From: Streptomyces sp. NBC_01707
Lineage (GTDB): Bacteria; Actinomycetota; Actinomycetes; Streptomycetales; Streptomycetaceae
Direction: 5' to 3'
NCBI RefSeq assembly: GCF_041438805.1
Contig: NZ_CP109190.1
Span: 7,316,001 to 7,380,000, forward strand
DNA: 64,000 nt
The position numbers and the translations under genes are program-made. The notes under the pieces were generated by a model, which saw only the letters and a program-made list of their open reading frames with translations, was not told the origin of the DNA and searched no databases. Shown here one piece after another: positions 1-64,000 of the stretch (the stretch's first letter is position 1; the number at the start of each line of letters is the position of its first letter).

Positions 1-442
1 CGACGAACGGCACCGCGCCGTAGGCGGAGCAGGCCAGGTCGAAGGAGCCGTCCCGGAACGGCAGCGTCCCGGCGTCCGCCTCCACCAGCGGCACCTCGCC
101 GCCGATCCGCAGTGCGTGCTGGAGCTGGCGGTGGGAGAGGTCGAGGGCGACGGGGCGGGCGCCGCGGGCCGCCAGCCAGCGCGAACACTGCGCCGCGCCC
201 GCACCGATCTCCAGGACGGCCAGGCCGCTCAGCGACTCGGCGGGACCGAGCAGACCGGCGTCGGCCTCGTCGAGCCCCTCCGGGCCCCACACGAAACGGT
301 CGTCGCCGAGGAAGGCGCCGTGGTCGCTCTGGTACTCGTCGGCGTGCCGGTCCCACCAGCCGCGACTGGCCCGGCTGCTCTCCGCCTTCCCGGCGCTGCG
401 GCGTGTCGCTTCCGGTTCGGCGGCGTAGATCTCTTGGCTCAT
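1..442 (-). CDS. Class I SAM-dependent methyltransferase, C-terminus cut by window
   Basis: The minus-strand frame opens with ATG at 442 (MSQEIYAAEPEA...) and stays open to base 1, so about 147 residues are visible and the C-terminus lies outside. It contains a Rossmann methyltransferase motif I (VLEIGAGAAQCSRWLAARG) and the following acidic-loop region (PVALDLSHRQL), then a motif resembling the post-I region (LPFRDGSFDLACSAYGAVPF). This fits a small-molecule or tRNA/protein methyltransferase of the Methyltransf_11 type; the substrate cannot be told. It is divergent from rpsA across a 397-bp gap that carries a long perfect palindrome. The annotation as a methyltransferase is firm, the specificity open. 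Confidence 0.9.
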   Translation of the reverse strand, partial: MSQEIYAAEPEATRRSAGKAESSRASRGWWDRHADEYQSDHGAFLGDDRFVWGPEGLDEADAGLLGPAESLSGLAVLEIGAGAAQCSRWLAARGARPVALDLSHRQLQHALRIGGEVPLVEADAGTLPFRDGSFDLACSAYGAVPFV

Positions 443-504
443 CGTGTCCGTCGTTGTAGTTTGCCTTCACCCCGTTGCACGCGGTACGTACCTTGGGGGT
501 ACCT

Positions 505-526
505 GTGAGTACGGAACCGTACTCAC
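505..526. promoter_or_regulatory. Perfect 22-bp palindrome, operator candidate
   Basis: Arms GTGAGTACGG and CCGTACTCAC are exact reverse complements separated by AA. It sits 63 bp upstream of the methyltransferase start and about 90 bp upstream of the rpsA promoter, and a second short inverted repeat (GGTACGTACC) lies just before it at 483-492. The dyad with a central two-base spacer is the shape bound by TetR-family dimers. The regulator is not identifiable here, and a cruciform or terminator role is less likely because no T-tract follows. Confidence 0.5.
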
Positions 527-613
527 GCAACACGGCCGGGGCCGATGTGGCCTCGGAGAACAAGAATTGTGTCCGGTTTGGGCCTTTGTGCCCCGGGTGT
601 GCGCCTTCGCGCA

Positions 614-642
614 TTGACCCTGCCCGGCTGCCCCCGTATGCT
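614..642 (+). promoter_or_regulatory. rpsA promoter, HrdB-type
   Basis: A -35 hexamer TTGACC (614-619) is separated by 17 bp from a -10 hexamer TATGCT (637-642), close to the consensus for the principal sigma factor. Transcription would start near 650, giving an rpsA leader of about 190 nt. The rest of the 443-839 interval shows the palindrome described separately and no credible gene. Confidence 0.7.
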
Positions 643-839
643 ACAAGTTGCGCTGCGAGCCTGCGCGCCTCAGACCTAGCAGGCCGCGCTTGCGTCTGTT
701 GCATGTCCCCTCGGTTCACGAGGCGCCTCCCGCTCGCGGGTCGGGTGCTTCCCAGGCTGTCCGGCTTCTGCAGAGGCGATACGGGCTCTCGGCGTAGCAG
801 TACCTACGACTCACTGTCCGTACCGGAGCCCTTTCCCAC

Positions 840-2351
840 ATGACGAGCAGCACCGAGACCACCGCCACCACTCCGCAGGTTGCGGTCAACGACATCGGCG
901 ACGCGGACGCGTTCCTCGCGGCGATCGACGAGACGATCAAGTACTTCAACGACGGCGACATCGTTGACGGTGTCATCGTCAAGGTTGACCGGGACGAGGT
1001 TCTCCTCGACATCGGTTACAAGACCGAAGGCGTCATCCCGAGCCGCGAGCTCTCGATCAAGCACGACGTCGACCCGAACGAGGTCGTCAAGGTCGGCGAC
1101 GAGATCGAGGCCCTGGTTCTCCAGAAGGAGGACAAGGAAGGCCGCCTGATCCTCTCGAAGAAGCGCGCTCAGTACGAGCGTGCCTGGGGCACCATCGAGA
1201 AGATCAAGGAAGAAGACGGCATCGTCACCGGTACCGTCATCGAGGTCGTCAAGGGTGGTCTCATCCTCGACATCGGCCTCCGCGGCTTCCTCCCGGCGTC
1301 GCTCGTCGAGATGCGTCGTGTCCGCGACCTTCAGCCCTACGTGGGCAAGGAGCTCGAGGCGAAGATCATCGAGCTGGACAAGAACCGCAACAACGTGGTC
1401 CTGTCCCGCCGTGCCTGGCTCGAGCAGACCCAGAGCGAGGTCCGTCAGACCTTCCTCACGACCCTGCAGAAGGGTCAGGTCCGCTCCGGCGTCGTCTCCT
1501 CGATCGTCAACTTCGGTGCGTTCGTGGACCTCGGTGGCGTCGACGGTCTCGTGCACGTCTCCGAGCTCTCCTGGAAGCACATCGACCACCCCTCCGAGGT
1601 TGTCGAGGTCGGCCAGGAAGTCACCGTCGAGGTCCTCGACGTCGACATGGACCGCGAGCGCGTCTCGCTGTCGCTCAAGGCGACGCAGGAAGACCCGTGG
1701 CAGCAGTTCGCCCGTACGCACCAGATCGGGCAGGTCGTTCCCGGTAAGGTCACGAAGCTCGTTCCGTTCGGTGCGTTCGTGCGCGTCGACGAGGGCATCG
1801 AGGGTCTGGTCCACATCTCCGAGCTGGCCGAGCGCCACGTGGAGATCCCGGAGCAGGTCGTCCAGGTCAACGACGAGATCTTCGTCAAGGTCATCGACAT
1901 CGACCTCGAGCGTCGTCGCATCAGCCTCTCGCTGAAGCAGGCCAACGAGTCCTTCGGTGCCGACCCGGCGTCGGTCGAGTTCGACCCGACCCTGTACGGC
2001 ATGGCCGCGTCCTACGACGACCAGGGCAACTACATCTACCCCGAGGGCTTCGACCCCGAGACCAACGACTGGCTCGAGGGCTACGAGACCCAGCGCGAGG
2101 CGTGGGAGACGCAGTACGCCGAGGCGCAGCAGCGCTTCGAGCAGCACCAGGCCCAGGTCATCAAGTCCCGCGAGGCCGACGAGGCCGCTGCGGCCGAGGG
2201 CGCTGCTGCCCCGGCCGGCGGTGCCCCGGCTGCCTCCGGTGGCACCGGTGGCGGCTCGTACTCCTCGGAGTCCGCGGACAACTCCGGCGCCCTGGCGTCG
2301 GACGAGGCCCTGGCTGCCCTGCGCGAGAAGCTGGCGGGCGGCCAGAGCTGA
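840..2351 (+). CDS. rpsA: 30S ribosomal protein S1
   Basis: The product is 503 aa and binds mRNA on the small subunit to help translation initiation. Four S1 OB-fold repeats are visible at roughly residues 38-110, 127-190, 211-281 and 298-368, each with the typical GxVxxI...GAFVDLG/GLVHxSEL pattern. The last two are nearly canonical RNA-binding repeats. Four repeats, rather than six as in enterobacteria, is the usual actinobacterial form. The tail after residue 440 is rich in Ala, Gly and Ser and probably disordered. Start ATG 840 is preceded by GGAG about 11 nt upstream. A strong promoter lies before it and a UUCG-loop terminator after it, so it is probably monocistronic. Confidence 0.97.
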   Translation: MTSSTETTATTPQVAVNDIGDADAFLAAIDETIKYFNDGDIVDGVIVKVDRDEVLLDIGYKTEGVIPSRELSIKHDVDPNEVVKVGDEIEALVLQKEDKEGRLILSKKRAQYERAWGTIEKIKEEDGIVTGTVIEVVKGGLILDIGLRGFLPASLVEMRRVRDLQPYVGKELEAKIIELDKNRNNVVLSRRAWLEQTQSEVRQTFLTTLQKGQVRSGVVSSIVNFGAFVDLGGVDGLVHVSELSWKHIDHPSEVVEVGQEVTVEVLDVDMDRERVSLSLKATQEDPWQQFARTHQIGQVVPGKVTKLVPFGAFVRVDEGIEGLVHISELAERHVEIPEQVVQVNDEIFVKVIDIDLERRRISLSLKQANESFGADPASVEFDPTLYGMAASYDDQGNYIYPEGFDPETNDWLEGYETQREAWETQYAEAQQRFEQHQAQVIKSREADEAAAAEGAAAPAGGAPAASGGTGGGSYSSESADNSGALASDEALAALREKLAGGQS

Positions 2352-2397
2352 CGCTCTGACCCTCCGGTCGGTCATCGACTGCGGTAGTAGTAGCTGA

Positions 2398-2437
2398 CGA
2401 GTGAGGCCCGCTCCCTTCGGGGAGCGGGCCTCACTCG
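2398..2437 (+). terminator. rpsA terminator with UUCG tetraloop
   Basis: An 18-bp perfect stem (2398-2415 with 2420-2437) is closed by the tetraloop TTCG flanked by C-G, an exceptionally stable hairpin, and followed by TTTCC. It lies 46 bp after the rpsA stop and 14 bp before the stop of the convergent minus-strand gene, so it may terminate both transcripts. Confidence 0.9.
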
Positions 2438-2451
2438 TTTCCGCGGCCGGG

Positions 2452-3414
2452 TTACGGCGTGACCGTGATGTTGGTCAGGCCGTTGCCGCCGGTGACGGTG
2501 TTGCTGCTGTAGACGGTGGTCGGGCAGCTCACACCGTAGTTGGTGACGTTGACGGCGATCCGCCTGTCGCCCGTGGAGCCGGACAGGTCCGAGGTGTTGT
2601 CGCGGAACACGGTGCCGCAGCCCCAGCCGCTCTGCTGGGTGTGGGTCTCGTAGCCGTTGTTGGTCGTACGGGTGCCCTTGTTGCCCTCGACCAGGACGTC
2701 ATTGCCCTTCACGTCGACCCAGGAGTCGTCGTAGTTGGCGCCGGTCAGCCCGCTGCCGTCGAAGGTGTTGCCGATGATCTTCGCTCCGGTGGTGCCTTCC
2801 TTGATGTCGACGTTCTCGCCCCCGACGCCCGGCCCGATCGTGTTGTTCAGGATCTGCACCTGGTCGCTCCGGTCGGTGAGATCACCGGCCGTGCCGACGT
2901 AGACGCCCTCGCCCATGCCGCGGCCGTCGTGCCCGGTGTCGTAGATCCACGCGTTCTTGACGACGCCGTTGGCGCTGGACCTGCGGAAGTGCACGCCCTC
3001 CATGTCCAGGTCGTGCACGGTCACCGAGTCGATGACGACGCCGTCGGCGGCGTCGGCCATGATGCCCTTCTGGCCGCCGGTGACGGTGACGCCCTGGACG
3101 GTCCAGTAGGAGGCGCCGTTGAGGTGGAGGCCGTAACCGCCGCCTGCGGTGAGGACCGCCCGGGCCGAGCCGGTGAGGGTGATCCGGGCGGAGGCGGTGC
3201 CGGGAACGGTCGCCTTGAAGTTGCCGGTGTATGTGCCGTCGGCGAGCCGGATCGTGTCGCCGGGAACCGCGGCGGCCAGGGCCGTCTTCAGTTGGGCGGC
3301 GGTGCCCACGTCGATGACCGTGGCGGCGTCGGCGGCGCCGGAGGAGACGAGAGCCAGGCTTCCGGCGGCGAGCGTCGCGGCCAGCAGGGCGGGTGACAAC
3401 GTGCGGGTGCGCAT
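2452..3414 (-). CDS. Secreted right-handed beta-helix (pectate-lyase-like) protein
   Basis: This 320-aa protein starts with a Sec signal peptide (MRTRTLSP, a hydrophobic run, then SSGAADAA with a cleavage site near residue 30). The mature part repeats short strands with stacked asparagines and glycines (VKNAWIYDTG, VQILNNTIGPG, AKIIGNTFDGSG, VLVEGNKG), the signature of a parallel beta-helix of the pectate lyase/NosD class. The N-terminal piece AAQLKTALAAAVPGDTIRLADGTYTG is the usual first turn of such proteins. It probably acts outside the cell on polysaccharide, but lyase residues cannot be assigned with confidence. ATG 3414 is supported by GGAAGG 9 nt upstream. A -35/-10 pair lies about 80-110 bp before the gene. 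Confidence 0.85.
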   Translation of the reverse strand: MRTRTLSPALLAATLAAGSLALVSSGAADAATVIDVGTAAQLKTALAAAVPGDTIRLADGTYTGNFKATVPGTASARITLTGSARAVLTAGGGYGLHLNGASYWTVQGVTVTGGQKGIMADAADGVVIDSVTVHDLDMEGVHFRRSSANGVVKNAWIYDTGHDGRGMGEGVYVGTAGDLTDRSDQVQILNNTIGPGVGGENVDIKEGTTGAKIIGNTFDGSGLTGANYDDSWVDVKGNDVLVEGNKGTRTTNNGYETHTQQSGWGCGTVFRDNTSDLSGSTGDRRIAVNVTNYGVSCPTTVYSSNTVTGGNGLTNITVTP

Positions 3415-3494
3415 GGGGGTGCCTTCCCGTCGAAGGAGTGCGAGCCGTTCTCGTACATGAACATGAGGCGCATGTCTGAACGTGCTGCCCAGTG

Positions 3495-3523
3495 ACGGTA
3501 GGGATGGGGTGTGTTCCTGTCAA
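3495..3523 (-). promoter_or_regulatory. Promoter of the beta-helix protein
   Basis: On the minus strand TTGACA (3523-3518) and TACCGT (3500-3495) are spaced by 17 bp, a near-consensus principal-sigma promoter. Transcription would begin near 3488, leaving an untranslated leader of about 74 nt before ATG 3414. Confidence 0.6.
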
Positions 3524-3659
3524 GGTCTGGACCATTGTTCGCCGACTGCCGTCTCGCGGTGAACAGAGAGAAACGTGCGGGATACACGAGTAACTGACGG
3601 GCCGTAACACGCGCTTGCCAGGATCCCGGCAACGTCAAGATCTGAACGGGAGCCGGGAC

Positions 3660-5276
3660 ATGACGCACACTTCGAACAACTCGTCCGTGGCGACGGGCGC
3701 GAGCCGTCGCAGCTTTCTGCGCCAGGTCGGGATCACCGGTGGGGCGGGCGCGATGTTCGCGACCATGGGGGCCCTCGGACTCGCCCCCACGGCCCAGGCC
3801 GCACAACGCGAACCCGCCTTCCGTGCCCCCAGTAAGGGTGACTTCACGCTGAAGGGGAAGGCGGCGTCCAAGGTCGTCGTCGTGGGCGGTGGCATCGCCG
3901 GGCTCGCCGCCGCGTACGAGCTGGGCAAGGCGGGCTACGACTGTACGGTCCTGGAGGCCCGGAGCCGTACGGGCGGCCGCAACTTCACCGTACGCAACGG
4001 GGATTCCACCACCGACCTGTACGGCAACACGCAGACCGCACGGTTCAGCGAGGGCCAGTACATGAACTGCGGGCCCGGCCGGATCCCGCAGTGGATGGTC
4101 ACCCTCGACTACTGTCGCGAACTCGGTGTCCCCATCGAGATGTTCACCAACGTGAACGCCAACGCCTACATCTTCAACGAGAAGGCCGGCATGAAGGCCC
4201 CGGTGCGCTATCGCACCGCCAAGGCCGATGTGTACGGCTATGTGGCCGAACTCCTCTCCAAGGCCACGGACAAGGGTGCCCTCGATCGTCGGATCACCGC
4301 CGAGGACCAGGAGCGACTCCTGGAATTCCTCAAGGAGTTCGGCGACATCGGCGACACGCTCGACTACACCGGCAGCCCCCGCCGCGGCTACCGCATCGAC
4401 CCCGCGGCCGCCGGAACCCCCGGCGAGGAACTCGGCTCCGTGCCGTCCGCCTCCGAGGTCTTCGCCAGCGGCGTCGGACGCTACTTCTCCTTCGAGTTCG
4501 AGTACGACCAGGCCATGCTGATGTTCCAGCCGGTCGGCGGCATGGACCGGATACCCGCGGCGCTCACCCGGGCGATAGGTGAGCGCAGGATCCGTACCGG
4601 CGCCGCCGTCAGCAAGATCACCGACACGGCCCATGGCGTGACCGTCACGTACACCCAGGGCGGACGTACCCGCACCGTCGACGCGGACTACTGCATCGCC
4701 GCCCTGCCGCCCAACATCCTCGCCAAGACCGCCCACAACCTCGGTCCGGCCGTCCAGAGCGCCCTGGAGGCCTGCAAGCCGTCCTCGGCCGGCAAGATCG
4801 GGCTGGAGTACAGGAGCCGCTGGTGGGAGACCGACCACCAGATCTACGGCGGCATCACCGAGACCGACATGGACCTCTCTCACATCTGGTACCCGTCCTA
4901 CGGCCACCAGGGCCGGCGCGGCACCATCATCGGCTACTACAACACCGGTTCCAACGCCGACGCGTACGCCGCTCTCACCCCGCGCGAGAGGGAGGCACGG
5001 GCCATCGCCCAGGGCGTGAAGATCCACGGCGACAAGTACCGTACGGAACTCGCCACGTCGTTCTCCCACCACTGGCGGCAGACCCCGTACCTGGAGGCCT
5101 CCTGGCACTCCCTGTCCGGAGGGCCCGACGCTCCGGCCTTCGCACCGCTCAACCAGGCCGCCGGACGCGTCTACTTCGCCGGTGACTACCTGAGCTACGC
5201 GGATGCCTGGCAGCACGGCGCCTTCACCTCCGCACGGAAGGCGGTCACCGCACTGCACGCGCGGGTTCTGGCGTAA
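3660..5276 (+). CDS. Tat-exported FAD-dependent amine oxidase
   Basis: The 538-aa product carries a twin-arginine signal (SRRSFLRQVG followed by a hydrophobic stretch and AQAA), so it should be exported folded with its cofactor. A dinucleotide-binding motif VVVVGGGIAGLAAAYELGKAG and the motif E-x-R-x-R-x-GGR (LEARSRTGGR) mark a flavin monoamine oxidase. The C-terminus has the flavin-contacting YFAGDYLSYADAWQHGAF segment. Oxidation of an amine or amino acid with release of H2O2 and ammonia is expected; the substrate is unknown. ATG 3660 was chosen over an in-frame ATG at 3615 because GGGAG precedes it and the Tat motif is then correctly placed. A 12-bp hairpin terminator follows. Confidence 0.92.
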   Translation: MTHTSNNSSVATGASRRSFLRQVGITGGAGAMFATMGALGLAPTAQAAQREPAFRAPSKGDFTLKGKAASKVVVVGGGIAGLAAAYELGKAGYDCTVLEARSRTGGRNFTVRNGDSTTDLYGNTQTARFSEGQYMNCGPGRIPQWMVTLDYCRELGVPIEMFTNVNANAYIFNEKAGMKAPVRYRTAKADVYGYVAELLSKATDKGALDRRITAEDQERLLEFLKEFGDIGDTLDYTGSPRRGYRIDPAAAGTPGEELGSVPSASEVFASGVGRYFSFEFEYDQAMLMFQPVGGMDRIPAALTRAIGERRIRTGAAVSKITDTAHGVTVTYTQGGRTRTVDADYCIAALPPNILAKTAHNLGPAVQSALEACKPSSAGKIGLEYRSRWWETDHQIYGGITETDMDLSHIWYPSYGHQGRRGTIIGYYNTGSNADAYAALTPREREARAIAQGVKIHGDKYRTELATSFSHHWRQTPYLEASWHSLSGGPDAPAFAPLNQAAGRVYFAGDYLSYADAWQHGAFTSARKAVTALHARVLA

Positions 5277-5289
5277 CCACCCCTGTGAA

Positions 5290-5318
5290 GGGGCACAGGC
5301 AGGGAATGCCTGTGCCCC
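5290..5318 (+). terminator. Hairpin terminator after the amine oxidase
   Basis: Arms GGGGCACAGGCA and TGCCTGTGCCCC form a perfect 12-bp stem with a 5-nt loop, 13 bp after the stop codon, followed by a T-containing stretch. It separates the oxidase from the PAC2 gene. Confidence 0.8.
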
Positions 5319-5360
5319 GGCGGGCGTTCTTCTCAAGGAACACGAGGAGGAGCGGTAACC

Positions 5361-6299
5361 GTGCCTGATCCGCAGAGTTTGTACGAATGGGAGCCGAAGG
5401 GCCTGGCGGTCGTCGACATGGCGCTCGCGCAGGAGTCGGCGGGCCTGGTCATGCTCTACCACTTCGAGGGGTACATCGACGCGGGTGAGACGGGCGAGCA
5501 GATCGTGGACGGTCTGCTGGAGTCGCTGCCGCACCAGGTCGTGGCCCGTTTCGACCACGACCGCCTCGTCGACTACCGCGCACGGCGCCCGCTGCTGACG
5601 TTCAAGCGCGACCGCTATGCGGGCTACGAGACACCGACGCTGGACGTCCGGGTGGTCCAGGACGCCACCGGGGCGCCCTTCCTGCTGCTGTCCGGGCCCG
5701 AGCCGGACGTGGAGTGGGAGAGGTTCGCCGCCGCCGTCGAGCAGATCGTCGAGCGGCTCGGTGTCCGCCTCGCCGTCAGCTTCCACGGTATTCCGATGGG
5801 CGTCCCGCACACCCGCCCGGTCGGCATCACTCCGCACGGCAACCGCACGGACCTGATGCCGGGCCACCGCAGCCCGTTCGACGAGGCGCAGGTCCCCGGC
5901 TCCGCCGAGGCCCTGGTGGAGTTCCGGCTGATGCAGGCCGGACATGACGTCCTCGGTGTGGCCGCCCATGTGCCGCACTACGTCGCCCGCTCCGCCTACC
6001 CGGACGCCGCACTCACCGCGCTGGAGGCGATCACGGCAGCGACCGGACTGGTCCTGCCGAGCATCGCCCACTCGCTGCGCACGGAGGCGCACCGCACACA
6101 GACCGAGATCGACCGCCAGATCGACCAGGGCGACGAGGAGCTCGTCTCGCTGGTCGAGGGGCTCGAGCACCAGTACGACGCGATCGCCGGATCCGAGACG
6201 CGCGGCAACCTGGTCGCGGAATCGGTCGAGCTGCCGTCCGCCGACGAGATCGGCCTCGAATTCGAGCGGTTCCTCGCCGAGCGGGAGGGCGACGGCTGA
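5361..6299 (+). CDS. PAC2 family protein
   Basis: The 312-aa product belongs to the PAC2 family (proteasome assembly chaperone 2-like), recognised from the N-terminal [34 protein letters not shown], the central [19 protein letters not shown] and the [19 protein letters not shown] segment. Actinobacteria possess a 20S proteasome and encode such proteins, but their role is not established. GTG 5361 is preceded by GAGGAGGAG at a good distance. It lies upstream of coaE, which appears to have its own promoter. Confidence 0.9.
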
Positions 6300-6376
6300 C
6301 GGACCGGCGCGAGCGATGCCGTGACCGGCCGACGGATGAGCCGTGACCGGGCCATGACCGGCCGGGGAGCGCGCAC

Positions 6377-6382
6377 TAGGCT
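6377..6382 (+). promoter_or_regulatory. -10 box for leaderless coaE
   Basis: TAGGCT is followed by exactly seven bases and then the coaE ATG at 6390, with no ribosome binding site. This geometry is typical of leaderless mRNAs in Streptomyces, where transcription starts at the A of ATG. Confidence 0.6.
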
Positions 6383-6389
6383 GCCGACC

Positions 6390-6992
6390 ATGCTGAAAGT
6401 GGGCCTGACCGGCGGCATCGGCGCCGGCAAGAGCGAAGTGTCACGGCTGTTGGTGTCGTACGGGGCCGTGCTGATCGACGCCGACAGGATCGCGCGCGAG
6501 GTCGTCGAGCCCGGGACCCCCGGACTCGAGGCGGTCGTCGACGCGTTCGGCGCAGGCATCCTCACGGCCGACGGCACCCTGGACCGTCCGAAGCTCGGTT
6601 CGATCGTCTTCTCCGACGCCGACCGGCTCGCCGCACTCAACGGGATCGTCCACCCGCTGGTCGGTGCCCGCTCCGCCGAACTGGAGCGGGCCGCAGGCCC
6701 CGACTCCGTCGTCGTCCATGACGTGCCCCTCCTCACCGAGAACGGCCTCGCCCCCCTCTACGACCTGGTCGTGGTCGTGGACGCCGACCCGGAGACCCAG
6801 CTCGACCGGCTCGTACGGCTGCGCGGAATGACGGAGCCCGAGGCCCGCGCCCGGATGGCCGCGCAGGCCACCCGCGAGCAGCGACGCGCCGTCGCCGATC
6901 TGGTGATCGACAACGACGGGCCGCTCGAGGCGCTGGAGCCGCAGGTCCGCAAGGTCTGGGCGGAGCTGACCCGGAGGGCGGCCGCGGGCTGA
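6390..6992 (+). CDS. coaE: Dephospho-CoA kinase
   Basis: This 200-aa protein catalyses the last step of coenzyme A synthesis, phosphorylating the 3'-OH of dephospho-CoA. The P-loop [14 protein letters not shown] is at residues 5-18. [17 protein letters not shown], the [13 protein letters not shown] motif and the LID-like [17 protein letters not shown] region are all canonical. The upstream in-frame ATGs (6321, 6354) lack family similarity. ATG 6390 directly begins the conserved MLKVGLTGG and lies 7 nt behind a TAGGCT box, suggesting a leaderless transcript. Length is normal for the family without the extra GrpB-like domain found in mycobacteria. Confidence 0.96.
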
Positions 6993-7060
6993 CCACCGGA
7001 CCGGAATACCGGTACCCGGCCGGACGTTGGAAAGCCGGAAGCGAAGGGAAGGATGCGAGC

Positions 7061-7429
7061 GTGCCCGAGAGGACCCCGGAAACCCATGTCATAGACTTCC
7101 GCGCGGCCGAACGCCTGCTGGCCGCGCGCGATCCACGGGGTGCGGTCAAACTCCTGGACTCGGTGATCGCAGCCCACCCGGAGAACACGGCCGCCCGCCT
7201 GCTGCGGGCCCGCGCCTTCTTCGCCGCCGCCCAACTGCGCCCTGCCGAGCTCGAGTTCGAACTGGTCCTGGAGCGCGAACCGGACAACGCGTTCGCACAC
7301 TTCGCGCTGGCCCGCACCTTTCAGCGGTCCGGCCGCTCGGAAGCGGCCGTACGCCACTTCCGGCTGGCCGCCGCGCTCGACCCGAACCCGGAGTACCTGC
7401 GCGCGGCCCGCTTCGACCCGGGCGCCTGA
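7061..7429 (+). CDS. Tetratricopeptide repeat protein
   Basis: The 122-aa soluble protein consists of three helical pairs with TPR spacing: residues 12-45 (RAAERLLAARDPRGAVKLLDSVIAAHPEN), 46-79 and 80-113 (AFAHFALARTFQRSGRSEAAVRHFRLAAALDPN). TPR folds mediate protein-protein contacts; the partner is unknown. GTG 7061 follows a GAAGGGAAGGA ribosome site. It starts 68 bp after coaE and could be co-transcribed with it. Confidence 0.88.
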   Translation: MPERTPETHVIDFRAAERLLAARDPRGAVKLLDSVIAAHPENTAARLLRARAFFAAAQLRPAELEFELVLEREPDNAFAHFALARTFQRSGRSEAAVRHFRLAAALDPNPEYLRAARFDPGA

Positions 7430-7493
7430 CGGTCTCGGCCCGTCCCACGAACCTGCGCCGGAACCGACGGGTGCACGCGCCGGAACCGAGGCG

Positions 7494-7772
7494 TCAGTGC
7501 CCGTACCGGCCGCGTCCGCCGTGGTCCGGCTCGTACGGCGGGATGTTGCGACCCGGCTGGTAGTGGGGGCCCTGGTGGATGTGGCGGACGATCACCGCAA
7601 GATCCACCAGCGTCAGCAGAAGCAGCAGTCCGCAGGCCGCGGCCCAGCCCGGACGGTCGACCAGGGAGAAGGCCGTCAGGCCGAAAACGGCCCAGGCCAT
7701 GCCCCATAGACTCAGGCACAGCCGCAGTCGCAGGGGGCTGCGTGCAGTCATCGGTTCGTTACCGGTACGCAT
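7494..7772 (-). CDS. Small membrane protein, DUF6343-like
   Basis: The 92-aa protein has two hydrophobic segments (residues about 18-38 and 42-62: LCLSLWGMAWAVFGLTAF and AACGLLLLLTLVDLAVIVRH) and a short polar tail HQGPHYQPGRNIPPYEP. The pattern matches the small Streptomyces family named DUF6343; function is unknown. ATG 7772 is chosen because GGAGAGG lies 8 nt upstream; an internal ATG at 7751 is an alternative. It is convergent with the TPR gene and divergent from the ADP-ribosylglycohydrolase. Confidence 0.75.
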   Translation of the reverse strand: MRTGNEPMTARSPLRLRLCLSLWGMAWAVFGLTAFSLVDRPGWAAACGLLLLLTLVDLAVIVRHIHQGPHYQPGRNIPPYEPDHGGRGRYGH

Positions 7773-7853
7773 GGCGATCGCCTCTCCTACCAGGATGGAC
7801 CCACGACTGCGGTTTTGAGGCACGTCGAGACAGATTGTGGGGGACCACCACCC

Positions 7854-8972
7854 GTGAACGGCACACCATGGCGGAACGGCGCCGCCCGAAGGGCCCGGGT
7901 CCGCGGATCGCTGCTGGGCGGTGCGATCGGCGACGCACTGGGCAATCCGGTGGAGTTCCTCTCGCTCGCAGGCATCCGCAGGGCGTACGGGGAAGACGGC
8001 GTCCGGGGCCTCGTCGCGGACGCGGACGGGGCCGTCGGCCGGATCACCGACGACACGCAGATGACCCTGTTCACCGCCGAAGGCCTGATCAGGGCGCACT
8101 CCCGGGCGATGTCGAAGGGCATAGGCGGCGCCGAGACCGCTCTCGTACGGAACGCCTATCTGCGCTGGCTCGACACCCAGAACCACCCGGCACCACCGGC
8201 CCGCGGCGGGGACGACCCCGTACGGACCGGGTGGCTGCGGCAGCAGCGCTTCCTGTACGCGCGCCGAGCCCCCGGCAACGCCTGCCTGACCGGGCTCGCG
8301 GCCGAGCACGTTCCCGACCCCACGGGGCCGTTCGGCCGGCCTGGTCCGGTCAACACCGGGTCCAAGGGATGCGGCACGGTGATGCGGTCCGCGCCCTTCG
8401 GGCTGATCGGTGAGGGGGCGGAGACCGGCTTCGGGCTGGCGTACCGGTGCGCGCAGATCACCCACGGCCACCTGACGGGTGCGTACGCGGCCGGGGTGTT
8501 CGCCGCGATCATCGCTCATCTGATGGAGGGTGACTCGATGCCGGGCGCCGTGCTCCGGGCCATGGAGTTGCTGGCCCGCCACCCGGGACACGAGGAGACG
8601 ACGGTGGCGCTGCGCGCGGCCGTCGACCTGGCCGCGCAGGGCGCGCCGACCGCCGAGAAGGTGGAGTCACTGGGCGCGGGCTGGGTGGCCGAGGAGGCCC
8701 TCGCCATCGCCGTGTACTGCGCGCTTGTGCTGCCGGGCGCCGACCAGGTGGCTCGGGCGCTGCTGCTCTCGGTCAACCACTCGGGCGACAGCGACTCCAC
8801 CGGCTCGATCTGCGGAAATCTGCTCGGCGCCCACCACGCGGACGTGCAACTCCCGACGTCCTGGCTGGTGCTGACGGAGGGACGGGCAGTGATCGCCGAG
8901 CTGGCGGACGATCTGTGCCTGGAGTTCGAGCAGTCGGTGGAGTGGCCGCAGGAGCGCTATCCGGTGTGCTGA
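7854..8972 (+). CDS. ADP-ribosylglycohydrolase family protein
   Basis: The product of 372 aa belongs to the DraG/ARH family, which removes ADP-ribose from protein side chains or small acceptors using two magnesium ions. Visible metal-site motifs are GSLLGGAIGDALGNPVEF near the start, ITDDTQMTLFTAEGLI (the TDDT ligands) and VNHSGDSDSTGSICGNLLG near the end (the DxDxTG ligands). GTG 7854 is preceded by GGGGGA at 9 nt; an in-frame ATG at 7815 has no ribosome site. The substrate (arginine-, serine- or DNA-linked ADP-ribose) cannot be decided from sequence. Confidence 0.92.
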   Translation: MNGTPWRNGAARRARVRGSLLGGAIGDALGNPVEFLSLAGIRRAYGEDGVRGLVADADGAVGRITDDTQMTLFTAEGLIRAHSRAMSKGIGGAETALVRNAYLRWLDTQNHPAPPARGGDDPVRTGWLRQQRFLYARRAPGNACLTGLAAEHVPDPTGPFGRPGPVNTGSKGCGTVMRSAPFGLIGEGAETGFGLAYRCAQITHGHLTGAYAAGVFAAIIAHLMEGDSMPGAVLRAMELLARHPGHEETTVALRAAVDLAAQGAPTAEKVESLGAGWVAEEALAIAVYCALVLPGADQVARALLLSVNHSGDSDSTGSICGNLLGAHHADVQLPTSWLVLTEGRAVIAELADDLCLEFEQSVEWPQERYPVC

Positions 8973-9030
8973 CCGGTCCCGTCCCGACAGGACCGGGAAC
9001 GGTGCCCAACGGCCGTTCGTTCGGCTGTAC

Positions 9031-9726
9031 ATGAGCGGATCAGTGGTGCGTGAGGGGTATTCCGGGACGGGGCCCGGCTCGATCACACCGGACGGCTGCG
9101 CGGTCGAGCTGTACGCGCGGTTGTCCGTCGGGGCCGAACCGGACGTGATCGAGGCCGCGGTGCCCGCCGGCGCGAGCATTCTGGAGCTCGGCTGCGGGGC
9201 GGGGCGGGTGACCCGTCCACTGGTCGCACGCGGCTTCGAGGTCACGGCAGTGGACGAGTCGGCGCAGATGCTGGAACACATTCGGGGCGTGCGCACGGTG
9301 CGGAGCCCCATCGAGTCGCTCGAGCTCGGCGACGAGACGTTCGACGTGGTGATGCTGGCCTCGTTCCTGGTGCACACGAGCGAGCACCGGGTGCGCGACG
9401 CCATGCTGCGGACCTGCCGGAGGTACGTCAGGGACGGCGGCGTCGTACTCCTTCAGCGCGAGGGTGCCGACTACCACACCGATCTGCCGCGGGAGCGGGT
9501 CGATCCGGCTGGATACACCGTGCGGATCGTGTCGGCGGACCCCGTCGGCGACGGGGTGAACTCGGTGCACGCGGAGTACGTCTTCGACGATGCGCGATGG
9601 ACCCAGACGTTCCTGTCACGGGAGCTGACGAAGGAACAGTTCGAGGGACACCTGGAGGCGGCGGGACTCGCCGTCGACCGCTATCTGACGGACGACGGGG
9701 TGTGGGTACGGGCCGTGCCCAGGTAG
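9031..9726 (+). CDS. Class I SAM-dependent methyltransferase
   Basis: The 231-aa protein has methyltransferase motif I ILELGCGAGRVTRPLVARG (about residues 50-68), the acidic VTAVDESAQML and the post-motif ETFDVVMLASFLVHTSE. It resembles Methyltransf_25 enzymes acting on small molecules. The substrate is unknown. It follows the glycohydrolase by 58 bp on the same strand. ATG 9031 lacks a clear ribosome site, and a GTG a few codons on is possible. Confidence 0.88.
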   Translation: MSGSVVREGYSGTGPGSITPDGCAVELYARLSVGAEPDVIEAAVPAGASILELGCGAGRVTRPLVARGFEVTAVDESAQMLEHIRGVRTVRSPIESLELGDETFDVVMLASFLVHTSEHRVRDAMLRTCRRYVRDGGVVLLQREGADYHTDLPRERVDPAGYTVRIVSADPVGDGVNSVHAEYVFDDARWTQTFLSRELTKEQFEGHLEAAGLAVDRYLTDDGVWVRAVPR

Positions 9727-9844
9727 TTGCCGGAGCCACGGGAACCGAGAAGATCGGCCCTCCGGGATGCGATGAGTTCCGGACCGCTGTGGGGTCTTTT
9801 CCTGCGTACGCAACACCACGCGAGCGCCTCCCGAGGAGACCCGG

Positions 9845-10270
9845 ATGTCCGAGACCACGATGAACACCGCAACCGGGGCGACCGCGGCACGCGGCCGGGG
9901 TGCGGTCGCGCTCACCGCCGCACGGGTCGTGCTCGCCCTGTTCTTCGCCTTCAGCGCGTTCGCCAAGCTGATCGCCCATGAGTCCGCGATCGAGTCCTTC
10001 GACCGGATGGGCTGGGGCCATGGCGCGATGTACCTGATCGGAGCCCTGGAGATGGCGGGCGCCGTCGCCCTGCTGGTGCCCCTGCTGTCCGGGGTGGCGG
10101 CGATGGCCTTCGTCGGGCTGCTGGCCGGAGCGTCCGTCGTCCAGCTCACGCTGCTCGACCCGGTGAACGCGATCATGCCGGCGCTGCTCATCGTGCTGGT
10201 CGTCCTGATCGCCCGGGACCGGCAGGACAGTACGGCACAGCTGATCGCGCTCGTGCGTCGGCGCGCCTAG
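9845..10270 (+). CDS. DoxX family membrane protein
   Basis: This 141-aa protein has four predicted transmembrane helices and the DoxX signature (VVLALFFAFSAFAKLIAHESAIESFDRMGWG, then LIGALEMAGAVALLVPLLSG). DoxX-like proteins are implicated in quinone-linked or oxidative-stress-related membrane complexes, but the role of such short actinobacterial members is not settled. ATG 9845 has GGAG 8 nt upstream. Confidence 0.88.
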   Translation: MSETTMNTATGATAARGRGAVALTAARVVLALFFAFSAFAKLIAHESAIESFDRMGWGHGAMYLIGALEMAGAVALLVPLLSGVAAMAFVGLLAGASVVQLTLLDPVNAIMPALLIVLVVLIARDRQDSTAQLIALVRRRA

Positions 10271-10295
10271 GGGTGGGTCCGGGGCCGGCGCCCCG

Positions 10296-10643
10296 TCAGT
10301 GGACGGTGCTGAAGCTGCGCCAGGGGAGGGCGCTCGGCGGATTGACGTCGGCGAGCGTCGTGGCGACGTACGTCGTCCCGGGACCCGTGCAGTCGCGCGT
10401 GCGGTACAGGATGATGTCGATCAGGGTCCCGTTCAGCACTTCCTTGGCGCCCGCCGGGGCGAGCTGGTGGCAGCCCTTGACGGAGGGACTGTTCACCATG
10501 ATCACCGCGTCGCGCTCGGTGACGTAGGTGACCGGCCCGACCGCGGTGCGGCCCAGGCCGGAACAGCCCGCGACGGTGACGGTCAGGAGCGCGGTCCCGG
10601 CGGCGATGCCGAAACGACGGCGTCGGTGGTCGATCACAGGCAT
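10296..10643 (-). CDS. Small putative lipoprotein
   Basis: The 115-aa protein has a basic N-terminus (MPVIDHRRRRFG), a hydrophobic stretch and a lipobox-like TVAGC at residues 22-26, so it is likely lipid-modified and surface exposed. The mature part contains two further cysteines (GCHQL and RDCTGPG) that could form a disulfide. I do not recognise the family. It converges with doxX; the two stops are 25 bp apart. Confidence 0.75.
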   Translation of the reverse strand: MPVIDHRRRRFGIAAGTALLTVTVAGCSGLGRTAVGPVTYVTERDAVIMVNSPSVKGCHQLAPAGAKEVLNGTLIDIILYRTRDCTGPGTTYVATTLADVNPPSALPWRSFSTVH

Positions 10644-10835
10644 GGGTGGTCCTCGTCTGTCTCGTCCGGCTCATCTGTACCGCTAGTCACGCTGCCCGTT
10701 ACCGGCCGCCCCGGCATCCGGTGCGCGGCCTGCCGGGTGACCGTGGAGCCGACCCATGTTCGCCCGGTGTTCAAATGGGGCATACCGTGGTAATAGCGGC
10801 ATGAAGCGCATGTATCCGGCTGGCAGGGGGCCGTC

Positions 10836-11789
10836 ATGGTCCAAGAACTGGTGGTCGCCCTGGTGGCGGCGGCGTCCGTGGGTGTGGTCTACGTGGCGGC
10901 GGCTGCGAAGATCGTCAAGCAGTACGAACGGGGCGTCGTGCTGAGGCTCGGCAGGCTGCGCAACGATGTGCGCGGACCGGGATTCACCATGGTGCTTCCC
11001 GGTATCGAGCGGCTGCACAAGGTCAACATGCAGATCGTGACGATGCCGGTGCCCGCGCAGGACGGCATCACACGGGACAACGTGACGGTGCGGGTGGACG
11101 CGGTCATCTACTTCAAGGTGGTCGACGCGGCCAGCGCGGTCGTGGAGGTGGAGGACTACCAGTTCGCGGTGTCGCAGATGGCGCAGACATCGTTGCGCTC
11201 GATCATCGGCAAGAGTGACCTGGATGACCTGCTGTCCAACCGGGAGAAGCTGAACCAAGGGCTGGAGCTCATGATCGACAGTCCGGCCGTGGGGTGGGGC
11301 GTCCAGATCGACCGGGTGGAGATCAAGGACGTTTCGCTGCCGGAGACGATGAAGCGCTCGATGGCGCGTCAGGCCGAGGCCGACCGGGAGCGGCGCGCGC
11401 GTGTCATCAACGCGGACGCCGAGCTCCAGGCATCGAAGAAGCTGGCCGAAGCGGCGAAGCAGATGTCCTCCCAGCCGGCCGCGCTTCAGCTGCGACTGCT
11501 GCAGACCGTGGTCGCGGTCGCTGCGGAGAAGAACTCCACGCTGGTGCTGCCGTTCCCGGTGGAGCTGCTCCGCTTCCTGGAGCGGGCGCAGCAGCCCGTA
11601 TCGACGCAGCAGCAAGCGCAGCTTCAGGCTCAGCCTCAGCGACAACAGTCGCAGCAGCAGCCACAGCCTGAGCAACAGCAGTCGCAGTCGCCACAGCAGC
11701 AGCCGCCCGTGATGTCTGCGCCCGCCCCTGCGCCGACCCCGCCAGGGCCCGCGCGGGTCACTCGCTCCAAGCCGCTGGCCAGGCACTGA
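10836..11789 (+). CDS. Slipin / SPFH (band 7) membrane protein with Gln-rich tail
   Basis: Of 317 aa, residues 1-25 form one membrane anchor and residues 25-240 the SPFH/band 7 domain, with the prokaryotic stomatin signatures KIVKQYERGVVLRLGRL, RDNVTVRVDAVIYFKV and WGVQIDRVEIKDVSLPE. Slipins oligomerise at membranes and organise lipid domains. The C-terminal 70 residues are a glutamine-rich repeat region (QAQLQAQPQRQQSQQQ and similar) followed by a proline-rich end, unlike the short tails of most slipins. No NfeD-type partner gene is adjacent. ATG 10836 lies behind GGCAGGGGG. Confidence 0.92.
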   Translation: MVQELVVALVAAASVGVVYVAAAAKIVKQYERGVVLRLGRLRNDVRGPGFTMVLPGIERLHKVNMQIVTMPVPAQDGITRDNVTVRVDAVIYFKVVDAASAVVEVEDYQFAVSQMAQTSLRSIIGKSDLDDLLSNREKLNQGLELMIDSPAVGWGVQIDRVEIKDVSLPETMKRSMARQAEADRERRARVINADAELQASKKLAEAAKQMSSQPAALQLRLLQTVVAVAAEKNSTLVLPFPVELLRFLERAQQPVSTQQQAQLQAQPQRQQSQQQPQPEQQQSQSPQQQPPVMSAPAPAPTPPGPARVTRSKPLARH

Positions 11790-11897
11790 CCTGCACGTAT
11801 ACCGGCGCGAGACCGGTTGTCGGACCCCCCGCCTAGACTCGCAGAGAGAGTGAGATCGAGAGGATCGGACGATCAAGGGCGGGACGGGAGGGGAGCG

Positions 11898-14867
11898 ATG
11901 ACCTCGGCACCACATGCACAGCAACTGACGCAGGACGCGGCAACTGCCCGCCTCCTGCGTTGTGCTGCCGTCTTCCTGCCCGCCCCACTGCCGAGAGAGG
12001 GACGCGTCGCCTTCTGGGACCCGGACGGCGGACCGCTGCCCGCGATCGGCGGCGCCCAGGGACCGACCACGGCCGAGACCACCGAGATCACGGTGGTGCG
12101 ACGCCACGGACAGCAGGGCGACGTCCACCGCCGGACGGTACCTGCCGTGCTGCTGCCGGTCGCCGATGCCGTGCCCCTGCTGGCCCGTGCCCGGCAGCAG
12201 CAGTCCGCCCACCCGGCCGCGCGCTGCTGGGGCGCGGCCGCACTCCATGCGCTCAACCTGGTCGCGCGCGGCAGGCTGGTCCCCGGCCTGACGGCCGACG
12301 GCCACGACGCCTGGCGGGCCGGACCGCGCGACGCCGAGGACATCGCCCACCTGCGGGCCGTCGCCGCCGCCATGCCGAGCGAGGCCTACGCCGTCCCGCT
12401 CCCGGAGGGCACACCGCTCCGGCTTCCCGATCCCGAGTCGCTGCTCGGCGCCTTCCTCGACGCGGTCGCCGACACCCTGCCCCGGACGCCCGCTGCGGCG
12501 TACGCGACGGGTGCCCCCTTCGCGGCCCGCGAGGCCCAGCACCTGCCCCGGGCCGGCGACTGGGCCGTCGAGGTCGCGGCGGGTCTGGACGCGGGGGTAC
12601 GGGTGTCGCTCCGCCTCGACCTGTCGGCGTACGAGCTCTTCGACACGGCCGACACCCACGGCAACCCCGACGCTCAGGATGCGGTCGACGAAACCGCAGC
12701 CCGCACCGACGGGCCCGAGGCCTCCGGTGTCTCCGAGGAGGTTCGCCCGGGCGCCGCCCGGCACGCCGCCGCGGCGATCACGCAGGTGCACAGCCTGGCC
12801 GACCCGACGTACGTCATCGACGCCGCCGCACTGTGGAACGGCGACGCAGGAGAGCCGTTCGGCCCCCGGGCCAGGATCGACGCCGTGCTCGCGCTGCGTC
12901 GTGCCGCCCGCGTCTGGGCGCCGTTGGAACGGCTGCTGGACCAGCCGGTCCCCGATGTGCTCGCTCTGACCGAGGACGAACTGTACGAGCTGCTGAGCGA
13001 CGCCGGGGCGCGGTTGGCGCAGGCCGGTGTGAGCGTCCACTGGCCGCGCGAGCTCGTCCGTTCCCTGACCGCCGTCGCCGTGGTCCGGCCCGCACCCGGC
13101 TCGGCCACCGACGGCACCTCGTTCTTCGACGCCGAGCAGCTCTTCGCCTTCAACTGGCAGTTGTCCCTCGGTGACGAACAGCTCAGCGAGCGGGAGATGG
13201 ACATCCTCGCGGAGGCCCACCGGCCGGTGGTGCGCCTACGGGACCAGTGGGTCGTCGTCGACCCCGCGCTCGTACGCAAGGCGCGCAAGCGGGAGCTCGG
13301 GCTGCTCGATCCGGTGGACGCCCTCGCCGTCGCGCTCACCGGCAGCGCGGAGGTGGACGGCGAGCAGGTTGAGGCGGTGCCGGCCGGTGCACTCGCCGAG
13401 CTCCGTACCCGCATCCTCGCCGAGGACACGGCCATCGAGCCGCCGCCAGGGCTGGACGCTACACTCCGCGACTACCAACTGCGCGGCCTGGCCTGGCTGG
13501 ACCGCATGACATCGTTGGGTCTCGGCGGCTGCCTCGCCGACGACATGGGACTCGGCAAGACCATCACCGTCATCGCGCTCCACCTGCACCGCGCGCACCC
13601 CGCACCCACCCTGGTGATCTGCCCCGCCTCCCTCCTCGGGAACTGGCACCGCGAGATCAACCGATTCGCCCCCGGCGTCCCCGTGCGCCGCTTCCACGGC
13701 ACCGGCCGCACGCTCGACGACCCCGACGGCGGCTTCGTCCTCACCACGTACGGCACGATGCGCTCCAGCGCGACCCGACTCGCCGCCCACAGCTGGGGAC
13801 TTGTCGTCGCCGACGAGGCGCAGCATGTGAAGAACCCGCACTCCTCCACGGCGAAGGCGCTCCGCACCATCCCGTCGCCGGCCAGGATCGCGCTCACCGG
13901 CACCCCCGTGGAGAACAACCTCTCCGAGCTCTGGGCCCTGCTCGACTGGACCACTCCAGGACTGCTCGGCCCGCTCAAGGCGTTCCGCGCCCGGCACGCG
14001 CGGATCGTCGAGAACACCGGCACCGCGGCAGGACTCGGCAACGACGAAGCGGTCGAGCGCCTTTCCCGGCTGGTCAGGCCGTTCCTCCTGCGCCGTAAGA
14101 AGTCCGACCCGGGCATCGCCCCGGAGCTGCCGCCCAAGACGGAGACCGACCACCCCGTCTTCCTCACCCGCGAACAGGCCACGCTCTACGAGGCGGCGGT
14201 GCGCGAGACCATGGCGTTCATCGAGGCCTCGGAAGGAATCGCCCGCCGCGGTCTGATCATGAAGCTGCTGGCCTCGCTCAAGCAGATCTGCAACCACCCG
14301 GCGCAGTATCTGAAGGAGGAGCCGACCCGCCTCATCGGCCGCTCCGGCAAGCTCGCTCTGCTCGACGAGCTGCTCGACACGATCCTCGCCGAGGACGGCT
14401 CCGTGCTGATCTTCACCCAGTACGTGACGATGGCCCGCATCCTCTCCGCGCACCTCGCCTCGCGCGCCGTCCCCTCCCAGCTACTGCACGGCGGTACGCC
14501 GGTGGCCGAGCGGGAACGGATGGTGGACCGCTTCCAGTCCGGCGAGGTACCCGTCTTCCTGCTCTCTCTCAAGGCGGCCGGCACCGGGCTGAACCTCACC
14601 CGCGCCGCACACGTGATCCACTACGACCGCTGGTGGAACCCGGCCGTCGAGGAACAGGCCACGGACCGTGCGTACCGCATCGGGCAGACACAGCCCGTCC
14701 AGGTGCACCGGCTGATCGCTGAAGGGACCGTGGAGGACCGGATCGGCGAGATGCTGGCGGCCAAGCAGGCCCTGGCCGACGCGATCCTAGGCAGCGGAGA
14801 GACCGCGCTGACCGAACTCAGCGACCGAGACCTCGCCGATCTCGTCTCGCTCCGGAGGCCCACATGA
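11898..14867 (+). CDS. SNF2-family DEAD/DEAH-box helicase
   Basis: The 989-aa ATPase has an N-terminal bacterial SNF2-associated region (about 1-510) and then the two RecA-like lobes. The Walker A is DDMGLGKTITVIAL near residue 545, the Walker B DEAQHVKN near 640, and motif III ALTGTPVENNLSELW follows. Lobe 2 carries LLHGGTPVAERERMVDRFQ, LKAAGTGLNLT and ATDRAYRIGQTQPVQVHR. Such proteins translocate on double-stranded DNA. ATG 11898 follows GGGAGGGGAG. Its stop overlaps the start of the SWIM-domain gene by 4 bp, so the two are translationally coupled and probably work together. Confidence 0.95.
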   Translation: MTSAPHAQQLTQDAATARLLRCAAVFLPAPLPREGRVAFWDPDGGPLPAIGGAQGPTTAETTEITVVRRHGQQGDVHRRTVPAVLLPVADAVPLLARARQQQSAHPAARCWGAAALHALNLVARGRLVPGLTADGHDAWRAGPRDAEDIAHLRAVAAAMPSEAYAVPLPEGTPLRLPDPESLLGAFLDAVADTLPRTPAAAYATGAPFAAREAQHLPRAGDWAVEVAAGLDAGVRVSLRLDLSAYELFDTADTHGNPDAQDAVDETAARTDGPEASGVSEEVRPGAARHAAAAITQVHSLADPTYVIDAAALWNGDAGEPFGPRARIDAVLALRRAARVWAPLERLLDQPVPDVLALTEDELYELLSDAGARLAQAGVSVHWPRELVRSLTAVAVVRPAPGSATDGTSFFDAEQLFAFNWQLSLGDEQLSEREMDILAEAHRPVVRLRDQWVVVDPALVRKARKRELGLLDPVDALAVALTGSAEVDGEQVEAVPAGALAELRTRILAEDTAIEPPPGLDATLRDYQLRGLAWLDRMTSLGLGGCLADDMGLGKTITVIALHLHRAHPAPTLVICPASLLGNWHREINRFAPGVPVRRFHGTGRTLDDPDGGFVLTTYGTMRSSATRLAAHSWGLVVADEAQHVKNPHSSTAKALRTIPSPARIALTGTPVENNLSELWALLDWTTPGLLGPLKAFRARHARIVENTGTAAGLGNDEAVERLSRLVRPFLLRRKKSDPGIAPELPPKTETDHPVFLTREQATLYEAAVRETMAFIEASEGIARRGLIMKLLASLKQICNHPAQYLKEEPTRLIGRSGKLALLDELLDTILAEDGSVLIFTQYVTMARILSAHLASRAVPSQLLHGGTPVAERERMVDRFQSGEVPVFLLSLKAAGTGLNLTRAAHVIHYDRWWNPAVEEQATDRAYRIGQTQPVQVHRLIAEGTVEDRIGEMLAAKQALADAILGSGETALTELSDRDLADLVSLRRPT

Positions 14868-16162
14868 GCCCCCGCTCCCGGCCCCCGTCCCCGTCCTACG
14901 TCAGGGCCCGCCCCGGCCCCGACGACCTGCGGCGCACCTTCGAGGCGGTTCCGCCCCGCACGTCCCACGGCGACGAACCGTTCGCGGACACGTGGTGGGG
15001 GCGGTCCTGGGTGGCGGCGCTGGAGTCCCTGTCGATGGACGAGGGCCGGCTCGCCCGCGGCCGTACCTACGCCGACAGCGGCCATGTCGCCGCCATCACG
15101 GTCACCCCCGGCCGCGTCGTCGCCTACGTCCAGGGCAGCCGCGCCCGTCCGTACCGCGCCGAGCTGCGGCTGCGCCCCCTCACCGACACCGGCTGGGACA
15201 CCTTCCTCGACGCCGTGGCCGCCCGGCCCGACCATCTCGCCGCGCTGCTCGCCAAGGAGGTGCCGCCCACCCTCGTCGACACGGCGGCCGAGACCGGCAC
15301 CGGGCTGCTGCCCGCCGCGAACGACCTCGACCCGAGCTGCTCCTGTCCCGACCACGGCTGGCCCTGCAAGCACGTCGCCGCCCTCTGCTACCAGATGGCC
15401 CGCCTGCTGGACACCGACCCGTTCGTCCTCCTGCTGCTGCGCGGCCGCGGTGAGCGCGAACTCGTCGAGGAGCTGGGCCGGCGCAGCGCGGCGCACGGTG
15501 CCCGGGAACGCCCCACGGCCCCCACCACTCCTTCCGTGCCGGCGCGCGAGGCCCTGGCCGACCGCTTCCTCCCGCCGCTGCCCGCCCCGCTCCCGGTACC
15601 GTCACAGCCCGGCCAGCCACCCTCGTACCCGCCGCTGCCCGGCGCCCGCGATCCGCTCTCCCTCGACCACCTCGCCACGGACGCGGCCGCCCGCGCGCAC
15701 GCCCTCCTCACCACCGGTCAGGACCCCCTCTGCGGGCTCACTCCCTGGCAGGACGCCGTCCGGCTGGCCGCGGCCCGCCCCACCGCCGGACTCACCGCCA
15801 CCACCCGCGCCCTCTACCGGGAACTGGCCTTCGCCACCGGCCGCACCACCACCGACCTGGCCCGCGCCGTCGCCGCCTGGCGCCAGGGCGGCGCCGAGGG
15901 CCTGGACGTCCTGGAAACGCCGTGGGACCCCCCGGCCGGCCCCTTCGACCGGGCCCGCCCCGCCCTCGCGGCCGCCGACTTCCCCCGCTTCCAGCCCTGG
16001 CGCAACCACCTCACCCACCCCGGCGGCACACTCCAGCTCCGCTTCGGCCACGACGGCCGCTGGTACGGCTATGAGTCGGACCGGGGCAAGGACGACTGGT
16101 GGCCCCGCGCCACGCCGGACGTGGACCCGGTGGGCGCACTCACGGCGCTGCTCGGCCGTTGA
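14864..16162 (+). CDS. SWIM zinc-finger protein
   Basis: The 432-aa protein contains a SWIM-type zinc-binding motif near residues 155-170 (CSCPDHGWPCKHVAALCY, CxCx(n)CxH). SWIM domains bind DNA or proteins and are often genetically linked to SNF2 ATPases. The rest is helical and rich in Pro and Ala between residues 205 and 255. Conserved N-terminal WWGRSWVAALESLSMDEGRLARGRTYA is typical of the bacterial SWIM family next to SNF2 helicases. Start ATG 14864 overlaps the helicase stop (ATGA). Confidence 0.93.
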   Translation: MSPRSRPPSPSYVRARPGPDDLRRTFEAVPPRTSHGDEPFADTWWGRSWVAALESLSMDEGRLARGRTYADSGHVAAITVTPGRVVAYVQGSRARPYRAELRLRPLTDTGWDTFLDAVAARPDHLAALLAKEVPPTLVDTAAETGTGLLPAANDLDPSCSCPDHGWPCKHVAALCYQMARLLDTDPFVLLLLRGRGERELVEELGRRSAAHGARERPTAPTTPSVPAREALADRFLPPLPAPLPVPSQPGQPPSYPPLPGARDPLSLDHLATDAAARAHALLTTGQDPLCGLTPWQDAVRLAAARPTAGLTATTRALYRELAFATGRTTTDLARAVAAWRQGGAEGLDVLETPWDPPAGPFDRARPALAAADFPRFQPWRNHLTHPGGTLQLRFGHDGRWYGYESDRGKDDWWPRATPDVDPVGALTALLGR

Positions 16163-16255
16163 CCACCGGAGCCCCCTGGCCCACCCCGTATCGGTCCTCG
16201 AGGCCGGCTGTCGGCTCCGCAGACAGCGGGCGACGGTCAGTCGGCTCGGATCCGG

Positions 16256-16798
16256 TCAGAAGTCGGCGGTCGTGCGCTCTTCCAGCCGGGCCACCGAGTC
16301 CTGGGCGTACGCGTTCTCGTACGCGTTGCGGATCCGCTCGATCTGCTCGTCGCGCAGGCGTGCCTCGGTCGCCGGGTAGAGCAGGATCAGTTCGTAACTG
16401 CGCTCCCGCTCGATCTCCCCGTGGGAGTCCCGCCACTGACCGCGGCCGTCCTGGATGGTCAGGCCCCTCGGGAAGCGCGGGGTGACCTCCTCGTCGACGA
16501 AGGCCAGGAACTGCTGGTCGGTCACAGCAGGTCCACCGTCCGGGCGTTCCGTTCCGAAGAACAGCCTGGTCTCGATGTAGGCCTTGCCGCGGGCGACGAC
16601 GCCCGACGGAGCGGACTGCGGGGCGGCGGGCGAGCCGTTGCCCAGTGTGGCGTAGGCGAAGGGTGTGCCCACGGCCAGTACGGCGAGGGCGGCGGCCGCC
16701 GCGGTCAGCGCGGTGTGCTGCTTCAGGCGGTGCCGGCTGCCACCGACGTCAGGGCTGTCGTTGCAGTGGTGGCCGGTCGAGTGGGGGAGGAGCGGCAA
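16256..16798 (-). CDS. DUF3574 domain secreted protein
   Basis: About 180 aa: an N-terminal hydrophobic segment (ALTAAAAALAVLAVGTPFAYA) acts as signal or anchor, followed by a DUF3574 domain recognised by KAYIETRLFFGTERPDGG, the PRFPRGLTIQDGRGQWRDS block and the end SVARLEERTTADF. The function of DUF3574 is unknown. The start is uncertain: no ATG precedes the hydrophobic segment, and TTG 16798 with AAGG 8 nt upstream is my best choice. The reading frame stays open further upstream, but codon bias and conservation fade there. It is convergent with the SWIM gene and divergent from the DUF7873-like gene. Confidence 0.8.
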   Translation of the reverse strand: MPLLPHSTGHHCNDSPDVGGSRHRLKQHTALTAAAAALAVLAVGTPFAYATLGNGSPAAPQSAPSGVVARGKAYIETRLFFGTERPDGGPAVTDQQFLAFVDEEVTPRFPRGLTIQDGRGQWRDSHGEIERERSYELILLYPATEARLRDEQIERIRNAYENAYAQDSVARLEERTTADF

Positions 16799-16977
16799 CG
16801 GAAGGGCCTTTCGGGAGGGGGCGCGGACTGCGCGCGGCTCACTGTGGCAAGTGAGCCCCCTCCGGAGAGCGGCAGGACATGGGCATCGGGTGGAAACCAC
16901 CCGTACCGGTGAAGGCAGGTGCGCGGGAGGCGGAGCACCGCCGCAAAAACCCTTCGTACGGGGCGGATTGGCGGTGC

Positions 16978-16983
16978 TAACTT
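16978..16983 (+). promoter_or_regulatory. -10 box for leaderless DUF7873-like gene
   Basis: TAACTT precedes the GTG start at 16991 by exactly seven bases, and no purine-rich ribosome site is present, which is the leaderless geometry seen at other genes in this window. A -35 element is not obvious. Confidence 0.45.
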
Positions 16984-16990
16984 CCTCGAC

Positions 16991-17722
16991 GTGGCGAAAC
17001 TCAATCAGATCATCGCAGTGGAGAAAGGCGTCAAGTCCAAGGCTCACCAGGACCTGACGGCGGCGCATCACGGCCTCCAGAAGGCCGGGCTGCTGGCCGG
17101 GATCTCCCGGACCTATCAGCCGAAGGACGAAGAGGGTGAGCAGCTCCCGCCGGAGTCGACACCGGTGCAGATCAAGGCCGAGGACGTGCTGCGGAACACC
17201 GCGGCGACGCTGACCCGGCTCTTCGACGTGACCGCCACGAAGGACTGGGCGAACTGTGCGGCCCGCGCGGATGTGAAGGTCGACGGTCGGGTGCTCGTCG
17301 CCGATGTCCCGGTGTCGTACCTGCTTTTCCTGGAGAAGCAGCTGACGGACATCAACACGTTCGTGCGCAAGCTGCCGGTGCTCGACGCCGCCGAGGCGTG
17401 GACACAGGACCCGTCGACGGACTCCTGGAAGACCGAGCCGGTCCGGACGCTCCGTACGAAGAAGGTGCCCCGCAACCATGTCAAGGCGGAGGCCACCGAG
17501 AAGCACCCGGCGCAGGTCGAGGTGTACTACGAGGACGTTCCGATCGGTTACTGGACGACCGTGAAGTTCTCCGGGGCTCTTCCCGCGCGGCGTATCAATG
17601 AACTCCTGGACCGGGTGGAGAAGCTCCAGCAGGCCGTGAAGTTCGCCCGCGAGGAGGCCAACGGCGTGGAGGTCACCGACCAGCGGGTGGGTGACGCGGT
17701 ATTCGGTTACCTCTTCGGGTAG
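16991..17722 (+). CDS. Conserved protein of unknown function, DUF7873-like
   Basis: The 243-aa soluble, charged protein begins VAKLNQIIAVEKGVKSKAHQ and ends DQRVGDAVFGYLFG. It shows alternating helical and strand-rich parts, no signal peptide, no Walker motif and no zinc cluster. I recognise it as the family listed as DUF7873, found in actinobacteria and, as far as I recall, in actinobacterial phages; its activity is unknown. In-frame codons upstream of GTG 16991 do not fit the family start. It is directly upstream of the two permuted tRNA-like RNAs on the same strand, so a shared role in RNA handling is possible but purely contextual. Confidence 0.85.
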   Translation: MAKLNQIIAVEKGVKSKAHQDLTAAHHGLQKAGLLAGISRTYQPKDEEGEQLPPESTPVQIKAEDVLRNTAATLTRLFDVTATKDWANCAARADVKVDGRVLVADVPVSYLLFLEKQLTDINTFVRKLPVLDAAEAWTQDPSTDSWKTEPVRTLRTKKVPRNHVKAEATEKHPAQVEVYYEDVPIGYWTTVKFSGALPARRINELLDRVEKLQQAVKFAREEANGVEVTDQRVGDAVFGYLFG

Positions 17723-17735
17723 CCGACCATGGATT

Positions 17736-17761
17736 CCCCGGCCACATCGTCACGGCCGGGG
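17736..17761 (+). terminator. Hairpin after the DUF7873-like gene
   Basis: CCCCGGCC (17736-17743) and GGCCGGGG (17754-17761) form an 8-bp perfect stem with a 10-nt loop, 13 bp past the stop codon. There is no T-tract, which is usual for Streptomyces terminators. The second arm happens to contain GCCGGGG, identical to the acceptor strand of the RNA further downstream. Confidence 0.5.
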
Positions 17762-17768
17762 TGCGCGA

Positions 17769-17933
17769 GGAGCGCAAGCTGAAACTGAAGCTTGTCGTGA
17801 CGACGCGGTTCCGGTGGAGGTTCGAGTCCTCCCCCCGGCATTCGGGCCGCACCGATTCGGTCGGTGCGGTCATACGGGCCGGGGTGGCCCAAATGGCAGA
17901 GGCAGACCGCGATCAATCTCAGACTCTTGCTCC
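17769..17933 (+). ncRNA. Circularly permuted tRNA-like RNA 1 (YrlA-type Y RNA candidate)
   Basis: In 5'-to-3' order: anticodon-stem 3' strand CGGTT (17806-17810), variable loop CCGGT, T-arm GGAGG/TTCGAGT/CCTCC (17816-17832), acceptor 3' strand CCCCGGC (17833-17839) and A (17840). Next come a 37-nt insert holding a 9-bp hairpin (17847-17855 with 17861-17869) and acceptor 5' strand GCCGGGG (17878-17884). Then T8-G9, D-arm GCC/11-nt loop with GG/GGC (17887-17903), and anticodon-stem 5' strand GACCG (17905-17909). All helices pair, with one G-U. Outside, GGAGC..AAG (17769-17778) pairs with CTTGCTCC (17926-17933) with a bulge. The acceptor is closed and cannot be aminoacylated as drawn. This is the fold known for YrlA Y RNAs; a permuted tRNA gene is the alternative. 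Confidence 0.6.
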
Positions 17934-17946
17934 AGACTCAGCATTC

Positions 17947-18107
17947 GCCGCCGATCGCCGGATCAAACGGGCTCGGGCCCATGCGCGTCGAGATGTTGGT
18001 TCGACTCCAACCCGCGGAGCTTCGATCTGCGGTCGTCTAAAGGGAGGACGCGGCGACATTACGACTGACCCGGGCTCTTAAAAGTGCCGGCGTGCCGAAT
18101 GGGCGGC
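17947..18107 (+). ncRNA. Circularly permuted tRNA-like RNA 2 (YrlA-type Y RNA candidate)
   Basis: Order: anticodon-stem 3' strand CGTCG (17986-17990), variable AGAT, T-arm GTTGG/TTCGACT/CCAAC (17995-18011), acceptor 3' strand CCGCGGA (18012-18018), 7-nt loop GCTTCGA. Then acceptor 5' strand TCTGCGG (18026-18032), T8-C9, D-arm GTCT/AAAGGGA/GGAC (18035-18049), G26, anticodon-stem 5' strand CGGCG (18051-18055). Seven acceptor pairs include one G-U. The flanks pair: GGGCTCGGG (17969-17977) with CCCGGGCTC (18069-18077), CGCCGG (17956-17961) with CCGGCG (18087-18092), GCCGCC (17947-17952) with GGCGGC (18102-18107), leaving A-rich internal loops. The tRNA-like core with its adjoining helix is 17969-18077; the outer helices are less certain in such GC-rich DNA. 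Confidence 0.6.
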
Positions 18108-18115
18108 ATCACTCA

Positions 18116-18146
18116 GGGCCCGGGGGCCGGCTACGCCCCCGGGTCC
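18116..18146. terminator. Hairpin spanning the stop codon of the C39-like gene
   Basis: Twelve base pairs (18116-18127 with 18135-18146, one G-T) close a 7-nt loop. The minus-strand stop codon (18131-18133) lies in the loop. It can terminate the RNA array on the plus strand and the C39/aminotransferase operon on the minus strand. Confidence 0.55.
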
Positions 18147-18784
18147 GCTCCCGTCTGCGACCCCTGTCGTGTGTCGCCGGCGAGCGACACCCCGCGTCCG
18201 GCGAAGAATCGCTCGAAGTCCGACAGGGGCAGTTCCGCAGCCCGAGTCGTGGCCGTCGTGCCCGACGGGTTGTGGAAATGGATGCCGTTGCCGTCCGGCG
18301 TACGGGACGTCACCAGTACCAGATGCCCGCCCCGGCCCGGAGCGGGCCGTTCCGGATGCCGGATCCCGTAGTGCACCGACGCCATCACCGTCCGCCCCTC
18401 GTCCAGCAGGGCCACGATCTCGTCCGTCGACAGGTGACGGTGGACGGTCGCTTCGAGGCCGTGCACCTCCCGCACGTACTCCGCGAAGGGCGCGTAGACC
18501 AGGCCCCGGATCGCCCCCTCCGCATCCTCCGTGTACGCGCCGTACTTGAGCGCCCCGTCACGCAGGGCGAACAGCGACGGGGCACCGGCGCCGAGCGCCA
18601 TGCGCAGACAAGTCACACCGCACAGGTGACCTGCCCAGCGCGCGTACTCGGCGGGTGAGTCCGCCCCGGAGTCCGCCCAGCCCGGGTCGTCGGCCGGATC
18701 GAGTCCACCCTCGACGATCGGGCCGACGAGCGCGGGCGAGGCGAACTGCGTGTGGACGGGCAGCCGGCAGGCGGGACAGGTCAC
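18131..18784 (-). CDS. C39-like peptidase family protein
   Basis: The 217-aa protein has a papain-like layout: a Cys region HLCGVTCLRMALG (about residues 53-65), a His in GGHLVLVTS (about 153-161) and a following Asn in HFHNPSG, matching the Cys-His-Asn triad of peptidase C39-like proteins. An N-terminal CPACRLPVH pair may bind zinc. There is no signal peptide, so it is probably cytoplasmic and its substrate unknown. The start overlaps the stop of the aminotransferase by 4 bp, so the two are translationally coupled. Confidence 0.82.
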   Translation of the reverse strand: MTCPACRLPVHTQFASPALVGPIVEGGLDPADDPGWADSGADSPAEYARWAGHLCGVTCLRMALGAGAPSLFALRDGALKYGAYTEDAEGAIRGLVYAPFAEYVREVHGLEATVHRHLSTDEIVALLDEGRTVMASVHYGIRHPERPAPGRGGHLVLVTSRTPDGNGIHFHNPSGTTATTRAAELPLSDFERFFAGRGVSLAGDTRQGSQTGADPGA

Positions 18785-19992
18785 TGACGGTATCCGTTCA
18801 GGAAGCGGCCGATGCGGCTGATCGCCGCGTCGAGATCGTCAGCGTACGGGAGGGTCAGGATCCGGAAGTGGTCGGGACGCGGCCAGTTGAAGCCGGTGCC
18901 CTGCACCACCTGGATCTTCTCGCGCAGCAGCAGATCGAGGACGAACTTCTCGTCGTCGACGATGTTGTGCACCTTCGGATCGATGCGCGGAAACGCGTAC
19001 AGCGCCCCCTTCGGCTTCACGCACGACACCCCTGGGATCTCGTTCAGCTTCTCCCAGGCCCGGTTGCGCTGCTCGTACAGCCTGCCGCCCGGCGCCACCA
19101 GCTCATGGATGGACTGCCGGCCGCCGAGCGCGGCCTGAATGGCGTACTGGGCGGGCGCGTTCGGGCACAGCCGCATGGAGGCGAGCATGGTGAGGCCCTC
19201 CAGATAGTTGCGGGCGTGCTGCTGCGGACCCGACACCACCATCCAGCCGGAGCGGAACCCTGCCACCCGGTACGTCTTGGACAGACCGCTGAAGGTGAGG
19301 CAGACCAGGTCGGGGGCGAGGACCGCCACACTGTGGTGCTCGGCGTCGTCGTACAGGATCTGGTCGTAGATCTCGTCGGCGAGGACCAGCAGACCGTGCC
19401 GGCGTGCCAGGTCGAGGATGCCTTCGAGGATCTCGCGCGGATAGACGGCGCCGGTCGGGTTGTTCGGGTTGATGATCACGACGGCCTTGGTGCGGTCAGT
19501 GATCTTCGAGGCCATGTCGGCGAGGTCCGGGTTCCAGTCCGATGCCTCGTCGCAGGTGTAGTGCACGGCCTTGCCGCCCGCCAGGGTGACCACCGCGGTC
19601 CACAGCGGATAGTCGGGTGAGGGGATCAGTACCTCGTCGCCGTCCTCCAGCAACGCCTGTACGGACATGGAGATCAGCTCGGACACCCCGTTGCCGAGGA
19701 AGATGTCGTCCACCCCGACATCGGTCAGTCCCATCGCCTGGTAGCGCTGCGCCACCGCACGACGGGCGGAGAGGATGCCGCGCGAATCGCTGTAGCCGTG
19801 GGCCTGCGGGAGCATCCGGATCATGTCCTGGACGATCTCCTCCGGCGCCTCGAAACCGAAGAGCGCGGGGTTGCCCGTGTTGAGGCGGAGCACGCTGTGG
19901 CCCGCCTCCTCCAGGGCGTTGGCGTGCTCGATGACCGGGCCCCGGATCTCGTAACAGACCTCGTTGAGCTTGCTGGACTGCCGGAACTCCAT
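18781..19992 (-). CDS. PLP-dependent aminotransferase (AlaA-like)
   Basis: The 403-aa fold-type I aminotransferase starts MEFRQSSKLNEVCYEIRGP, as in the AlaA/glutamate-pyruvate group. The PLP lysine is in SGLSKTYRVAGFRSGW. The cofactor-binding NPNNPTGAVYPREIL and DEIYDQILYDD blocks are intact, and so is the C-terminal arginine region FRILTLPYADD. Transfer of an amino group between alanine, glutamate and oxo acids is likely; exact specificity is inferred. It is divergent from the HxlR regulator with 86 bp between starts, where two inverted repeats lie, so it may be that regulator's target. Confidence 0.92.
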   Translation of the reverse strand: MEFRQSSKLNEVCYEIRGPVIEHANALEEAGHSVLRLNTGNPALFGFEAPEEIVQDMIRMLPQAHGYSDSRGILSARRAVAQRYQAMGLTDVGVDDIFLGNGVSELISMSVQALLEDGDEVLIPSPDYPLWTAVVTLAGGKAVHYTCDEASDWNPDLADMASKITDRTKAVVIINPNNPTGAVYPREILEGILDLARRHGLLVLADEIYDQILYDDAEHHSVAVLAPDLVCLTFSGLSKTYRVAGFRSGWMVVSGPQQHARNYLEGLTMLASMRLCPNAPAQYAIQAALGGRQSIHELVAPGGRLYEQRNRAWEKLNEIPGVSCVKPKGALYAFPRIDPKVHNIVDDEKFVLDLLLREKIQVVQGTGFNWPRPDHFRILTLPYADDLDAAISRIGRFLNGYRQ

Positions 19993-20021
19993 GCGGTGGC
20001 CTCCCCGACCTGATTGCGATA

Positions 20022-20036
20022 CTTGGTTTTACCAAG
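20022..20036. promoter_or_regulatory. Inverted repeat, HxlR operator candidate
   Basis: CTTGG and CCAAG flank TTTTA between the divergent aminotransferase and HxlR genes. Eight bases further on, a second dyad TTGGA-AAG-TCCAA overlaps the -35 region of the HxlR gene. Two similar CTTGG-type dyads in this gap suggest a regulator binding both. Confidence 0.45.
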
Positions 20037-20043
20037 CTCGGGC

Positions 20044-20071
20044 TTGGAAAGTCCAACAACATGTCTAGACT
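20044..20071 (+). promoter_or_regulatory. Promoter of the HxlR gene, leaderless, with overlapping dyad
   Basis: TTGGAA (20044-20049) and TAGACT (20066-20071) are spaced by 16 bp, and the ATG at 20079 follows the -10 box by seven bases without ribosome site. The perfect dyad TTGGA/TCCAA (20044-20056) covers the -35, the expected position of an autorepressor site. Confidence 0.55.
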
Positions 20072-20078
20072 GCGTCGC

Positions 20079-20747
20079 ATGCCACGTCAGCAGCAGCCGC
20101 CCGCACGCTCCGCGCGCCGCCGGAGTTACGACCAGTTCTGCGCCACCGCCCGGGCCCTCGACTCCGTCGGAGACCGGTGGACCCTGCTGATAGTCCGTGA
20201 ACTGCTGGCCGGGCCACGCCGCTACACCGATCTGCACGCCGACCTTCCCGGCGTCAGTACGGACGTCCTCGCGTCCCGCCTCAAGGACATGGAGCAGAGC
20301 GGCCTGGCCACCCGCCGACGGCTGCCGCCGCCCGCCGCCGCCTCGGTGTACGAACTGACCGAGCGCGGTCACGGGTTGCTGCCGGTCCTCGCCGCGCTCG
20401 CCGAGTGGGGTGCGCCCGCGATCGGCGAGCGGCGGCCGACGGATGCGGTGCGGGCCCACTGGTTCGCGCTTCCGCTGTTGCGGGTGCTGGACGGGCTGGC
20501 TCACGAGGGAGTCGTCGAAGTCCACCTCGACGAGGGGGAGTTCCACGTGCGGGTGGGCGGCCCGGTCGACGGCGAGGGGGTGTACGGGGACGGGCCCGCC
20601 GCTCACGCCGACGCCCGGATCACGCTCGACGTCGAGCTCTGTCTCGCGCTCGGGCGGGGCGAGTGCACGCTCGCCGAGGCCGTGAAGGACGGACGGATCG
20701 AGGTCGTGGGCGAGGGGCCGCTGGCCGGAGAGCTTCGGGGCGAATGA
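20079..20747 (+). CDS. HxlR-type winged-helix transcriptional regulator
   Basis: The 222-aa protein has an HxlR winged helix at residues 14-100: CATARALDSVGDRWTLLIVRELLAGPRRYTDLHADLPGVSTDVLASRLKDMEQSGLATRR. The family cysteine is in the first helix (FCATARAL). The C-terminal 100 residues resemble a sterol-carrier-type pocket (LDVELCLALGRGECTLAEAVKDGRIEVVGEG), a known combination that may sense a lipophilic ligand. The start is ATG 20079, leaderless geometry; an ATG at 20061 would overlap the -10 box. It is divergent from the aminotransferase. Confidence 0.92.
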   Translation: MPRQQQPPARSARRRSYDQFCATARALDSVGDRWTLLIVRELLAGPRRYTDLHADLPGVSTDVLASRLKDMEQSGLATRRRLPPPAAASVYELTERGHGLLPVLAALAEWGAPAIGERRPTDAVRAHWFALPLLRVLDGLAHEGVVEVHLDEGEFHVRVGGPVDGEGVYGDGPAAHADARITLDVELCLALGRGECTLAEAVKDGRIEVVGEGPLAGELRGE

Positions 20748-20858
20748 CCGGCATGTGACTGTCGTACGACCGTCGTGTCCGGATGATTCCGCGTATCAAC
20801 TTCCGGGTAGCGTGGGGGCATTTGGGATGTCCTGGACGTCGAGGCGGAGAGGATTCGC

Positions 20859-21374
20859 ATGAGGATCGGCAGACAACAGGAACGACGGGAACGCCAGGAG
20901 CAGCATGGGCAGCAGGTGCGACTGGGCAAGGCTCTGGTAGTCGGCGGCTGCGTGGCCGCACTCGGTTTCGCACCGTCGGCGGCCGTCGCCACCCCCGGCA
21001 GCGGGGTGAGCGGCACGGTGGTCGCGAAGGGCACGTCGACCGGGAAGTTGAAGGTCAAGACGCCGAGGGGCCGTACGGATGTCACCTTCCGGACGATCAC
21101 CGTGGAGCCGGGCGGCTCCACCGGCTGGCACACCCACAGCGGTCAGTTGATCGCCGTCGTCAAGTCGGGGACGCTGACGCGCACACTGGACGACTGCTCG
21201 GTCGAGGTGACGCCCGCGGGTACGTCGTTCATCGAGCCGGCCGGCGCCCACCACCGCCACATCGGACGTAACCTCGGCACCGAGCCGGTCGTGCTCTGGG
21301 TGACCTATCTCCTGCCCGAGGGCAGTGCGCTCTCCGACGACGCCGATGTGGTGGACTGCGGCGCGAAGAAGTGA
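20859..21374 (+). CDS. Exported cupin-domain protein
   Basis: The 171-aa protein has a long basic N-terminus (MRIGRQQERRERQEQ) followed by a hydrophobic segment ending APSAAVA, consistent with a signal peptide. The mature part is a single cupin barrel: TVEPGGSTGWHTHSGQLIAVVKSG carries the first metal-binding motif (H-T-H), and FIEPAGAHHRHIGRNLG the second histidine. A metal-dependent enzyme or sensor outside the membrane is possible. ATG 20859 has GGCGGAGAGG upstream. Confidence 0.88.
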   Translation: MRIGRQQERRERQEQHGQQVRLGKALVVGGCVAALGFAPSAAVATPGSGVSGTVVAKGTSTGKLKVKTPRGRTDVTFRTITVEPGGSTGWHTHSGQLIAVVKSGTLTRTLDDCSVEVTPAGTSFIEPAGAHHRHIGRNLGTEPVVLWVTYLLPEGSALSDDADVVDCGAKK

Positions 21375-21442
21375 CATGGCGTGAGACGCTCGCACACCGC
21401 CGTCGCCGGCCGTCGGTCGGCGAGCGTCTCCCCGTAGGCCTT

Positions 21443-21475
21443 CTGATCCGCTCGGCGCCCACCGCTGCGGATCAG
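21443..21475 (+). terminator. Hairpin after the exported cupin gene
   Basis: CTGATCCGC (21443-21451) and GCGGATCAG (21467-21475) form a 9-bp perfect stem with a 15-nt loop. No T-tract follows. The rest of the 21375-21657 gap shows nothing I can support. Confidence 0.4.
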
Positions 21476-21657
21476 GAGTGCAACCGAGGGGAGCCCCTCT
21501 CCCGAGGCGCGGCGGACGGCAACGCGACAGCGTCCGGTCCGTGCCCGACGACCACTTCGCCGCCTGTGTCGTCGCCGCCGACGGATCCGACGAGCGAGAT
21601 CCCCGTCGACGGGACGGCCGGCGCCGACGCGCGGACGCCGGGAGCGATGATGGACGG

Positions 21658-22305
21658 GTGCGACTCGAACCGATCACCTGGGAACGGCTGGCCGAAGCGT
21701 TCGCCGCGCACGCCGACGGGCTGAGGCCGGCCGACGGCGGGCCGTGGCTCAAGGTCGCCGTCGACGGCGCTCCGGCCGCCCGCACCGGAGAGCTGGCGGA
21801 GCGTGTCGCCGAGGCGCTGCGGATCCGCGGTCGTGCGGTGTTCGTCGTCTCCACCCAGGGGTTCCTGCGCCCGGCGAGTCTGCGGTACGAGTACGGCAAG
21901 GAGGACCCCGACTCGTACTTCGACAGCTGGTTCGACACGGGTGCGCTCTGGCGCGAGGTCTTCGGGCCGCTGGAGGCGGGCGGCAGCGGACGCGTGCTGC
22001 CCGATCTCTGGGACCCGGCGACGGACCGGGCGACCCGCAGCCCGTATCAGCGGCTCCCGGAGGGCGGAGTGCTGGTGGTCCACGGGCCGTTGCTGCTCGG
22101 GCACTGGTTCCCGTTCGACGTGAGCGTCCACCTGCGGCTCTCGCCGGGCGCTTTGCGGCGGCGTACCGAGGACAGCGAGCGGTGGACCCTGCCCGCCTTC
22201 GCGCGGTACGAGGACGAGGTGGCACCCGCCGGGCGTGCGGACGCGGTCGTCCGGGCCGACGATCCGCTCCACCCGGCCTGGACCGGTCTGCCCCAGGAGG
22301 GTTAG
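21658..22305 (+). CDS. Uridine-kinase-like P-loop fold protein with degenerate Walker A
   Basis: The 215-aa product aligns in outline with bacterial uridine kinases (LKVAVDGAPAARTGELAERVAEALR, FLRPASLRYEYGKEDPDSYFDSWFDTGALWREVF, VLVVHGPLLLGHWFPFDVSVHL). The segment where GxxGxGKS/T is expected reads GAPAARTGEL, lacking the invariant glycine-lysine pair. Catalysis with ATP is therefore doubtful or uses altered residues. The C-terminus keeps the RRRTEDSERWT region, as in the kinase lid. GTG 21658 is chosen as the first codon with sensible conservation; the frame remains open upstream without similarity. Confidence 0.8.
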   Translation: MRLEPITWERLAEAFAAHADGLRPADGGPWLKVAVDGAPAARTGELAERVAEALRIRGRAVFVVSTQGFLRPASLRYEYGKEDPDSYFDSWFDTGALWREVFGPLEAGGSGRVLPDLWDPATDRATRSPYQRLPEGGVLVVHGPLLLGHWFPFDVSVHLRLSPGALRRRTEDSERWTLPAFARYEDEVAPAGRADAVVRADDPLHPAWTGLPQEG

Positions 22306-22335
22306 AGGCTGTCCCGTCCGGAAAAGGCCTCGGGG

Positions 22336-23232
22336 TCACATGCCGGGGCGGCCGCCGACGGTCGTGACCGCCTCGGCGCCCGACCGGCAGCCCGCCGCCG
22401 CGGCCGTGGCATCGTCCGCCCCGGCCAGCCACGCGGCAAGGAACCCTCCGGTGAAGGCGTCGCCCGCCCCCGTCGAGTCCACCGCTCCGTGCACCGGGAC
22501 CGCCGGGACGCGCCCGGTCACCGTTCCTCCGGTGGCCAGCAGGGCTCCCTCCTCGCCCAGGGTGACGACGACCTTCGGAACCAGGAGGCTCAACTTCGCC
22601 GCGGCATCGGCCGTTTCGGGGAGGCCGGTGAGCAGCCGGGCCTCGTCCGCGTTCGGCAGCAGCAGCTCCGTCCCCTCCACGGCCGCCAGGAAAGGGCCGA
22701 CGCCGAGCTCGGCGAGGAAGCCCGCGGAGGCAGGGTCCACGCTCGCCGGGATGGCACGCCGCCGGGCCTCCCGCAGGGCGAGCAGGGCCGTGGCGCGACT
22801 CGTGGCGGCGAAGAGAAGGTAGCCGGAGACATGAAGATGCGCGATGCCGTCGAGCATCGAAGGCGACCAGTTGTCGGGGGCCAGACGCAGCACGGCGCCG
22901 CTGTCGGTGAGGAAGGTGCGCTCGGCGGTGGAGTCGACGAGCGCGACGACGGTGGCGGTCGGCGCCTCGTCGTCCACGGCCAGCAGCGGACGTACTCCCG
23001 CCCGGCGCAGCACATCCTCGTGCCAGCCGGCGGAGTCGGTGCCCACCCGTGCCAGCAGCCGTACGTCCCGGCATCCCGAACGCACCGCCCAGCAGGCGAC
23101 GTTGGCACCGGCCCCACCCGGCAGTGTGCTGATCCTGGCCACCGTGTCCGTGCCGTGGACGAGAGGCCCGCCGTGCCGCGCCACCACGTCCGTGACCACG
23201 TCCCCGACGACGAGAAGAGCGCCGCCGGTCAT
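22336..23232 (-). CDS. psuK: PfkB carbohydrate kinase, probable pseudouridine kinase
   Basis: The 298-aa ribokinase-fold protein has the N-terminal PfkB motif (TLPGGAGANVACWAVRSG) and the catalytic signature VDSTGAGDAFTGGFLAAWLAG near residue 250, with Asp as base. Its start overlaps the psuG stop by 4 bp (ATGA). The pair therefore forms a pseudouridine catabolic operon: PsuK phosphorylates pseudouridine to its 5'-phosphate and PsuG splits it. Kinase identity is from context; other PfkB sugars are possible. Confidence 0.88.
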   Translation of the reverse strand: MTGGALLVVGDVVTDVVARHGGPLVHGTDTVARISTLPGGAGANVACWAVRSGCRDVRLLARVGTDSAGWHEDVLRRAGVRPLLAVDDEAPTATVVALVDSTAERTFLTDSGAVLRLAPDNWSPSMLDGIAHLHVSGYLLFAATSRATALLALREARRRAIPASVDPASAGFLAELGVGPFLAAVEGTELLLPNADEARLLTGLPETADAAAKLSLLVPKVVVTLGEEGALLATGGTVTGRVPAVPVHGAVDSTGAGDAFTGGFLAAWLAGADDATAAAAGCRSGAEAVTTVGGRPGM

Positions 23233-24209
23233 TGCGCGGCCGCCTCCTTCGGCCCCGCGGTTCCGTGTCCCGCGGCGGACCGGGCAACCGCGATCCGCGC
23301 GGCAAGGGACACGTTTCCGCGCACGGCCGCCAGGTTGGCCTCCAGCGAGGCCCCTCCGGTGTGCTGCATCAGGTGGTCCAGCAGGAACGGCGTGACGGCC
23401 TGCCCCACGATGCCGCGCTCCCGGCACGCGTCCAGTGCCTGAGCCAGCACCCGGTCGTGCAGGGCGGGATCCAGCTGATCCTTCTGCGGGACAGGGTTGG
23501 CGACGATCAGTGCCGCGGCGGGGCCGCCCAGGGTCTCCCTGGCCCGCATCACCTCCACGACCTCCTCCGGGGAACGCACCGTCCAGTCGACGGGCTCGCC
23601 CGAACTGCTCAGATAGAAGCCGGGGAAGTGCTCCGTGCCGTAGCCGAGCACTCCGACCCCGAGCGTCTCCAGGCGCTGCAGCGTGGCCGGGACGTCCAGG
23701 ATCGACTTCACGCCGGCGCACACCATCGTGATGTCGGTGCGGGCGAGCAGCCGGAGATCCGCGGACTCGTCCTGGGTCGAGGTCCAGTCCCGGTGTACGC
23801 CGCCGAGGCCGCCGGTCGCGAAGACGCACAGGCCCGCGCGGGCCGCGAGGAACGCGGTCGCGGACACGGTCGTCGCCCCGCTCGCACCGGCCGCCAGCGC
23901 CGGTGCCAGGTCCCGGTGCCCGAGCTTCCGCATCGCCGGATCCTCGGCAACCCTTTCCAACTGGTCCTTGTCCAGGCCGATATGGGCTCGTCCGTCCAGT
24001 ACGGCGATGGTCGCGGGGACGGCGCCCCCGGACCGCACGAGCTCCTCCAGCTCTTCCGCGACCTGCCGATTCCGGGGGCGCGGCAGGCCGTGGGCGATGA
24101 TCGTCGACTCCAGGGCCACGGCGGGGCGGTGCGTGGCGAGGGCTTCCTGCACCTCGGCTGAGAGGACCGGTACGTACGGGTGGGTGTTGTCCGGCGCATT
24201 CAGTGACAT
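23229..24209 (-). CDS. psuG: Pseudouridine-5'-phosphate glycosidase
   Basis: The 326-aa protein reversibly cleaves the C-glycosidic bond of pseudouridine 5'-phosphate to uracil and ribose 5-phosphate. Family blocks are VALESTIIAHGLPRPRN, GAVPATIAVLDGRAHIGL, the KLGHRDLAPALAAGASGATTVSAT stretch with the catalytic lysine, and VFATGGLGGVHRDW. ATG 24209 has AGGGA at 7 nt; a GTG two codons upstream (24215) is also possible. It is followed immediately by psuK. Confidence 0.96.
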   Translation of the reverse strand: MSLNAPDNTHPYVPVLSAEVQEALATHRPAVALESTIIAHGLPRPRNRQVAEELEELVRSGGAVPATIAVLDGRAHIGLDKDQLERVAEDPAMRKLGHRDLAPALAAGASGATTVSATAFLAARAGLCVFATGGLGGVHRDWTSTQDESADLRLLARTDITMVCAGVKSILDVPATLQRLETLGVGVLGYGTEHFPGFYLSSSGEPVDWTVRSPEEVVEVMRARETLGGPAAALIVANPVPQKDQLDPALHDRVLAQALDACRERGIVGQAVTPFLLDHLMQHTGGASLEANLAAVRGNVSLAARIAVARSAAGHGTAGPKEAAAQ

Positions 24210-24360
24210 GTCCACATCCCTGTCGCGGCCGGGCTTCCCTCAAACGTGACCCGGGGCCCGAACAGCCGCCGGACCGTGCGGCACGAGCTGGACCGGTCCG
24301 GCTCCCTCCGGCCGGTCCTGATCGCGAGACGTCCTGCGGCGGTCGCTAGGGTGACCGGCC

Positions 24361-24723
24361 ATGACCACATTTGATCAAGCTCCCGCCTCCTTCGCCGTAC
24401 ACGTCCCCGACGCCGAGCTCGAACCGGAGCCGCTCGACCCCGGGCAGATCGTGTCGGGCGAGCCCGTGGTGACCGGCAAGGTGCTGTGGGAGTCCGCCGA
24501 CGGCAAGCAGGTGCGGGGCATCTGGCAGATCACGCCGGGCGTGGTCACCGACACCGAGGCCGACGAACTGTTCGTGGTCGTCAGCGGGCGCGCGACCGTC
24601 GCGGTCGAGAACGGCGCGACACTGCAGATCGGTCCGGGCGACGCCTGTGTCCTGCGCGAGGGCGACCGTACGACCTGGACCGTGCACGAGACGCTGCGCA
24701 AGGCGTACCACATCAGCCTCTGA
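24361..24723 (+). CDS. Small cupin-domain protein
   Basis: This 120-aa single-domain cupin matches the short cytoplasmic type that begins with EPLDPGQIVSGEPVVTGKVLWES and contains TEADELFVVVSGRATVAVENG and GPGDACVLREGDRTTWTVHETLRKAYHI. Metal-binding His residues of the first motif are largely absent (ITPGVVTDTEADE), so it may be a non-metal cupin. A TAGGGT box (24347-24352) lies 8 nt before ATG without ribosome site, suggesting a leaderless mRNA. Function unknown. Confidence 0.88.
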   Translation: MTTFDQAPASFAVHVPDAELEPEPLDPGQIVSGEPVVTGKVLWESADGKQVRGIWQITPGVVTDTEADELFVVVSGRATVAVENGATLQIGPGDACVLREGDRTTWTVHETLRKAYHISL

Positions 24724-24835
24724 GGACCCGAGGTCCGTCCCGGGCCCGGCCCTGCCGCGCCTTGCCCGGTCCGGCCGGGGGTGCCTCGCCCTGCGGACCT
24801 CGTCCTGCGGTGTCCGGGCTGCGGATCCCGCCCGG

Positions 24836-26128
24836 TCAGGCCGCGGCGGGCCGGGCCAGCGCGCGGCGCAGCGTGAGTGCCGCCATCGGCAGCAAGAGGC
24901 ACGCGCCGACCGCGTTCAGCCAGCCGTAGCTCGCCTGGGAGACGATCACCCCGGCGACCGCGCCGCCGATGCCCGCCGCCGTGTTCATGGTCAGGTCCGA
25001 AAGGCCCTGCACGGCGGCGCGGGCGGGCTGCGGTACGGAGTCGGTGAGCAGCGCCGAACCGGCGACCAGCCCCGCCGACCAGCCGAGACCGAGCACGAAC
25101 AGCCCGGCGGCCGTCCGGCCGTGGCTGGGGCCGGCGGTGCCGGCCAGCAGCGCGGCGCACGACAGCAGCCCGGCCGCCAGCCCGATCACGGTGAGCCGTC
25201 CGAACTTGTCGGAGAGCCAGCCCATCACCGGCGAGAACGCGTACATGCCCGCGATGTGCCCGCTGATGACCAGGCCGATCAGCTCGAGGTCCGCGCCGTG
25301 GTGGCCCAGGTGGACCGGGGTCATCACCATGATCGAGACCATCGCGGTGTGCGACACGGCAACCGTCAGCAGCGCCAGCCGGGCCATCGGCGAGGCCCGC
25401 ACCGCCGCCAGGCCCGCACGCAGCGAACGGCCACCCGCGGAACTGCCCTCCTGCGGCGCCAGCGCACGTGCGGTGAGCAGCGGATCGGGCCGCAGCAGCA
25501 CCCCGACCACCACCGCGGCGAGCAGGAAGATGGCCGCCGCCATGAGGAACGGTCCGGCCGTCTCGGATATGGATGTGCCACGGAAGACATGACCCGCCGG
25601 AGCCGCGATGTTGGGCCCGAGGACCGAACCGATCGTGGTGGCCCAGATGACGGTGGAGATCGCTCGTCCTCGGCGTTCCGGCTCGGCCAGGTCGGCGGCG
25701 GCGAACCGGGCCTGCAGATTGGCCGACGAACCGGCACCGAACGCGGCCATGCCGAGCAGCAGCAACGGGAAACTGCCCACGACGGTGGCCAGGACCACCA
25801 GGGCCGCGCCGAGCGCGCCGATCAGATAGGCCAGCACGAGGCCGGGGCGCCGGCCCCGCGAGGCCATCAGCGCGGCCAGCGGCAGCGACAGCAGCGCTGT
25901 ACCGGTAACCGACGCCGTCGGGGCGAGACCGGACAGCGCCTCCGAGCCGCTCACCTCCGTCGCCAGTACAGGGGCCAGGGCGATTCCGATGGGTACGCCG
26001 AGCCCGCCGAGTATCTGGCTGGCGATGAGCACTGCCGACGTACGGCGCCGCAAGGCAGGGAGTTCCGCCGCGGTGACGGGACAACCGGGCCCGGTGGGGG
26101 TGTCAGGTGCGTCGAGGGCGTTGGTCAC
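24836..26128 (-). CDS. MFS transporter
   Basis: The 430-aa protein has twelve predicted transmembrane helices and the MFS loop motif between helices 2 and 3 (LMASRGRRPGLVLA), with the equivalent GWLSDKFGRLTVIG after helix 8. This is the drug:H+ antiporter-like layout, so efflux of a small molecule is the likely role; substrate unknown. The start GTG 26128 has no clear Shine-Dalgarno. It lies between a cupin gene and ogt, with no obvious link. Confidence 0.92.
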   Translation of the reverse strand: MTNALDAPDTPTGPGCPVTAAELPALRRRTSAVLIASQILGGLGVPIGIALAPVLATEVSGSEALSGLAPTASVTGTALLSLPLAALMASRGRRPGLVLAYLIGALGAALVVLATVVGSFPLLLLGMAAFGAGSSANLQARFAAADLAEPERRGRAISTVIWATTIGSVLGPNIAAPAGHVFRGTSISETAGPFLMAAAIFLLAAVVVGVLLRPDPLLTARALAPQEGSSAGGRSLRAGLAAVRASPMARLALLTVAVSHTAMVSIMVMTPVHLGHHGADLELIGLVISGHIAGMYAFSPVMGWLSDKFGRLTVIGLAAGLLSCAALLAGTAGPSHGRTAAGLFVLGLGWSAGLVAGSALLTDSVPQPARAAVQGLSDLTMNTAAGIGGAVAGVIVSQASYGWLNAVGACLLLPMAALTLRRALARPAAA

Positions 26129-26197
26129 TGACAGAGTGTGCCAGCTCGCATGCAGGTGCGAAAACAGGTCCGGGGAGGGCGGCCGTGGCGAGCGCCC

Positions 26198-26764
26198 TCA
26201 GAACAGTGGCTGCGGCAGGACGCCCTCCAGCGCCAGCAGCTGCCGCTTGGTCTCCAGGCCGCCGCCGAAGCCGCCGAGCCCCCCGTCGCTCTCCACCACC
26301 CGGTGGCACGGAACCACCACCGGCAGCGGGTTGGACCCCATGGCCGTCCCGACCGCCTGGGCCGCTCCCGGCTGCCCCACACGCCTCGCGAGATCCCCGT
26401 ACCCGACGACCGTTCCGTACGGCACGCCCGCCGCGAGCTCGCGGAGCACCTGACGGTTGAAGCCCGACGTCAGCGACCAGTCCAGCGGGAGGGAGAACTC
26501 CCGCAACGAACCCGCGAAGTACTCGGCGAGCTGGCGTATCGGCTCGGTGAGGCGGGCGGAGCCAGGTGTCTCCACCGGCTCCGCGCCGAGCCGCGCCCGC
26601 AGCTGCCCGACCGCCCTGTCCCGCACCGACGGGCCGGCGTGGAAGACGACGCTCACCAGCCCCGTGCCCGTCGCGGCGAGCAGCAGCGGCCCGATGTCGC
26701 TGCCGACGACGGCCCACTCGACCGTCCCACCGGCGCCGTCGCGGGCATCCCCGTTGCTGTTCAT
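26198..26764 (-). CDS. ogt: Methylated-DNA--protein-cysteine methyltransferase
   Basis: The 188-aa suicide repair protein transfers alkyl groups from O6-alkylguanine to its own cysteine. The active site is VVVPCHRVVESDGGLGGFGGGLETKRQLL near residues 140-170, with the PCHRV motif. The helix-turn-helix region (VPYGTVVGYGDLARRVGQPGAAQAVGTAMGSNP) with its arginine finger is intact. The N-terminal half is the usual poorly conserved pseudo-RNase H domain; there is no Ada domain. ATG 26764 was chosen over one at 26788. Confidence 0.95.
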   Translation of the reverse strand: MNSNGDARDGAGGTVEWAVVGSDIGPLLLAATGTGLVSVVFHAGPSVRDRAVGQLRARLGAEPVETPGSARLTEPIRQLAEYFAGSLREFSLPLDWSLTSGFNRQVLRELAAGVPYGTVVGYGDLARRVGQPGAAQAVGTAMGSNPLPVVVPCHRVVESDGGLGGFGGGLETKRQLLALEGVLPQPLF

Positions 26765-26821
26765 GGAAACCACCGTACGGCCGGCCACTGACAGCGGGGG
26801 AGGAGGTGCTCCGGCCGGCCG

Positions 26822-27781
26822 TCAGTCGGTGGCCCTGCGCACCACGTCAGGGGTGTTGGTGATGATCCCGTCGACGTGGAATCCGTCCACCTTCCTGGCG
26901 GTGGCCGCGTCGTCGACCGTCCATGTGTTGACCCGGAGCTTCCTGCCGTGTGCGCCCTTCAGCGCGTGCGCTGCCGCCACATAGCGGGAGCTGATCGACG
27001 CGTACGACGGGTTGATCTGGTCGGTGAACGCCGCGTACGCCTTCAGATCGGCAACCGCGGGGGTGCCGAGGAAACCGGTCGTGACGTCGGGACGCTGCTG
27101 GTGCACCTTCTTGATGCTGCCCGCGCTGAAGCTCTGGATCACCAGCCGGTACCTGACGTGACCCGGGTTCAGCCACCCCTTCTGGCGCAGTACCCGCAGT
27201 GTCTCCTTCTCGATGCCCGGGTAGCTCTGCGGGCTCTTGATCTCCAGCAGCAGGTTCTGGTCGTTGCGCTCGATCCGGTCCAGGTACTGCGCGAGCGTGG
27301 GGACACGGGTCCCGGCGTACCGGGCGGCGAACCAGCTGCCCGCGTCCAGCCGGGCGATCTCCGCGGCCGTGAAGTCCTTGACCGCCCACGGTGCGCGCTT
27401 GGGGAAGACCTTCTCGACGTCGGTGGTCCGCTTCAGATCGGTGTCGTGGATGACGACCAGCACTCCGTCCTTGGTGCGCTGGACGTCGTTCTCCATCCAG
27501 TCGAAGCCGAGGTGGTTGGCCCGGTCGACGGCGGCCAGAGTGTTCTCCGGCGCGTACGCCGATGCGCCCCGGTGGGCGAGGACGACCGGGGCACCGGGCG
27601 TCGGAATGGCCCGCGTGTTCACGACGGTCCGGATGACCTTCTCCGTGCTCGTGTCCATGCGCGCACCCGCAGCCGTGTCCGTTCCGGAATCCGTGGCCTG
27701 CGAGTGGGGGATCAGCAGCAGCGCGCCGGCGCCCAGGAGAGCGGCAGCGGCGAGGGAGGCGGTGGCGGTGCGTGCGTACAC
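26822..27781 (-). CDS. Secreted glycerophosphodiester phosphodiesterase
   Basis: The 319-aa protein has a signal peptide (VYARTATASLAAAALLGAGALLL) and a GDPD TIM barrel. The catalytic elements LAHRGASAYAPENTLAAVDRA and MENDVQRTKDGVLVVIHD supply the His-Arg, Glu, Asp and His residues of the family. LLLEIKSP and the C-terminal VNTWTVDDA with DGIITNTPDVV complete the barrel. It hydrolyses glycerophosphodiesters to glycerol 3-phosphate outside the cell, likely for phosphate or carbon scavenging. GTG 27781 is preceded by AAGGAG at 5 nt. Confidence 0.95.
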   Translation of the reverse strand: MYARTATASLAAAALLGAGALLLIPHSQATDSGTDTAAGARMDTSTEKVIRTVVNTRAIPTPGAPVVLAHRGASAYAPENTLAAVDRANHLGFDWMENDVQRTKDGVLVVIHDTDLKRTTDVEKVFPKRAPWAVKDFTAAEIARLDAGSWFAARYAGTRVPTLAQYLDRIERNDQNLLLEIKSPQSYPGIEKETLRVLRQKGWLNPGHVRYRLVIQSFSAGSIKKVHQQRPDVTTGFLGTPAVADLKAYAAFTDQINPSYASISSRYVAAAHALKGAHGRKLRVNTWTVDDAATARKVDGFHVDGIITNTPDVVRRATD

Positions 27782-27996
27782 GTGTACTCCTTGCGTCAGA
27801 GTTCCGTCCGGGCCGAGGGTGACAGCCGCCCCCGAACGACGGACCGGCGAAGGATGGCCACCACATGAACGGAAGAGCCGAGACCGGGTCTCTGGCCGAT
27901 TGAGCTGCCGATAAAATGCAGGTCTTCTGTTTGTTTGCCGGGCAATGCGCCTTAGGGTCACCCCGAACCCGGGCTTCACTCGAAGGGCGTACGAGC

Positions 27997-28884
27997 ATGC
28001 AGGGCACAATCGACGGCTTCAGCTATGGGATGGTGACGCCCGCTGCGGCCTTCCTGATGGCGTGCCTCGGCGCGGCCCTGGGGTTGCGTTGCACGACGCG
28101 GTCGCTGCGGACCGAGCGCTCCTTCAAGGCCGTCTGGCTGGCGCTCGGGGCGACGTCCATAGGCTCCGGCATCTGGACGATGCACTTCATCGCGATGACG
28201 GGATTCAGCGTCGATGAGGTGCCGATCGGTTACGACGTCCCGATCACCTTCGCCAGCCTGGCCGTCGCGATCGTCATGGTCGGTATCGGCATCTTCATCG
28301 TCGGGTACCAGGGCACGACCTGGATGGCCATGGTCACCGGCGGCACCATCACCGGTCTCGGCGTGGCCACCATGCACTACCTCGGCATGGCAGGAATGCG
28401 TCTCCGGGGGCAGTTCGAGTACGACACGTTCACCGTCGCGCTCTCCGTCGTCATCGCCGTGGTCGCCGCGACGGTCGCACTCTGGGCGGCCGTCTCCATC
28501 CGCGGCTTCCTGCCCAGCCTCGGTGCCAGCGTGGTGATGGGGGTGGCGGTGAGCGGGATGCACTACACGGGCATGGCCGCGCTCAGTGTCCATCTGCACC
28601 CTGCCGTCACCGGCAACGCGGCCGACAGCCCGACCGCACCCCTGATCCCGCTGCTGATCGGCCCCGGCTGCTTCCTCCTGCTCGCCGCGGTGGTCGTGAT
28701 GTTCGACCCCTTGATGGTGATGGGCGACCCCGACCGGACCGACCCGGCGGGACACGGCGCCCACCGCATCGACCGGGCCCCCGGCATCCCCGTCCAGCGG
28801 CAGGTGCCGAGGACCGGCACCTACGCGGATCCGGCGTCCTTCCGGTCGCAGCGTCAGCACACCCCGCCGTCGCGGGAGCGGTGA
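27997..28884 (+). CDS. MHYT-domain integral membrane sensor
   Basis: The 295-aa protein has seven predicted helices and three MHYT motifs: [22 protein letters not shown] and [11 protein letters not shown]. Their Met and His residues are proposed to bind copper and sense oxygen, CO or NO. Most MHYT proteins carry a GGDEF, EAL or kinase output domain; here the C-terminus after helix seven is a short disordered tail of about 60 residues. It is therefore a stand-alone sensor or partner subunit. ATG 27997 follows AAGGG. Confidence 0.92.
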
Positions 28885-28924
28885 CCGGACCCCGGTTGTC
28901 AGTGGGGGGTCGTACGGTGGTTCC

Positions 28925-31063
28925 ATGCGGCCCGTTTCGAAGATCGAACGTTCGGTGGCGCCTTTCGAGGTCGTCAGTTCCTACCAGCCCAGCGGCGACC
29001 AGCCCACGGCCATCGCCGAGCTGGAACGGCGCATCCGGGCAGGTGAGAAGGATGTCGTGCTGCTCGGCGCGACCGGCACCGGGAAATCGGCGACCACCGC
29101 CTGGATGATCGAGAAGCTCCAGCGCCCGACCCTCGTGATGGCGCCGAACAAGACCCTCGCGGCCCAGCTGGCGAACGAGTTCCGCGAACTGCTCCCCAAC
29201 AACGCCGTCGAGTACTTCGTCTCCTACTACGACTACTACCAGCCCGAGGCGTACATCCCGCAGTCGGACACGTACATCGAGAAGGATTCGTCGATCAACG
29301 ACGAGGTCGAGCGGCTGCGCCACTCCGCGACGAATTCGCTGCTCACCCGCCGTGACGTGGTCGTGGTCGCCTCGGTCTCCTGCATCTACGGCCTCGGTAC
29401 GCCACAGGAGTACGTGGACCGCATGGTCCCGCTCAAGGTGGGCGACGAGATCGACCGCGACCAGTTGCTGCGCCGCTTCGTGGAGATCCAGTACACCCGC
29501 AACGACATCGCGTTCACCCGGGGCACCTTCCGGGTGCGCGGCGACACCATCGAGATCTTCCCGGTCTATGAGGAGCTCGCCGTCCGCATCGAGATGTTCG
29601 GCGACGAGATCGAGGCGCTCTCCACCCTCCATCCGCTCACCGGTGAGGTCATCAGCGAGGACAACGAGCTCTATGTCTTCCCCGCCAGCCACTACGTGGC
29701 GGGACCCGAGCGCATGGAGAAGGCGGTCAACGGCATCGAGCAGGAGCTGGAGCACCGTCTCGCCGAGCTGGAGAAGCAGGGCAAGCTGCTGGAGGCCCAG
29801 CGGCTGCGGATGCGCACCACGTACGACATCGAGATGATGCGCCAGATCGGCACCTGCTCCGGTATCGAGAACTACTCGATGCACATGGACGGCCGCGAGC
29901 CCGGCACCGCCCCCAACACCCTCCTCGACTACTTCCCCGAGGACTTCCTGCTCGTCATCGACGAGTCGCATGTCACCGTGCCGCAGATCGGCGCGATGTA
30001 CGAGGGCGACGCCTCCCGCAAGCGCAGCCTCGTCGAGCACGGCTTCCGGCTGCCGTCCGCCCTCGACAACCGCCCCCTGAGGTGGGAGGAGTTCGTGGAG
30101 CGGATCGGCCAGACCGTCTATCTCTCCGCCACCCCGGGCAAGTACGAGCTGTCCCGCGGCGACGGGTTCGTGGAGCAGATCATCCGCCCCACCGGCCTCG
30201 TCGACCCGGAGGTCGTCGTGAAGCCCACCGAGGGCCAGATCGACGACCTGGTGCACGAGATCCGCAAGCGCACCGAGAAGGACGAGCGGGTCCTGGTCAC
30301 CACCCTCACCAAGAAGATGTCCGAGGACCTCACGGACTACTTCCTGGAGCTGGGCATCCAGGTCCGCTATCTGCACAGTGACGTCGACACGCTGCGCCGC
30401 ATCGAGCTGCTGCGAGAACTGCGCGCCGGTGAGTACGACGTACTGGTCGGGATCAACCTCCTGCGCGAGGGGCTCGACCTTCCCGAAGTGTCCCTGGTGG
30501 CCATCCTCGACGCCGACAAGGAGGGCTTCCTGCGTTCCGGGACGTCTCTCATCCAGACCATCGGCCGCGCGGCCCGCAATGTGTCCGGCCAGGTCCACAT
30601 GTACGCCGACAAGATCACCCCGGCGATGGAGAAGGCCATCGACGAGACCAACCGCCGCCGGGAGAAGCAGATCGCGTACAACACCGAGCGTGGCATCGAT
30701 CCGCAGCCGCTGCGTAAGAAGATCAACGACATCGTCGCGACGATCGCCCGCGAGGAGATCGACACCGAGGAGCTGCTCGGCACCGGCTACCGCCAGGCGA
30801 AGGGCGACAAGGCCCCGGTCCCCGCACTCGCGGGCAAGGCGGGCAAGGCGGGCAAGGCGGGGAAGGCGGCCGGCGGCAAGAAGGTCGGCGCGGTGGTCAC
30901 CGACCGGCCGGCGACCGAACTCGCCGGGATCATCGAGGAGATGACCGACCGGATGCGGGCAGCCGCCGCGGACCTGCAGTTCGAGGTGGCCGCCCGACTG
31001 CGCGACGAGGTCGGCGAGCTGAAGAAGGAGCTGCGCCAGATGCGCGAGGCGGGCCTGGCCTGA
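28925..31063 (+). CDS. uvrB: Excinuclease ABC subunit B
   Basis: The 712-aa damage-verification helicase of nucleotide excision repair has Walker [16 protein letters not shown] (about residues 45-60). The beta-hairpin region [26 protein letters not shown], Walker [12 protein letters not shown] and motif [11 protein letters not shown] follow. The C-terminal UVR motif ([26 protein letters not shown]) contacts UvrC. Between the helicase and UVR motif is a species-specific linker made of GKA repeats, encoded by near-perfect 9-bp tandem repeats at about 30833-30868. ATG 28925 starts the conserved [18 protein letters not shown]. Confidence 0.98.
30833..30868 (+). repeat. 9-bp tandem repeat inside uvrB
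   Basis: About four copies of the unit GGCAAGGCG, the last slightly changed, encode the Gly-Lys-Ala repeat linker of UvrB. In-frame length change would only alter a flexible linker. Confidence 0.8.
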
Positions 31064-31195
31064 TCTGCCGCACCGGTGTGTGTTGCAGGACCGACACAAA
31101 AACGGTCCAGGGCTGCTGCGCCTTCGGCGTGACTGCGTAGGGTGCTGGGAAACCGCGCACGGACGGTTGCGGGGCTAGGGGAGAGGGGACAGCGC

Positions 31196-31774
31196 GTGAC
31201 GGTCAACATGACCAAGGGTCAGGCCATCAGCTTGCAGAAGAGCGACGGGGGGACCCTGACCGCGGTACGGATGGGACTCGGCTGGCAGGCGGCGCCGCGC
31301 CGCGGTCTGTTCGGCTCGCGCACGCGGGAGATCGACCTGGACGCGTCGGCCGTGCTGTTCGCCGACAAGCAGCCGGTCGACGTGGTCTTCTTCCGCCACC
31401 TCGTCAGCGACGACGGGTCGGTCAAGCACACCGGCGACAACCTGGTCGGCGGTGCCGGTTCGGGCGGCGACGACGAGGCGATCCTCGTCGACCTGCAGCG
31501 GGTGCCGGTCCACATCGACCAGATCGTCTTCACGGTGAACTCCTTCACCGGTCAGACGTTCCAGGAGGTGCAGAACGCCTTCTGCCGCATCGTCGACGAG
31601 ACCAACGGCCAGGAGCTTGCCCGCTACACCCTCGACGGCGGCGGTCAGTACACCGCCCAGATCATGGCCAAGGTGCACCGCGTCGGCGCCGGGTGGCAGA
31701 TGACGGCCCTCGGTAACCCGGCCAACGGCCGTACGTTCCAGGACCTGATGCCGGCGATCCTGCCGCACCTGTAG
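31196..31774 (+). CDS. terD: TerD family stress protein
   Basis: The 192-aa TerD domain protein starts MTVNMTKGQAISLQKSDGG (GTG 31196, preceded by GAGAGGGGA) and has the calcium-binding DLDASAVLFADKQPVDVVFF and SGGDDEAILVDLQRVP acidic loops. TerD proteins belong to a conserved bacterial stress and metal-response system whose chemistry is not settled. It is followed by a longer TerD-type gene and, after a riboswitch, by terC. This is a compact ter-like cluster placed after uvrB. Confidence 0.95.
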   Translation: MTVNMTKGQAISLQKSDGGTLTAVRMGLGWQAAPRRGLFGSRTREIDLDASAVLFADKQPVDVVFFRHLVSDDGSVKHTGDNLVGGAGSGGDDEAILVDLQRVPVHIDQIVFTVNSFTGQTFQEVQNAFCRIVDETNGQELARYTLDGGGQYTAQIMAKVHRVGAGWQMTALGNPANGRTFQDLMPAILPHL

Positions 31775-31950
31775 GCACGGCCGGACCGATCGGGTCCGTA
31801 TCGGTACGCGCAGCTCCCGGAGGCATCGGCCGCCGGGAGCTGCACCACATGCACCGCACCACATGCACCGCACCACCGGCCCGGCATCGCGCGGCACGGC
31901 GGATCGTGGCGGCGGACCGCGCATCATCAACTCGTCGAGGGGACAGGGCA

Positions 31951-33927
31951 ATGACGGCCGAGCTGGTCCGGGGGCAGAACCACACCTTGCCCCAGACCCG
32001 TCTGGAGATCCGGGTGTCGGCCGGTACGCCCGTCGTGGCCGGTGCCACGCTCGGAGACGAGCGGGGCACGGTGCACGGCATCGAGTGGATCGCCCACCCG
32101 GGCTCGCCCCAGCTGCCCGGACTCGAGGTGTCCAAGCAAGCCGCCGCCGACCACCGGCTGGCCGTGGACCTCGACGCCGTGCCTGCCGCGGTGCACCGCG
32201 TCACCGTGCTGCTGGCCCTGCCCATGGAGGCCGGCGGTCCGGTCAGATTCGGCGCCGTCGCCGCGCCGTTCGTCGCCGTCACCGGCCTCGAGGGCACCGA
32301 GATCGCCACCTTCACCCTCACCGGCCTGGACGCCGAGTCCGCGGTCGCCGCCCTGGAGATCTACCGTCGGCAGGGCGACTGGAAGGTCCGCGCGGTCGGC
32401 CAGGGATATGCGGGCGGTCTGGCCGCGATGCTCGCCGACCAGGGGGTGACCGGAGCGGCGGAGCTGGCCCGGTCGATCCACGAGGCGGTCGCCCGGGGCA
32501 TGGCCCGTTCGGTGGCGCCGCCCCCGCCCCGCACCCCGGAGGGGGACCGGGTCCGCCACACTGCGGCGATCGGCGATCCGGCCCCGCCCGTCGCCCCGTC
32601 GGCCGGCCACGCGCCCACCCCGCCCACACCCGCCACAGGCGGCCCCACCACGGACTCCACCGCGGGCGGCCCCACCGCCGGGCCGAGCGCGGGCCCCACG
32701 GGGCCCATCAACTACGCGCACCCACGCCGCCAGGCGACTGCGCCCCCGCCGCCCCCGCCCACCGCACCGTCCGCCGAACCTGGCCGGCCCGCGCAGCCCG
32801 TTGCCGGGGACGCGACGGGCTGGTCCATGGAGGAGCGCCTCTACAACCAGGTCTGGGGCATGTTCGAGGACCTGGCCCGCACCACCGCCGCCTACCGCAG
32901 CGCCGTCGACTTCGCCGAGTCCCGCATGGACCAGGAGCTCGACCGGGCGCTGTCCGATCCGCGCAGCAGGATCGGCGGGGCGGGCGACCGCGCCCGCCAT
33001 GAGGCCCGCGCCAAGCGTGACCAGCTGACCGACCGGGCCCGTGAGGCACTCGACCGCGATCTCGCGCAGCTCGCCGCCGAGTCCGCTGTCGTCGAGCCCG
33101 CGCTCCCCGCCGCGTTCGCAGCCTGGGACAACCCCGTCTGGCATGCCTACCGCGTCCCCATGGAGATCCCCATGGCCTTGCGGATCGGCGACCTCCATCT
33201 GCCCGAGGACCCCGACCTGCACATCCCCCTGCTCGTACGGCTGCCGCTCGAGCGCGGCATCTGGGTCGACAGTGGGCGCACGGCATCCGAAGCCGCGGCT
33301 CTGACCGATACGGACCGGCTCCGCCGCCTCGCCATGGACAACGCGGTCGCGCACGCCGCCCGGCTGCTCGCCGTCTACCCCGCGGGCGAGTTCTCCGTCC
33401 ATGTCATCGACGCCGCGGGCTCGGCGGCGACAGCACTCGCACCTCTGGTGAACTCCGGTGTGCTCGCCGGGCCGCCCGCCGCTGGTGCCGGGGGAGTGGC
33501 ATCGGTCCTCGCCCGTCTCACCCGACGGGTCGATCTGGTGCAGATGGCGATCCGGGCCGGCGCCGCCGACTCGCTCCCGCCGGACCTGGACACGGCCGAG
33601 CAACTCCTGATCGTCAACGACTTCCCGCACGGCTTCGACGACCGGGCCGTCACCCAGTTGCGCTATCTGGCCGACGAGGGGCCCTCGGTCGGCGTTCATC
33701 TGCTGATGGTCGCGGACCGGGAGGACGCGAGTGCCTACGGGCCGGTGCTCGATCCGCTGTGGCGGTCGCTGCTGCGAATCACCCCGGTCGCCGACGACCA
33801 CCTGGCCGATCCCTGGGTCGGCCATGCCTGGACGTACGAGCCGTTGCGGACGCCGGCCGACAGCCGGGTGCTGGAGCAGGTTCTCGCCCAGGTTGCCGCT
33901 GCCCGGCGCACCGGCCGACGACTGTAG
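31951..33927 (+). CDS. Long TerD-family protein with C-terminal module
   Basis: The 658-aa protein begins with a TerD-type domain (residues 1-185: LVRGQNHTLPQTRLEIRVSAGTP, LEGTEIATFTLTGLDAESAVAALEIYRRQG). The acidic calcium loops are less complete than in the short TerD. A Pro/Thr/Gly-rich linker (about 190-285), a helical segment (290-400) and a C-terminal domain (about 405-650) follow. The last part contains LHIPLLVRLPLERGIWVDSGR and LLIVNDFPHGFDDRAVTQLRYLADEGPSVGVHLLMVADR, which look like an FtsK/HerA-type ATPase core without a Walker A lysine. Role unknown; probably a scaffold in the Ter system. ATG 31951 is preceded by GAGGGGACAGGG. Confidence 0.85.
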   Translation: MTAELVRGQNHTLPQTRLEIRVSAGTPVVAGATLGDERGTVHGIEWIAHPGSPQLPGLEVSKQAAADHRLAVDLDAVPAAVHRVTVLLALPMEAGGPVRFGAVAAPFVAVTGLEGTEIATFTLTGLDAESAVAALEIYRRQGDWKVRAVGQGYAGGLAAMLADQGVTGAAELARSIHEAVARGMARSVAPPPPRTPEGDRVRHTAAIGDPAPPVAPSAGHAPTPPTPATGGPTTDSTAGGPTAGPSAGPTGPINYAHPRRQATAPPPPPPTAPSAEPGRPAQPVAGDATGWSMEERLYNQVWGMFEDLARTTAAYRSAVDFAESRMDQELDRALSDPRSRIGGAGDRARHEARAKRDQLTDRAREALDRDLAQLAAESAVVEPALPAAFAAWDNPVWHAYRVPMEIPMALRIGDLHLPEDPDLHIPLLVRLPLERGIWVDSGRTASEAAALTDTDRLRRLAMDNAVAHAARLLAVYPAGEFSVHVIDAAGSAATALAPLVNSGVLAGPPAAGAGGVASVLARLTRRVDLVQMAIRAGAADSLPPDLDTAEQLLIVNDFPHGFDDRAVTQLRYLADEGPSVGVHLLMVADREDASAYGPVLDPLWRSLLRITPVADDHLADPWVGHAWTYEPLRTPADSRVLEQVLAQVAAARRTGRRL

Positions 33928-34019
33928 GGCAACGGTCTCTCAGACATCCCTGACCTGGTCCCTTGGGTGATCTTTACCCTGGGCTTTACCTTTTCTTGGT
34001 GTTCCCTGTACTGTTTCTT

Positions 34020-34137
34020 GGACGGAGGGGAGTACTCCCATACGCGACGTGCCCGTCAGTACGGACTGTGACCGGTCCCGGGGCGTCGGCCCGTGGTGCG
34101 CAGCCCGTGCGCCCGGGTGGAAGAGACCTCCGGCAGC
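34020..34137 (+). promoter_or_regulatory. yybP-ykoY-type (manganese) riboswitch before terC
   Basis: The segment starts with GGAGGGGAGTA (34024-34034) and ends with GAAGAGACCTCC (34120-34131); GGAGG and CCTCC close the P1 helix. These end motifs are hallmarks of the yybP-ykoY class, which senses Mn2+ and often precedes TerC-type proteins. CCTCCGGCAG (34127-34136) is also an exact reverse complement of CTGCCGGAGG (34166-34175), which contains the terC ribosome site GGAGG. Metal-stabilised P1 would free the ribosome site, giving a translational ON switch. The rest of the 33928-34179 gap has no gene. Confidence 0.75.
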
Positions 34138-34179
34138 GACGACGCTGATCAGTAGCCGTAGCGAACTGCCGGAGGCGCA

Positions 34180-35181
34180 GTGGACGTTTCAGGAACCCTC
34201 TGGGTGCTGACCATTCTTGGTCTGTCAGCCCTTATTGCCATCGACTTCTTCATCGGGCGCAAGCCACATGACGTGACGACGAAGGAAGCCGGAATCTGGA
34301 CGATCGTCTGGATCGCGCTGGCCGCCCTTTTCGGGCTCGGCCTGCTGTTCTTCGGCGAGACCCAGGCGTCGGGCGAGTTCTTCGCCGGCTTCATCACCGA
34401 GAAGTCGCTCAGTGTCGACAACCTCTTCGTGTTCGTCCTGATCATGGCCAAGTTCTCGGTGCCCTCCCACCTCCAGCAGCGCGTGCTGCTCGTCGGTGTG
34501 CTGATCGCCCTGGTGCTGAGAGCGATCTTCATCGCCGCGGGCGCCGCGGTCATCGCCAACTTCTCGTGGGTCTTCTACATCTTCGGCGCGTTCCTGATCT
34601 ACACCGCCTGGAAGCTCATCCAGGAGGCGCGGGCCGACGAGGAGGAGGACGAGTTCGAGGAGAACCGACTCCTCAAGTCGATCGAGCGCCGCTTCGGTGT
34701 CGCCGACAGGTATCACGGCACCAAGCTGTTCATCAGGAACAACGGCAAGCGCGTCCTGACCCCGCTGATGGTCGTCATGCTCGCCATCGGCACCACCGAT
34801 GTGCTGTTCGCGCTGGACTCGATCCCTGCGATCTTCGGCCTGACCCAGGACCCGTACATCGTCTTCACCGCCAACGCCTTCGCACTGATGGGGCTGCGGC
34901 AGCTGTACTTCCTCATCGGCGGTCTGCTGAAGAAGCTGGTGCACCTCAGCTACGGGCTCTCGGTCATCCTCGGATTCATCGGCGTCAAGCTGGTGCTGCA
35001 CGCCCTGCACGAGTCCGGGGTCCATGTCCCCGAGATCTCGATCCCCGTCTCGCTCGGCTTCATCTGCGCGGTACTGGTGATCACCACGATCACCAGCCTC
35101 ATCGCCAACAAGAAGCAGGAGGCGGCCGTGGCCGCCGAGGCCGACCGGGCGGCGGAGAAGGATTCCAGCATCGACGCCTGA
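34180..35181 (+). CDS. terC: TerC family membrane protein, probable manganese exporter
   Basis: The 333-aa integral membrane protein has about eight to nine helices, with acidic residues in membrane segments (AKFSVPSHLQQRVLLVGVLIALVLRAIF, GTTDVLFALDSIPAIFGLTQDPYIVF, ALMGLRQLYFLIGGLL). TerC/Alx-type proteins are linked to Mn2+ export and metal loading of exported enzymes, which agrees with the riboswitch in its leader. A charged cytoplasmic loop (ADEEEDEFEENRLLKSIERRF) separates two halves. GTG 34180 has GGAGG only 4 nt upstream, and that site can be sequestered by the leader. A GC-rich bidirectional terminator follows. Confidence 0.94.
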   Translation: MDVSGTLWVLTILGLSALIAIDFFIGRKPHDVTTKEAGIWTIVWIALAALFGLGLLFFGETQASGEFFAGFITEKSLSVDNLFVFVLIMAKFSVPSHLQQRVLLVGVLIALVLRAIFIAAGAAVIANFSWVFYIFGAFLIYTAWKLIQEARADEEEDEFEENRLLKSIERRFGVADRYHGTKLFIRNNGKRVLTPLMVVMLAIGTTDVLFALDSIPAIFGLTQDPYIVFTANAFALMGLRQLYFLIGGLLKKLVHLSYGLSVILGFIGVKLVLHALHESGVHVPEISIPVSLGFICAVLVITTITSLIANKKQEAAVAAEADRAAEKDSSIDA

Positions 35182-35199
35182 TCCGGGCGGGGGCAACAG

Positions 35200-35224
35200 G
35201 GGCGGGCGGCTGAGCCGCCCGCCC
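35200..35224. terminator. Bidirectional terminator between terC and the MBL gene
   Basis: GGGCGGGCGGC and GCCGCCCGCCC form an 11-bp perfect stem with a 3-nt loop, followed by TTTCC, between two convergent stops (35181 and 35230). Confidence 0.85.
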
Positions 35225-35229
35225 TTTCC

Positions 35230-35886
35230 TCACCAGCCGCGTGCGCGCCACTCGGGCAACTGCGGTCGCTCGTCACCGAGCGTCGTGTCGTGGCCGTGGC
35301 CCGGGTATACCCAGGTCTCGTCGGGCAGCTGGTCGAAGAGCTTGGTCTCCACATCGTGGAGCAGGCTCGCGAACGCCTCGGGATCCTTGTGCGTATTGCC
35401 GACCCCGCCGGGGAAGAGGCAGTCCCCGGTGAACAGGTGCGGAGCGCCGTGCGGATCGTCGTAGACGAGCGCGATGGAGCCCGGGGTGTGGCCGACCAGA
35501 TGGCGGGCGGTCAGCGTGACCTGCCCCACCCGGATCGTGCCGTTGTCGTCGACGAGGACATCGGTCGGGACCGGGATGCCTTCGGCGTCGTACCGCCCGG
35601 CGTAGGTACGCGCACCGGTGGCCGCCACCACCTCGGCCAGCGCCTGCCAGTGGTCGCCGTGCTGATGGGTGGTGACGACGGACGCGATGGAGTCGTCACC
35701 GATCAGCCGCAGCAGGGTTCCGGCCTCGTTGGCCGCGTCGATCAGGAGCTGCTCGCCGGTGGCCCGGCAGCGCAGCAGATAGGCGTTGTTGTTCATCGGG
35801 CCGACGGCGACCTTGGAGATCATCAGATCCGTCAACTCGTGTACATCCGCACGTCCGCCGACCTTGACCGCTCCGCTGTACGTCAT
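35230..35886 (-). CDS. MBL-fold metallohydrolase
   Basis: The 218-aa glyoxalase II-like hydrolase has the zinc motif TTHQHGDHW (HxHxDH), RHLVGHTPGSIALVYD, the bridging aspartate in LFTGDCLFPGGVG and the final metal histidine in YPGHGHDTTLG. It probably hydrolyses thioesters; with a mycothiol-type enzyme just upstream, a mycothiol conjugate is a reasonable substrate, by inference. It starts 10 nt after the isomerase-family gene's stop, so the two form an operon. ATG 35886. Confidence 0.92.
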   Translation of the reverse strand: MTYSGAVKVGGRADVHELTDLMISKVAVGPMNNNAYLLRCRATGEQLLIDAANEAGTLLRLIGDDSIASVVTTHQHGDHWQALAEVVAATGARTYAGRYDAEGIPVPTDVLVDDNGTIRVGQVTLTARHLVGHTPGSIALVYDDPHGAPHLFTGDCLFPGGVGNTHKDPEAFASLLHDVETKLFDQLPDETWVYPGHGHDTTLGDERPQLPEWRARGW

Positions 35887-35896
35887 ACGCCTCAGC

Positions 35897-36586
35897 CTAT
35901 AGCGGGGGCAGTACGGGGAGGTGGCCACCGTCCACGGTGAGTGCGGACCCGTCGCGACGCCCGGAGAGCCAGCCCAGCAGCTCAGGCGCCGGGCCGCGGA
36001 CCACGACGGGGCTGCCTTCCGCGCCGCCGCCCGTGGTCCAGAACTTGCCGTTGTCGGCGGCGACGCCCGTGGACACGACCTCCGGGTGCCGGCCGAACCG
36101 CTCCGCGAGGAAGTCGATCTCGCGGGCCACGAACTCGTCCGGCAGGTCCTCCAGCTCGTAACCGATGCCCAGGTCGACATGGTGCAGCTCGACCTCGATC
36201 CAGCGGCGGAAGGGGAGGCGGGACGCCGAGTCCGTCACGCCGTTGCGCATCGTGATCGTGCGCGACCAGTCCGCCGGCTCGGCGGCCGCGGCGAGGAAAC
36301 GGGCCGCGCTCTCGCGCACATCGGCCAGCTGTTCGGCGAGCGGCCGGGGTGCGTCACGCTCGATGTCACGGTCGCGGGTTTCGCTGTCTGCGTACATCGG
36401 GCGGCTCTGGAGAACATTTACGAGCGCGTCGGCGTTACGAGATAGGTGCGCAAGAACATGGCCCCGGCTCCAGCCGGGCAGCCGCGACGGCTCGGCGACT
36501 GTGACGCTGTCCAATTTGCCCGTTGCACTGAGGAGCCGATCGGTCGCTTCACGTACGGCTTCCAGGTCGCGCGCATGATCAATCAT
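35897..36586 (-). CDS. Maleylpyruvate isomerase family mycothiol-dependent enzyme
   Basis: The 229-aa protein has an N-terminal DinB-like metal-binding domain ([50 protein letters not shown], and [24 protein letters not shown], which gives the metal histidines) and a small C-terminal domain. Family members use mycothiol as cofactor; the actual substrate is unknown. ATG 36586 lies 7 nt downstream of a TAGGCT box and lacks a ribosome site, so translation is probably leaderless. It forms an operon with the MBL gene. Confidence 0.92.
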
Positions 36587-36593
36587 GTGGCCG

Positions 36594-36599
36594 AGCCTA
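36594..36599 (-). promoter_or_regulatory. -10 box for the leaderless isomerase-family gene
   Basis: On the minus strand TAGGCT is followed by seven bases and then ATG 36586, the same arrangement as at coaE. Confidence 0.55.
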
Positions 36600-36761
36600 G
36601 CGCCGCCACTCATTCGGGTGAAGGAGATATCAGCGGTCCGTAAATCGAATGCGCGTGCTATACGCTCGGACTCGAAAGCTTCGTACATCGCTGTGGCGCC
36701 CCCCATACCCTGGGACGGGGGCTCAGTTCCCCCACTTCTCTCTAGAAAGGTGCGGACCGGC

Positions 36762-39700
36762 GTGGTCGACCGTCTCATCGTCCGTGGCGCTCGCGAGCAC
36801 AACCTCAAGAACGTCTCGCTCGACCTCCCCCGCGACTCCCTCATCGTCTTCACCGGGCTCTCCGGGTCGGGCAAGTCATCGCTGGCGTTCGACACGATCT
36901 TCGCCGAGGGCCAGCGGCGATACGTGGAGTCGCTCTCCTCGTACGCCAGGCAGTTCCTCGGTCAGATGGACAAGCCGGACGTCGATTTCATCGAGGGCCT
37001 GTCGCCCGCCGTCTCGATCGATCAGAAGTCGACCTCGCGCAACCCGCGCTCGACGGTCGGCACGATCACCGAGGTCTACGACTACCTGCGACTGCTCTTC
37101 GCCCGGATCGGCAAGCCGCACTGTCCCGAGTGCGGCCGGCCGATCTCCCGCCAGTCGCCGCAGGCCATCGTCGACAAGGTGCTCGCCCTGCCCGAGGGCA
37201 GCCGCTTCCAGGTGCTGTCGCCGCTGGTGCGCGAGCGCAAGGGCGAGTTCGTCGACCTCTTCTCCGATCTGCAGACCAAGGGCTACAGCAGGGCCAGGGT
37301 CGACGGCGAGACCATCCACCTCGCCGAGCCGCCCAAGCTCAAGAAGCAGGAGAAGCACACCATCGAGGTGGTCATCGACCGCCTCACGGTGAAGGACGGC
37401 GCCAAGCGCCGGCTGACCGACTCGGTCGAGACCGCGCTCGGACTCTCCGGCGGCATGGTCGTGCTCGACTTCGTCGACCTCCCCGAGGACGACCCCGAGC
37501 GTGAGCGGATGTACTCCGAGCACCTCTACTGCCCGTACGACGACCTCTCCTTCGAGGAGCTGGAGCCGCGCTCCTTCTCCTTCAACTCGCCCTTCGGCGC
37601 CTGCCCCGACTGCACGGGCATCGGTACGCGGATGGAGGTCGACCCGGAGCTGATCGTCCCCGACGAGGAGAAGTCCCTCGACGAGGGTGCGATCCACCCC
37701 TGGTCGCACGGCCACACCAAGGAGTACTTCGGACGGCTGATCGGCGCCCTCGCCGACGCCCTCGGATTCCGTACGGACATCCCGTGGGCCGGACTGCCGC
37801 AGCGCGCGAAGAAGGCCCTGCTGCACGGCCACAAGATCCAGACCGAGGTCCGCTACCGCAACCGCTACGGGCGCGAGCGCGCCTACACCACCCCGGCCTT
37901 CGAGGGTGCGGTGCAGTTCGTCAAGCGGCGGCACTCCGAGGCCGAGAGCGACTCCAGCCGAGAGCGCTTCGAGGGCTACATGCGCGAGGTGCCCTGCCCG
38001 ACCTGTGAGGGCACGAGGCTGAAGCCGATCGTCCTCGCGGTGACGGTGATGGAGAAGTCCATCGCCCAGGTCTCCGCGATGTCGATCAGCGAGTGCGCCG
38101 AATTCCTCGGCCGGTTGAAGCTGAACGCCCGCGACAAGAAGATCGCCGAGCGGGTGCTGAAGGAGGTCAACGAGCGGCTGAGGTTCCTGGTCGACGTCGG
38201 CCTCGACTACCTCTCGCTCAACCGCGCGGCAGGCACCCTGTCCGGCGGCGAGGCGCAGCGCATCCGGCTCGCCACCCAGATCGGCTCCGGCCTCGTCGGC
38301 GTGCTGTACGTGCTGGACGAGCCGTCCATCGGGCTGCACCAGCGTGACAACCACCGGCTGATCGAGACCCTGGTCCGTCTCCGTGACATGGGCAACACGC
38401 TCATCGTCGTCGAGCACGACGAGGACACCATCAAGGTCGCCGACTGGGTCGTCGACATCGGCCCGGGCGCCGGTGAGCACGGCGGCAAGGTGGTCCACTC
38501 CGGATCGCTCAAGGAGCTGCTGGCCAACGACGAGTCGATCACCGGCCACTATCTGGTCGGCAAGAAGTCCATTCCGATGCCCGACATCCGGCGCCCGGCC
38601 GACCCGACCCGTCGGCTCACGGTGCGCGGGGCCCGGGAGAACAACCTCCAGGACATCGACGTCTCGTTCCCGCTCGGCGTACTCACGGCGGTCACCGGAG
38701 TCTCGGGCTCGGGCAAGTCGACGCTGGTCAACGACATCCTCTACACCCACCTGGCGCGCGAGCTGAACGGCGCCAAGTCGGTCCCCGGCCGGCACACCCG
38801 GGTCGACGGTGACGACCTGGTCGACAAGGTGGTGCACGTCGACCAGTCGCCCATCGGCCGGACGCCCCGGTCCAACCCGGCGACGTACACCGGAGTCTTC
38901 GACCATGTACGCAAGCTGTTCGCCGAGACGATGGAGGCGAAGGTGCGCGGCTATCTGCCGGGCCGCTTCTCCTTCAACGTCAAGGGCGGCCGCTGCGAGA
39001 ACTGCTCCGGCGACGGCACGATCAAGATCGAGATGAACTTCCTGCCGGACGTGTACGTCCCGTGCGAGGTCTGTCACGGGGCGCGGTACAACCGGGAGAC
39101 CCTGGAGGTCCACTACAAGGGCAAGTCCATCGCCGAGGTGCTGGACATGCCGATCGAGGAGGGCCTCGAGTTCTTCGAGGCCGTCCCGACGATCGCCCGT
39201 CACCTCCGTACGCTCCACGAGGTGGGCCTCGGATACGTCAGGCTCGGCCAGTCCGCGCCGACGCTCTCCGGCGGTGAGGCGCAGCGTGTGAAGCTCGCGA
39301 GCGAGCTGCAGAAGCGCTCCACCGGTCGCACGGTCTACGTCCTGGACGAGCCGACCACCGGACTGCACTTCGAGGACATCAGCAAGCTCATCAAGGTGCT
39401 GTCCGGGCTGGTCGACAAGGGCAACTCGGTGATCGTCATCGAGCACAACCTCGATGTCATCAAGACCGCGGACTGGGTCATCGACATGGGCCCGGAGGGT
39501 GGCAACGGCGGTGGGCTGGTCGTCGCCGAAGGCACGCCGGAGCAGGTCGCCATGGTCCCGGCGAGTCACACCGGCAAGTTCCTGCAGGGCGTCCTGGACC
39601 CGGTCCGGGTGAGCGAGGCGGCAGTTCCGGCGGCGCGCAAGCCGGTACGGAAGGCGGCGGCGAAGACGGTGGCCGCCAAGTCGTCCCCGGTGCGGAAGAC

Positions 39701-39785
39701 GGCGACGGCGAAGACGGGCTCGGGCACGGCGGCTGCCGCGAAGAAGCCCGCAGCGAAGAAGGCGACGCGCACGCGCAAGGCCTGA
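36762..39785 (+). CDS. uvrA: Excinuclease ABC subunit A
   Basis: The 1007-aa damage sensor of nucleotide excision repair is a double ABC ATPase. Walker A motifs are [14 protein letters not shown] near the N-terminus and [14 protein letters not shown] near residue 650. Signature motifs [12 protein letters not shown] and [12 protein letters not shown] are present. Zinc-finger cysteines are visible as [31 protein letters not shown] and CEVCHGAR. The last 50 residues are a lysine-alanine-rich tail ([14 protein letters not shown]) that may add DNA affinity. GTG 36762 starts the conserved [18 protein letters not shown]. The frame is open upstream, overlapping the divergent gene, but without similarity. 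Confidence 0.98.
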
Positions 39786-39798
39786 CCCGCGCGGTGTC

Positions 39799-39832
39799 GA
39801 GAGGGCGGTTCCCGGACGGGATCCGCCCTCTC
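39799..39832 (+). terminator. uvrA terminator
   Basis: GAGAGGGCGG and CCGCCCTCTC form a 10-bp perfect stem around a 14-nt loop, 13 bp after the uvrA stop. Confidence 0.75.
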
Positions 39833-39930
39833 GCGTAGAGCTGTGACCAGGCGCGATCGTCCAGAACCGGCCCGGCCGCATCGCTGTCCCGCTCCGCCGG
39901 TATCGTCACTTCTGTCACCGATGCCTGTGG

Positions 39931-39957
39931 TGCCCCTGGTGCCCCTGGTGCCCCTGG
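39931..39957 (+). repeat. 9-bp tandem repeat upstream of the Rieske gene
   Basis: Three perfect copies of TGCCCCTGG, preceded by a decayed fourth, lie in the 255-bp gap between uvrA and the Rieske gene. Non-coding as far as I can tell. Confidence 0.8.
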
Positions 39958-40040
39958 TATCCCCGGAGTCTCCTGGTACCTCGATACCCGGCGCTTCCCT
40001 GACGCCCCTCGCCCTACCCCTCACAACCCGTGGAGTCCGC

Positions 40041-40466
40041 ATGTCCGGCCAGCCCGCCCGCCGTACCGTGCTGAAGGGTGCCGCTCTCGCCGGTGTCGCC
40101 GGGCTGGGAGTGGCCGCCTGTTCGACCGAGTCGAAGCTCGGGCACGCCGAGACGCCCACGCCCACCGCCCCCGTCGAGCTCGGTGCCGCGGACGAGGTGC
40201 CGGTCGGCGGATCCAAGCTCTACCGCGAGCAGCGGGTCGTCGTCAGCTGCCCGGCCAAGGGCCAGTACAAGGCGTTCAGCGCCCAGTGCACCCACGCGGG
40301 CTGTCTGCTGGACAAGGTCGAGAAGAACGAGGGGAACTGTCCCTGCCACGGCAGCCGTTTCGACACGACGACCGGCGAGGCGGTGCAGGGACCGGCGACC
40401 GTGCCGCTGCCCTCCGTCCCGGTCAGGGTCGAGAGCGGAAAGCTGATAGCCGGCCCTGACGCCTGA
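40041..40466 (+). CDS. Rieske [2Fe-2S] lipoprotein
   Basis: The 141-aa protein has a Tat-type signal (RRTVLKGAALAGVAGLGVAAC) ending in a lipobox, so it is exported folded and lipid-anchored. The cluster ligands are in CTHAGCLL and CPCHGSRFD (C-x-H and C-x-x-H). The two extra cysteines that lock the cluster in bc1 Rieske proteins coincide with these motifs. It is a small electron carrier of unknown partner. ATG 40041 begins the twin-arginine signal. A 7-bp tandem repeat runs across its stop codon. Confidence 0.92.
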   Translation: MSGQPARRTVLKGAALAGVAGLGVAACSTESKLGHAETPTPTAPVELGAADEVPVGGSKLYREQRVVVSCPAKGQYKAFSAQCTHAGCLLDKVEKNEGNCPCHGSRFDTTTGEAVQGPATVPLPSVPVRVESGKLIAGPDA

Positions 40467-40496
40467 CGCCTGACGCCTGACGCCTGACGCCTGGCG
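40455..40496 (+). repeat. 7-bp tandem repeat across the Rieske stop codon
   Basis: Five perfect copies of CCTGACG and one variant copy (CCTGGCG) cover the last codons and stop of the Rieske gene. Because 7 is not a multiple of 3, each unit read in the next frame gives another TGA, so copy-number change would leave the protein end nearly unaltered. Confidence 0.85.
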
Positions 40497-40537
40497 TACG
40501 GGGACCGGCCGTCGTCACTCCCGGTCCCCGGTCGGCC

Positions 40538-41464
40538 TCACTCCCAGTCCCAGTCGATGCCGACCAGGCCGGGCCGCACCCCCTGCTCCACCAGGTGCAC
40601 GGTCCGGTGCCGGCCGGTGAGCGTGAGGTCCGTACGGCCGCCGCGCGGAACCCCCACCGAAGCCTGGGTGAACCGCCGGCACCGGACCGGCAGCGCGTCC
40701 TCGTCGAAGTGCACCTGCAGCACGTACTGCCCGCCGCCGAAGCTGAAGCCGCGCACGTACTCGCCGCACGGCCCGCCCGTACCGTCGTCGAACCCATAGC
40801 CGAAGAGGTACGTCTCACCCGCCCGCAGCCGGGTGTCGAAGAGCAGCTCGGCGACGAGCACCCCCGCCTCCCGGTCCCAGCGGACCCGGCCCGTCCGGCA
40901 GTTCTCCCGGGCCGCCACCTCGACCCGCGCGGGGTCGCAGCCCGGATCGCCGCGGTACACGGCGAGATAGCGGTCGATCCCGTCACGGTGCGCGCGCACG
41001 ACGTGGTGCGAGTCCCGGCGCCGCAGCTCCCGGCCGGATCCGATCCGTACCCGCTCCTGGTGCCCCACCGTGTGCAGCCCGCCGTCGGCCGGTGACTCCA
41101 GGGCGTCGAGCAGCCGCTCCACCGCGCCGGACGCCTCCATCAGGGAGCGGTACGAGCGACCGGCCGGTCGCTCGGTGTCCGCTCGGGCATCCCCGGCGCC
41201 GAGCAGCCGGAGCAGCGAGTTCCCCGGCAGTTCCAGCACCTCCTCCAGCGCCTTTACCGCCCGCAGGGACTCGGCGCGCTGCGGGCGCCGGGCTCCCTGC
41301 TGCCAGTAACTGAGGCTGGTCACGCCGACCTTGACCCCACGGTGCGCGAGATGGTGCTGCACCCGCTGGAGCGGCAGCCCACGCACCGAGAAGGCGGTGC
41401 GCAGCGCCAGATGGAACGGTCCGGTGTGCAGCACCTGTGCCAGTTCGGCCTCGGTGCGCTGCAT
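40538..41464 (-). CDS. XRE-like transcriptional regulator with C-terminal sensor-like domain
   Basis: The 308-aa protein has an N-terminal helix-turn-helix (residues about 17-80: LALRTAFSVRGLPLQRVQHHLAHRGVKVGVTSLSYWQQGARRP). The C-terminal domain of about 170 aa is predicted all-beta (YLFGYGFDDGTGGPCGEYVRGFSFGGGQYVLQVHFDEDALPVRCRRF). I do not know a ligand. ATG 41464 has GGAGG at 7 nt. A perfect 12-bp palindrome lies directly before the start, so autoregulation is likely. Confidence 0.82.
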   Translation of the reverse strand: MQRTEAELAQVLHTGPFHLALRTAFSVRGLPLQRVQHHLAHRGVKVGVTSLSYWQQGARRPQRAESLRAVKALEEVLELPGNSLLRLLGAGDARADTERPAGRSYRSLMEASGAVERLLDALESPADGGLHTVGHQERVRIGSGRELRRRDSHHVVRAHRDGIDRYLAVYRGDPGCDPARVEVAARENCRTGRVRWDREAGVLVAELLFDTRLRAGETYLFGYGFDDGTGGPCGEYVRGFSFGGGQYVLQVHFDEDALPVRCRRFTQASVGVPRGGRTDLTLTGRHRTVHLVEQGVRPGLVGIDWDWE

Positions 41465-41476
41465 GACGTGCCTCCA

Positions 41477-41488
41477 GTGAACGTTCAC
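41477..41488. promoter_or_regulatory. Palindrome before the XRE-like regulator
   Basis: GTGAACGTTCAC is a perfect 12-bp dyad 13 bp upstream of the regulator start; a half-site CGTTCACG recurs about 65 bp further away. It is a candidate autoregulatory operator. The remaining 41489-41767 stretch shows no gene. Confidence 0.45.
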
Positions 41489-41767
41489 GGCACGGGACGG
41501 GGGGACCGCGCCGGCGGGAGCGGGACGGCAGGTGGCCGGGGGCGGAACCGTTCACGTACGCCGCCACACCTTCACACCGCGCTGTTCCCCCGCATTGAAG
41601 CGTGTTGACCCGTTCCCGACAACGGTTGATGCTCCTTGCACGGTGACGGCACAGGCCTCGAACGGTGACGGTGCCCGCCGGCCCCGTGCTCCGGGGCGCG
41701 CTCCCCCACCCCGCACCCCGGAGCACGGCATCACTCCGGGGGACACCGCACTGTCACCGCCCGCAAG

Positions 41768-41773
41768 TAGGGT
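41768..41773 (+). promoter_or_regulatory. -10 box for leaderless uvrC
   Basis: TAGGGT, then seven bases, then ATG 41781, with no ribosome binding site. Confidence 0.55.
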
Positions 41774-41780
41774 GGGCACC

Positions 41781-43817
41781 ATGGCAGACCCCTCCAGCTA
41801 CCGCCCCAAGCCGGGACAGATCCCCGACTCCCCGGGGGTCTACAAATTCCGCGACGAGCACCGCCGGGTGATCTACGTCGGGAAGGCGAAGAGCCTGCGC
41901 CAGCGCCTGGCCAACTACTTCCAGGACCTGGCAGGTCTTCACCCGCGCACCCGCACGATGGTCACCACGGCCGCCTCCGTCGAGTGGACCGTCGTCGCCA
42001 CCGAGGTCGAGGCGCTGCAGCTGGAGTACTCCTGGATCAAGGAGTTCGACCCCCGGTTCAACGTCAAGTACCGCGACGACAAGAGCTATCCGTATCTCGC
42101 GGTCACGCTGAACGAGGAGTACCCGCGCGTCCAGGTCATGCGCGGCGCGAAGAAGAAGGGCGTGCGCTACTTCGGTCCGTACGGGCACGCCTGGGCGATC
42201 CGCGAGACGGTCGACCTGATGCTCCGGGTCTTTCCCGTCCGTACGTGCTCCGCCGGTGTCTTCAAGAACGCGACGCGGACCGGCCGCCCCTGCCTCCTCG
42301 GCTACATCGGCAAGTGCTCGGCGCCCTGCGTCGGCCGGGTCACCCCCGAGGAGCACCGGGAATTGGCGGACGACTTCTGCGACTTCATGGCCGGCCGCAC
42401 GGGTACGTACATCCGTCGGCTGGAGAAGGACATGATGGCGGCGGCCGAAGAGATGGAGTACGAGCGGGCGGCCCGGCTCCGCGACGACGTGGAGGCCCTC
42501 AAGCGCGCCATGGAGAAGAGCGCCGTCGTCCTCGCCGACGCGACCGACGCCGACCTGATCGCGGTCGCCGAGGACGAGCTCGAGGCCGCCGTGCAGATAT
42601 TCCACGTCCGCGGCGGCCGGGTGCGCGGCCAGCGCGGCTGGGTCACCGACAAGGTCGAGGCGGTCGACACCTCGGGCCTGATCGAGCACGCCCTGCAGCA
42701 GCTGTACGGGGAGGAGACAGGCGACTCCGTCCCCAAGGAGGTCCTCGTCCCGGCCCTTCCGGAGGACCCCGAAGCGGTCTCCCAGTGGCTCGCCGACCGC
42801 CGGGGCTCCCAGGTCAGCCTGCGCATCCCGCAGCGCGGCGACAAGAAGGACCTGATGGTGACGGTCCAGCGCAACGCCCAGCAGGCGCTGGGGCTGCACA
42901 AGACCAAGCGCGCCTCCGATCTGACGACCCGGTCCCGCGCCCTGGAGGAGATCGCCGAGGCGCTCGGTCTCGATACGGCTCCGCTGCGCATCGAATGCTT
43001 CGACATCTCCCATCTCCAGGGCGACGACGTGGTGGCGTCCATGGTCGTCTTCGAGGACGGTCTGGCCCGCAAGAGCGAGTACCGCCGCTTCCAGATCAAG
43101 GGCTTCGAGGGGCAGGACGACGTCCGCTCGATGCACGAGGTGATCGGCCGCCGCTTCAGGCGCTACCTCCAGGAGAAGGAGCGGACGGGGGAGTGGGAGG
43201 AGAGCCCCGCGGTCTCCGGAGCCGTACCGGCCCCGGAGACCGCCGCCGCGGACGGCGACCCCTTCGACAACGAGCCCCGCGAGGACGACGGCCGCCCCAA
43301 GCGGTTCGCCTACCCGCCGCAGCTCGTCGTGGTGGACGGCGGCCAGCCGCAGGTCGCCGCGGCCAAGCGGGCGCTCGACGAGCTCGGGATCGACGACATC
43401 GCCGTCTGCGGCCTCGCCAAGCGCCTCGAAGAGGTGTGGCTGCCCGATGACGACGACCCCGTGGTCCTGCCCCGCTCCAGCGAGGGCCTATACCTCCTGC
43501 AGCGCGTCCGTGACGAGGCCCACCGCTTCGCCATCACCTATCAGCGTGCCAAGCGGGCCAAGCGCATCCGCTCCAGCCCCCTGGACGCGGTCTCCGGCCT
43601 CGGCGAGACCCGGAAACAGGCGTTGATCAAGCATTTCGGCTCCGTGAAGAAGCTGAAGCAGGCGACAATCGACGAGATCTGCGAGGTTCCGGGGATAGGC
43701 CGCAGGACGGCGGAATCAGTGGCTGTCGCCCTCGCCTCGACCACCCCGGCCGCACCCGCCGTGAATACGGCGACAGGAGAGATCATTGAAGAGGACGACG
43801 GGGGCAGCACGTCATGA
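41781..43817 (+). CDS. uvrC: Excinuclease ABC subunit C
   Basis: The 678-aa endonuclease makes both incisions in nucleotide excision repair. It shows the GIY-YIG nuclease ([25 protein letters not shown], residues 19-43), a UVR motif ([26 protein letters not shown]) and the RNase H-like domain ([24 protein letters not shown] with catalytic Asp, and [16 protein letters not shown]). C-terminal helix-hairpin-helix motifs ([37 protein letters not shown]) complete it. ATG 41781 starts the conserved [21 protein letters not shown]. It heads the uvrC-rapZ-yvcK-whiA cluster and overlaps rapZ by 4 bp. Confidence 0.98.
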
Positions 43818-44824
43818 CTGAGCACGAACACGAGCAGGAACACGAACACGAGCCGGAGAGCGCGCACGACGGCACAGACCGCGCGCACGACAGCACGGAC
43901 CGAGCAGACGGAGCAGGACACGTGAGTACGGGCACCACGACCGAGACGGGCGATGCCACCGCGGCCATCCCCGAGCTGGTGATCATCTCCGGCATGTCGG
44001 GCGCCGGACGATCCACCGCCGCCAAGTGTCTGGAGGACCTCGGCTGGTTCGTCGTCGACAACCTGCCGCCCGCCCTGATCCCCACCATGGTGGAGCTCGG
44101 CGCCCGGTCCCAGGGCAATGTGGCCCGGATCGCCGTCGTCGTCGACGTGCGCGGCCGTCGCTTCTTCGACAACCTGCGGGAGTCCCTCGCCGACCTCGCG
44201 GCCAGGCACGTCACCCGGCGGATCGTCTTCCTGGAGTCCTCCGACGACGCGCTGGTCCGCCGCTTCGAATCGGTCCGCCGGCCGCACCCCCTCCAGGGCG
44301 ACGGCCGCATCGTGGACGGCATCGCCGCCGAGCGCGACCTGCTGCGCGAGCTGCGCGGCGACGCCGACCTGGTGATCGACACCTCCAGCCTCAACGTGCA
44401 CGAGCTGCGCGCCAAGATGGACGCCCAGTTCGCCGGGGACGAGGAGCCGGAGCTGCGCGCCACGGTGATGTCGTTCGGCTTCAAGTACGGCCTGCCCGTG
44501 GACGCGGACCTGGTGGCCGACTGCCGCTTCCTGCCCAACCCGCACTGGGTCCCCGAGCTGCGCCCGTTCACCGGACTCAACGAGGAGGTCTCGGCGTACG
44601 TCTTCAACCAGCCGGGTGCCAAGGAGTTCCTCAACCAGTACACCGAGCTGCTCCAGCTGGTTGCCGCCGGCTACCGCCGTGAGGGCAAGCGCTACGTGAC
44701 GATCGCCGTCGGCTGCACGGGCGGCAAGCACCGCTCCGTCGCGATGTCCGAGAAGCTGGCAGCCCGGCTCGCCGCCGAAGGGATCGAGACCGTCCTCGTC
44801 CACCGGGACATGGGGCGCGAGTGA
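43814..44824 (+). CDS. rapZ: RNase adapter protein RapZ family, P-loop protein
   Basis: The 336-aa protein has a Walker A-type [12 protein letters not shown] (residues 60-71, with Arg where Lys is common) and the family blocks [64 protein letters not shown] and [17 protein letters not shown]. In Escherichia coli RapZ controls amino-sugar synthesis via a small RNA; in Gram-positives its role is unclear. The first 40 residues are extra and rich in His, Glu and Asp ([13 protein letters not shown]). If translation starts at an in-frame GTG at 43922 this tail would vanish, but the ATGA overlap with uvrC favours 43814. Confidence 0.95.
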
Positions 44825-45855
44825 CCAGCCGCAATCTGCGCCTGCGGCGGCTGCGCAGAGCCACCTCCGCGCTCTCCGCCCGCAAGCGTGGCGCCCAGCC
44901 CAAGGTCGTCGCACTCGGCGGCGGCATGGGCCTGTCCGCCTCGCTCGCCGCGCTGCGCCGGATCACCGGCGATCTCACCGCCGTGGTCACCGTCGCCGAC
45001 GACGGCGGCTCCAGCGGCCGGCTCCGTGAGGAGCTCGGCGTCCTGCCGCCCGGCGACCTCCGCAAGGCGCTCGCCGCGCTCTGCGGCGACGACGACTGGG
45101 GTCAGACCTGGGCACAGGTCATCCAGCACCGCTTCCAGTCCAAGGGCGATCTGCACGAGCACGCGGTCGGCAATCTGCTGATCGTCGCCCTCTGGGAGCA
45201 GCTCGGTGACCATGTCCAGGCCCTGGACCTGGTCGGCAAGCTCCTCGGCGCGCACGGGCGGGTGCTGCCCATGTCCGCCGTGCCGCTGGAGCTCCAGGCG
45301 CTCGTACGGGGCCACGATCCGGAGCGCCCGGACGCCGTGGACACGGTGCGCGGCCAGGCGACGGTGGCGCTGACCCCTGGTGAGGTGCAGTCCGTGCACC
45401 TCGTCCCGAACGACCCGCCGGCCGTCCCGGAGGCGGTCGAGGCGGTCCTCGACGCGGACTGGGTGGTGCTCGGCCCGGGATCCTGGTTCTCCTCGGTGAT
45501 CCCGCATCTGCTCGTACCGGAACTGCTCGACGCGCTCGTCGCGACGAAGGCCCGTAAGGTCCTGTCGCTGAACCTGGCACCGCAGCCCGGCGAAACTGAT
45601 GGCTTCTCTCCGCAGCGTCATTTGGAGGTTTTGGGACGACACGCCCCTAAACTCGCCCTGGACGTGGTGCTGGCCGACGAAGCCGCCGTGCCCGATCGCG
45701 AGTCCCTCGCCGATGCCGCCAAGCGGCTCGGCGCCGCGGTCGAGCTGGCGCCGGTGGCCTCACCCGACGGCGTTCCGATCCATGATCCGGAGCTGTTGGC
45801 TGCCGCGTACGACCGTATTTTTCGGATGCATGGAAGGATCGGCCCATGGCGATGA
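44821..45855 (+). CDS. yvcK: Gluconeogenesis factor YvcK/CofD-like
   Basis: The 344-aa protein binds UDP-sugars and supports cell-wall synthesis and growth on gluconeogenic carbon. Blocks seen: [69 protein letters not shown] and [20 protein letters not shown] 44821 overlaps the rapZ stop by 4 bp and its end overlaps whiA by 10 bp, so translation of the cluster is tightly coupled. The order rapZ-yvcK-whiA is conserved in Gram-positive bacteria. Confidence 0.96.
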
Positions 45856-46835
45856 CGCCAGCGGTGAAGGACGAAATCTCTCGGCTTCCCGTGACCCGGA
45901 CCTGCTGCAGGAAGGCAGAGGTTTCGGCGATTCTTCGGTTCGCGGGCGGGCTGCACCTGGTGAGCGGCCGGATTGTGATCGAGGCGGAGCTGGACACCGC
46001 AATGGCGGCGCGTCGGCTGAAGCGGGACATTCTCGAAATTTTCGGGCACAGTTCGGAGCTGATCGTGATGGCCCCCGGCGGGCTGCGGCGCGGCTCCCGC
46101 TATGTCGTACGGGTGGTGGCGGGCGGCGATCAGCTGGCCCGCCAGACCGGGCTGGTGGACGGTCGCGGCCGCCCCATCCGTGGACTGCCGCCGCAGGTGG
46201 TCTCGGGGGCCACCTGCGACGCCGAGGCCGCCTGGCGCGGTGCCTTCCTGGCCCACGGCTCGCTCACCGAGCCGGGCCGCTCCTCCTCGCTGGAGGTGAC
46301 CTGCCCGGGCCCGGAGGCGGCACTCGCACTGGTCGGGGCGGCCCGCAGGCTTTCCATCGCGGCGAAGGCCCGTGAGGTGCGTGGCGTGGACCGGGTCGTC
46401 GTCCGCGACGGCGACGCGATCGGCGCCCTCCTCACCCGGCTCGGCGCCCATGAGTCGGTGCTGGCCTGGGAGGAGCGGCGGATGCGCCGTGAGGTCCGGG
46501 CCACCGCCAACCGTCTCGCCAACTTCGACGACGCCAACCTGCGTCGCTCGGCGCGGGCCGCGGTGGCCGCAGGCGCCCGGGTGGGACGCGCCCTGGAGAT
46601 CCTGGGCGAAGAGGTGCCCGAGCACCTTGCGGCGGCCGGACGGCTGCGCATGGAGCACAAGCAGGCCTCCCTGGAGGAGCTGGGTGCGCTCGCCGACCCG
46701 CCGCTGACCAAGGACGCGGTCGCCGGCCGGATCCGCCGGCTGCTCGCCATGGCCGACAAGCGGGCCCAGGACCTCGGCATCCCGGGGACGGAGTCCACGC
46801 TCAGCGAGGAGCTCGCCGACGGCCTAGTGGGCTGA
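45846..46835 (+). CDS. whiA: Sporulation regulator WhiA
   Basis: The 329-aa DNA-binding protein joins a homing-endonuclease-like N-terminal domain ([31 protein letters not shown]) to a C-terminal helix-turn-helix ([38 protein letters not shown]). It lacks nuclease catalytic acidic residues, as usual. In Streptomyces it acts with WhiB to start sporulation septation. ATG 45846 lies inside the end of yvcK. A strong hairpin terminator follows about 100 bp downstream. Confidence 0.98.
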
Positions 46836-46935
46836 GGTGAAACGGCGTCGAATCCCGGCCGACGGCGGAACGCGCTCCGCCCTCCGGGATGTTGACACTC
46901 CGTAATCGGCACCGCATGTGAGGCCGAGCAACCGG

Positions 46936-46967
46936 AGGCCCGTACTCCTACCGGGGAGTACGGGCCT
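46936..46967 (+). terminator. Terminator of the uvrC-whiA cluster
   Basis: AGGCCCGTACTCC and GGAGTACGGGCCT form a 13-bp perfect stem with a 6-nt loop and a short T run. Confidence 0.85.
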
Positions 46968-47081
46968 TTGCGGCGCTTCCGGCCCCGCACGATGTCACTC
47001 CAGGGCCCACGGAGAGGTAGGGTCGGAGGCGGTCGGGGACATCCCATACAACTCGCCGGCGTCGAAACCCGGCGTACCTAA

Positions 47082-48104
<1,023 letters not shown>

Positions 48105-48137
48105 CCGTCGAATCGGCAGGCACCTCGATGTGAGCAA

Positions 48138-48175
48138 GGGGCTCGGACAGCGCAACGCAGCGCCGTTCGAGCCCC
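48138..48175 (+). terminator. Hairpin between gap and pgk
   Basis: GGGGCTCG (48138-48145) and CGAGCCCC (48168-48175) enclose a 22-nt GC-rich loop. There is no T-tract. It may attenuate transcription or mark a processing point between the two genes. Confidence 0.5.
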
Positions 48176-48212
48176 GTTGCATGCTTCAACGCCCTCCAAG
48201 GAGTCCAGCAAG

Positions 48213-49424
48213 ATGAAGACGATCGACGAACTTCTCGCCGAAGGGGTCACCGGCAAGCGCGTATTCGTCCGCGCCGACCTCAACGTGCCGCTGAGCGGCA
48301 CCACCATCACCGACGACGGCCGCATCCGCGCCGTCCAGCCGACCGTGGAGAAGCTGGCCGCGGCCGGTGCCCGGGTCATCGTCGCCTCGCACCTGGGCCG
48401 CCCCAAGGGCGCCCCGGACCCGGCCTTCTCCCTGGCCCCCGCCGCCGCCCGCCTCGGCGAGCTGATCGGCGCCGATGTGGCCTTCGCGACCGACACGGTC
48501 GGCGAGTCCGCCCGCACCACGGTCGCCGCGCTCACCGACGGCAAGGTCGCCGTCATCGAGAATCTCCGCTTCAACCCCGGCGAGACGTCGAAGGACGACG
48601 CCGAGCGCGGCGCGTTCGCCGATCAGCTCGCCGAGCTCGCCGACGTGTACGTGGGCGACGGCTTCGGAGCCGTCCACCGCAAGCACGCCTCGGTCTTCGA
48701 CCTCCCGGCCCGGCTGCCGCACGCCGCGGGCGACCTGATCGCCACCGAGGTCGGTGTCCTGAAGAAGCTCACCGAGGACGTCGCGCGCCCGTACGCCGTC
48801 GTGCTCGGCGGCTCCAAGGTCTCCGACAAGCTCGGCGTCATCGACCACCTCCTGGAGCGGGCCGACCGCATCCTCATCGGCGGGGGCATGGCGTACACCT
48901 TCCTCAAGGCCCAGGGCCACGAGGTCGGCAGCTCCCTCCTGCAGGAGGACCAGATCCCGGCGGTGCTGGAGTATCTGAAGCGGGCGGAGGAGAAGGGCGT
49001 GGAGTTCGTGCTCCCCGTCGACGTCGTGGTCTCCGAGCAGTTCCCCGACCTCAAGACCAAGGCCCCGAGCCGGCACACCACCGTGCCCGCGGATGCCATC
49101 CCGGCCGGTGTGATGGGTCTGGACAACGGCCCCGAGACCAACAAGCTGTACGCCTCGAAGCTCGCCGACGCCGTCACCGTCTTCTGGAACGGCCCGATGG
49201 GCGTCTTCGAGCACCCCGATTACGCCGAGGGCACCCGGGCGGTCGCCCAGGCCCTCGTCGACTCCGAGGGCTTCAGTGTCGTCGGCGGTGGCGACTCCGC
49301 CGCGGCCGTCCGCATCCTGGGCTTCGACGAGAACGCATTCGGCCACATCTCGACCGGTGGCGGCGCCAGCCTCGAATACCTCGAGGGCAAGACGCTTCCC
49401 GGCCTCGCCGCACTGGAGGACTGA
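48213..49424 (+). CDS. pgk: Phosphoglycerate kinase
   Basis: The 403-aa two-domain glycolytic kinase makes ATP from 1,3-bisphosphoglycerate. It shows KRVFVRADLNVPL near the start, VIVASHLGRPKG, RPYAVVLGGSKVSDKLGVIDHLLERADRI, the nucleotide loop FWNGPMGVFE and VVGGGDSAAAV. ATG 48213 is preceded by AAGGAG. The stop is only 6 bp before tpiA. Confidence 0.98.
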   Translation: MKTIDELLAEGVTGKRVFVRADLNVPLSGTTITDDGRIRAVQPTVEKLAAAGARVIVASHLGRPKGAPDPAFSLAPAAARLGELIGADVAFATDTVGESARTTVAALTDGKVAVIENLRFNPGETSKDDAERGAFADQLAELADVYVGDGFGAVHRKHASVFDLPARLPHAAGDLIATEVGVLKKLTEDVARPYAVVLGGSKVSDKLGVIDHLLERADRILIGGGMAYTFLKAQGHEVGSSLLQEDQIPAVLEYLKRAEEKGVEFVLPVDVVVSEQFPDLKTKAPSRHTTVPADAIPAGVMGLDNGPETNKLYASKLADAVTVFWNGPMGVFEHPDYAEGTRAVAQALVDSEGFSVVGGGDSAAAVRILGFDENAFGHISTGGGASLEYLEGKTLPGLAALED

Positions 49425-49430
49425 CCTTTC

Positions 49431-50207
49431 ATGAGCACCCGTACCCCGCTGATGGCGGGCAACTGGAAGATGAACCTCAACCACCTCGAGGCCATCGCAC
49501 ACGTCCAGAAGCTCGCCTTCGCCCTGGCCGACAAGGACTACGACGCCGTCGAGGTCGCCGTCCTGCCGCCCTTCACCGACCTGCGCTCCGTGCAGACGCT
49601 GGTCGACGGCGACAAACTGAAGATCAAGTACGGCGCCCAGGACATCTCGGCGCACGACTCCGGCGCGTACACCGGCGAGATCTCCGGCCCCATGCTCGCC
49701 AAGCTGAAGTGCACCTATGTGGCCATCGGCCACTCCGAGCGCCGCCAGTACCACCACGAGACCGACGAGATCGTCAACGCCAAGATCAAGGCCGCGTACA
49801 AGAACGGCCTGACCCCGATCCTGTGCGTCGGCGAGGAGGAGTCGGTCCGCGAGGCGGGCCGCCACGTCGAGCACACGCTCGCGCAGGTCGACGGCGCGCT
49901 CAAGGAGATTCCGGCCGAGCAGGCCGAGTCCATCGTGATCGCGTACGAGCCGGTCTGGGCCATCGGGACCGGCAAGGTCTGCGGCGCCGACGACGCCCAG
50001 GAGGTCTGCGGGGCCATCCGCGGCCGGCTCGCCGAGCTGTACTCCCAGGAGCTGGCCGACGCGGTCCGCATCCAGTACGGCGGCTCGGTGAAGTCGGGGA
50101 ATGTCGCGGAGATCATGGCGAAGCCCGACATCGACGGTGCCCTGATCGGTGGCGCCGCTCTCGACGCGGACGAATTCGTCAAGATCGTCCGCTTCCGCGA
50201 CCAGTGA
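49431..50207 (+). CDS. tpiA: Triosephosphate isomerase
   Basis: The 258-aa TIM barrel interconverts dihydroxyacetone phosphate and glyceraldehyde 3-phosphate. Motifs: N-terminal [12 protein letters not shown] (catalytic Lys), [13 protein letters not shown] (catalytic His) and [14 protein letters not shown] (catalytic Glu and flexible loop), with phosphate-binding YGGSVKSGN and GGAAL. It follows pgk in the operon. A stable hairpin terminator lies about 35 bp after the stop. Confidence 0.98.
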
Positions 50208-50239
50208 GTATGCGGTAGCGCGGATCCGTCGTACCCTTG

Positions 50240-50273
50240 CGGGGGCCGAGGAGGTACGTCCTCCCGGCCCCCG
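50240..50273 (+). terminator. Terminator after tpiA
   Basis: A 9-bp outer stem (CGGGGGCCG with CGGCCCCCG) and a 5-bp inner stem (GGAGG with CCTCC) with one bulged A form a strong hairpin between tpiA and secG. Confidence 0.75.
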
Positions 50274-50330
50274 TTGTCCGTCAGATCCGTTAGAGCAGTC
50301 CAAGGGAATTCCGGAAAGTAGGGACCAGCC

Positions 50331-50567
50331 GTGGTTATGGGGTTCTCGATCGCCCTGATCGTCTTCAGCCTGCTGCTGATGCTGCTGGTGCTGATGCACA
50401 AGGGAAAGGGCGGCGGCCTCTCCGACATGTTCGGTGGCGGTATGCAGTCGTCCGTCGGTGGCTCGTCGGTCGCCGAGCGAAACCTCGACCGGATCACCGT
50501 GGTGGTCGGTCTGGGATGGTTCGCGTGCATTATTGTGCTTGGTCTGCTGATGAAGCTGGACAACTGA
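50331..50567 (+). CDS. secG: Preprotein translocase subunit SecG
   Basis: The 78-aa membrane protein has two helices ([19 protein letters not shown] and [19 protein letters not shown]) with the conserved [28 protein letters not shown] loop between them. It assists SecYE in protein export. GTG 50331 precedes the conserved VMGFSI. Its place after tpiA is a well-known arrangement. Confidence 0.96.
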
Positions 50568-50676
50568 CCCGTCGTCCGCGATTCCTGGTGAGGGTGTAAC
50601 TCCTTTCACTGGACGCGCGTTGGGCCTTACGTAGACTGGGGCATCTTCGAGCACCATCACGCAGGGAGTTACGACC

Positions 50677-51012
50677 GTGGCAAGTGGCAACGCGATCCGG
50701 GGAAGCCGGGTCGGAGCGGGGCCGATGGGGGAGGCCGAGCGGGGCGAGTCCGCGCCGCGCCTCCGCATCTCCTTCTGGTGCTCGAACGGGCACGAGACGC
50801 AGCCGAGCTTCGCCAGTGACGCGCAGACACCGGAGACTTGGGACTGCCCGCGCTGTGGTTTCCCGGCGGGACAGGACCGGGACAACCCGCCGGACCCGCC
50901 GCGCACCGAACCGTACAAGACGCACCTCGCGTATGTACGTGAGCGGCGCAGCGATGCGGACGGCGAGGCCATCCTCGCCGAGGCCCTCGCAAAACTCCGG
51001 GGCGAAATCTAA
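50677..51012 (+). CDS. rbpA: RNA polymerase-binding protein RbpA
   Basis: The 111-aa actinobacterial activator of sigma-HrdB holoenzyme has a zinc-ribbon core ([13 protein letters not shown] and [13 protein letters not shown]), a basic linker ([16 protein letters not shown]) and the C-terminal sigma-interaction helix ([16 protein letters not shown]). The N-terminal tail ([15 protein letters not shown]) is canonical. GTG 50677 has GGGAG upstream. A TAGACT box at 50632-50637 may be its -10. Confidence 0.97.
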
Positions 51013-51167
51013 GAGTTGTTCACCGGCCGGTCACCCCCAGGGTGCCCGGCCGGAGTGCATTTGTCGGCGTCGCAGCTCTCTGTCGCCTCGTCCACCCCTC
51101 TGATCAATTAAGTTGGAGGGGCAGCGGGGCATGTGCAGGCACGAGAAGAAGTGGGCTGATATCCGGG

Positions 51168-52838
51168 ATGAACGCACAAAGCCGAACCAAGCTGAATCAG
51201 ACGCCCGAATGGACCGCTCTCGGCAAGCACCGTGAGCAGCTCGGCCAGACCCATCTGCGGCAGCTGTTCGCGGACGATCCCGAGCGCGGCACCGGATATA
51301 CCCTCCGGGTGGGCGATCTGTATCTCGACTACTCCAAGCACCTGGTCACCGACGAGACGCTCCGGCTGCTGCGCGAGCTCGCCGACGCCACCGGTGTCGC
51401 CGGGCTGCGGGACGCCATGTTCCGCGGCGAAAAGATCAACACCACCGAGGACCGTGCCGTCCTGCACACCGCGCTGCGCGCCCCGCGCGACGCGGTCATC
51501 GAGGTCGACGGCGAGAACGTGGTGCCCGCCGTGCACGCCGTGCTCGACAAGATGGCGGCTTTCGCCGACCGCATCAGGTCGGGGGAGTGGACCGGTCACA
51601 CGGGCAAGCGGATCAAGAACGTCGTCAACATCGGCATCGGCGGTTCCGACCTCGGTCCCGCCATGGCGTACGAGGTGCTGCGCTCCTTCACGGACCGCTC
51701 GCTCACCGTCCGCTTCGTGTCCAACGTCGACGGCGCCGACCTGCACGAGGCCGTCCGTGACCTCGACCCGGCCGAGACGCTCTTCATCATCGCGTCGAAG
51801 ACGTTCACCACGATCGAGACGATCACCAACGCCACCTCCGCCCGTAACTGGCTGCTGACCGGACTGCGCGCCGATCAGGACGCCGTCGCGAAGCACTTCG
51901 TGGCCCTGTCGACGAACGCCGAGAAGGTCGCGGAGTTCGGCATCGACACCGCCAACATGTTCGAGTTCTGGGACTGGGTAGGCGGCCGCTACTCGTACGA
52001 CTCCGCGATCGGCCTCTCACTGATGATCGCCATCGGCCCGGACCGCTTCCGCGAGATGCTCGACGGGTTCCACCTCGTCGACGAGCACTTCCGCACCGCT
52101 CCGCCGGAGGCCAATGCCGCGCTGCTGCTCGGCCTGTTGGGTGTCTGGTACGGCGCGTTCTTCGATGCCCAGTCGCACGCCGTACTGCCGTACAGCCACT
52201 ATCTGTCCAAGTTCACCGCCTACTTGCAGCAGCTGGACATGGAGTCCAACGGCAAGTCCGTGGACCGGGACGGCCACCCGGTCGAGTGGCAGACCGGTCC
52301 GGTCGTCTGGGGCACGCCCGGCACCAACGGGCAGCACGCCTACTACCAGCTGATCCACCAGGGCACCAAGGTCATCCCGGCCGACTTCATCGGCTTCGCC
52401 GAGCCGGTCGCCGACCTGCTGCCCGGGCTGGTCGCCCAGCACGATCTGCTGATGGCCAACTTCTTCGCCCAGACCCAGGCGCTCGCCTTCGGCAAGACGC
52501 CGGACGAGGTCCGAGCGGAGGGCGTGGCCGAGGAGCTCGTGCCGCACAAGACGTTCCGGGGGAACCACCCCACGACCACGATCCTGGCCGACCGGCTGAC
52601 GCCGTCCGTCCTCGGCCAGCTGATCGCACTGTACGAGCACAAGGTCTTCGTCCAGGGTGCCGTCTGGAACATCGACTCGTTCGACCAGTGGGGCGTCGAG
52701 CTCGGCAAGGTCCTCGCCAAGAAGATCGAACCGGTGCTGACCGGGACGGCGGGATCGGCCGCGGCGGAGGGTGGCGAGCAGCTGGACAGCTCCACCGCCG
52801 CGCTGGTCGCCGCGTACCGCACGCGCAGGGGTCGCTGA
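51168..52838 (+). CDS. pgi: Glucose-6-phosphate isomerase
   Basis: The 556-aa enzyme interconverts glucose 6-phosphate and fructose 6-phosphate. Signatures are [63 protein letters not shown] and [28 protein letters not shown]. The catalytic Glu and His lie in these blocks. ATG 51168 has GGG close upstream but no strong ribosome site. The following 250 bp up to the VOC gene hold nothing I can support. Confidence 0.98.
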
Positions 52839-53091
52839 GCCGGGGACGGCCCCGGGGGAGAGGGCGGGGCGGCTCCGGCCGCCGAACAGCACGCCGGACC
52901 GGAACGCCGTCGGCCGGTGGCGGCAGGGAGGCCGCCGACCGCGGCGGTCCTGGGCGTGGCGTGTGCCGTCCTCTTCCCCGTCAACGACTCGTACGAGGCC
53001 GCGCCCCCCGCACATCGGCCTCCCTCGTGAGGCCGTACCAGGGCCGCTGCAGGCCTTCCGGCGTGTACCCCGGCGGACTTGCCCGCCTCGG

Positions 53092-53451
53092 TCAGCCGTG
53101 CGTCGTGTCGATGACGCAGAATCGGTTGCCCTCGGTGTCCGCGAGCACCACGAAGTCCGGGTCCTGCGGATACAGAGGCCAGTCGACCCGGGCCGCCCCG
53201 AGCGTGAGCAGCCGCTCCACCTCGGCGTCCTGCTCCTCGGTGTACAGATCCAGATGGACCCGGGGGACCTCCTGCACGGGGGACTCGCTCAGCCCCAGGG
53301 ACAGCCCGACGCCTTGCCCGTCGGCCGGCACCAGCACCACCCAGTCGTCCGTCGCCGGCTCGCGCTCCACATGACCGAGCGCCGCCGTCCAGAAGGCGGC
53401 CGCCCGGCGGACGTCCGACGCACCCATCACCACGGTTCCGATACGCACCAT
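53092..53451 (-). CDS. VOC (glyoxalase/bleomycin-resistance) family protein
   Basis: The 119-aa protein consists of two beta-alpha-beta-beta-beta modules of the vicinal oxygen chelate fold: VVMGASDVRRAAAFWTAALGHVEREPATDDWVVL and a second half ending DPDFVVLADTEGNRFCVIDT. It may act on a small electrophile or bind an antibiotic; unknown. It follows the pentose phosphate operon on the same strand but is separated by a terminator. Confidence 0.9.
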   Translation of the reverse strand: MVRIGTVVMGASDVRRAAAFWTAALGHVEREPATDDWVVLVPADGQGVGLSLGLSESPVQEVPRVHLDLYTEEQDAEVERLLTLGAARVDWPLYPQDPDFVVLADTEGNRFCVIDTTHG

Positions 53452-53473
53452 GGCCGGAGCCTTTCACGGCGAA

Positions 53474-53505
53474 GGCCCGGCCCGCTCCTGGGAGCGGACC
53501 GGGCC
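53474..53505 (-). terminator. Terminator of the tkt-pgl operon
   Basis: A 15-bp stem with one C/A mismatch (53474-53488 with 53491-53505) and a 2-nt loop lies about 27 bp after the pgl stop on the minus strand. Confidence 0.75.
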
Positions 53506-53531
53506 CGACGTACAGCAGTGCTGACGACCGC

Positions 53532-54314
53532 TCAGGGAGATGCCGGCGGATACAGTGCGCGCGGCAGCCGGGAGGCCGCCGCAGCGTCCAGCAGCCACAG
53601 AGTGCGGCTGCGTCCGTACGCGCCCGCCGCCGGTGCCTGGATCTCCCCGGCACCCGACAGCGCGATCTCCGCGGCCTCCGCCTTGTCCTCGCCCGCCGCG
53701 AGCAGCCACACCTCGCGCGCCGCCCGGATCGCGGGCAGCGTGAGCGAGACCCGGGTGGGCGGCGGTTTGGGAGCGCCGTGCACACCGACGACGGTGCGCT
53801 CGGTCTCCCGTACCGCGGGCAGCTCCGGGAAGAGCGACGCGACATGCGTGTCCGGGCCCACGCCCAGCATCAGCACATCGAACGTCGGTACCGGGCCGTG
53901 GTCCTCCGGACGGGCCGCGGCGGCCAGTTCGTCGGCGTACGCGGCCGCGGCGGCGTCGGCGTCGTTGCCGCACGGGCCGTCCGACGCGGGCATCGCATGG
54001 ACCAGGGACGGGTTCAGCGGCACCGAGTCCAGCAGAGCCTCGCGGGCCTGCGTGACATTGCGCTCCGGATCGCCCTCCGGCAGGAACCGCTCGTCGCCCC
54101 ACCACAGTTCGAGCCGCGACCAGTCGATCGCGTCCCGGGCGGGCGCCTCGGCGAGAGCGGCCAGCAGGCCGTTGCCGTTGCGTCCACCGGTGAGTACCAC
54201 CGACGCGTGACCACGCGCGGCCTGGGCGTCCACGATCTTCGTGATCAGCCGGGCCGCGGCGGCCTGCGCCATCAGTTCCTTGTCGCGGTGCACGACAAGT
54301 TGAGGGGCACTCAC
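53532..54314 (-). CDS. pgl: 6-phosphogluconolactonase
   Basis: The 260-aa enzyme hydrolyses 6-phosphogluconolactone, the product of Zwf. Family blocks: ASVVLTGGRNGNGLLAAL, RLELWWGDERFLPEGDPERNVTQAREALL, FDVLMLGVGPDTHVASLFPELPA and RVSLTLPAIRAAREVWLLAAGEDKAEA. GTG 54314 overlaps the opcA stop (GTGA). Last gene of the tkt-tal-zwf-opcA-pgl operon. Confidence 0.96.
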   Translation of the reverse strand: MSAPQLVVHRDKELMAQAAAARLITKIVDAQAARGHASVVLTGGRNGNGLLAALAEAPARDAIDWSRLELWWGDERFLPEGDPERNVTQAREALLDSVPLNPSLVHAMPASDGPCGNDADAAAAAYADELAAAARPEDHGPVPTFDVLMLGVGPDTHVASLFPELPAVRETERTVVGVHGAPKPPPTRVSLTLPAIRAAREVWLLAAGEDKAEAAEIALSGAGEIQAPAAGAYGRSRTLWLLDAAAASRLPRALYPPASP

Positions 54315-55327
54315 TTCGCTGCCGCCTTCTTCGCCGCAGTCTTCTTCGCGGCGGCCGGTGCGGCGGCGGGCTGCTCCGGCTCGGCGGGCTTCGGCTCGGC
54401 CGCGCCGCCGAGCCGGTCCACGCCGAACTTCACCGCGGACGCGTAGATGTTGTCCGGGTCGAGACGCCGCAGTTCCTCGGCGAGCAGTTCGGCGGTCTCC
54501 CGTCGCTTGAGCGCCACCGCGCGGTCCGGCTGTCCCTCCATGCAGAGCGTGGCCAGCGAACCGTCGGGCCGGTCCAGGACGATGGTGCCGCCCTTCGTCT
54601 GCATCCGCACGGCCGTCAGACCGGGACCCTTGGACTGCGTGCGCTCCACCGGCACGCCCAGCCGGTCCGCGAGCCACATGGCGAGCAGCTCACAGCTCGG
54701 GTTCTCGGACTCGCCCTCGACCGTCGCCGAGACGACATCGACAGGCTTCTGGTCGAGTGCGGCCGCGAGCATCGAGCGCCACGGCGTGATGCGGGTCCAG
54801 GACAGATCGGTGTCGCCCGGGGTGTACGACTTGGCGCGCACCGCCAGTTCGGCGCTCGGGTGCTCCGCGGAATACGCGTCCGTGATCCGGCGCTGGGCGA
54901 GTGCGCCCAGCGGATCGTTGGCCGGGTCCTCGGGCGCGCCCTCGGGCCACCACACCACGACCGGGGCGTCCGGCAGCAGCAGTGGCAGGACCACCGACTG
55001 GGCGTGGTTGGCAAGTTCACCGTGCAGTCGCAGCACGATGGTCTCGCCGGAGCCCGAGTCGGAACCGACCCGCACCTCGGCGTCGAGCCGTGCGTCGCGC
55101 CGGCTGCGCGGCGAGCGGCTGACCCGCTTGATCACCGCGATGATGCGCGAAGGGTGCTCGCGCGAGGAGTCGCCGGCCGACTTCAGGGCGTCGTACGCGT
55201 TCTCCTCGTCGGTGACGACCACCAGGGTCAGCACCATGCCGACGGCCGGGGAGCCGGCGGCACGCCGGGCCGACACCAGCGCCTGGTTGATCTTGCTGGA
55301 GGTGGTTTCCGTGAGATCGATCTTCAT
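54311..55327 (-). CDS. opcA: Glucose-6-phosphate dehydrogenase assembly protein OpcA
   Basis: The 338-aa protein is required for active G6PDH oligomers in actinobacteria and cyanobacteria. It starts MKIDLTETTSSKINQALVSARR and contains ENAYDALKSAGDSSREHPSRIIAVIKR, the VVLPLLLPDAPVVVWWPEGAPEDP block and LDPDNIYASAVKFG, typical of the family. The C-terminal 30 residues are Ala/Lys/Pro-rich and probably disordered. Start overlaps the zwf stop by 4 bp. Confidence 0.96.
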   Translation of the reverse strand: MKIDLTETTSSKINQALVSARRAAGSPAVGMVLTLVVVTDEENAYDALKSAGDSSREHPSRIIAVIKRVSRSPRSRRDARLDAEVRVGSDSGSGETIVLRLHGELANHAQSVVLPLLLPDAPVVVWWPEGAPEDPANDPLGALAQRRITDAYSAEHPSAELAVRAKSYTPGDTDLSWTRITPWRSMLAAALDQKPVDVVSATVEGESENPSCELLAMWLADRLGVPVERTQSKGPGLTAVRMQTKGGTIVLDRPDGSLATLCMEGQPDRAVALKRRETAELLAEELRRLDPDNIYASAVKFGVDRLGGAAEPKPAEPEQPAAAPAAAKKTAAKKAAAK

Positions 55328-56856
55328 GGCCGACGCCAGCTCCGTCCGTCTCGTGCGAGCATCTCGTCCGCCTCGGCCGGACCCCAGGTGCCCGCCGCGT
55401 ACTGCGCGGGCTTGCCGTGCTTGTCCCAGTACGCCTCGATCGGGTCGAGGATGTTCCAGGAGAGTTCGACCTCCTGGTGGCGGGGGAAGAGGTTGGCGTC
55501 ACCGAGCAGCACGTCGAGGATGAGCCGCTCGTACGCCTCCGGGCTGGACTCCGTGAAGGACTCGCCGTAGGCGAAGTCCATCGTGACGTCCCGGACCTCC
55601 ATCGAGGTGCCGGGGACCTTGGAGCCGAAGCGCACCGTGACACCCTCGTCCGGCTGCACCCGGATGACCAGGGCGTTGCCGCCCAGCTCCTCCGTCGCAC
55701 CGGACTCGAAGGGCAGGTACGGGGCGCGCTTGAAGACGACCGCGATCTCGGTGACCCGGCGGCCGAGCCGCTTTCCGGTCCGCAGGTAGAACGGCACGCC
55801 CGCCCAGCGGCGGTTGTTGATCGTCAGCTTGATCGCGGCGTAGGTGTCGGTCTTCGACTTGGGGTCGATACCGTCCTCCTCGAGGTAGCCGAGCACTTCC
55901 TCGCCGCCCTGCCACGCGTGCGCGTACTGGCCGCGCACGGTGTGCTTGCCCAGGTCCTCCGGCAGTTCCACCGCCGTGAGCACCTTGAGCTTCTCGGTCA
56001 CCAGGGCCTTCGGGTGGAAGGAGCCGGGCTCCTCCATCGCCGTCAGCGCCAGCAGCTGGAGCAGGTGGTTCTGGATGACGTCACGGGCTGCCCCGATGCC
56101 GTCGTAGTAGCCGGCCCGGCCGCCGATACCGATGTCCTCGGCCATCGTGATCTGGACATGGTCGACGTACGACCGGTTCCAGATCGGCTCGAACATCGTG
56201 TTGGCGAACCGCAGCGCCAGGATGTTCTGGACCGTCTCCTTGCCCAGGTAGTGGTCGATCCGGAAGACCTCGTTGGGCGGGAACACATCGTGCACGAGCT
56301 GGTTGAGCTCCTGCGCGCTGGCGAGGTCGTGGCCGAACGGCTTCTCGATGACGGCGCGCCGCCAGGAACCCTCCTTCTGGTCCGCCAGCCCGTGCTTCTT
56401 GAGCTGCTGGACGACCTTGGGGAAGAACTTCGGCGGCACGGACAGGTAGAAGGCGAAGTTGCCGCCCGTGCCCTGTTCCTTGTCGAGCTCCTGGATGGTG
56501 GCCTTCAGGGTCTCGAAGGCGTCGTCGTCGTCGAAGTTGCCCTGGACGAAGCGCATCCCCTGGATGAGCTGCTGCCAGACCTCCTCCCGGAACGGCGTAC
56601 GCGCGTGCTGCTTGACGGCGTCGTGGACCTCCTGCGCGAAGTCCTCGTCGTGCCACTCACGGCGCGCGAAGCCGATGAGCGAGAAGCCCGGCGGCAGCAG
56701 ACCGCGGTTGGCCAGGTCGTAGATGGCGGGCATCAGCTTTTTACGGGACAAATCGCCCGTGACGCCAAAGATGACCAGGCCCGACGGCCCCGCGATACGC
56801 GGGAGCCGGCGGTCCTGGGCGTCACGGAGCGGGTTGGCTCCGGGAACACCAGACAA
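55324..56856 (-). CDS. zwf: Glucose-6-phosphate 1-dehydrogenase
   Basis: The 510-aa NADP enzyme opens the oxidative pentose phosphate pathway. N-terminal cofactor motif FGVTGDLSRKKLMPAIYDLANRG and active-site FRIDHYLGKETVQNIL (catalytic Asp-His and Lys) are intact. No ATG fits; TTG 56856 (MSGVPGANPLRDAQDRR) is chosen because GGAGGG lies 9 nt upstream and the length then matches actinobacterial Zwf. Tight packing with tal (5 bp gap) and opcA (overlap) supports this. Confidence 0.96.
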   Translation of the reverse strand: MSGVPGANPLRDAQDRRLPRIAGPSGLVIFGVTGDLSRKKLMPAIYDLANRGLLPPGFSLIGFARREWHDEDFAQEVHDAVKQHARTPFREEVWQQLIQGMRFVQGNFDDDDAFETLKATIQELDKEQGTGGNFAFYLSVPPKFFPKVVQQLKKHGLADQKEGSWRRAVIEKPFGHDLASAQELNQLVHDVFPPNEVFRIDHYLGKETVQNILALRFANTMFEPIWNRSYVDHVQITMAEDIGIGGRAGYYDGIGAARDVIQNHLLQLLALTAMEEPGSFHPKALVTEKLKVLTAVELPEDLGKHTVRGQYAHAWQGGEEVLGYLEEDGIDPKSKTDTYAAIKLTINNRRWAGVPFYLRTGKRLGRRVTEIAVVFKRAPYLPFESGATEELGGNALVIRVQPDEGVTVRFGSKVPGTSMEVRDVTMDFAYGESFTESSPEAYERLILDVLLGDANLFPRHQEVELSWNILDPIEAYWDKHGKPAQYAAGTWGPAEADEMLARDGRSWRRP

Positions 56857-56861
56857 AGTGG

Positions 56862-57980
56862 TCAGCCCTCCGAAGGGGCGAGGCGCTTGAGCTCCGCCTC
56901 GGTGGAGTTGAGCAGATCGATCCAGGACGCCTCGAACTTCTCGACGCCCTCGTCCTCGAGGAGCTGCACGACGTCGTCGTAGGAGATCCCGAGCTCTGCG
57001 ACGGCGTCGAGCTCGGCACGCGCCTGGGCGTAGGTGCCGGCGATGGTGTTGCCGGTGACCTCCCCGTGGTCGGCCGTGGCATCCAAGGTGGCCTCGGGCA
57101 TGGTGTTCACCGTGCCGGGGGCGACCAGGTCGACGACGTACAGCGTGTCCTTGTAGGCAGGGTCCTTCACGCCGGTGGAGGCCCACAGCGGACGCTGCCT
57201 GTTGGCCTGCACCTTGTCCAGGGCGGCCCAGCGGTCGGAGGAGAAGACCTCCTCGTACGCCTCGTAGGCCAGCCGGGCGTTGGCGAGCGCCGCCTTGCCC
57301 TTCAGTGCCTTGGCCTCGTCGGTGCCCACCGCGTCGAGCCGCTTGTCGACCTCGGAGTCCACGCGGGACACGAAGAACGAGGCCACCGAGTGGATCTTGG
57401 AGAGGTCCAGGCCCGCGGCCTTCGCCTTCTCGAGGCCCGCCAGGTAGGCGTCCATGACCTCGCGGTAGCGCTCCAGCGAGAAGATCAGCGTGACATTGAC
57501 GCTGATGCCCTTGCCGATGACCTCGGTGATGGCCGGCAGACCGGCCTTCGTCGCCGGGATCTTGATGAGCGTGTTCGGCCGGTCCACCAGCCAGGCCAGC
57601 TGCTTGGCCTCGGCGATCGTGGCGTGGGTCCGGTGGGCCAGCCGCGGGTCGACCTCGATGGAGACCCGGCCGTCCTGACCGTCCGTGGCGTCGAAGACCG
57701 GCCGCAGGATGTCGGCGGCGTCACGGACGTCCGCCGTCGTGATCATGCGGATGGCCTCGTCGACGGTGACCTTGCGGGTCGCGAGGTCGGTGAGCTGCTG
57801 CTCGTAACCGTCGCCGTGCGAGATGGCCTTCTGGAAGATCGACGGGTTGGTGGTGACGCCCACGACGTGCTGCTGGTCGATCAGTTCGGCGAGGTTGCCG
57901 GACGTGATCCGCTTGCGCGACAGGTCATCGAGCCAGATCGCCACGCCCTCGTCGGAGAGGCGCTTGAGTGCGTCTGTCAT
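56862..57980 (-). CDS. tal: Transaldolase
   Basis: The 372-aa TIM-barrel enzyme of the non-oxidative pentose phosphate pathway transfers a dihydroxyacetone unit. The Schiff-base lysine is in [15 protein letters not shown], and the blocks [38 protein letters not shown] and [20 protein letters not shown] are as in the long actinobacterial class. ATG 57980. It lies 34 bp after tkt and 5 bp before zwf. Confidence 0.97.
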
Positions 57981-58014
57981 GAGAATTGCATCTCCTACTA
58001 GTCGTATAACGGCG

Positions 58015-60117
58015 TCAGCGCGTGACGTCGGCGAGGGATTCCCGTGCTGCGGCGGCCACGTGCTCGCCGGTGAAGCCGAACTCGCGGAACAGGACCTTGG
58101 CATCGGCCGAGGCACCGAAGTGCTCCAGCGACACGATCCGGCCGGCGTCGCCGACGTACCGGTACCAGGTCAGGCCGATGCCCGCCTCGACGGCGACGCG
58201 GGCCTTCACGGACGGCGGCAGAACGCTGTCCTTGTACGCCTGGTCCTGCTCCTCGAACCACTCGATGGACGGCATCGACACGACCCGGGTCGGGATGCCG
58301 GCCGCCTGCAGCTCCTCGCGCGCCTCGACGGCGAGGTGCACCTCGGAACCGGTGCCGATCAGGAGGACCTGCGGCTCCGCGCTTTGCCCGTCGGCCCCTT
58401 CGGAGTCGAAGAGCACGTAGCCGCCCTTGGCCGCGTCCTCGTTCGCCTCGTACGTCGGCACACCCTGACGGGTGAGCGCCAGACCGTGCGGGGCGCCCTT
58501 GCCGAACACCTTGGTGTAGCGGCGCAGGATCTCGCGCCAGACGATGGAGGTCTCGTTGGCGTCGGCCGGGCGGACGATGTTCAGGCCCGGGATGGCGCGC
58601 AGCGAGGCCAGGTGCTCCACCGGCTGGTGGGTCGGGCCGTCCTCGCCGAGACCGATCGAGTCGTGCGTCCACACGTACGTCACCGGCAGGTGCATCAGCG
58701 CGGACAGACGCACGGCGTTGCGCATGTAGTCGGAGAACACCAGGAAGGTGCCGCCGTAGATGCGGGTGTTGCCGTGCAGTGCGATGCCGTTCATGGCCGC
58801 GGCCATGGCGTGCTCGCGGATACCGAAGTGGATCGTTCGGCCGTACGGGTCCGCGCCCGGCAGCGGGTTGCCCACCGGGAGGAACGACGACGTCTTGTCG
58901 ATCGTGGTGTTGTTCGAGCCGGCGAGGTCGGCGGAGCCGCCCCACAGCTCGGGGATGATCTCGCCGAGCGCCTGGAGCACCTTGCCGGAGGCGGCGCGGG
59001 TGGCGATCGCCTTGCCCGGCTCGAAGACCGGAAGCTTGTCCTCCCAGCCCGCGGGCAGCTCGCCCGCCGAGATCCGGTCGAACTCGGCGGCGCGCTCCGG
59101 GTTGGCGGTGCGCCACGCGGCGAACGTCTTCTCCCACTCGGCCTTGGCCTCGCGGCCGCGGTCCAGCGCCTCACGGGTGTGCGAGATGACCTCGTCGGAG
59201 ACCTCGAAGGTCTTCTCCGGGTCGAAGCCCAGGACCTTCTTGGTCGCGGCGACCTCGTCGTCGCCGAGCGCCGAGCCGTGCGAGGCCTCGGTGTTCTGGG
59301 CGTGCGGGGCCGGCCAGGCGATGATCGAGCGGGCCGCGATGAACGACGGACGCTCGGTCTCGGCCTTGGCCGCCTGCAGCGCGTTGTACAGACCGACCGG
59401 GTCCAGGTCGCCGTTGGGCAGCTGGGCGACGCGCTGGACGTGCCAGCCGTACGCCTCGTACCGCTTCAGGGTGTCCTCGGAGACCGCGGTCTCCGTGTCG
59501 CCCTCGATGGAGATGTGGTTGTCGTCCCAGAGCAGGACCAGGTTGCCGAGCTTCTGGTGCCCGGCCAGCGAGGACGCCTCCGCGGAGATGCCCTCCTGCA
59601 GGCAGCCGTCACCTGCGACGGCCCAGATCATGTGGTCGAACGGGGAGGTGCCGGGGGCCGCCTCCGGGTCGAACAGACCGCGCTCGTAGCGGGCGGCCAT
59701 CGCCATGCCCACGGCGTTGGCGACACCCTGGCCCAGCGGACCGGTCGTCGTCTCGACACCGGTGGTGTGGCCGTACTCCGGGTGCCCGGGGGTCTTCGAG
59801 CCCCAGGTGCGGAACGCCTTGAGGTCATCGAGCTCCAGGCCGTACCCGGCCAGGTAGAGCTGGATGTACAGGGTCAGGCTGGTGTGGCCCGCCGAGAGCA
59901 CGAACCGGTCGCGGCCCGTCCAGTCCGCGTCGGCGGGGTCGTGCCGCATCACCTTCTGGAAGAGGGTGTACGCGGCGGGAGCCAGGCTCATAGCCGTACC
60001 CGGGTGGCCGTTTCCGACCTTCTGTACGGCGTCGGCGGCAAGGACGCGGACAGTGTCCACGGCCCGCTGGTCCAATTCGGTCCACTGGAGGTCTGTGGTG
60101 GTCGGCTTGGTGCTCAC
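58015..60117 (-). CDS. tkt: Transketolase
   Basis: The 700-aa thiamine-diphosphate enzyme moves two-carbon units between sugar phosphates. The ThDP motif is [38 protein letters not shown]. The substrate His is in [17 protein letters not shown], and the central pyrimidine domain has [19 protein letters not shown]. It heads the tkt-tal-zwf-opcA-pgl operon. GTG 60117 is close to GAGGAG-like purines. Divergent from ctaB across a 406-bp gap with direct repeats. Confidence 0.97.
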
Positions 60118-60270
60118 CCTGAGTCAGGGCTCCTCTCCACTGTTGTAAACCGGTGACTGTGACCGCACCGGACATTGTCGAGCCTACCCCCGTCAGAAGC
60201 CGCAATTTCCGGGTGCTTTCCAGGGTGCAGGCGACCCGCGAAGTTCGCCTCCCGTATGAGCGGGAGGGCT

Positions 60271-60404
60271 CACTTCTGCGCCACTCCGATGAGCGCGACC
60301 GGCCACTTCTGCGCTACTCCGATGAGCGTCACTCCTTACTTATGCGCCTCTCCTGCGCGACGCATGAGCACCGCTCGTGCACAGCACTTCTGTGCCACTC
60401 CAAC
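60271..60404 (+). repeat. 33-bp-period direct repeats upstream of ctaB
   Basis: A 25-bp core is found at 60271-60295 and, with a single mismatch, at 60304-60328 (period 33). A weaker third copy begins at 60338 in the same register and a fourth at about 60386. The core begins CACTTCTGCGC and ends CCGATGAGCG. One frame gives repeated HFCATPMS peptides, but it has no plausible gene around it. The 60118-60523 gap otherwise holds the promoters for tkt and ctaB, which I cannot place exactly. Confidence 0.75.
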
Positions 60405-60523
60405 ACGACCCCACCCCCGCGAAGAACGGCCTGTCCCCAACGTCTACAGTGGTCTGGTTCGCGCAAGTCTTCACTGGGCCTTCCTGCCCGGAGCTTGCTG
60501 GGATTTCTCTGTCAGGGGTGTGC

Positions 60524-61471
60524 GTGACGGCCGTCGAGTCCCGACCCGCAGGGGTCGCCTTGACTCCGAGCCCAGGGGGCCATCGCCCGTTCGGGGCCCG
60601 TGTCAAGGCATTCGTGGCGCTGACCAAGCCGCGGATCATCGAGCTGTTGCTTATCACCACCGTTCCGGTGATGTTTTTGGCCGCTCAAGGTGTGCCCGAC
60701 CTGTGGCTCGTGCTCACCACCACCATCGGCGGATATCTCTCCGCGGGTGGTGCCAATGCGCTCAACATGTACATCGACCGCGACATCGACGCGTTGATGG
60801 ACCGTACGTCGCAGCGCCCACTGGTGACCGGCATGGTGAGTCCGCGCGAGTGCCTGGCCTTCGGCATCGCCCTCGCGGTGATCTCGACGGTCTGGTTCGG
60901 ACTGCTGGTCAACTGGCTTTCGGCGGCGCTGGCGCTCGGTGCCCTGCTCTTCTACGTCGTCGTCTACACGATGCTGCTGAAGCGCCGCACCGCGCAGAAC
61001 ATCGTCTGGGGCGGCATCGCGGGCTGCATGCCGGTCCTCATCGGCTGGTCCGCCGTCACGAACTCGCTGTCGTGGGCCGCCGTCATCCTCTTCGCCGTCA
61101 TCTTCTTCTGGACGCCGCCGCACTACTGGCCGTTGTCGATGAAGGTGAAGGACGACTACGCCCGGGTCGGCGTGCCGATGCTTCCGGTCATTGCCTCCAA
61201 CCGGGTGGTCGCCCGCCAGATCGTCATCTACAGCTGGGTGATGGTGGCCGTCTCGCTGCTGCTGACCCCGCTCGGCTACACCGGCTGGTTCTACACCTCT
61301 GTGGCGCTGCTGACAGGCGGGTTCTGGCTCTGGGAGGCACACGGCCTGCAGAACCGGGCCAAGGCCGGCGTGTCCGGTGCCAAGCTCAAGGAGATGCGAC
61401 TGTTCCACTGGTCGATCACCTATGTTTCGCTGCTGTTCGTCGCCGTCGCGGTGGACCCCTTCCTGCGCTGA
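60524..61471 (+). CDS. ctaB: Protoheme IX farnesyltransferase
   Basis: The 315-aa UbiA-family membrane enzyme converts heme B to heme O for cytochrome oxidase. Nine predicted helices, and the prenyl-diphosphate motif [26 protein letters not shown] (first Asp-rich site) and [27 protein letters not shown] (second region), are present. GTG 60524 follows AGGGG. ctaA, the next enzyme in heme A synthesis, lies 1.8 kb away on the opposite strand. Confidence 0.96.
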
Positions 61472-61490
61472 CACCGCTTCCGCTCCTGCC

Positions 61491-61532
61491 GACGGGCGGG
61501 CGACGTGGCCCATGCCACGTGGCCCGCCCGTC
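61491..61532 (+). terminator. ctaB terminator
   Basis: GACGGGCGGGC pairs with GCCCGCCCGTC, and the inner ACGTGGC with GCCACGT, giving a nearly continuous 18-bp hairpin 19 bp after the stop. Confidence 0.85.
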
Positions 61533-61566
61533 GCCAGTTGATCTACCCGTCGGTAGCATCCGTTGC

Positions 61567-61926
61567 ATGGCAGAGACGGCAGAAACCCAGCAGGTTGACG
61601 ACAGCAAGCAGGCCGCCCGCGCGGAGCGCAGGGCAGCCAGGCTCGCCAAGCAGATCGGTGCCTTCGCCAAGGCGCACGGCGGGGCCGAGGGGCAGCTCGC
61701 GTACATCGGGCAGATGGGCACCCGCATCGTCCTGGTCGGCGGGGACGGCGGCTGGGGCGACCTCGTCGCACCGTCGTACGCGGTCGCCGAGAGCGCCACC
61801 GCGAAGGCCGGGATCACGATGCACGAGTCCTTCGACGGCGAGTTCGCCGCCAAGGTCCGCACCGGCCCCTACGAGTGGACGCGGATGGCCGGGATCCAGG
61901 TCGGAGGCCCGTCCAACAAGGCCTGA
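61567..61926 (+). CDS. Small conserved protein of unknown function
   Basis: The 119-aa protein has a charged helical N-terminus (residues 1-40, QAARAERRAARLAKQIGAFAKAHG) and a compact glycine-rich domain (GQLAYIGQMGTRIVLVGGDGGWGDLVAPSYAVAESATAKAGITMHESFDGEFAAKVRTGPYEW). No signal peptide or known motif. A TAGCAT box lies 7 nt before ATG 61567 with no ribosome site, so it is probably leaderless. I do not recognise a function; position next to ctaB may be incidental. Confidence 0.8.
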   Translation: MAETAETQQVDDSKQAARAERRAARLAKQIGAFAKAHGGAEGQLAYIGQMGTRIVLVGGDGGWGDLVAPSYAVAESATAKAGITMHESFDGEFAAKVRTGPYEWTRMAGIQVGGPSNKA

Positions 61927-62045
61927 CCGGCCACCCGGGCCTCATCCGACGGCGTGCGGGGCGCACACCGGTGGCGCAGGAGCAACACCTGACACCGGGT
62001 TCACCCGTTAGGACGGGTACACACACGTCGTCGAGGGAGCCCCGG

Positions 62046-63179
62046 ATGACCGACACACTGCCCGTGGCGGATCTGGTCGACCAGCACTGCCACGGGGTGC
62101 TCCGGACCGAGCTGGGCCTCGGCACCTTCGAGGCCCGGCTGGCGACGGCCGGCGGGCAGGCCGCCCCCGGCACCACCTTCTTCGACACACAGACCGGTTT
62201 CGCCGTGCGGCGCTGGTGCCCTCCGCTGCTGGGCCTCGAACCCCACTGCCCGCCGGCCGGCTACCTGGCCCGCCGCCGGGAACTGGGCGTGCTCGAGACC
62301 GGCCGACGGCTCCTGCGGGCCACCGGCGTCACCACCTACCTCGTCGACACCGGCCTCCGCGGCGACCTGACGGGCCCCGCCGAGATCGCCGTCGCGTCCG
62401 GGGCCGACGCCCGCGAGCTCGTCCGGCTGGAGTCGCTGGCCGAGCAGATCGCCGACACCTCGGGCACCGTCGAGAGTTTCCTCGCCAATCTGGCCGAGGC
62501 CGTGCACGCTTCCGCCGCTTCCGCCGCCGCCTTCACCTCCGTCGCGGCCGCACGCCACGGCCTGGAACCCGACGCCGGGCCGCCCGGGCCGGGCGCGGTG
62601 CGCGGAGCGGCCGGACGGTGGCTCGCCGGGCGGGAGGCGGAACGCAGAGCGGCACGCACCGGCGGTGGCGGCCCGAGTGCGCCGTACGCGCCCCTCGACG
62701 ACCCGGTGCTGCTGCGGCACCTGCTGTGGACCGCCGTGGCCTGCGGGCGGCCGCTGCAGTTCCATCTGCACGCCAGCGACCCGCAGCGGTTGGCGGGCTT
62801 CGCCGCCGCCACGGCCGGGCTCGGCAGCGACCTGGTGCTGCTGCGCAGCTATCCGTACCACCGGCACGCCGCGCAGCTCGCGAGCGTCCACCCGCATGTG
62901 TACGCCGACGTGGGCGCCGCCCCCGCCCGGACGGGGGCGCGCGCCGCGGCCGTCCTCGCGGAGACCCTGGAGCTGGCCCCTTTCGGCAAGCTGCTCTTCT
63001 CCAGCGGCGCCCAGGGGCTGCCGGAACTCCATGTGGTGGGCGCGCGGCAGTTCCGCGAGGCGCTCGGCCGGGTGCTGGGCGACTGGGTGGCGGACGGCGC
63101 GTGGTCGCGTACCGATGCCACGCGGGTCGCCGCGATGATCGCCTCCGGCAATGCGCGCAGGGTGTACGGGCCGGCGTGA
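62046..63179 (+). CDS. Amidohydrolase family protein
   Basis: The 377-aa TIM-barrel metal hydrolase has the first metal motif VDQHCHGVLR (H-x-H, residues 13-15), a second histidine pair in PLQFHLHASDPQRL and a late motif LLFSSGAQGLPE in place of the usual Asp-containing SDxP. This matches the amidohydrolase-2-like group often linked to glutamine-synthetase-like genes, although none is adjacent. Substrate unknown. ATG 62046 has weak GGAG-like purines (GAGGGAGCCCCGG) upstream. Confidence 0.88.
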   Translation: MTDTLPVADLVDQHCHGVLRTELGLGTFEARLATAGGQAAPGTTFFDTQTGFAVRRWCPPLLGLEPHCPPAGYLARRRELGVLETGRRLLRATGVTTYLVDTGLRGDLTGPAEIAVASGADARELVRLESLAEQIADTSGTVESFLANLAEAVHASAASAAAFTSVAAARHGLEPDAGPPGPGAVRGAAGRWLAGREAERRAARTGGGGPSAPYAPLDDPVLLRHLLWTAVACGRPLQFHLHASDPQRLAGFAAATAGLGSDLVLLRSYPYHRHAAQLASVHPHVYADVGAAPARTGARAAAVLAETLELAPFGKLLFSSGAQGLPELHVVGARQFREALGRVLGDWVADGAWSRTDATRVAAMIASGNARRVYGPA

Positions 63180-63286
63180 AGGGCGGTCGGCGCCCGTCCT
63201 CGTCGAAGGCCTTCTCGCGTTCCCCGAAACCGTGACGGCAAGTCGCCGAGTGGGGCGGGGAGACGAACCGGTCGCCGCCCCTGGGC

Positions 63287-64000
63287 TCAGCCGGCGGCCG
63301 CGGGCTCCGGCTGTTCGGCGGCGGGGCCGGGGACGGAGGCGACGGCCGAGGGGCGCTCACGCAGCGACAGCAGGACCCGCAGGACCGCGATCCACACCAG
63401 GCACGAGCCGAGCATGTGCAGCCCCACCAGGATCTCCGGGGTGTCGGTGAAGTACTGGACGTAACCGATCACGCCCTGCGCCATCAGCACCAGGAAGAGA
63501 TCACGGGTACGGCGCTGCGGCCCGGCCGGCGCGTCGACGGCCTTCAGCACGAACCAGAGCGCCACCGTCAGCGCCACCACGACCCAGGCGAGATCGGCGT
63601 GCAGCTGCGCGATCATCTTCCAGTCGAGCGGGATGCGGTGGACGTCGCTGGAGTCGCCCGCGTGCCGTCCGGCACCCGTGACGACCGTGCCGACCGCGAT
63701 CAGCAGACCGGCCGCGACCGTCAGCAGCCAGGTCAGCTGTGAGACCGCCTTGCCCACCAGCGGACGGGGCTCGGCGTCGCCCTCACGGACCCGCTGCCAG
63801 GTCAGCACGGCGACCGTGAGCAGCGCGGTGGAGAGCAGGAAGTGGGCCGCGACGGTGTACGGGTTGAGGCCGACGAGCACCACGATGCCGCCGAGCACCG
63901 CATTGCCCATGACCACCCAGAACTGTGCCCAGCCCAGCCGGGTGAGGCTGCGCCGCCACGGCTTCGCCGAGCGGGCCGCGATGATCGTCCAGCCGACCGC
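63287..64000 (-). CDS. ctaA: Heme A synthase (COX15/CtaA), N-terminus cut by window
   Basis: The frame is open on the minus strand from base 64000 to the stop at 63287, so at least 237 C-terminal residues are visible. Helical segments include VVMGNAVLGGIVVLVGLNPYTVAAHFLLSTALL, with the heme-ligand His in AAHFLLS, and LMAQGVIGYVQYFTDTPEILVGLHMLGSCLVWIAVL, with the second His. CtaA oxidises heme O to heme A after CtaB. The tail is Pro/Glu/Ala-rich. Confidence 0.93.
   Translation of the reverse strand, partial: AVGWTIIAARSAKPWRRSLTRLGWAQFWVVMGNAVLGGIVVLVGLNPYTVAAHFLLSTALLTVAVLTWQRVREGDAEPRPLVGKAVSQLTWLLTVAAGLLIAVGTVVTGAGRHAGDSSDVHRIPLDWKMIAQLHADLAWVVVALTVALWFVLKAVDAPAGPQRRTRDLFLVLMAQGVIGYVQYFTDTPEILVGLHMLGSCLVWIAVLRVLLSLRERPSAVASVPGPAAEQPEPAAAG

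Follow-up and report, generated by a model that had tools for sequence, protein, structure and literature searches.

In the stretch of 64,000 nucleotides of the Streptomyces sp. NBC_01707 genome that was analysed here (the window), a gene of the DUF7873 family (PF25283; 16991..17722, + strand), encoding 243 aa from a GTG start at 16991, is followed 46 nt past its stop codon by two tRNA-like modules (TLS1 and TLS2; 17769-18107, + strand), both circularly permuted. The profile search placed the protein in the family with 399.9 bits against a curated cut-off of 27 (Pfam E 5.9e-120); the start was picked from 243-aa relatives and from phage relatives with the same first residue, the list of open reading frames giving 16919. 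The AlphaFold model of the protein is confident (pLDDT 92.3, pTM 0.65); its comparison with PDB folds gave no match at E 0.001 and no telling relative of the protein model was found, which leaves RNA binding by DUF7873 without an independent pointer. The literature search returned no paper on DUF7873.

Both modules run in the order T-arm, acceptor 3' strand, linker, acceptor 5' strand and D-arm, with the two strands of the anticodon stem outermost, all on the + strand. TLS1 consists of the anticodon-stem 3' strand (17804..17809, partner 17906-17911), the T-arm with loop TTCGAGT (17816..17832), the acceptor 3' strand (17833..17839, partner 17878-17884), a linker of 38 nt (17840..17877), the acceptor 5' strand with U8 and a D-arm containing GG (17878..17903), and the anticodon-stem 5' strand (17906..17911); its T stem (5/5), acceptor (7/7), D (3/3) and anticodon (6/6) helices are fully paired with zero G-U. 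The corresponding parts of TLS2 are the anticodon-stem 3' strand (17986..17990, partner 18051-18055), the T-arm with loop TTCGACT (17995..18011), the acceptor 3' strand (18012..18018, partner 18026-18032), a linker of 7 nt (18019..18025), the acceptor 5' strand with U8 and a D-arm containing GG (18026..18049), and the anticodon-stem 5' strand (18051..18055), with T 5/5, acceptor 7/7 (one G-U), D 3/3 and anticodon 5/5 (one G-U) pairs. Thus, all the helices that a preliminary description of this DNA had named are present and fully paired in both modules, and in each the 3' half stands before the 5' half, with the order and the two T-loops that it had reported.

The modules are embedded in a core of three segments, the order S1, TLS1, S2, TLS2, S3 occupying 17769..18107 (+). 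S1 carries the 5' strand of helix P1 (17770..17774, 5/5 pairs with one G-U), the partner of which lies within S2 (17928..17932), and a phased motif, YUNA every 6 nt (17776..17793). S2 and S3 are joined by P5 (17947..17952 with 18102-18107, 6/6 pairs), P4 (17956..17961 with 18087-18092, 6/6 pairs) and P3 (17969..17977 with 18069-18077, 9/9 pairs, two G-U), the 3' strands of which make up S3 (18069..18107), where TTAAAAG is found against the consensus TTAAA[CT]G. The core is flanked on the 5' side, past the stop codon of DUF7873, by a GC hairpin (17736..17761, + strand, 8/8 pairs), visible by eye in many of 30 Streptomyces loci, and on the 3' side by a terminator-like GC hairpin without a T run (18116..18146, + strand, 11/11 pairs, one G-U), the region of which gave no hit in a terminator scan. 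An Rfam scan of the window gave nothing at gathering score and no family convincing for the RNA. Since the thermodynamic minimum of 17736-18150 (-207.5 kcal/mol, versus -194.5 kcal/mol for the fold with the drawn helices) favours another overall fold, the structure is supported by comparison and not by energy.

Evidence for a tRNA fold of the modules

The two modules are conserved and covary. In 35 Streptomyces sequences, all 560 cells of the TLS2 helices (560/560) are paired and both sides have changed in 12 of the 16 pairs, and the covariation score is 0.576 versus 0.205 for shuffled alignments (0/500 shuffles as high), on rows placed by a detector that required the acceptor, T and D helices to be paired almost completely and the D-loop to contain GG (35/35 loci passed). 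The preliminary description had judged the pairing unlikely to arise by chance and had set covariation across Streptomyces as the test beforehand; both expectations were borne out by these values. Because the detector demands pairing and the D-loop GG, the covariation of the acceptor, T and D helices on the rows that it placed, including that of the TLS1 acceptor helix, is partly by construction, and the argument for the fold therefore relies on the controls and on features outside the detector's selection, namely the tertiary pair 15-48 and the anticodon stem, which it neither required nor scored.

Covariation over the whole RNA was computed on 138 loci with two well-spaced modules, the swap tests on 72 representatives and the triplet-run test (below) on 63 of these. 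Every TLS2 among the 72 non-redundant loci retains pair 15-48 (72/72; A-U 49, G-C 23), as do 71/72 TLS1 (A-U 70, G-C 1, unpaired 1). Five-pair anticodon stems occur natively in 35 of the 72 loci for TLS1 and in 46 of the 72 for TLS2, compared with 7.4% and 11.3%, respectively, when the partners were swapped between loci, in addition to the complete pairing of both stems at the window locus.

The preliminary description had taken the region for two tandem RNAs. Two modules are indeed present, but a single composite RNA just after DUF7873 is the better reading of TLS1 and TLS2, their distance being nearly constant (median 91 nt, quartiles 87-94). TLS1 is dispensable, because 7 of the 35 Streptomyces loci have a single module only; in these (L014, L015, L017, L023, L026, L038 and L065), TLS1 is reduced to a short stem or gone, and the flanks and TLS2 are retained.

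The shared core and the linkers

Among the core helices, P3, P4 and P5 between S2 and S3 show covariation with z up to 17, and the native S2-S3 duplex (-26.8 kcal/mol) is 8.5 kcal/mol better than duplexes of swapped partners (-18.3 kcal/mol). The covariation of P1 (z 3.9-4.9) is not above that of unassigned pairs of the same list, and partner changes in P1 are seen by eye in L231, L236, L238 and L253. Pairing of S1 with S2, S3 or itself is not clear, native duplexes being 1-4 kcal/mol better than swapped or shuffled ones. The motif TTAAA[CT]G, or its variant CTCAAG[CT]G, stands 3' of TLS2 in 106 of the 143 two-module loci and 3' of TLS1 in 2.

In S1, a run of at least five ARN/YTN triplets was found in 39/63 loci versus 0.4% of shuffles. 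Such a run looks like alternating K/R-L/F codons, and S1 was considered as a tmRNA-like tag and judged an unlikely one, as it does not look coding in the 35 Streptomyces loci: position 3 is invariant in the first two leucine triplets, the third leucine triplet varies at positions 1 and 3, and in the polar triplets changes fall on positions 2 and 3 and alter the amino acid, the opposite of what selection on a peptide would give. A synonymous excess is likewise absent from S2 in these 35 loci, where mostly positions 1 and 2 vary, as does 3. We read the triplet patterns of S1 and S2 as probable RNA motifs, in S1 the YUNA recurring every six nt.

The linkers closing the acceptor end vary in length (4-50 nt for TLS1 across the 28 two-module Streptomyces loci). 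Position 2 is C in 59/72 TLS1 and 62/72 TLS2 linkers; the first base is mostly A in TLS1 (56/72), and T or G in TLS2 (69/72). Outside Streptomyces the linkers often start with NCCA, a start that is absent from TLS2 of the 28 two-module Streptomyces loci (0/28). NCCA linkers are present in 23 of the 49 modules from 28 loci where the nearby tRNA genes are mostly without CCA. Plain tRNA ends were considered as an explanation of these bases and set aside, the CCA of the modules and that of neighbouring tRNA genes correlating at only 0.30 (40 loci). The C and NCCA exceed the needs of a mere loop; the modules either derive from true tRNA ends or are cleaved to give them, as in permuted tmRNA.

Association of the RNA with DUF7873

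The custom detector of permuted tRNAs was run on the 900 nt downstream of DUF7873 genes. From 241 DUF7873 loci, 238 with at least 350 nt downstream were retained, of which 198 were distinct; they come from scans of which the best-ranked subsets were taken (the best 80 of 465 relatives in the genome scan and the best 80 of 352 in the first viral scan), so that the counts describe a sample. At least one module was found in 191 of these 198 loci and at least two in 143; when the 30 loci fetched by RNA similarity were left out, the numbers were 161/168 and 118/168. Controls gave far fewer matches: 3/594 shuffles, 1/198 reverse complements and 8/198 upstream stretches, and, beyond the stretches downstream of DUF7873, 12 matches in 1.94 million strand-nt. 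Two neighbouring tRNA genes called by ARAGORN explain none of the 335 downstream modules (0/335) and account for 7 of the 10 upstream control matches. The chief type of false positive is represented by G000 C1:6762237-6762319 (L260), where tandem tRNA genes imitate a permuted tRNA. A low-scoring detector match within the window itself (21926-22090), with a linker of 116 nt, was taken as chance.

A covariance model built on the Streptomyces TLS2 only placed a module just downstream of the gene in 19/24 other DUF7873 loci and recovered four of the seven loci missed by the detector (L208, L209, L247 and L254), its matches being unscreened for tandem tRNA genes, with several in L080 lying within a tRNA array. 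Its matches in L084 fall about 1.8 kb downstream of the gene. It gave no module near DUF7873 in L085 and L256, in each of which the detector had one, and neither method gave a module in L098 and L210.

The association was also seen from the side of the RNA. A DNA search with the RNA found matches in 32 of 61 Streptomyces genomes, and in all 30 loci fetched by RNA similarity DUF7873 stands directly 5' of the RNA. PF25283 is likewise present in 32/61 of these genomes, 31 of them in common with the RNA matches; in the 32nd DUF7873 genome (G010) the RNA is also present, as direct inspection of the locus showed (L258, 50.8 bits), and among the 29 genomes without DUF7873 only one (G007) gave a match, of 30 bp (E 9e-4). 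Thus, DUF7873 and the RNA go together. Beyond this pair the neighbourhood is not conserved: among 79 ORFs (of 99 listed, from 23 loci), chosen by length, some of which may be spurious in GC-rich loci, at most two share a family, so that the unit is taken to be DUF7873 plus the RNA. Single cases of other neighbours are an EF-Tu-like gene upstream of DUF7873 in L166 (3763-4959), a Thg1 gene downstream of it in L145 (7584-8339), and, in Rhodococcus phage NiceHouse (L081:6374-7246), a gene for a Band-7-like membrane protein at a short distance 3' of the RNA.

Distribution in bacteria and phages

DUF7873 occurs in 73 of 50,697 phage records, from phages of Arthrobacter, Gordonia, Rhodococcus, Pseudanabaena, Microcoleus, Klebsiella, Vibrio and Rhizobium, among other hosts. 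Among the best 80 of 465 relatives in genomes are those of Nostoc, Cylindrospermum, Ktedonobacteraceae, Anaerolineales, Planctomycetaceae, Lentzea, Actinomadura and others. In the search of the phylum, PF25283 was found in 6 of 296 genomes, all of them Streptomyces, showing that the distribution is patchy. At least three tRNA genes lie in the fetched stretch of 22/72 viral-contig loci, 7/15 annotated records and 0/76 genome loci. A link with RtcB is uninformative, as RtcB is present in 59 of the 61 Streptomyces genomes.

Relation to Y RNA and Ro60

The preliminary description had likened the modules to YrlA-type Y RNAs, the partners of Ro60-like proteins. The closed acceptor and the open anticodon stem do agree with that architecture, and the likeness to YrlA (RF02553) extends to the permuted order, to an anticodon stem extended into another helix and to the possibility of tandem modules. 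However, the putative partner here is DUF7873 instead of Ro60, a single core carries both modules, and, whereas the Rfam consensus of YrlA has a 6-bp helix closed by a 3-nt loop, the present modules have a 7-bp acceptor and linkers mostly with C or NCCA. The Rfam YrlA model gave no match to 17500-18400 of the window even at E 5. Its scores in three relatives, 32.9 bits in phage Mimi, 37.6 in phage KpLz-2_45 and 23.3 in a Nostoc, are below the gathering score of 69 bits (range of the YrlA scores in the three, 18.6-37.6 bits), and such weak matches make a remote kinship of the modules possible.

A gene with a TROVE domain, which the preliminary description had proposed to look for as a sign of Ro60, does exist in this genome (526 aa; L076:8188-9768), but it lies about 68 kb away from the RNA on the same contig, about 22 kb past the end of the window, and has its own pair of tandem YrlA-like RNAs, which precede it at 7777-8130 (52.9 bits, E 2e-10, and 38.7 bits, E 3e-6), also in permuted order. 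This is probably the true Y RNA locus of the genome, and, since even its TROVE-linked YrlA copies score below 69 bits, the gathering cut-off of the YrlA model must be regarded as strict. The tandem arrangement itself, for which the preliminary description knew of no precedent in Streptomyces, is less unusual than it had seemed, given this pair and the tandem yrlBA of Salmonella that passages of a published article describe (PMC7790460). Of this YrlA pair, the detector picks up one and the Streptomyces TLS2 covariance model both, and the detector finds modules beside TROVE in 4 of 11 TROVE loci (L002, L072, L073 and L075), which indicates that both systems use the same kind of module. A second TROVE match is located on the 312-kb contig C2 (L077, 50000-68000); these 18 kb contain no permuted module, and a YrlA search of the 6 kb surrounding the TROVE match was negative at E 0.05.

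Across genomes, TROVE does not follow DUF7873: it is present in 22 of 32 Streptomyces genomes with DUF7873 and in 17 of 29 without it (Fisher p 0.44), is thus without a match in 10 of the 32, and occurs in 10 of 21 DUF7873 genomes outside the Streptomyces set. The RNA is therefore not the Ro60 Y RNA of this genome and has no association with Ro60.

Proposed function and alternatives

Few tRNA mimics are known that are dedicated RNAs with a protein of their own (tmRNA-SmpB and YrlA-Ro60). On balance, it is reasonably likely that the DUF7873 protein and the downstream RNA constitute a ribonucleoprotein not yet named, in which the RNA is a Y-RNA-like scaffold and DUF7873 takes the place of Ro60. 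The region would be transcribed as a single RNA of about 340 nt, in which the core of S1, S2 and S3 would bear the two tRNA-shaped modules, each presumably entered through its anticodon stem and closed at its acceptor end by the linker; with such a closed acceptor and anticodon-stem entry, the modules would look like tRNA to readers of the elbow, acceptor, D-arm or T-arm, without the ability to decode. By analogy with Ro60, we speculate that DUF7873 binds the core, with the phased YUNA repeats as a conceivable site, and that the modules serve as docking places for one or several host factors handling tRNA in processing, modification, decay or charging, which would thereby be tethered or diverted; the effector that may dock on the modules is likewise proposed by this analogy. 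Passages of two articles describe the tethering of Rsr to PNPase by Y RNA in Deinococcus (PMC7790460, PMC8058203), a logic that we infer may carry over to DUF7873, and a review of jumbo phages connects RNA repair with TROVE proteins and a partner resembling tRNA (PMC7824862). No report of the present RNA was found in the literature searched, a set to which the principal articles on bacterial Y RNAs and the review of RNA repair did not belong.

A different function would follow if RNase P and tRNase Z opened the acceptor hairpins, leaving a three-piece RNA with two charged CCA ends that would act on the ribosome in the manner of permuted tmRNA, DUF7873 replacing SmpB; this is possible but unlikely. 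The sequence of elements from the T-arm to the acceptor 5' strand, with the linker between the two acceptor strands, is indeed that of the permuted tmRNA gene (alpha, beta and cyano tmRNA in Rfam), which has a longer helix in place of the anticodon stem, as is the case here. The C at linker position 2 and the frequent NCCA, even where nearby tRNA genes are mostly without CCA, would suit this reading, as would a beta_tmRNA score of 24.8 bits in phage KpLz-2_45 (one of three relatives; cut-off 84). The transcript of permuted tmRNA is cut by tRNA enzymes (PMC11915505). The present RNA differs from permuted tmRNA, however, in its two modules, its full D-arm, the lack of an evident tag frame, the codon-like patterns of S1 and S2 being without synonymous bias and start and stop codons having been judged by eye, and the lack of a consistent G-U at 3-70 (3 of 143 loci in each module). 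Moreover, TLS2 of the Streptomyces loci has no NCCA, the tmRNA models gave no match to 17500-18400 of the window at E 5, and an ordinary tmRNA is present elsewhere in the genome (171.3 bits). In a more general form, host tRNA enzymes would open the permuted domains into three paired pieces with two tRNA 3' ends, charged or bound by translation factors, making the system a third dedicated class of tRNA-mimic ribonucleoprotein in phages and bacteria, a proposal that we regard as doubtful.

A role of the RNA within the DUF7873 mRNA, as an element of the 3' UTR serving in autoregulation of DUF7873 or as a site of cleavage by RNase P, is rather improbable. The place of the RNA directly 3' of the gene on the same strand in 191/198 loci, with a median of 98 nt from the stop codon to the first T-arm, would agree with such a role, but two complete tRNA folds with their tertiary pairs exceed what a processing signal needs, and in Microcoleus phage My-WqHQDG (L084:4747-6901) the candidate modules lie about 1.8 kb downstream of DUF7873, past another ORF (5184-6461).

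Action of the RNA as a bacterial Y RNA (YrlA) with Ro60/Rsr at a distance has an equally low probability in our judgement; the permuted order, the sub-threshold YrlA scores in three relatives and the TROVE genes of this genome speak for it, and the missing YrlA match in the window region, the separate YrlA pair of the TROVE gene and the failure of TROVE to track DUF7873 speak against it. Finally, permuted tRNA genes serving translation, the alternative offered by the preliminary description, or remnants of tandem tRNA genes, are extremely improbable: tandem genes do imitate the pattern, as at C1:6762237 and in most of the upstream control matches, and algal and archaeal permuted tRNA genes likewise have the 3' half before the 5' half, but here the strands of the anticodon stem open into S1/S2 and S2/S3 with no anticodon loop, no downstream module is explained by two ARAGORN tRNAs, and the sole ARAGORN call at the locus, a tRNA-Phe at 17755-17840 that uses the TLS1 3' half (21.2 bits as tRNA-Sec, cut-off 47), is taken as false.

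If the reading of a DUF7873 ribonucleoprotein with a Y-RNA-like scaffold is true, a further tRNA mimic with a protein partner would give a role to a family without an assigned function and add an RNA family that spans several phyla and phages, with some copies inside tRNA arrays. The purpose of the tRNA-like domain of Y RNAs would then become testable in a second system independent of Ro60, and the carriage of the pair by phages hints at a contest for tRNAs or translation during infection.
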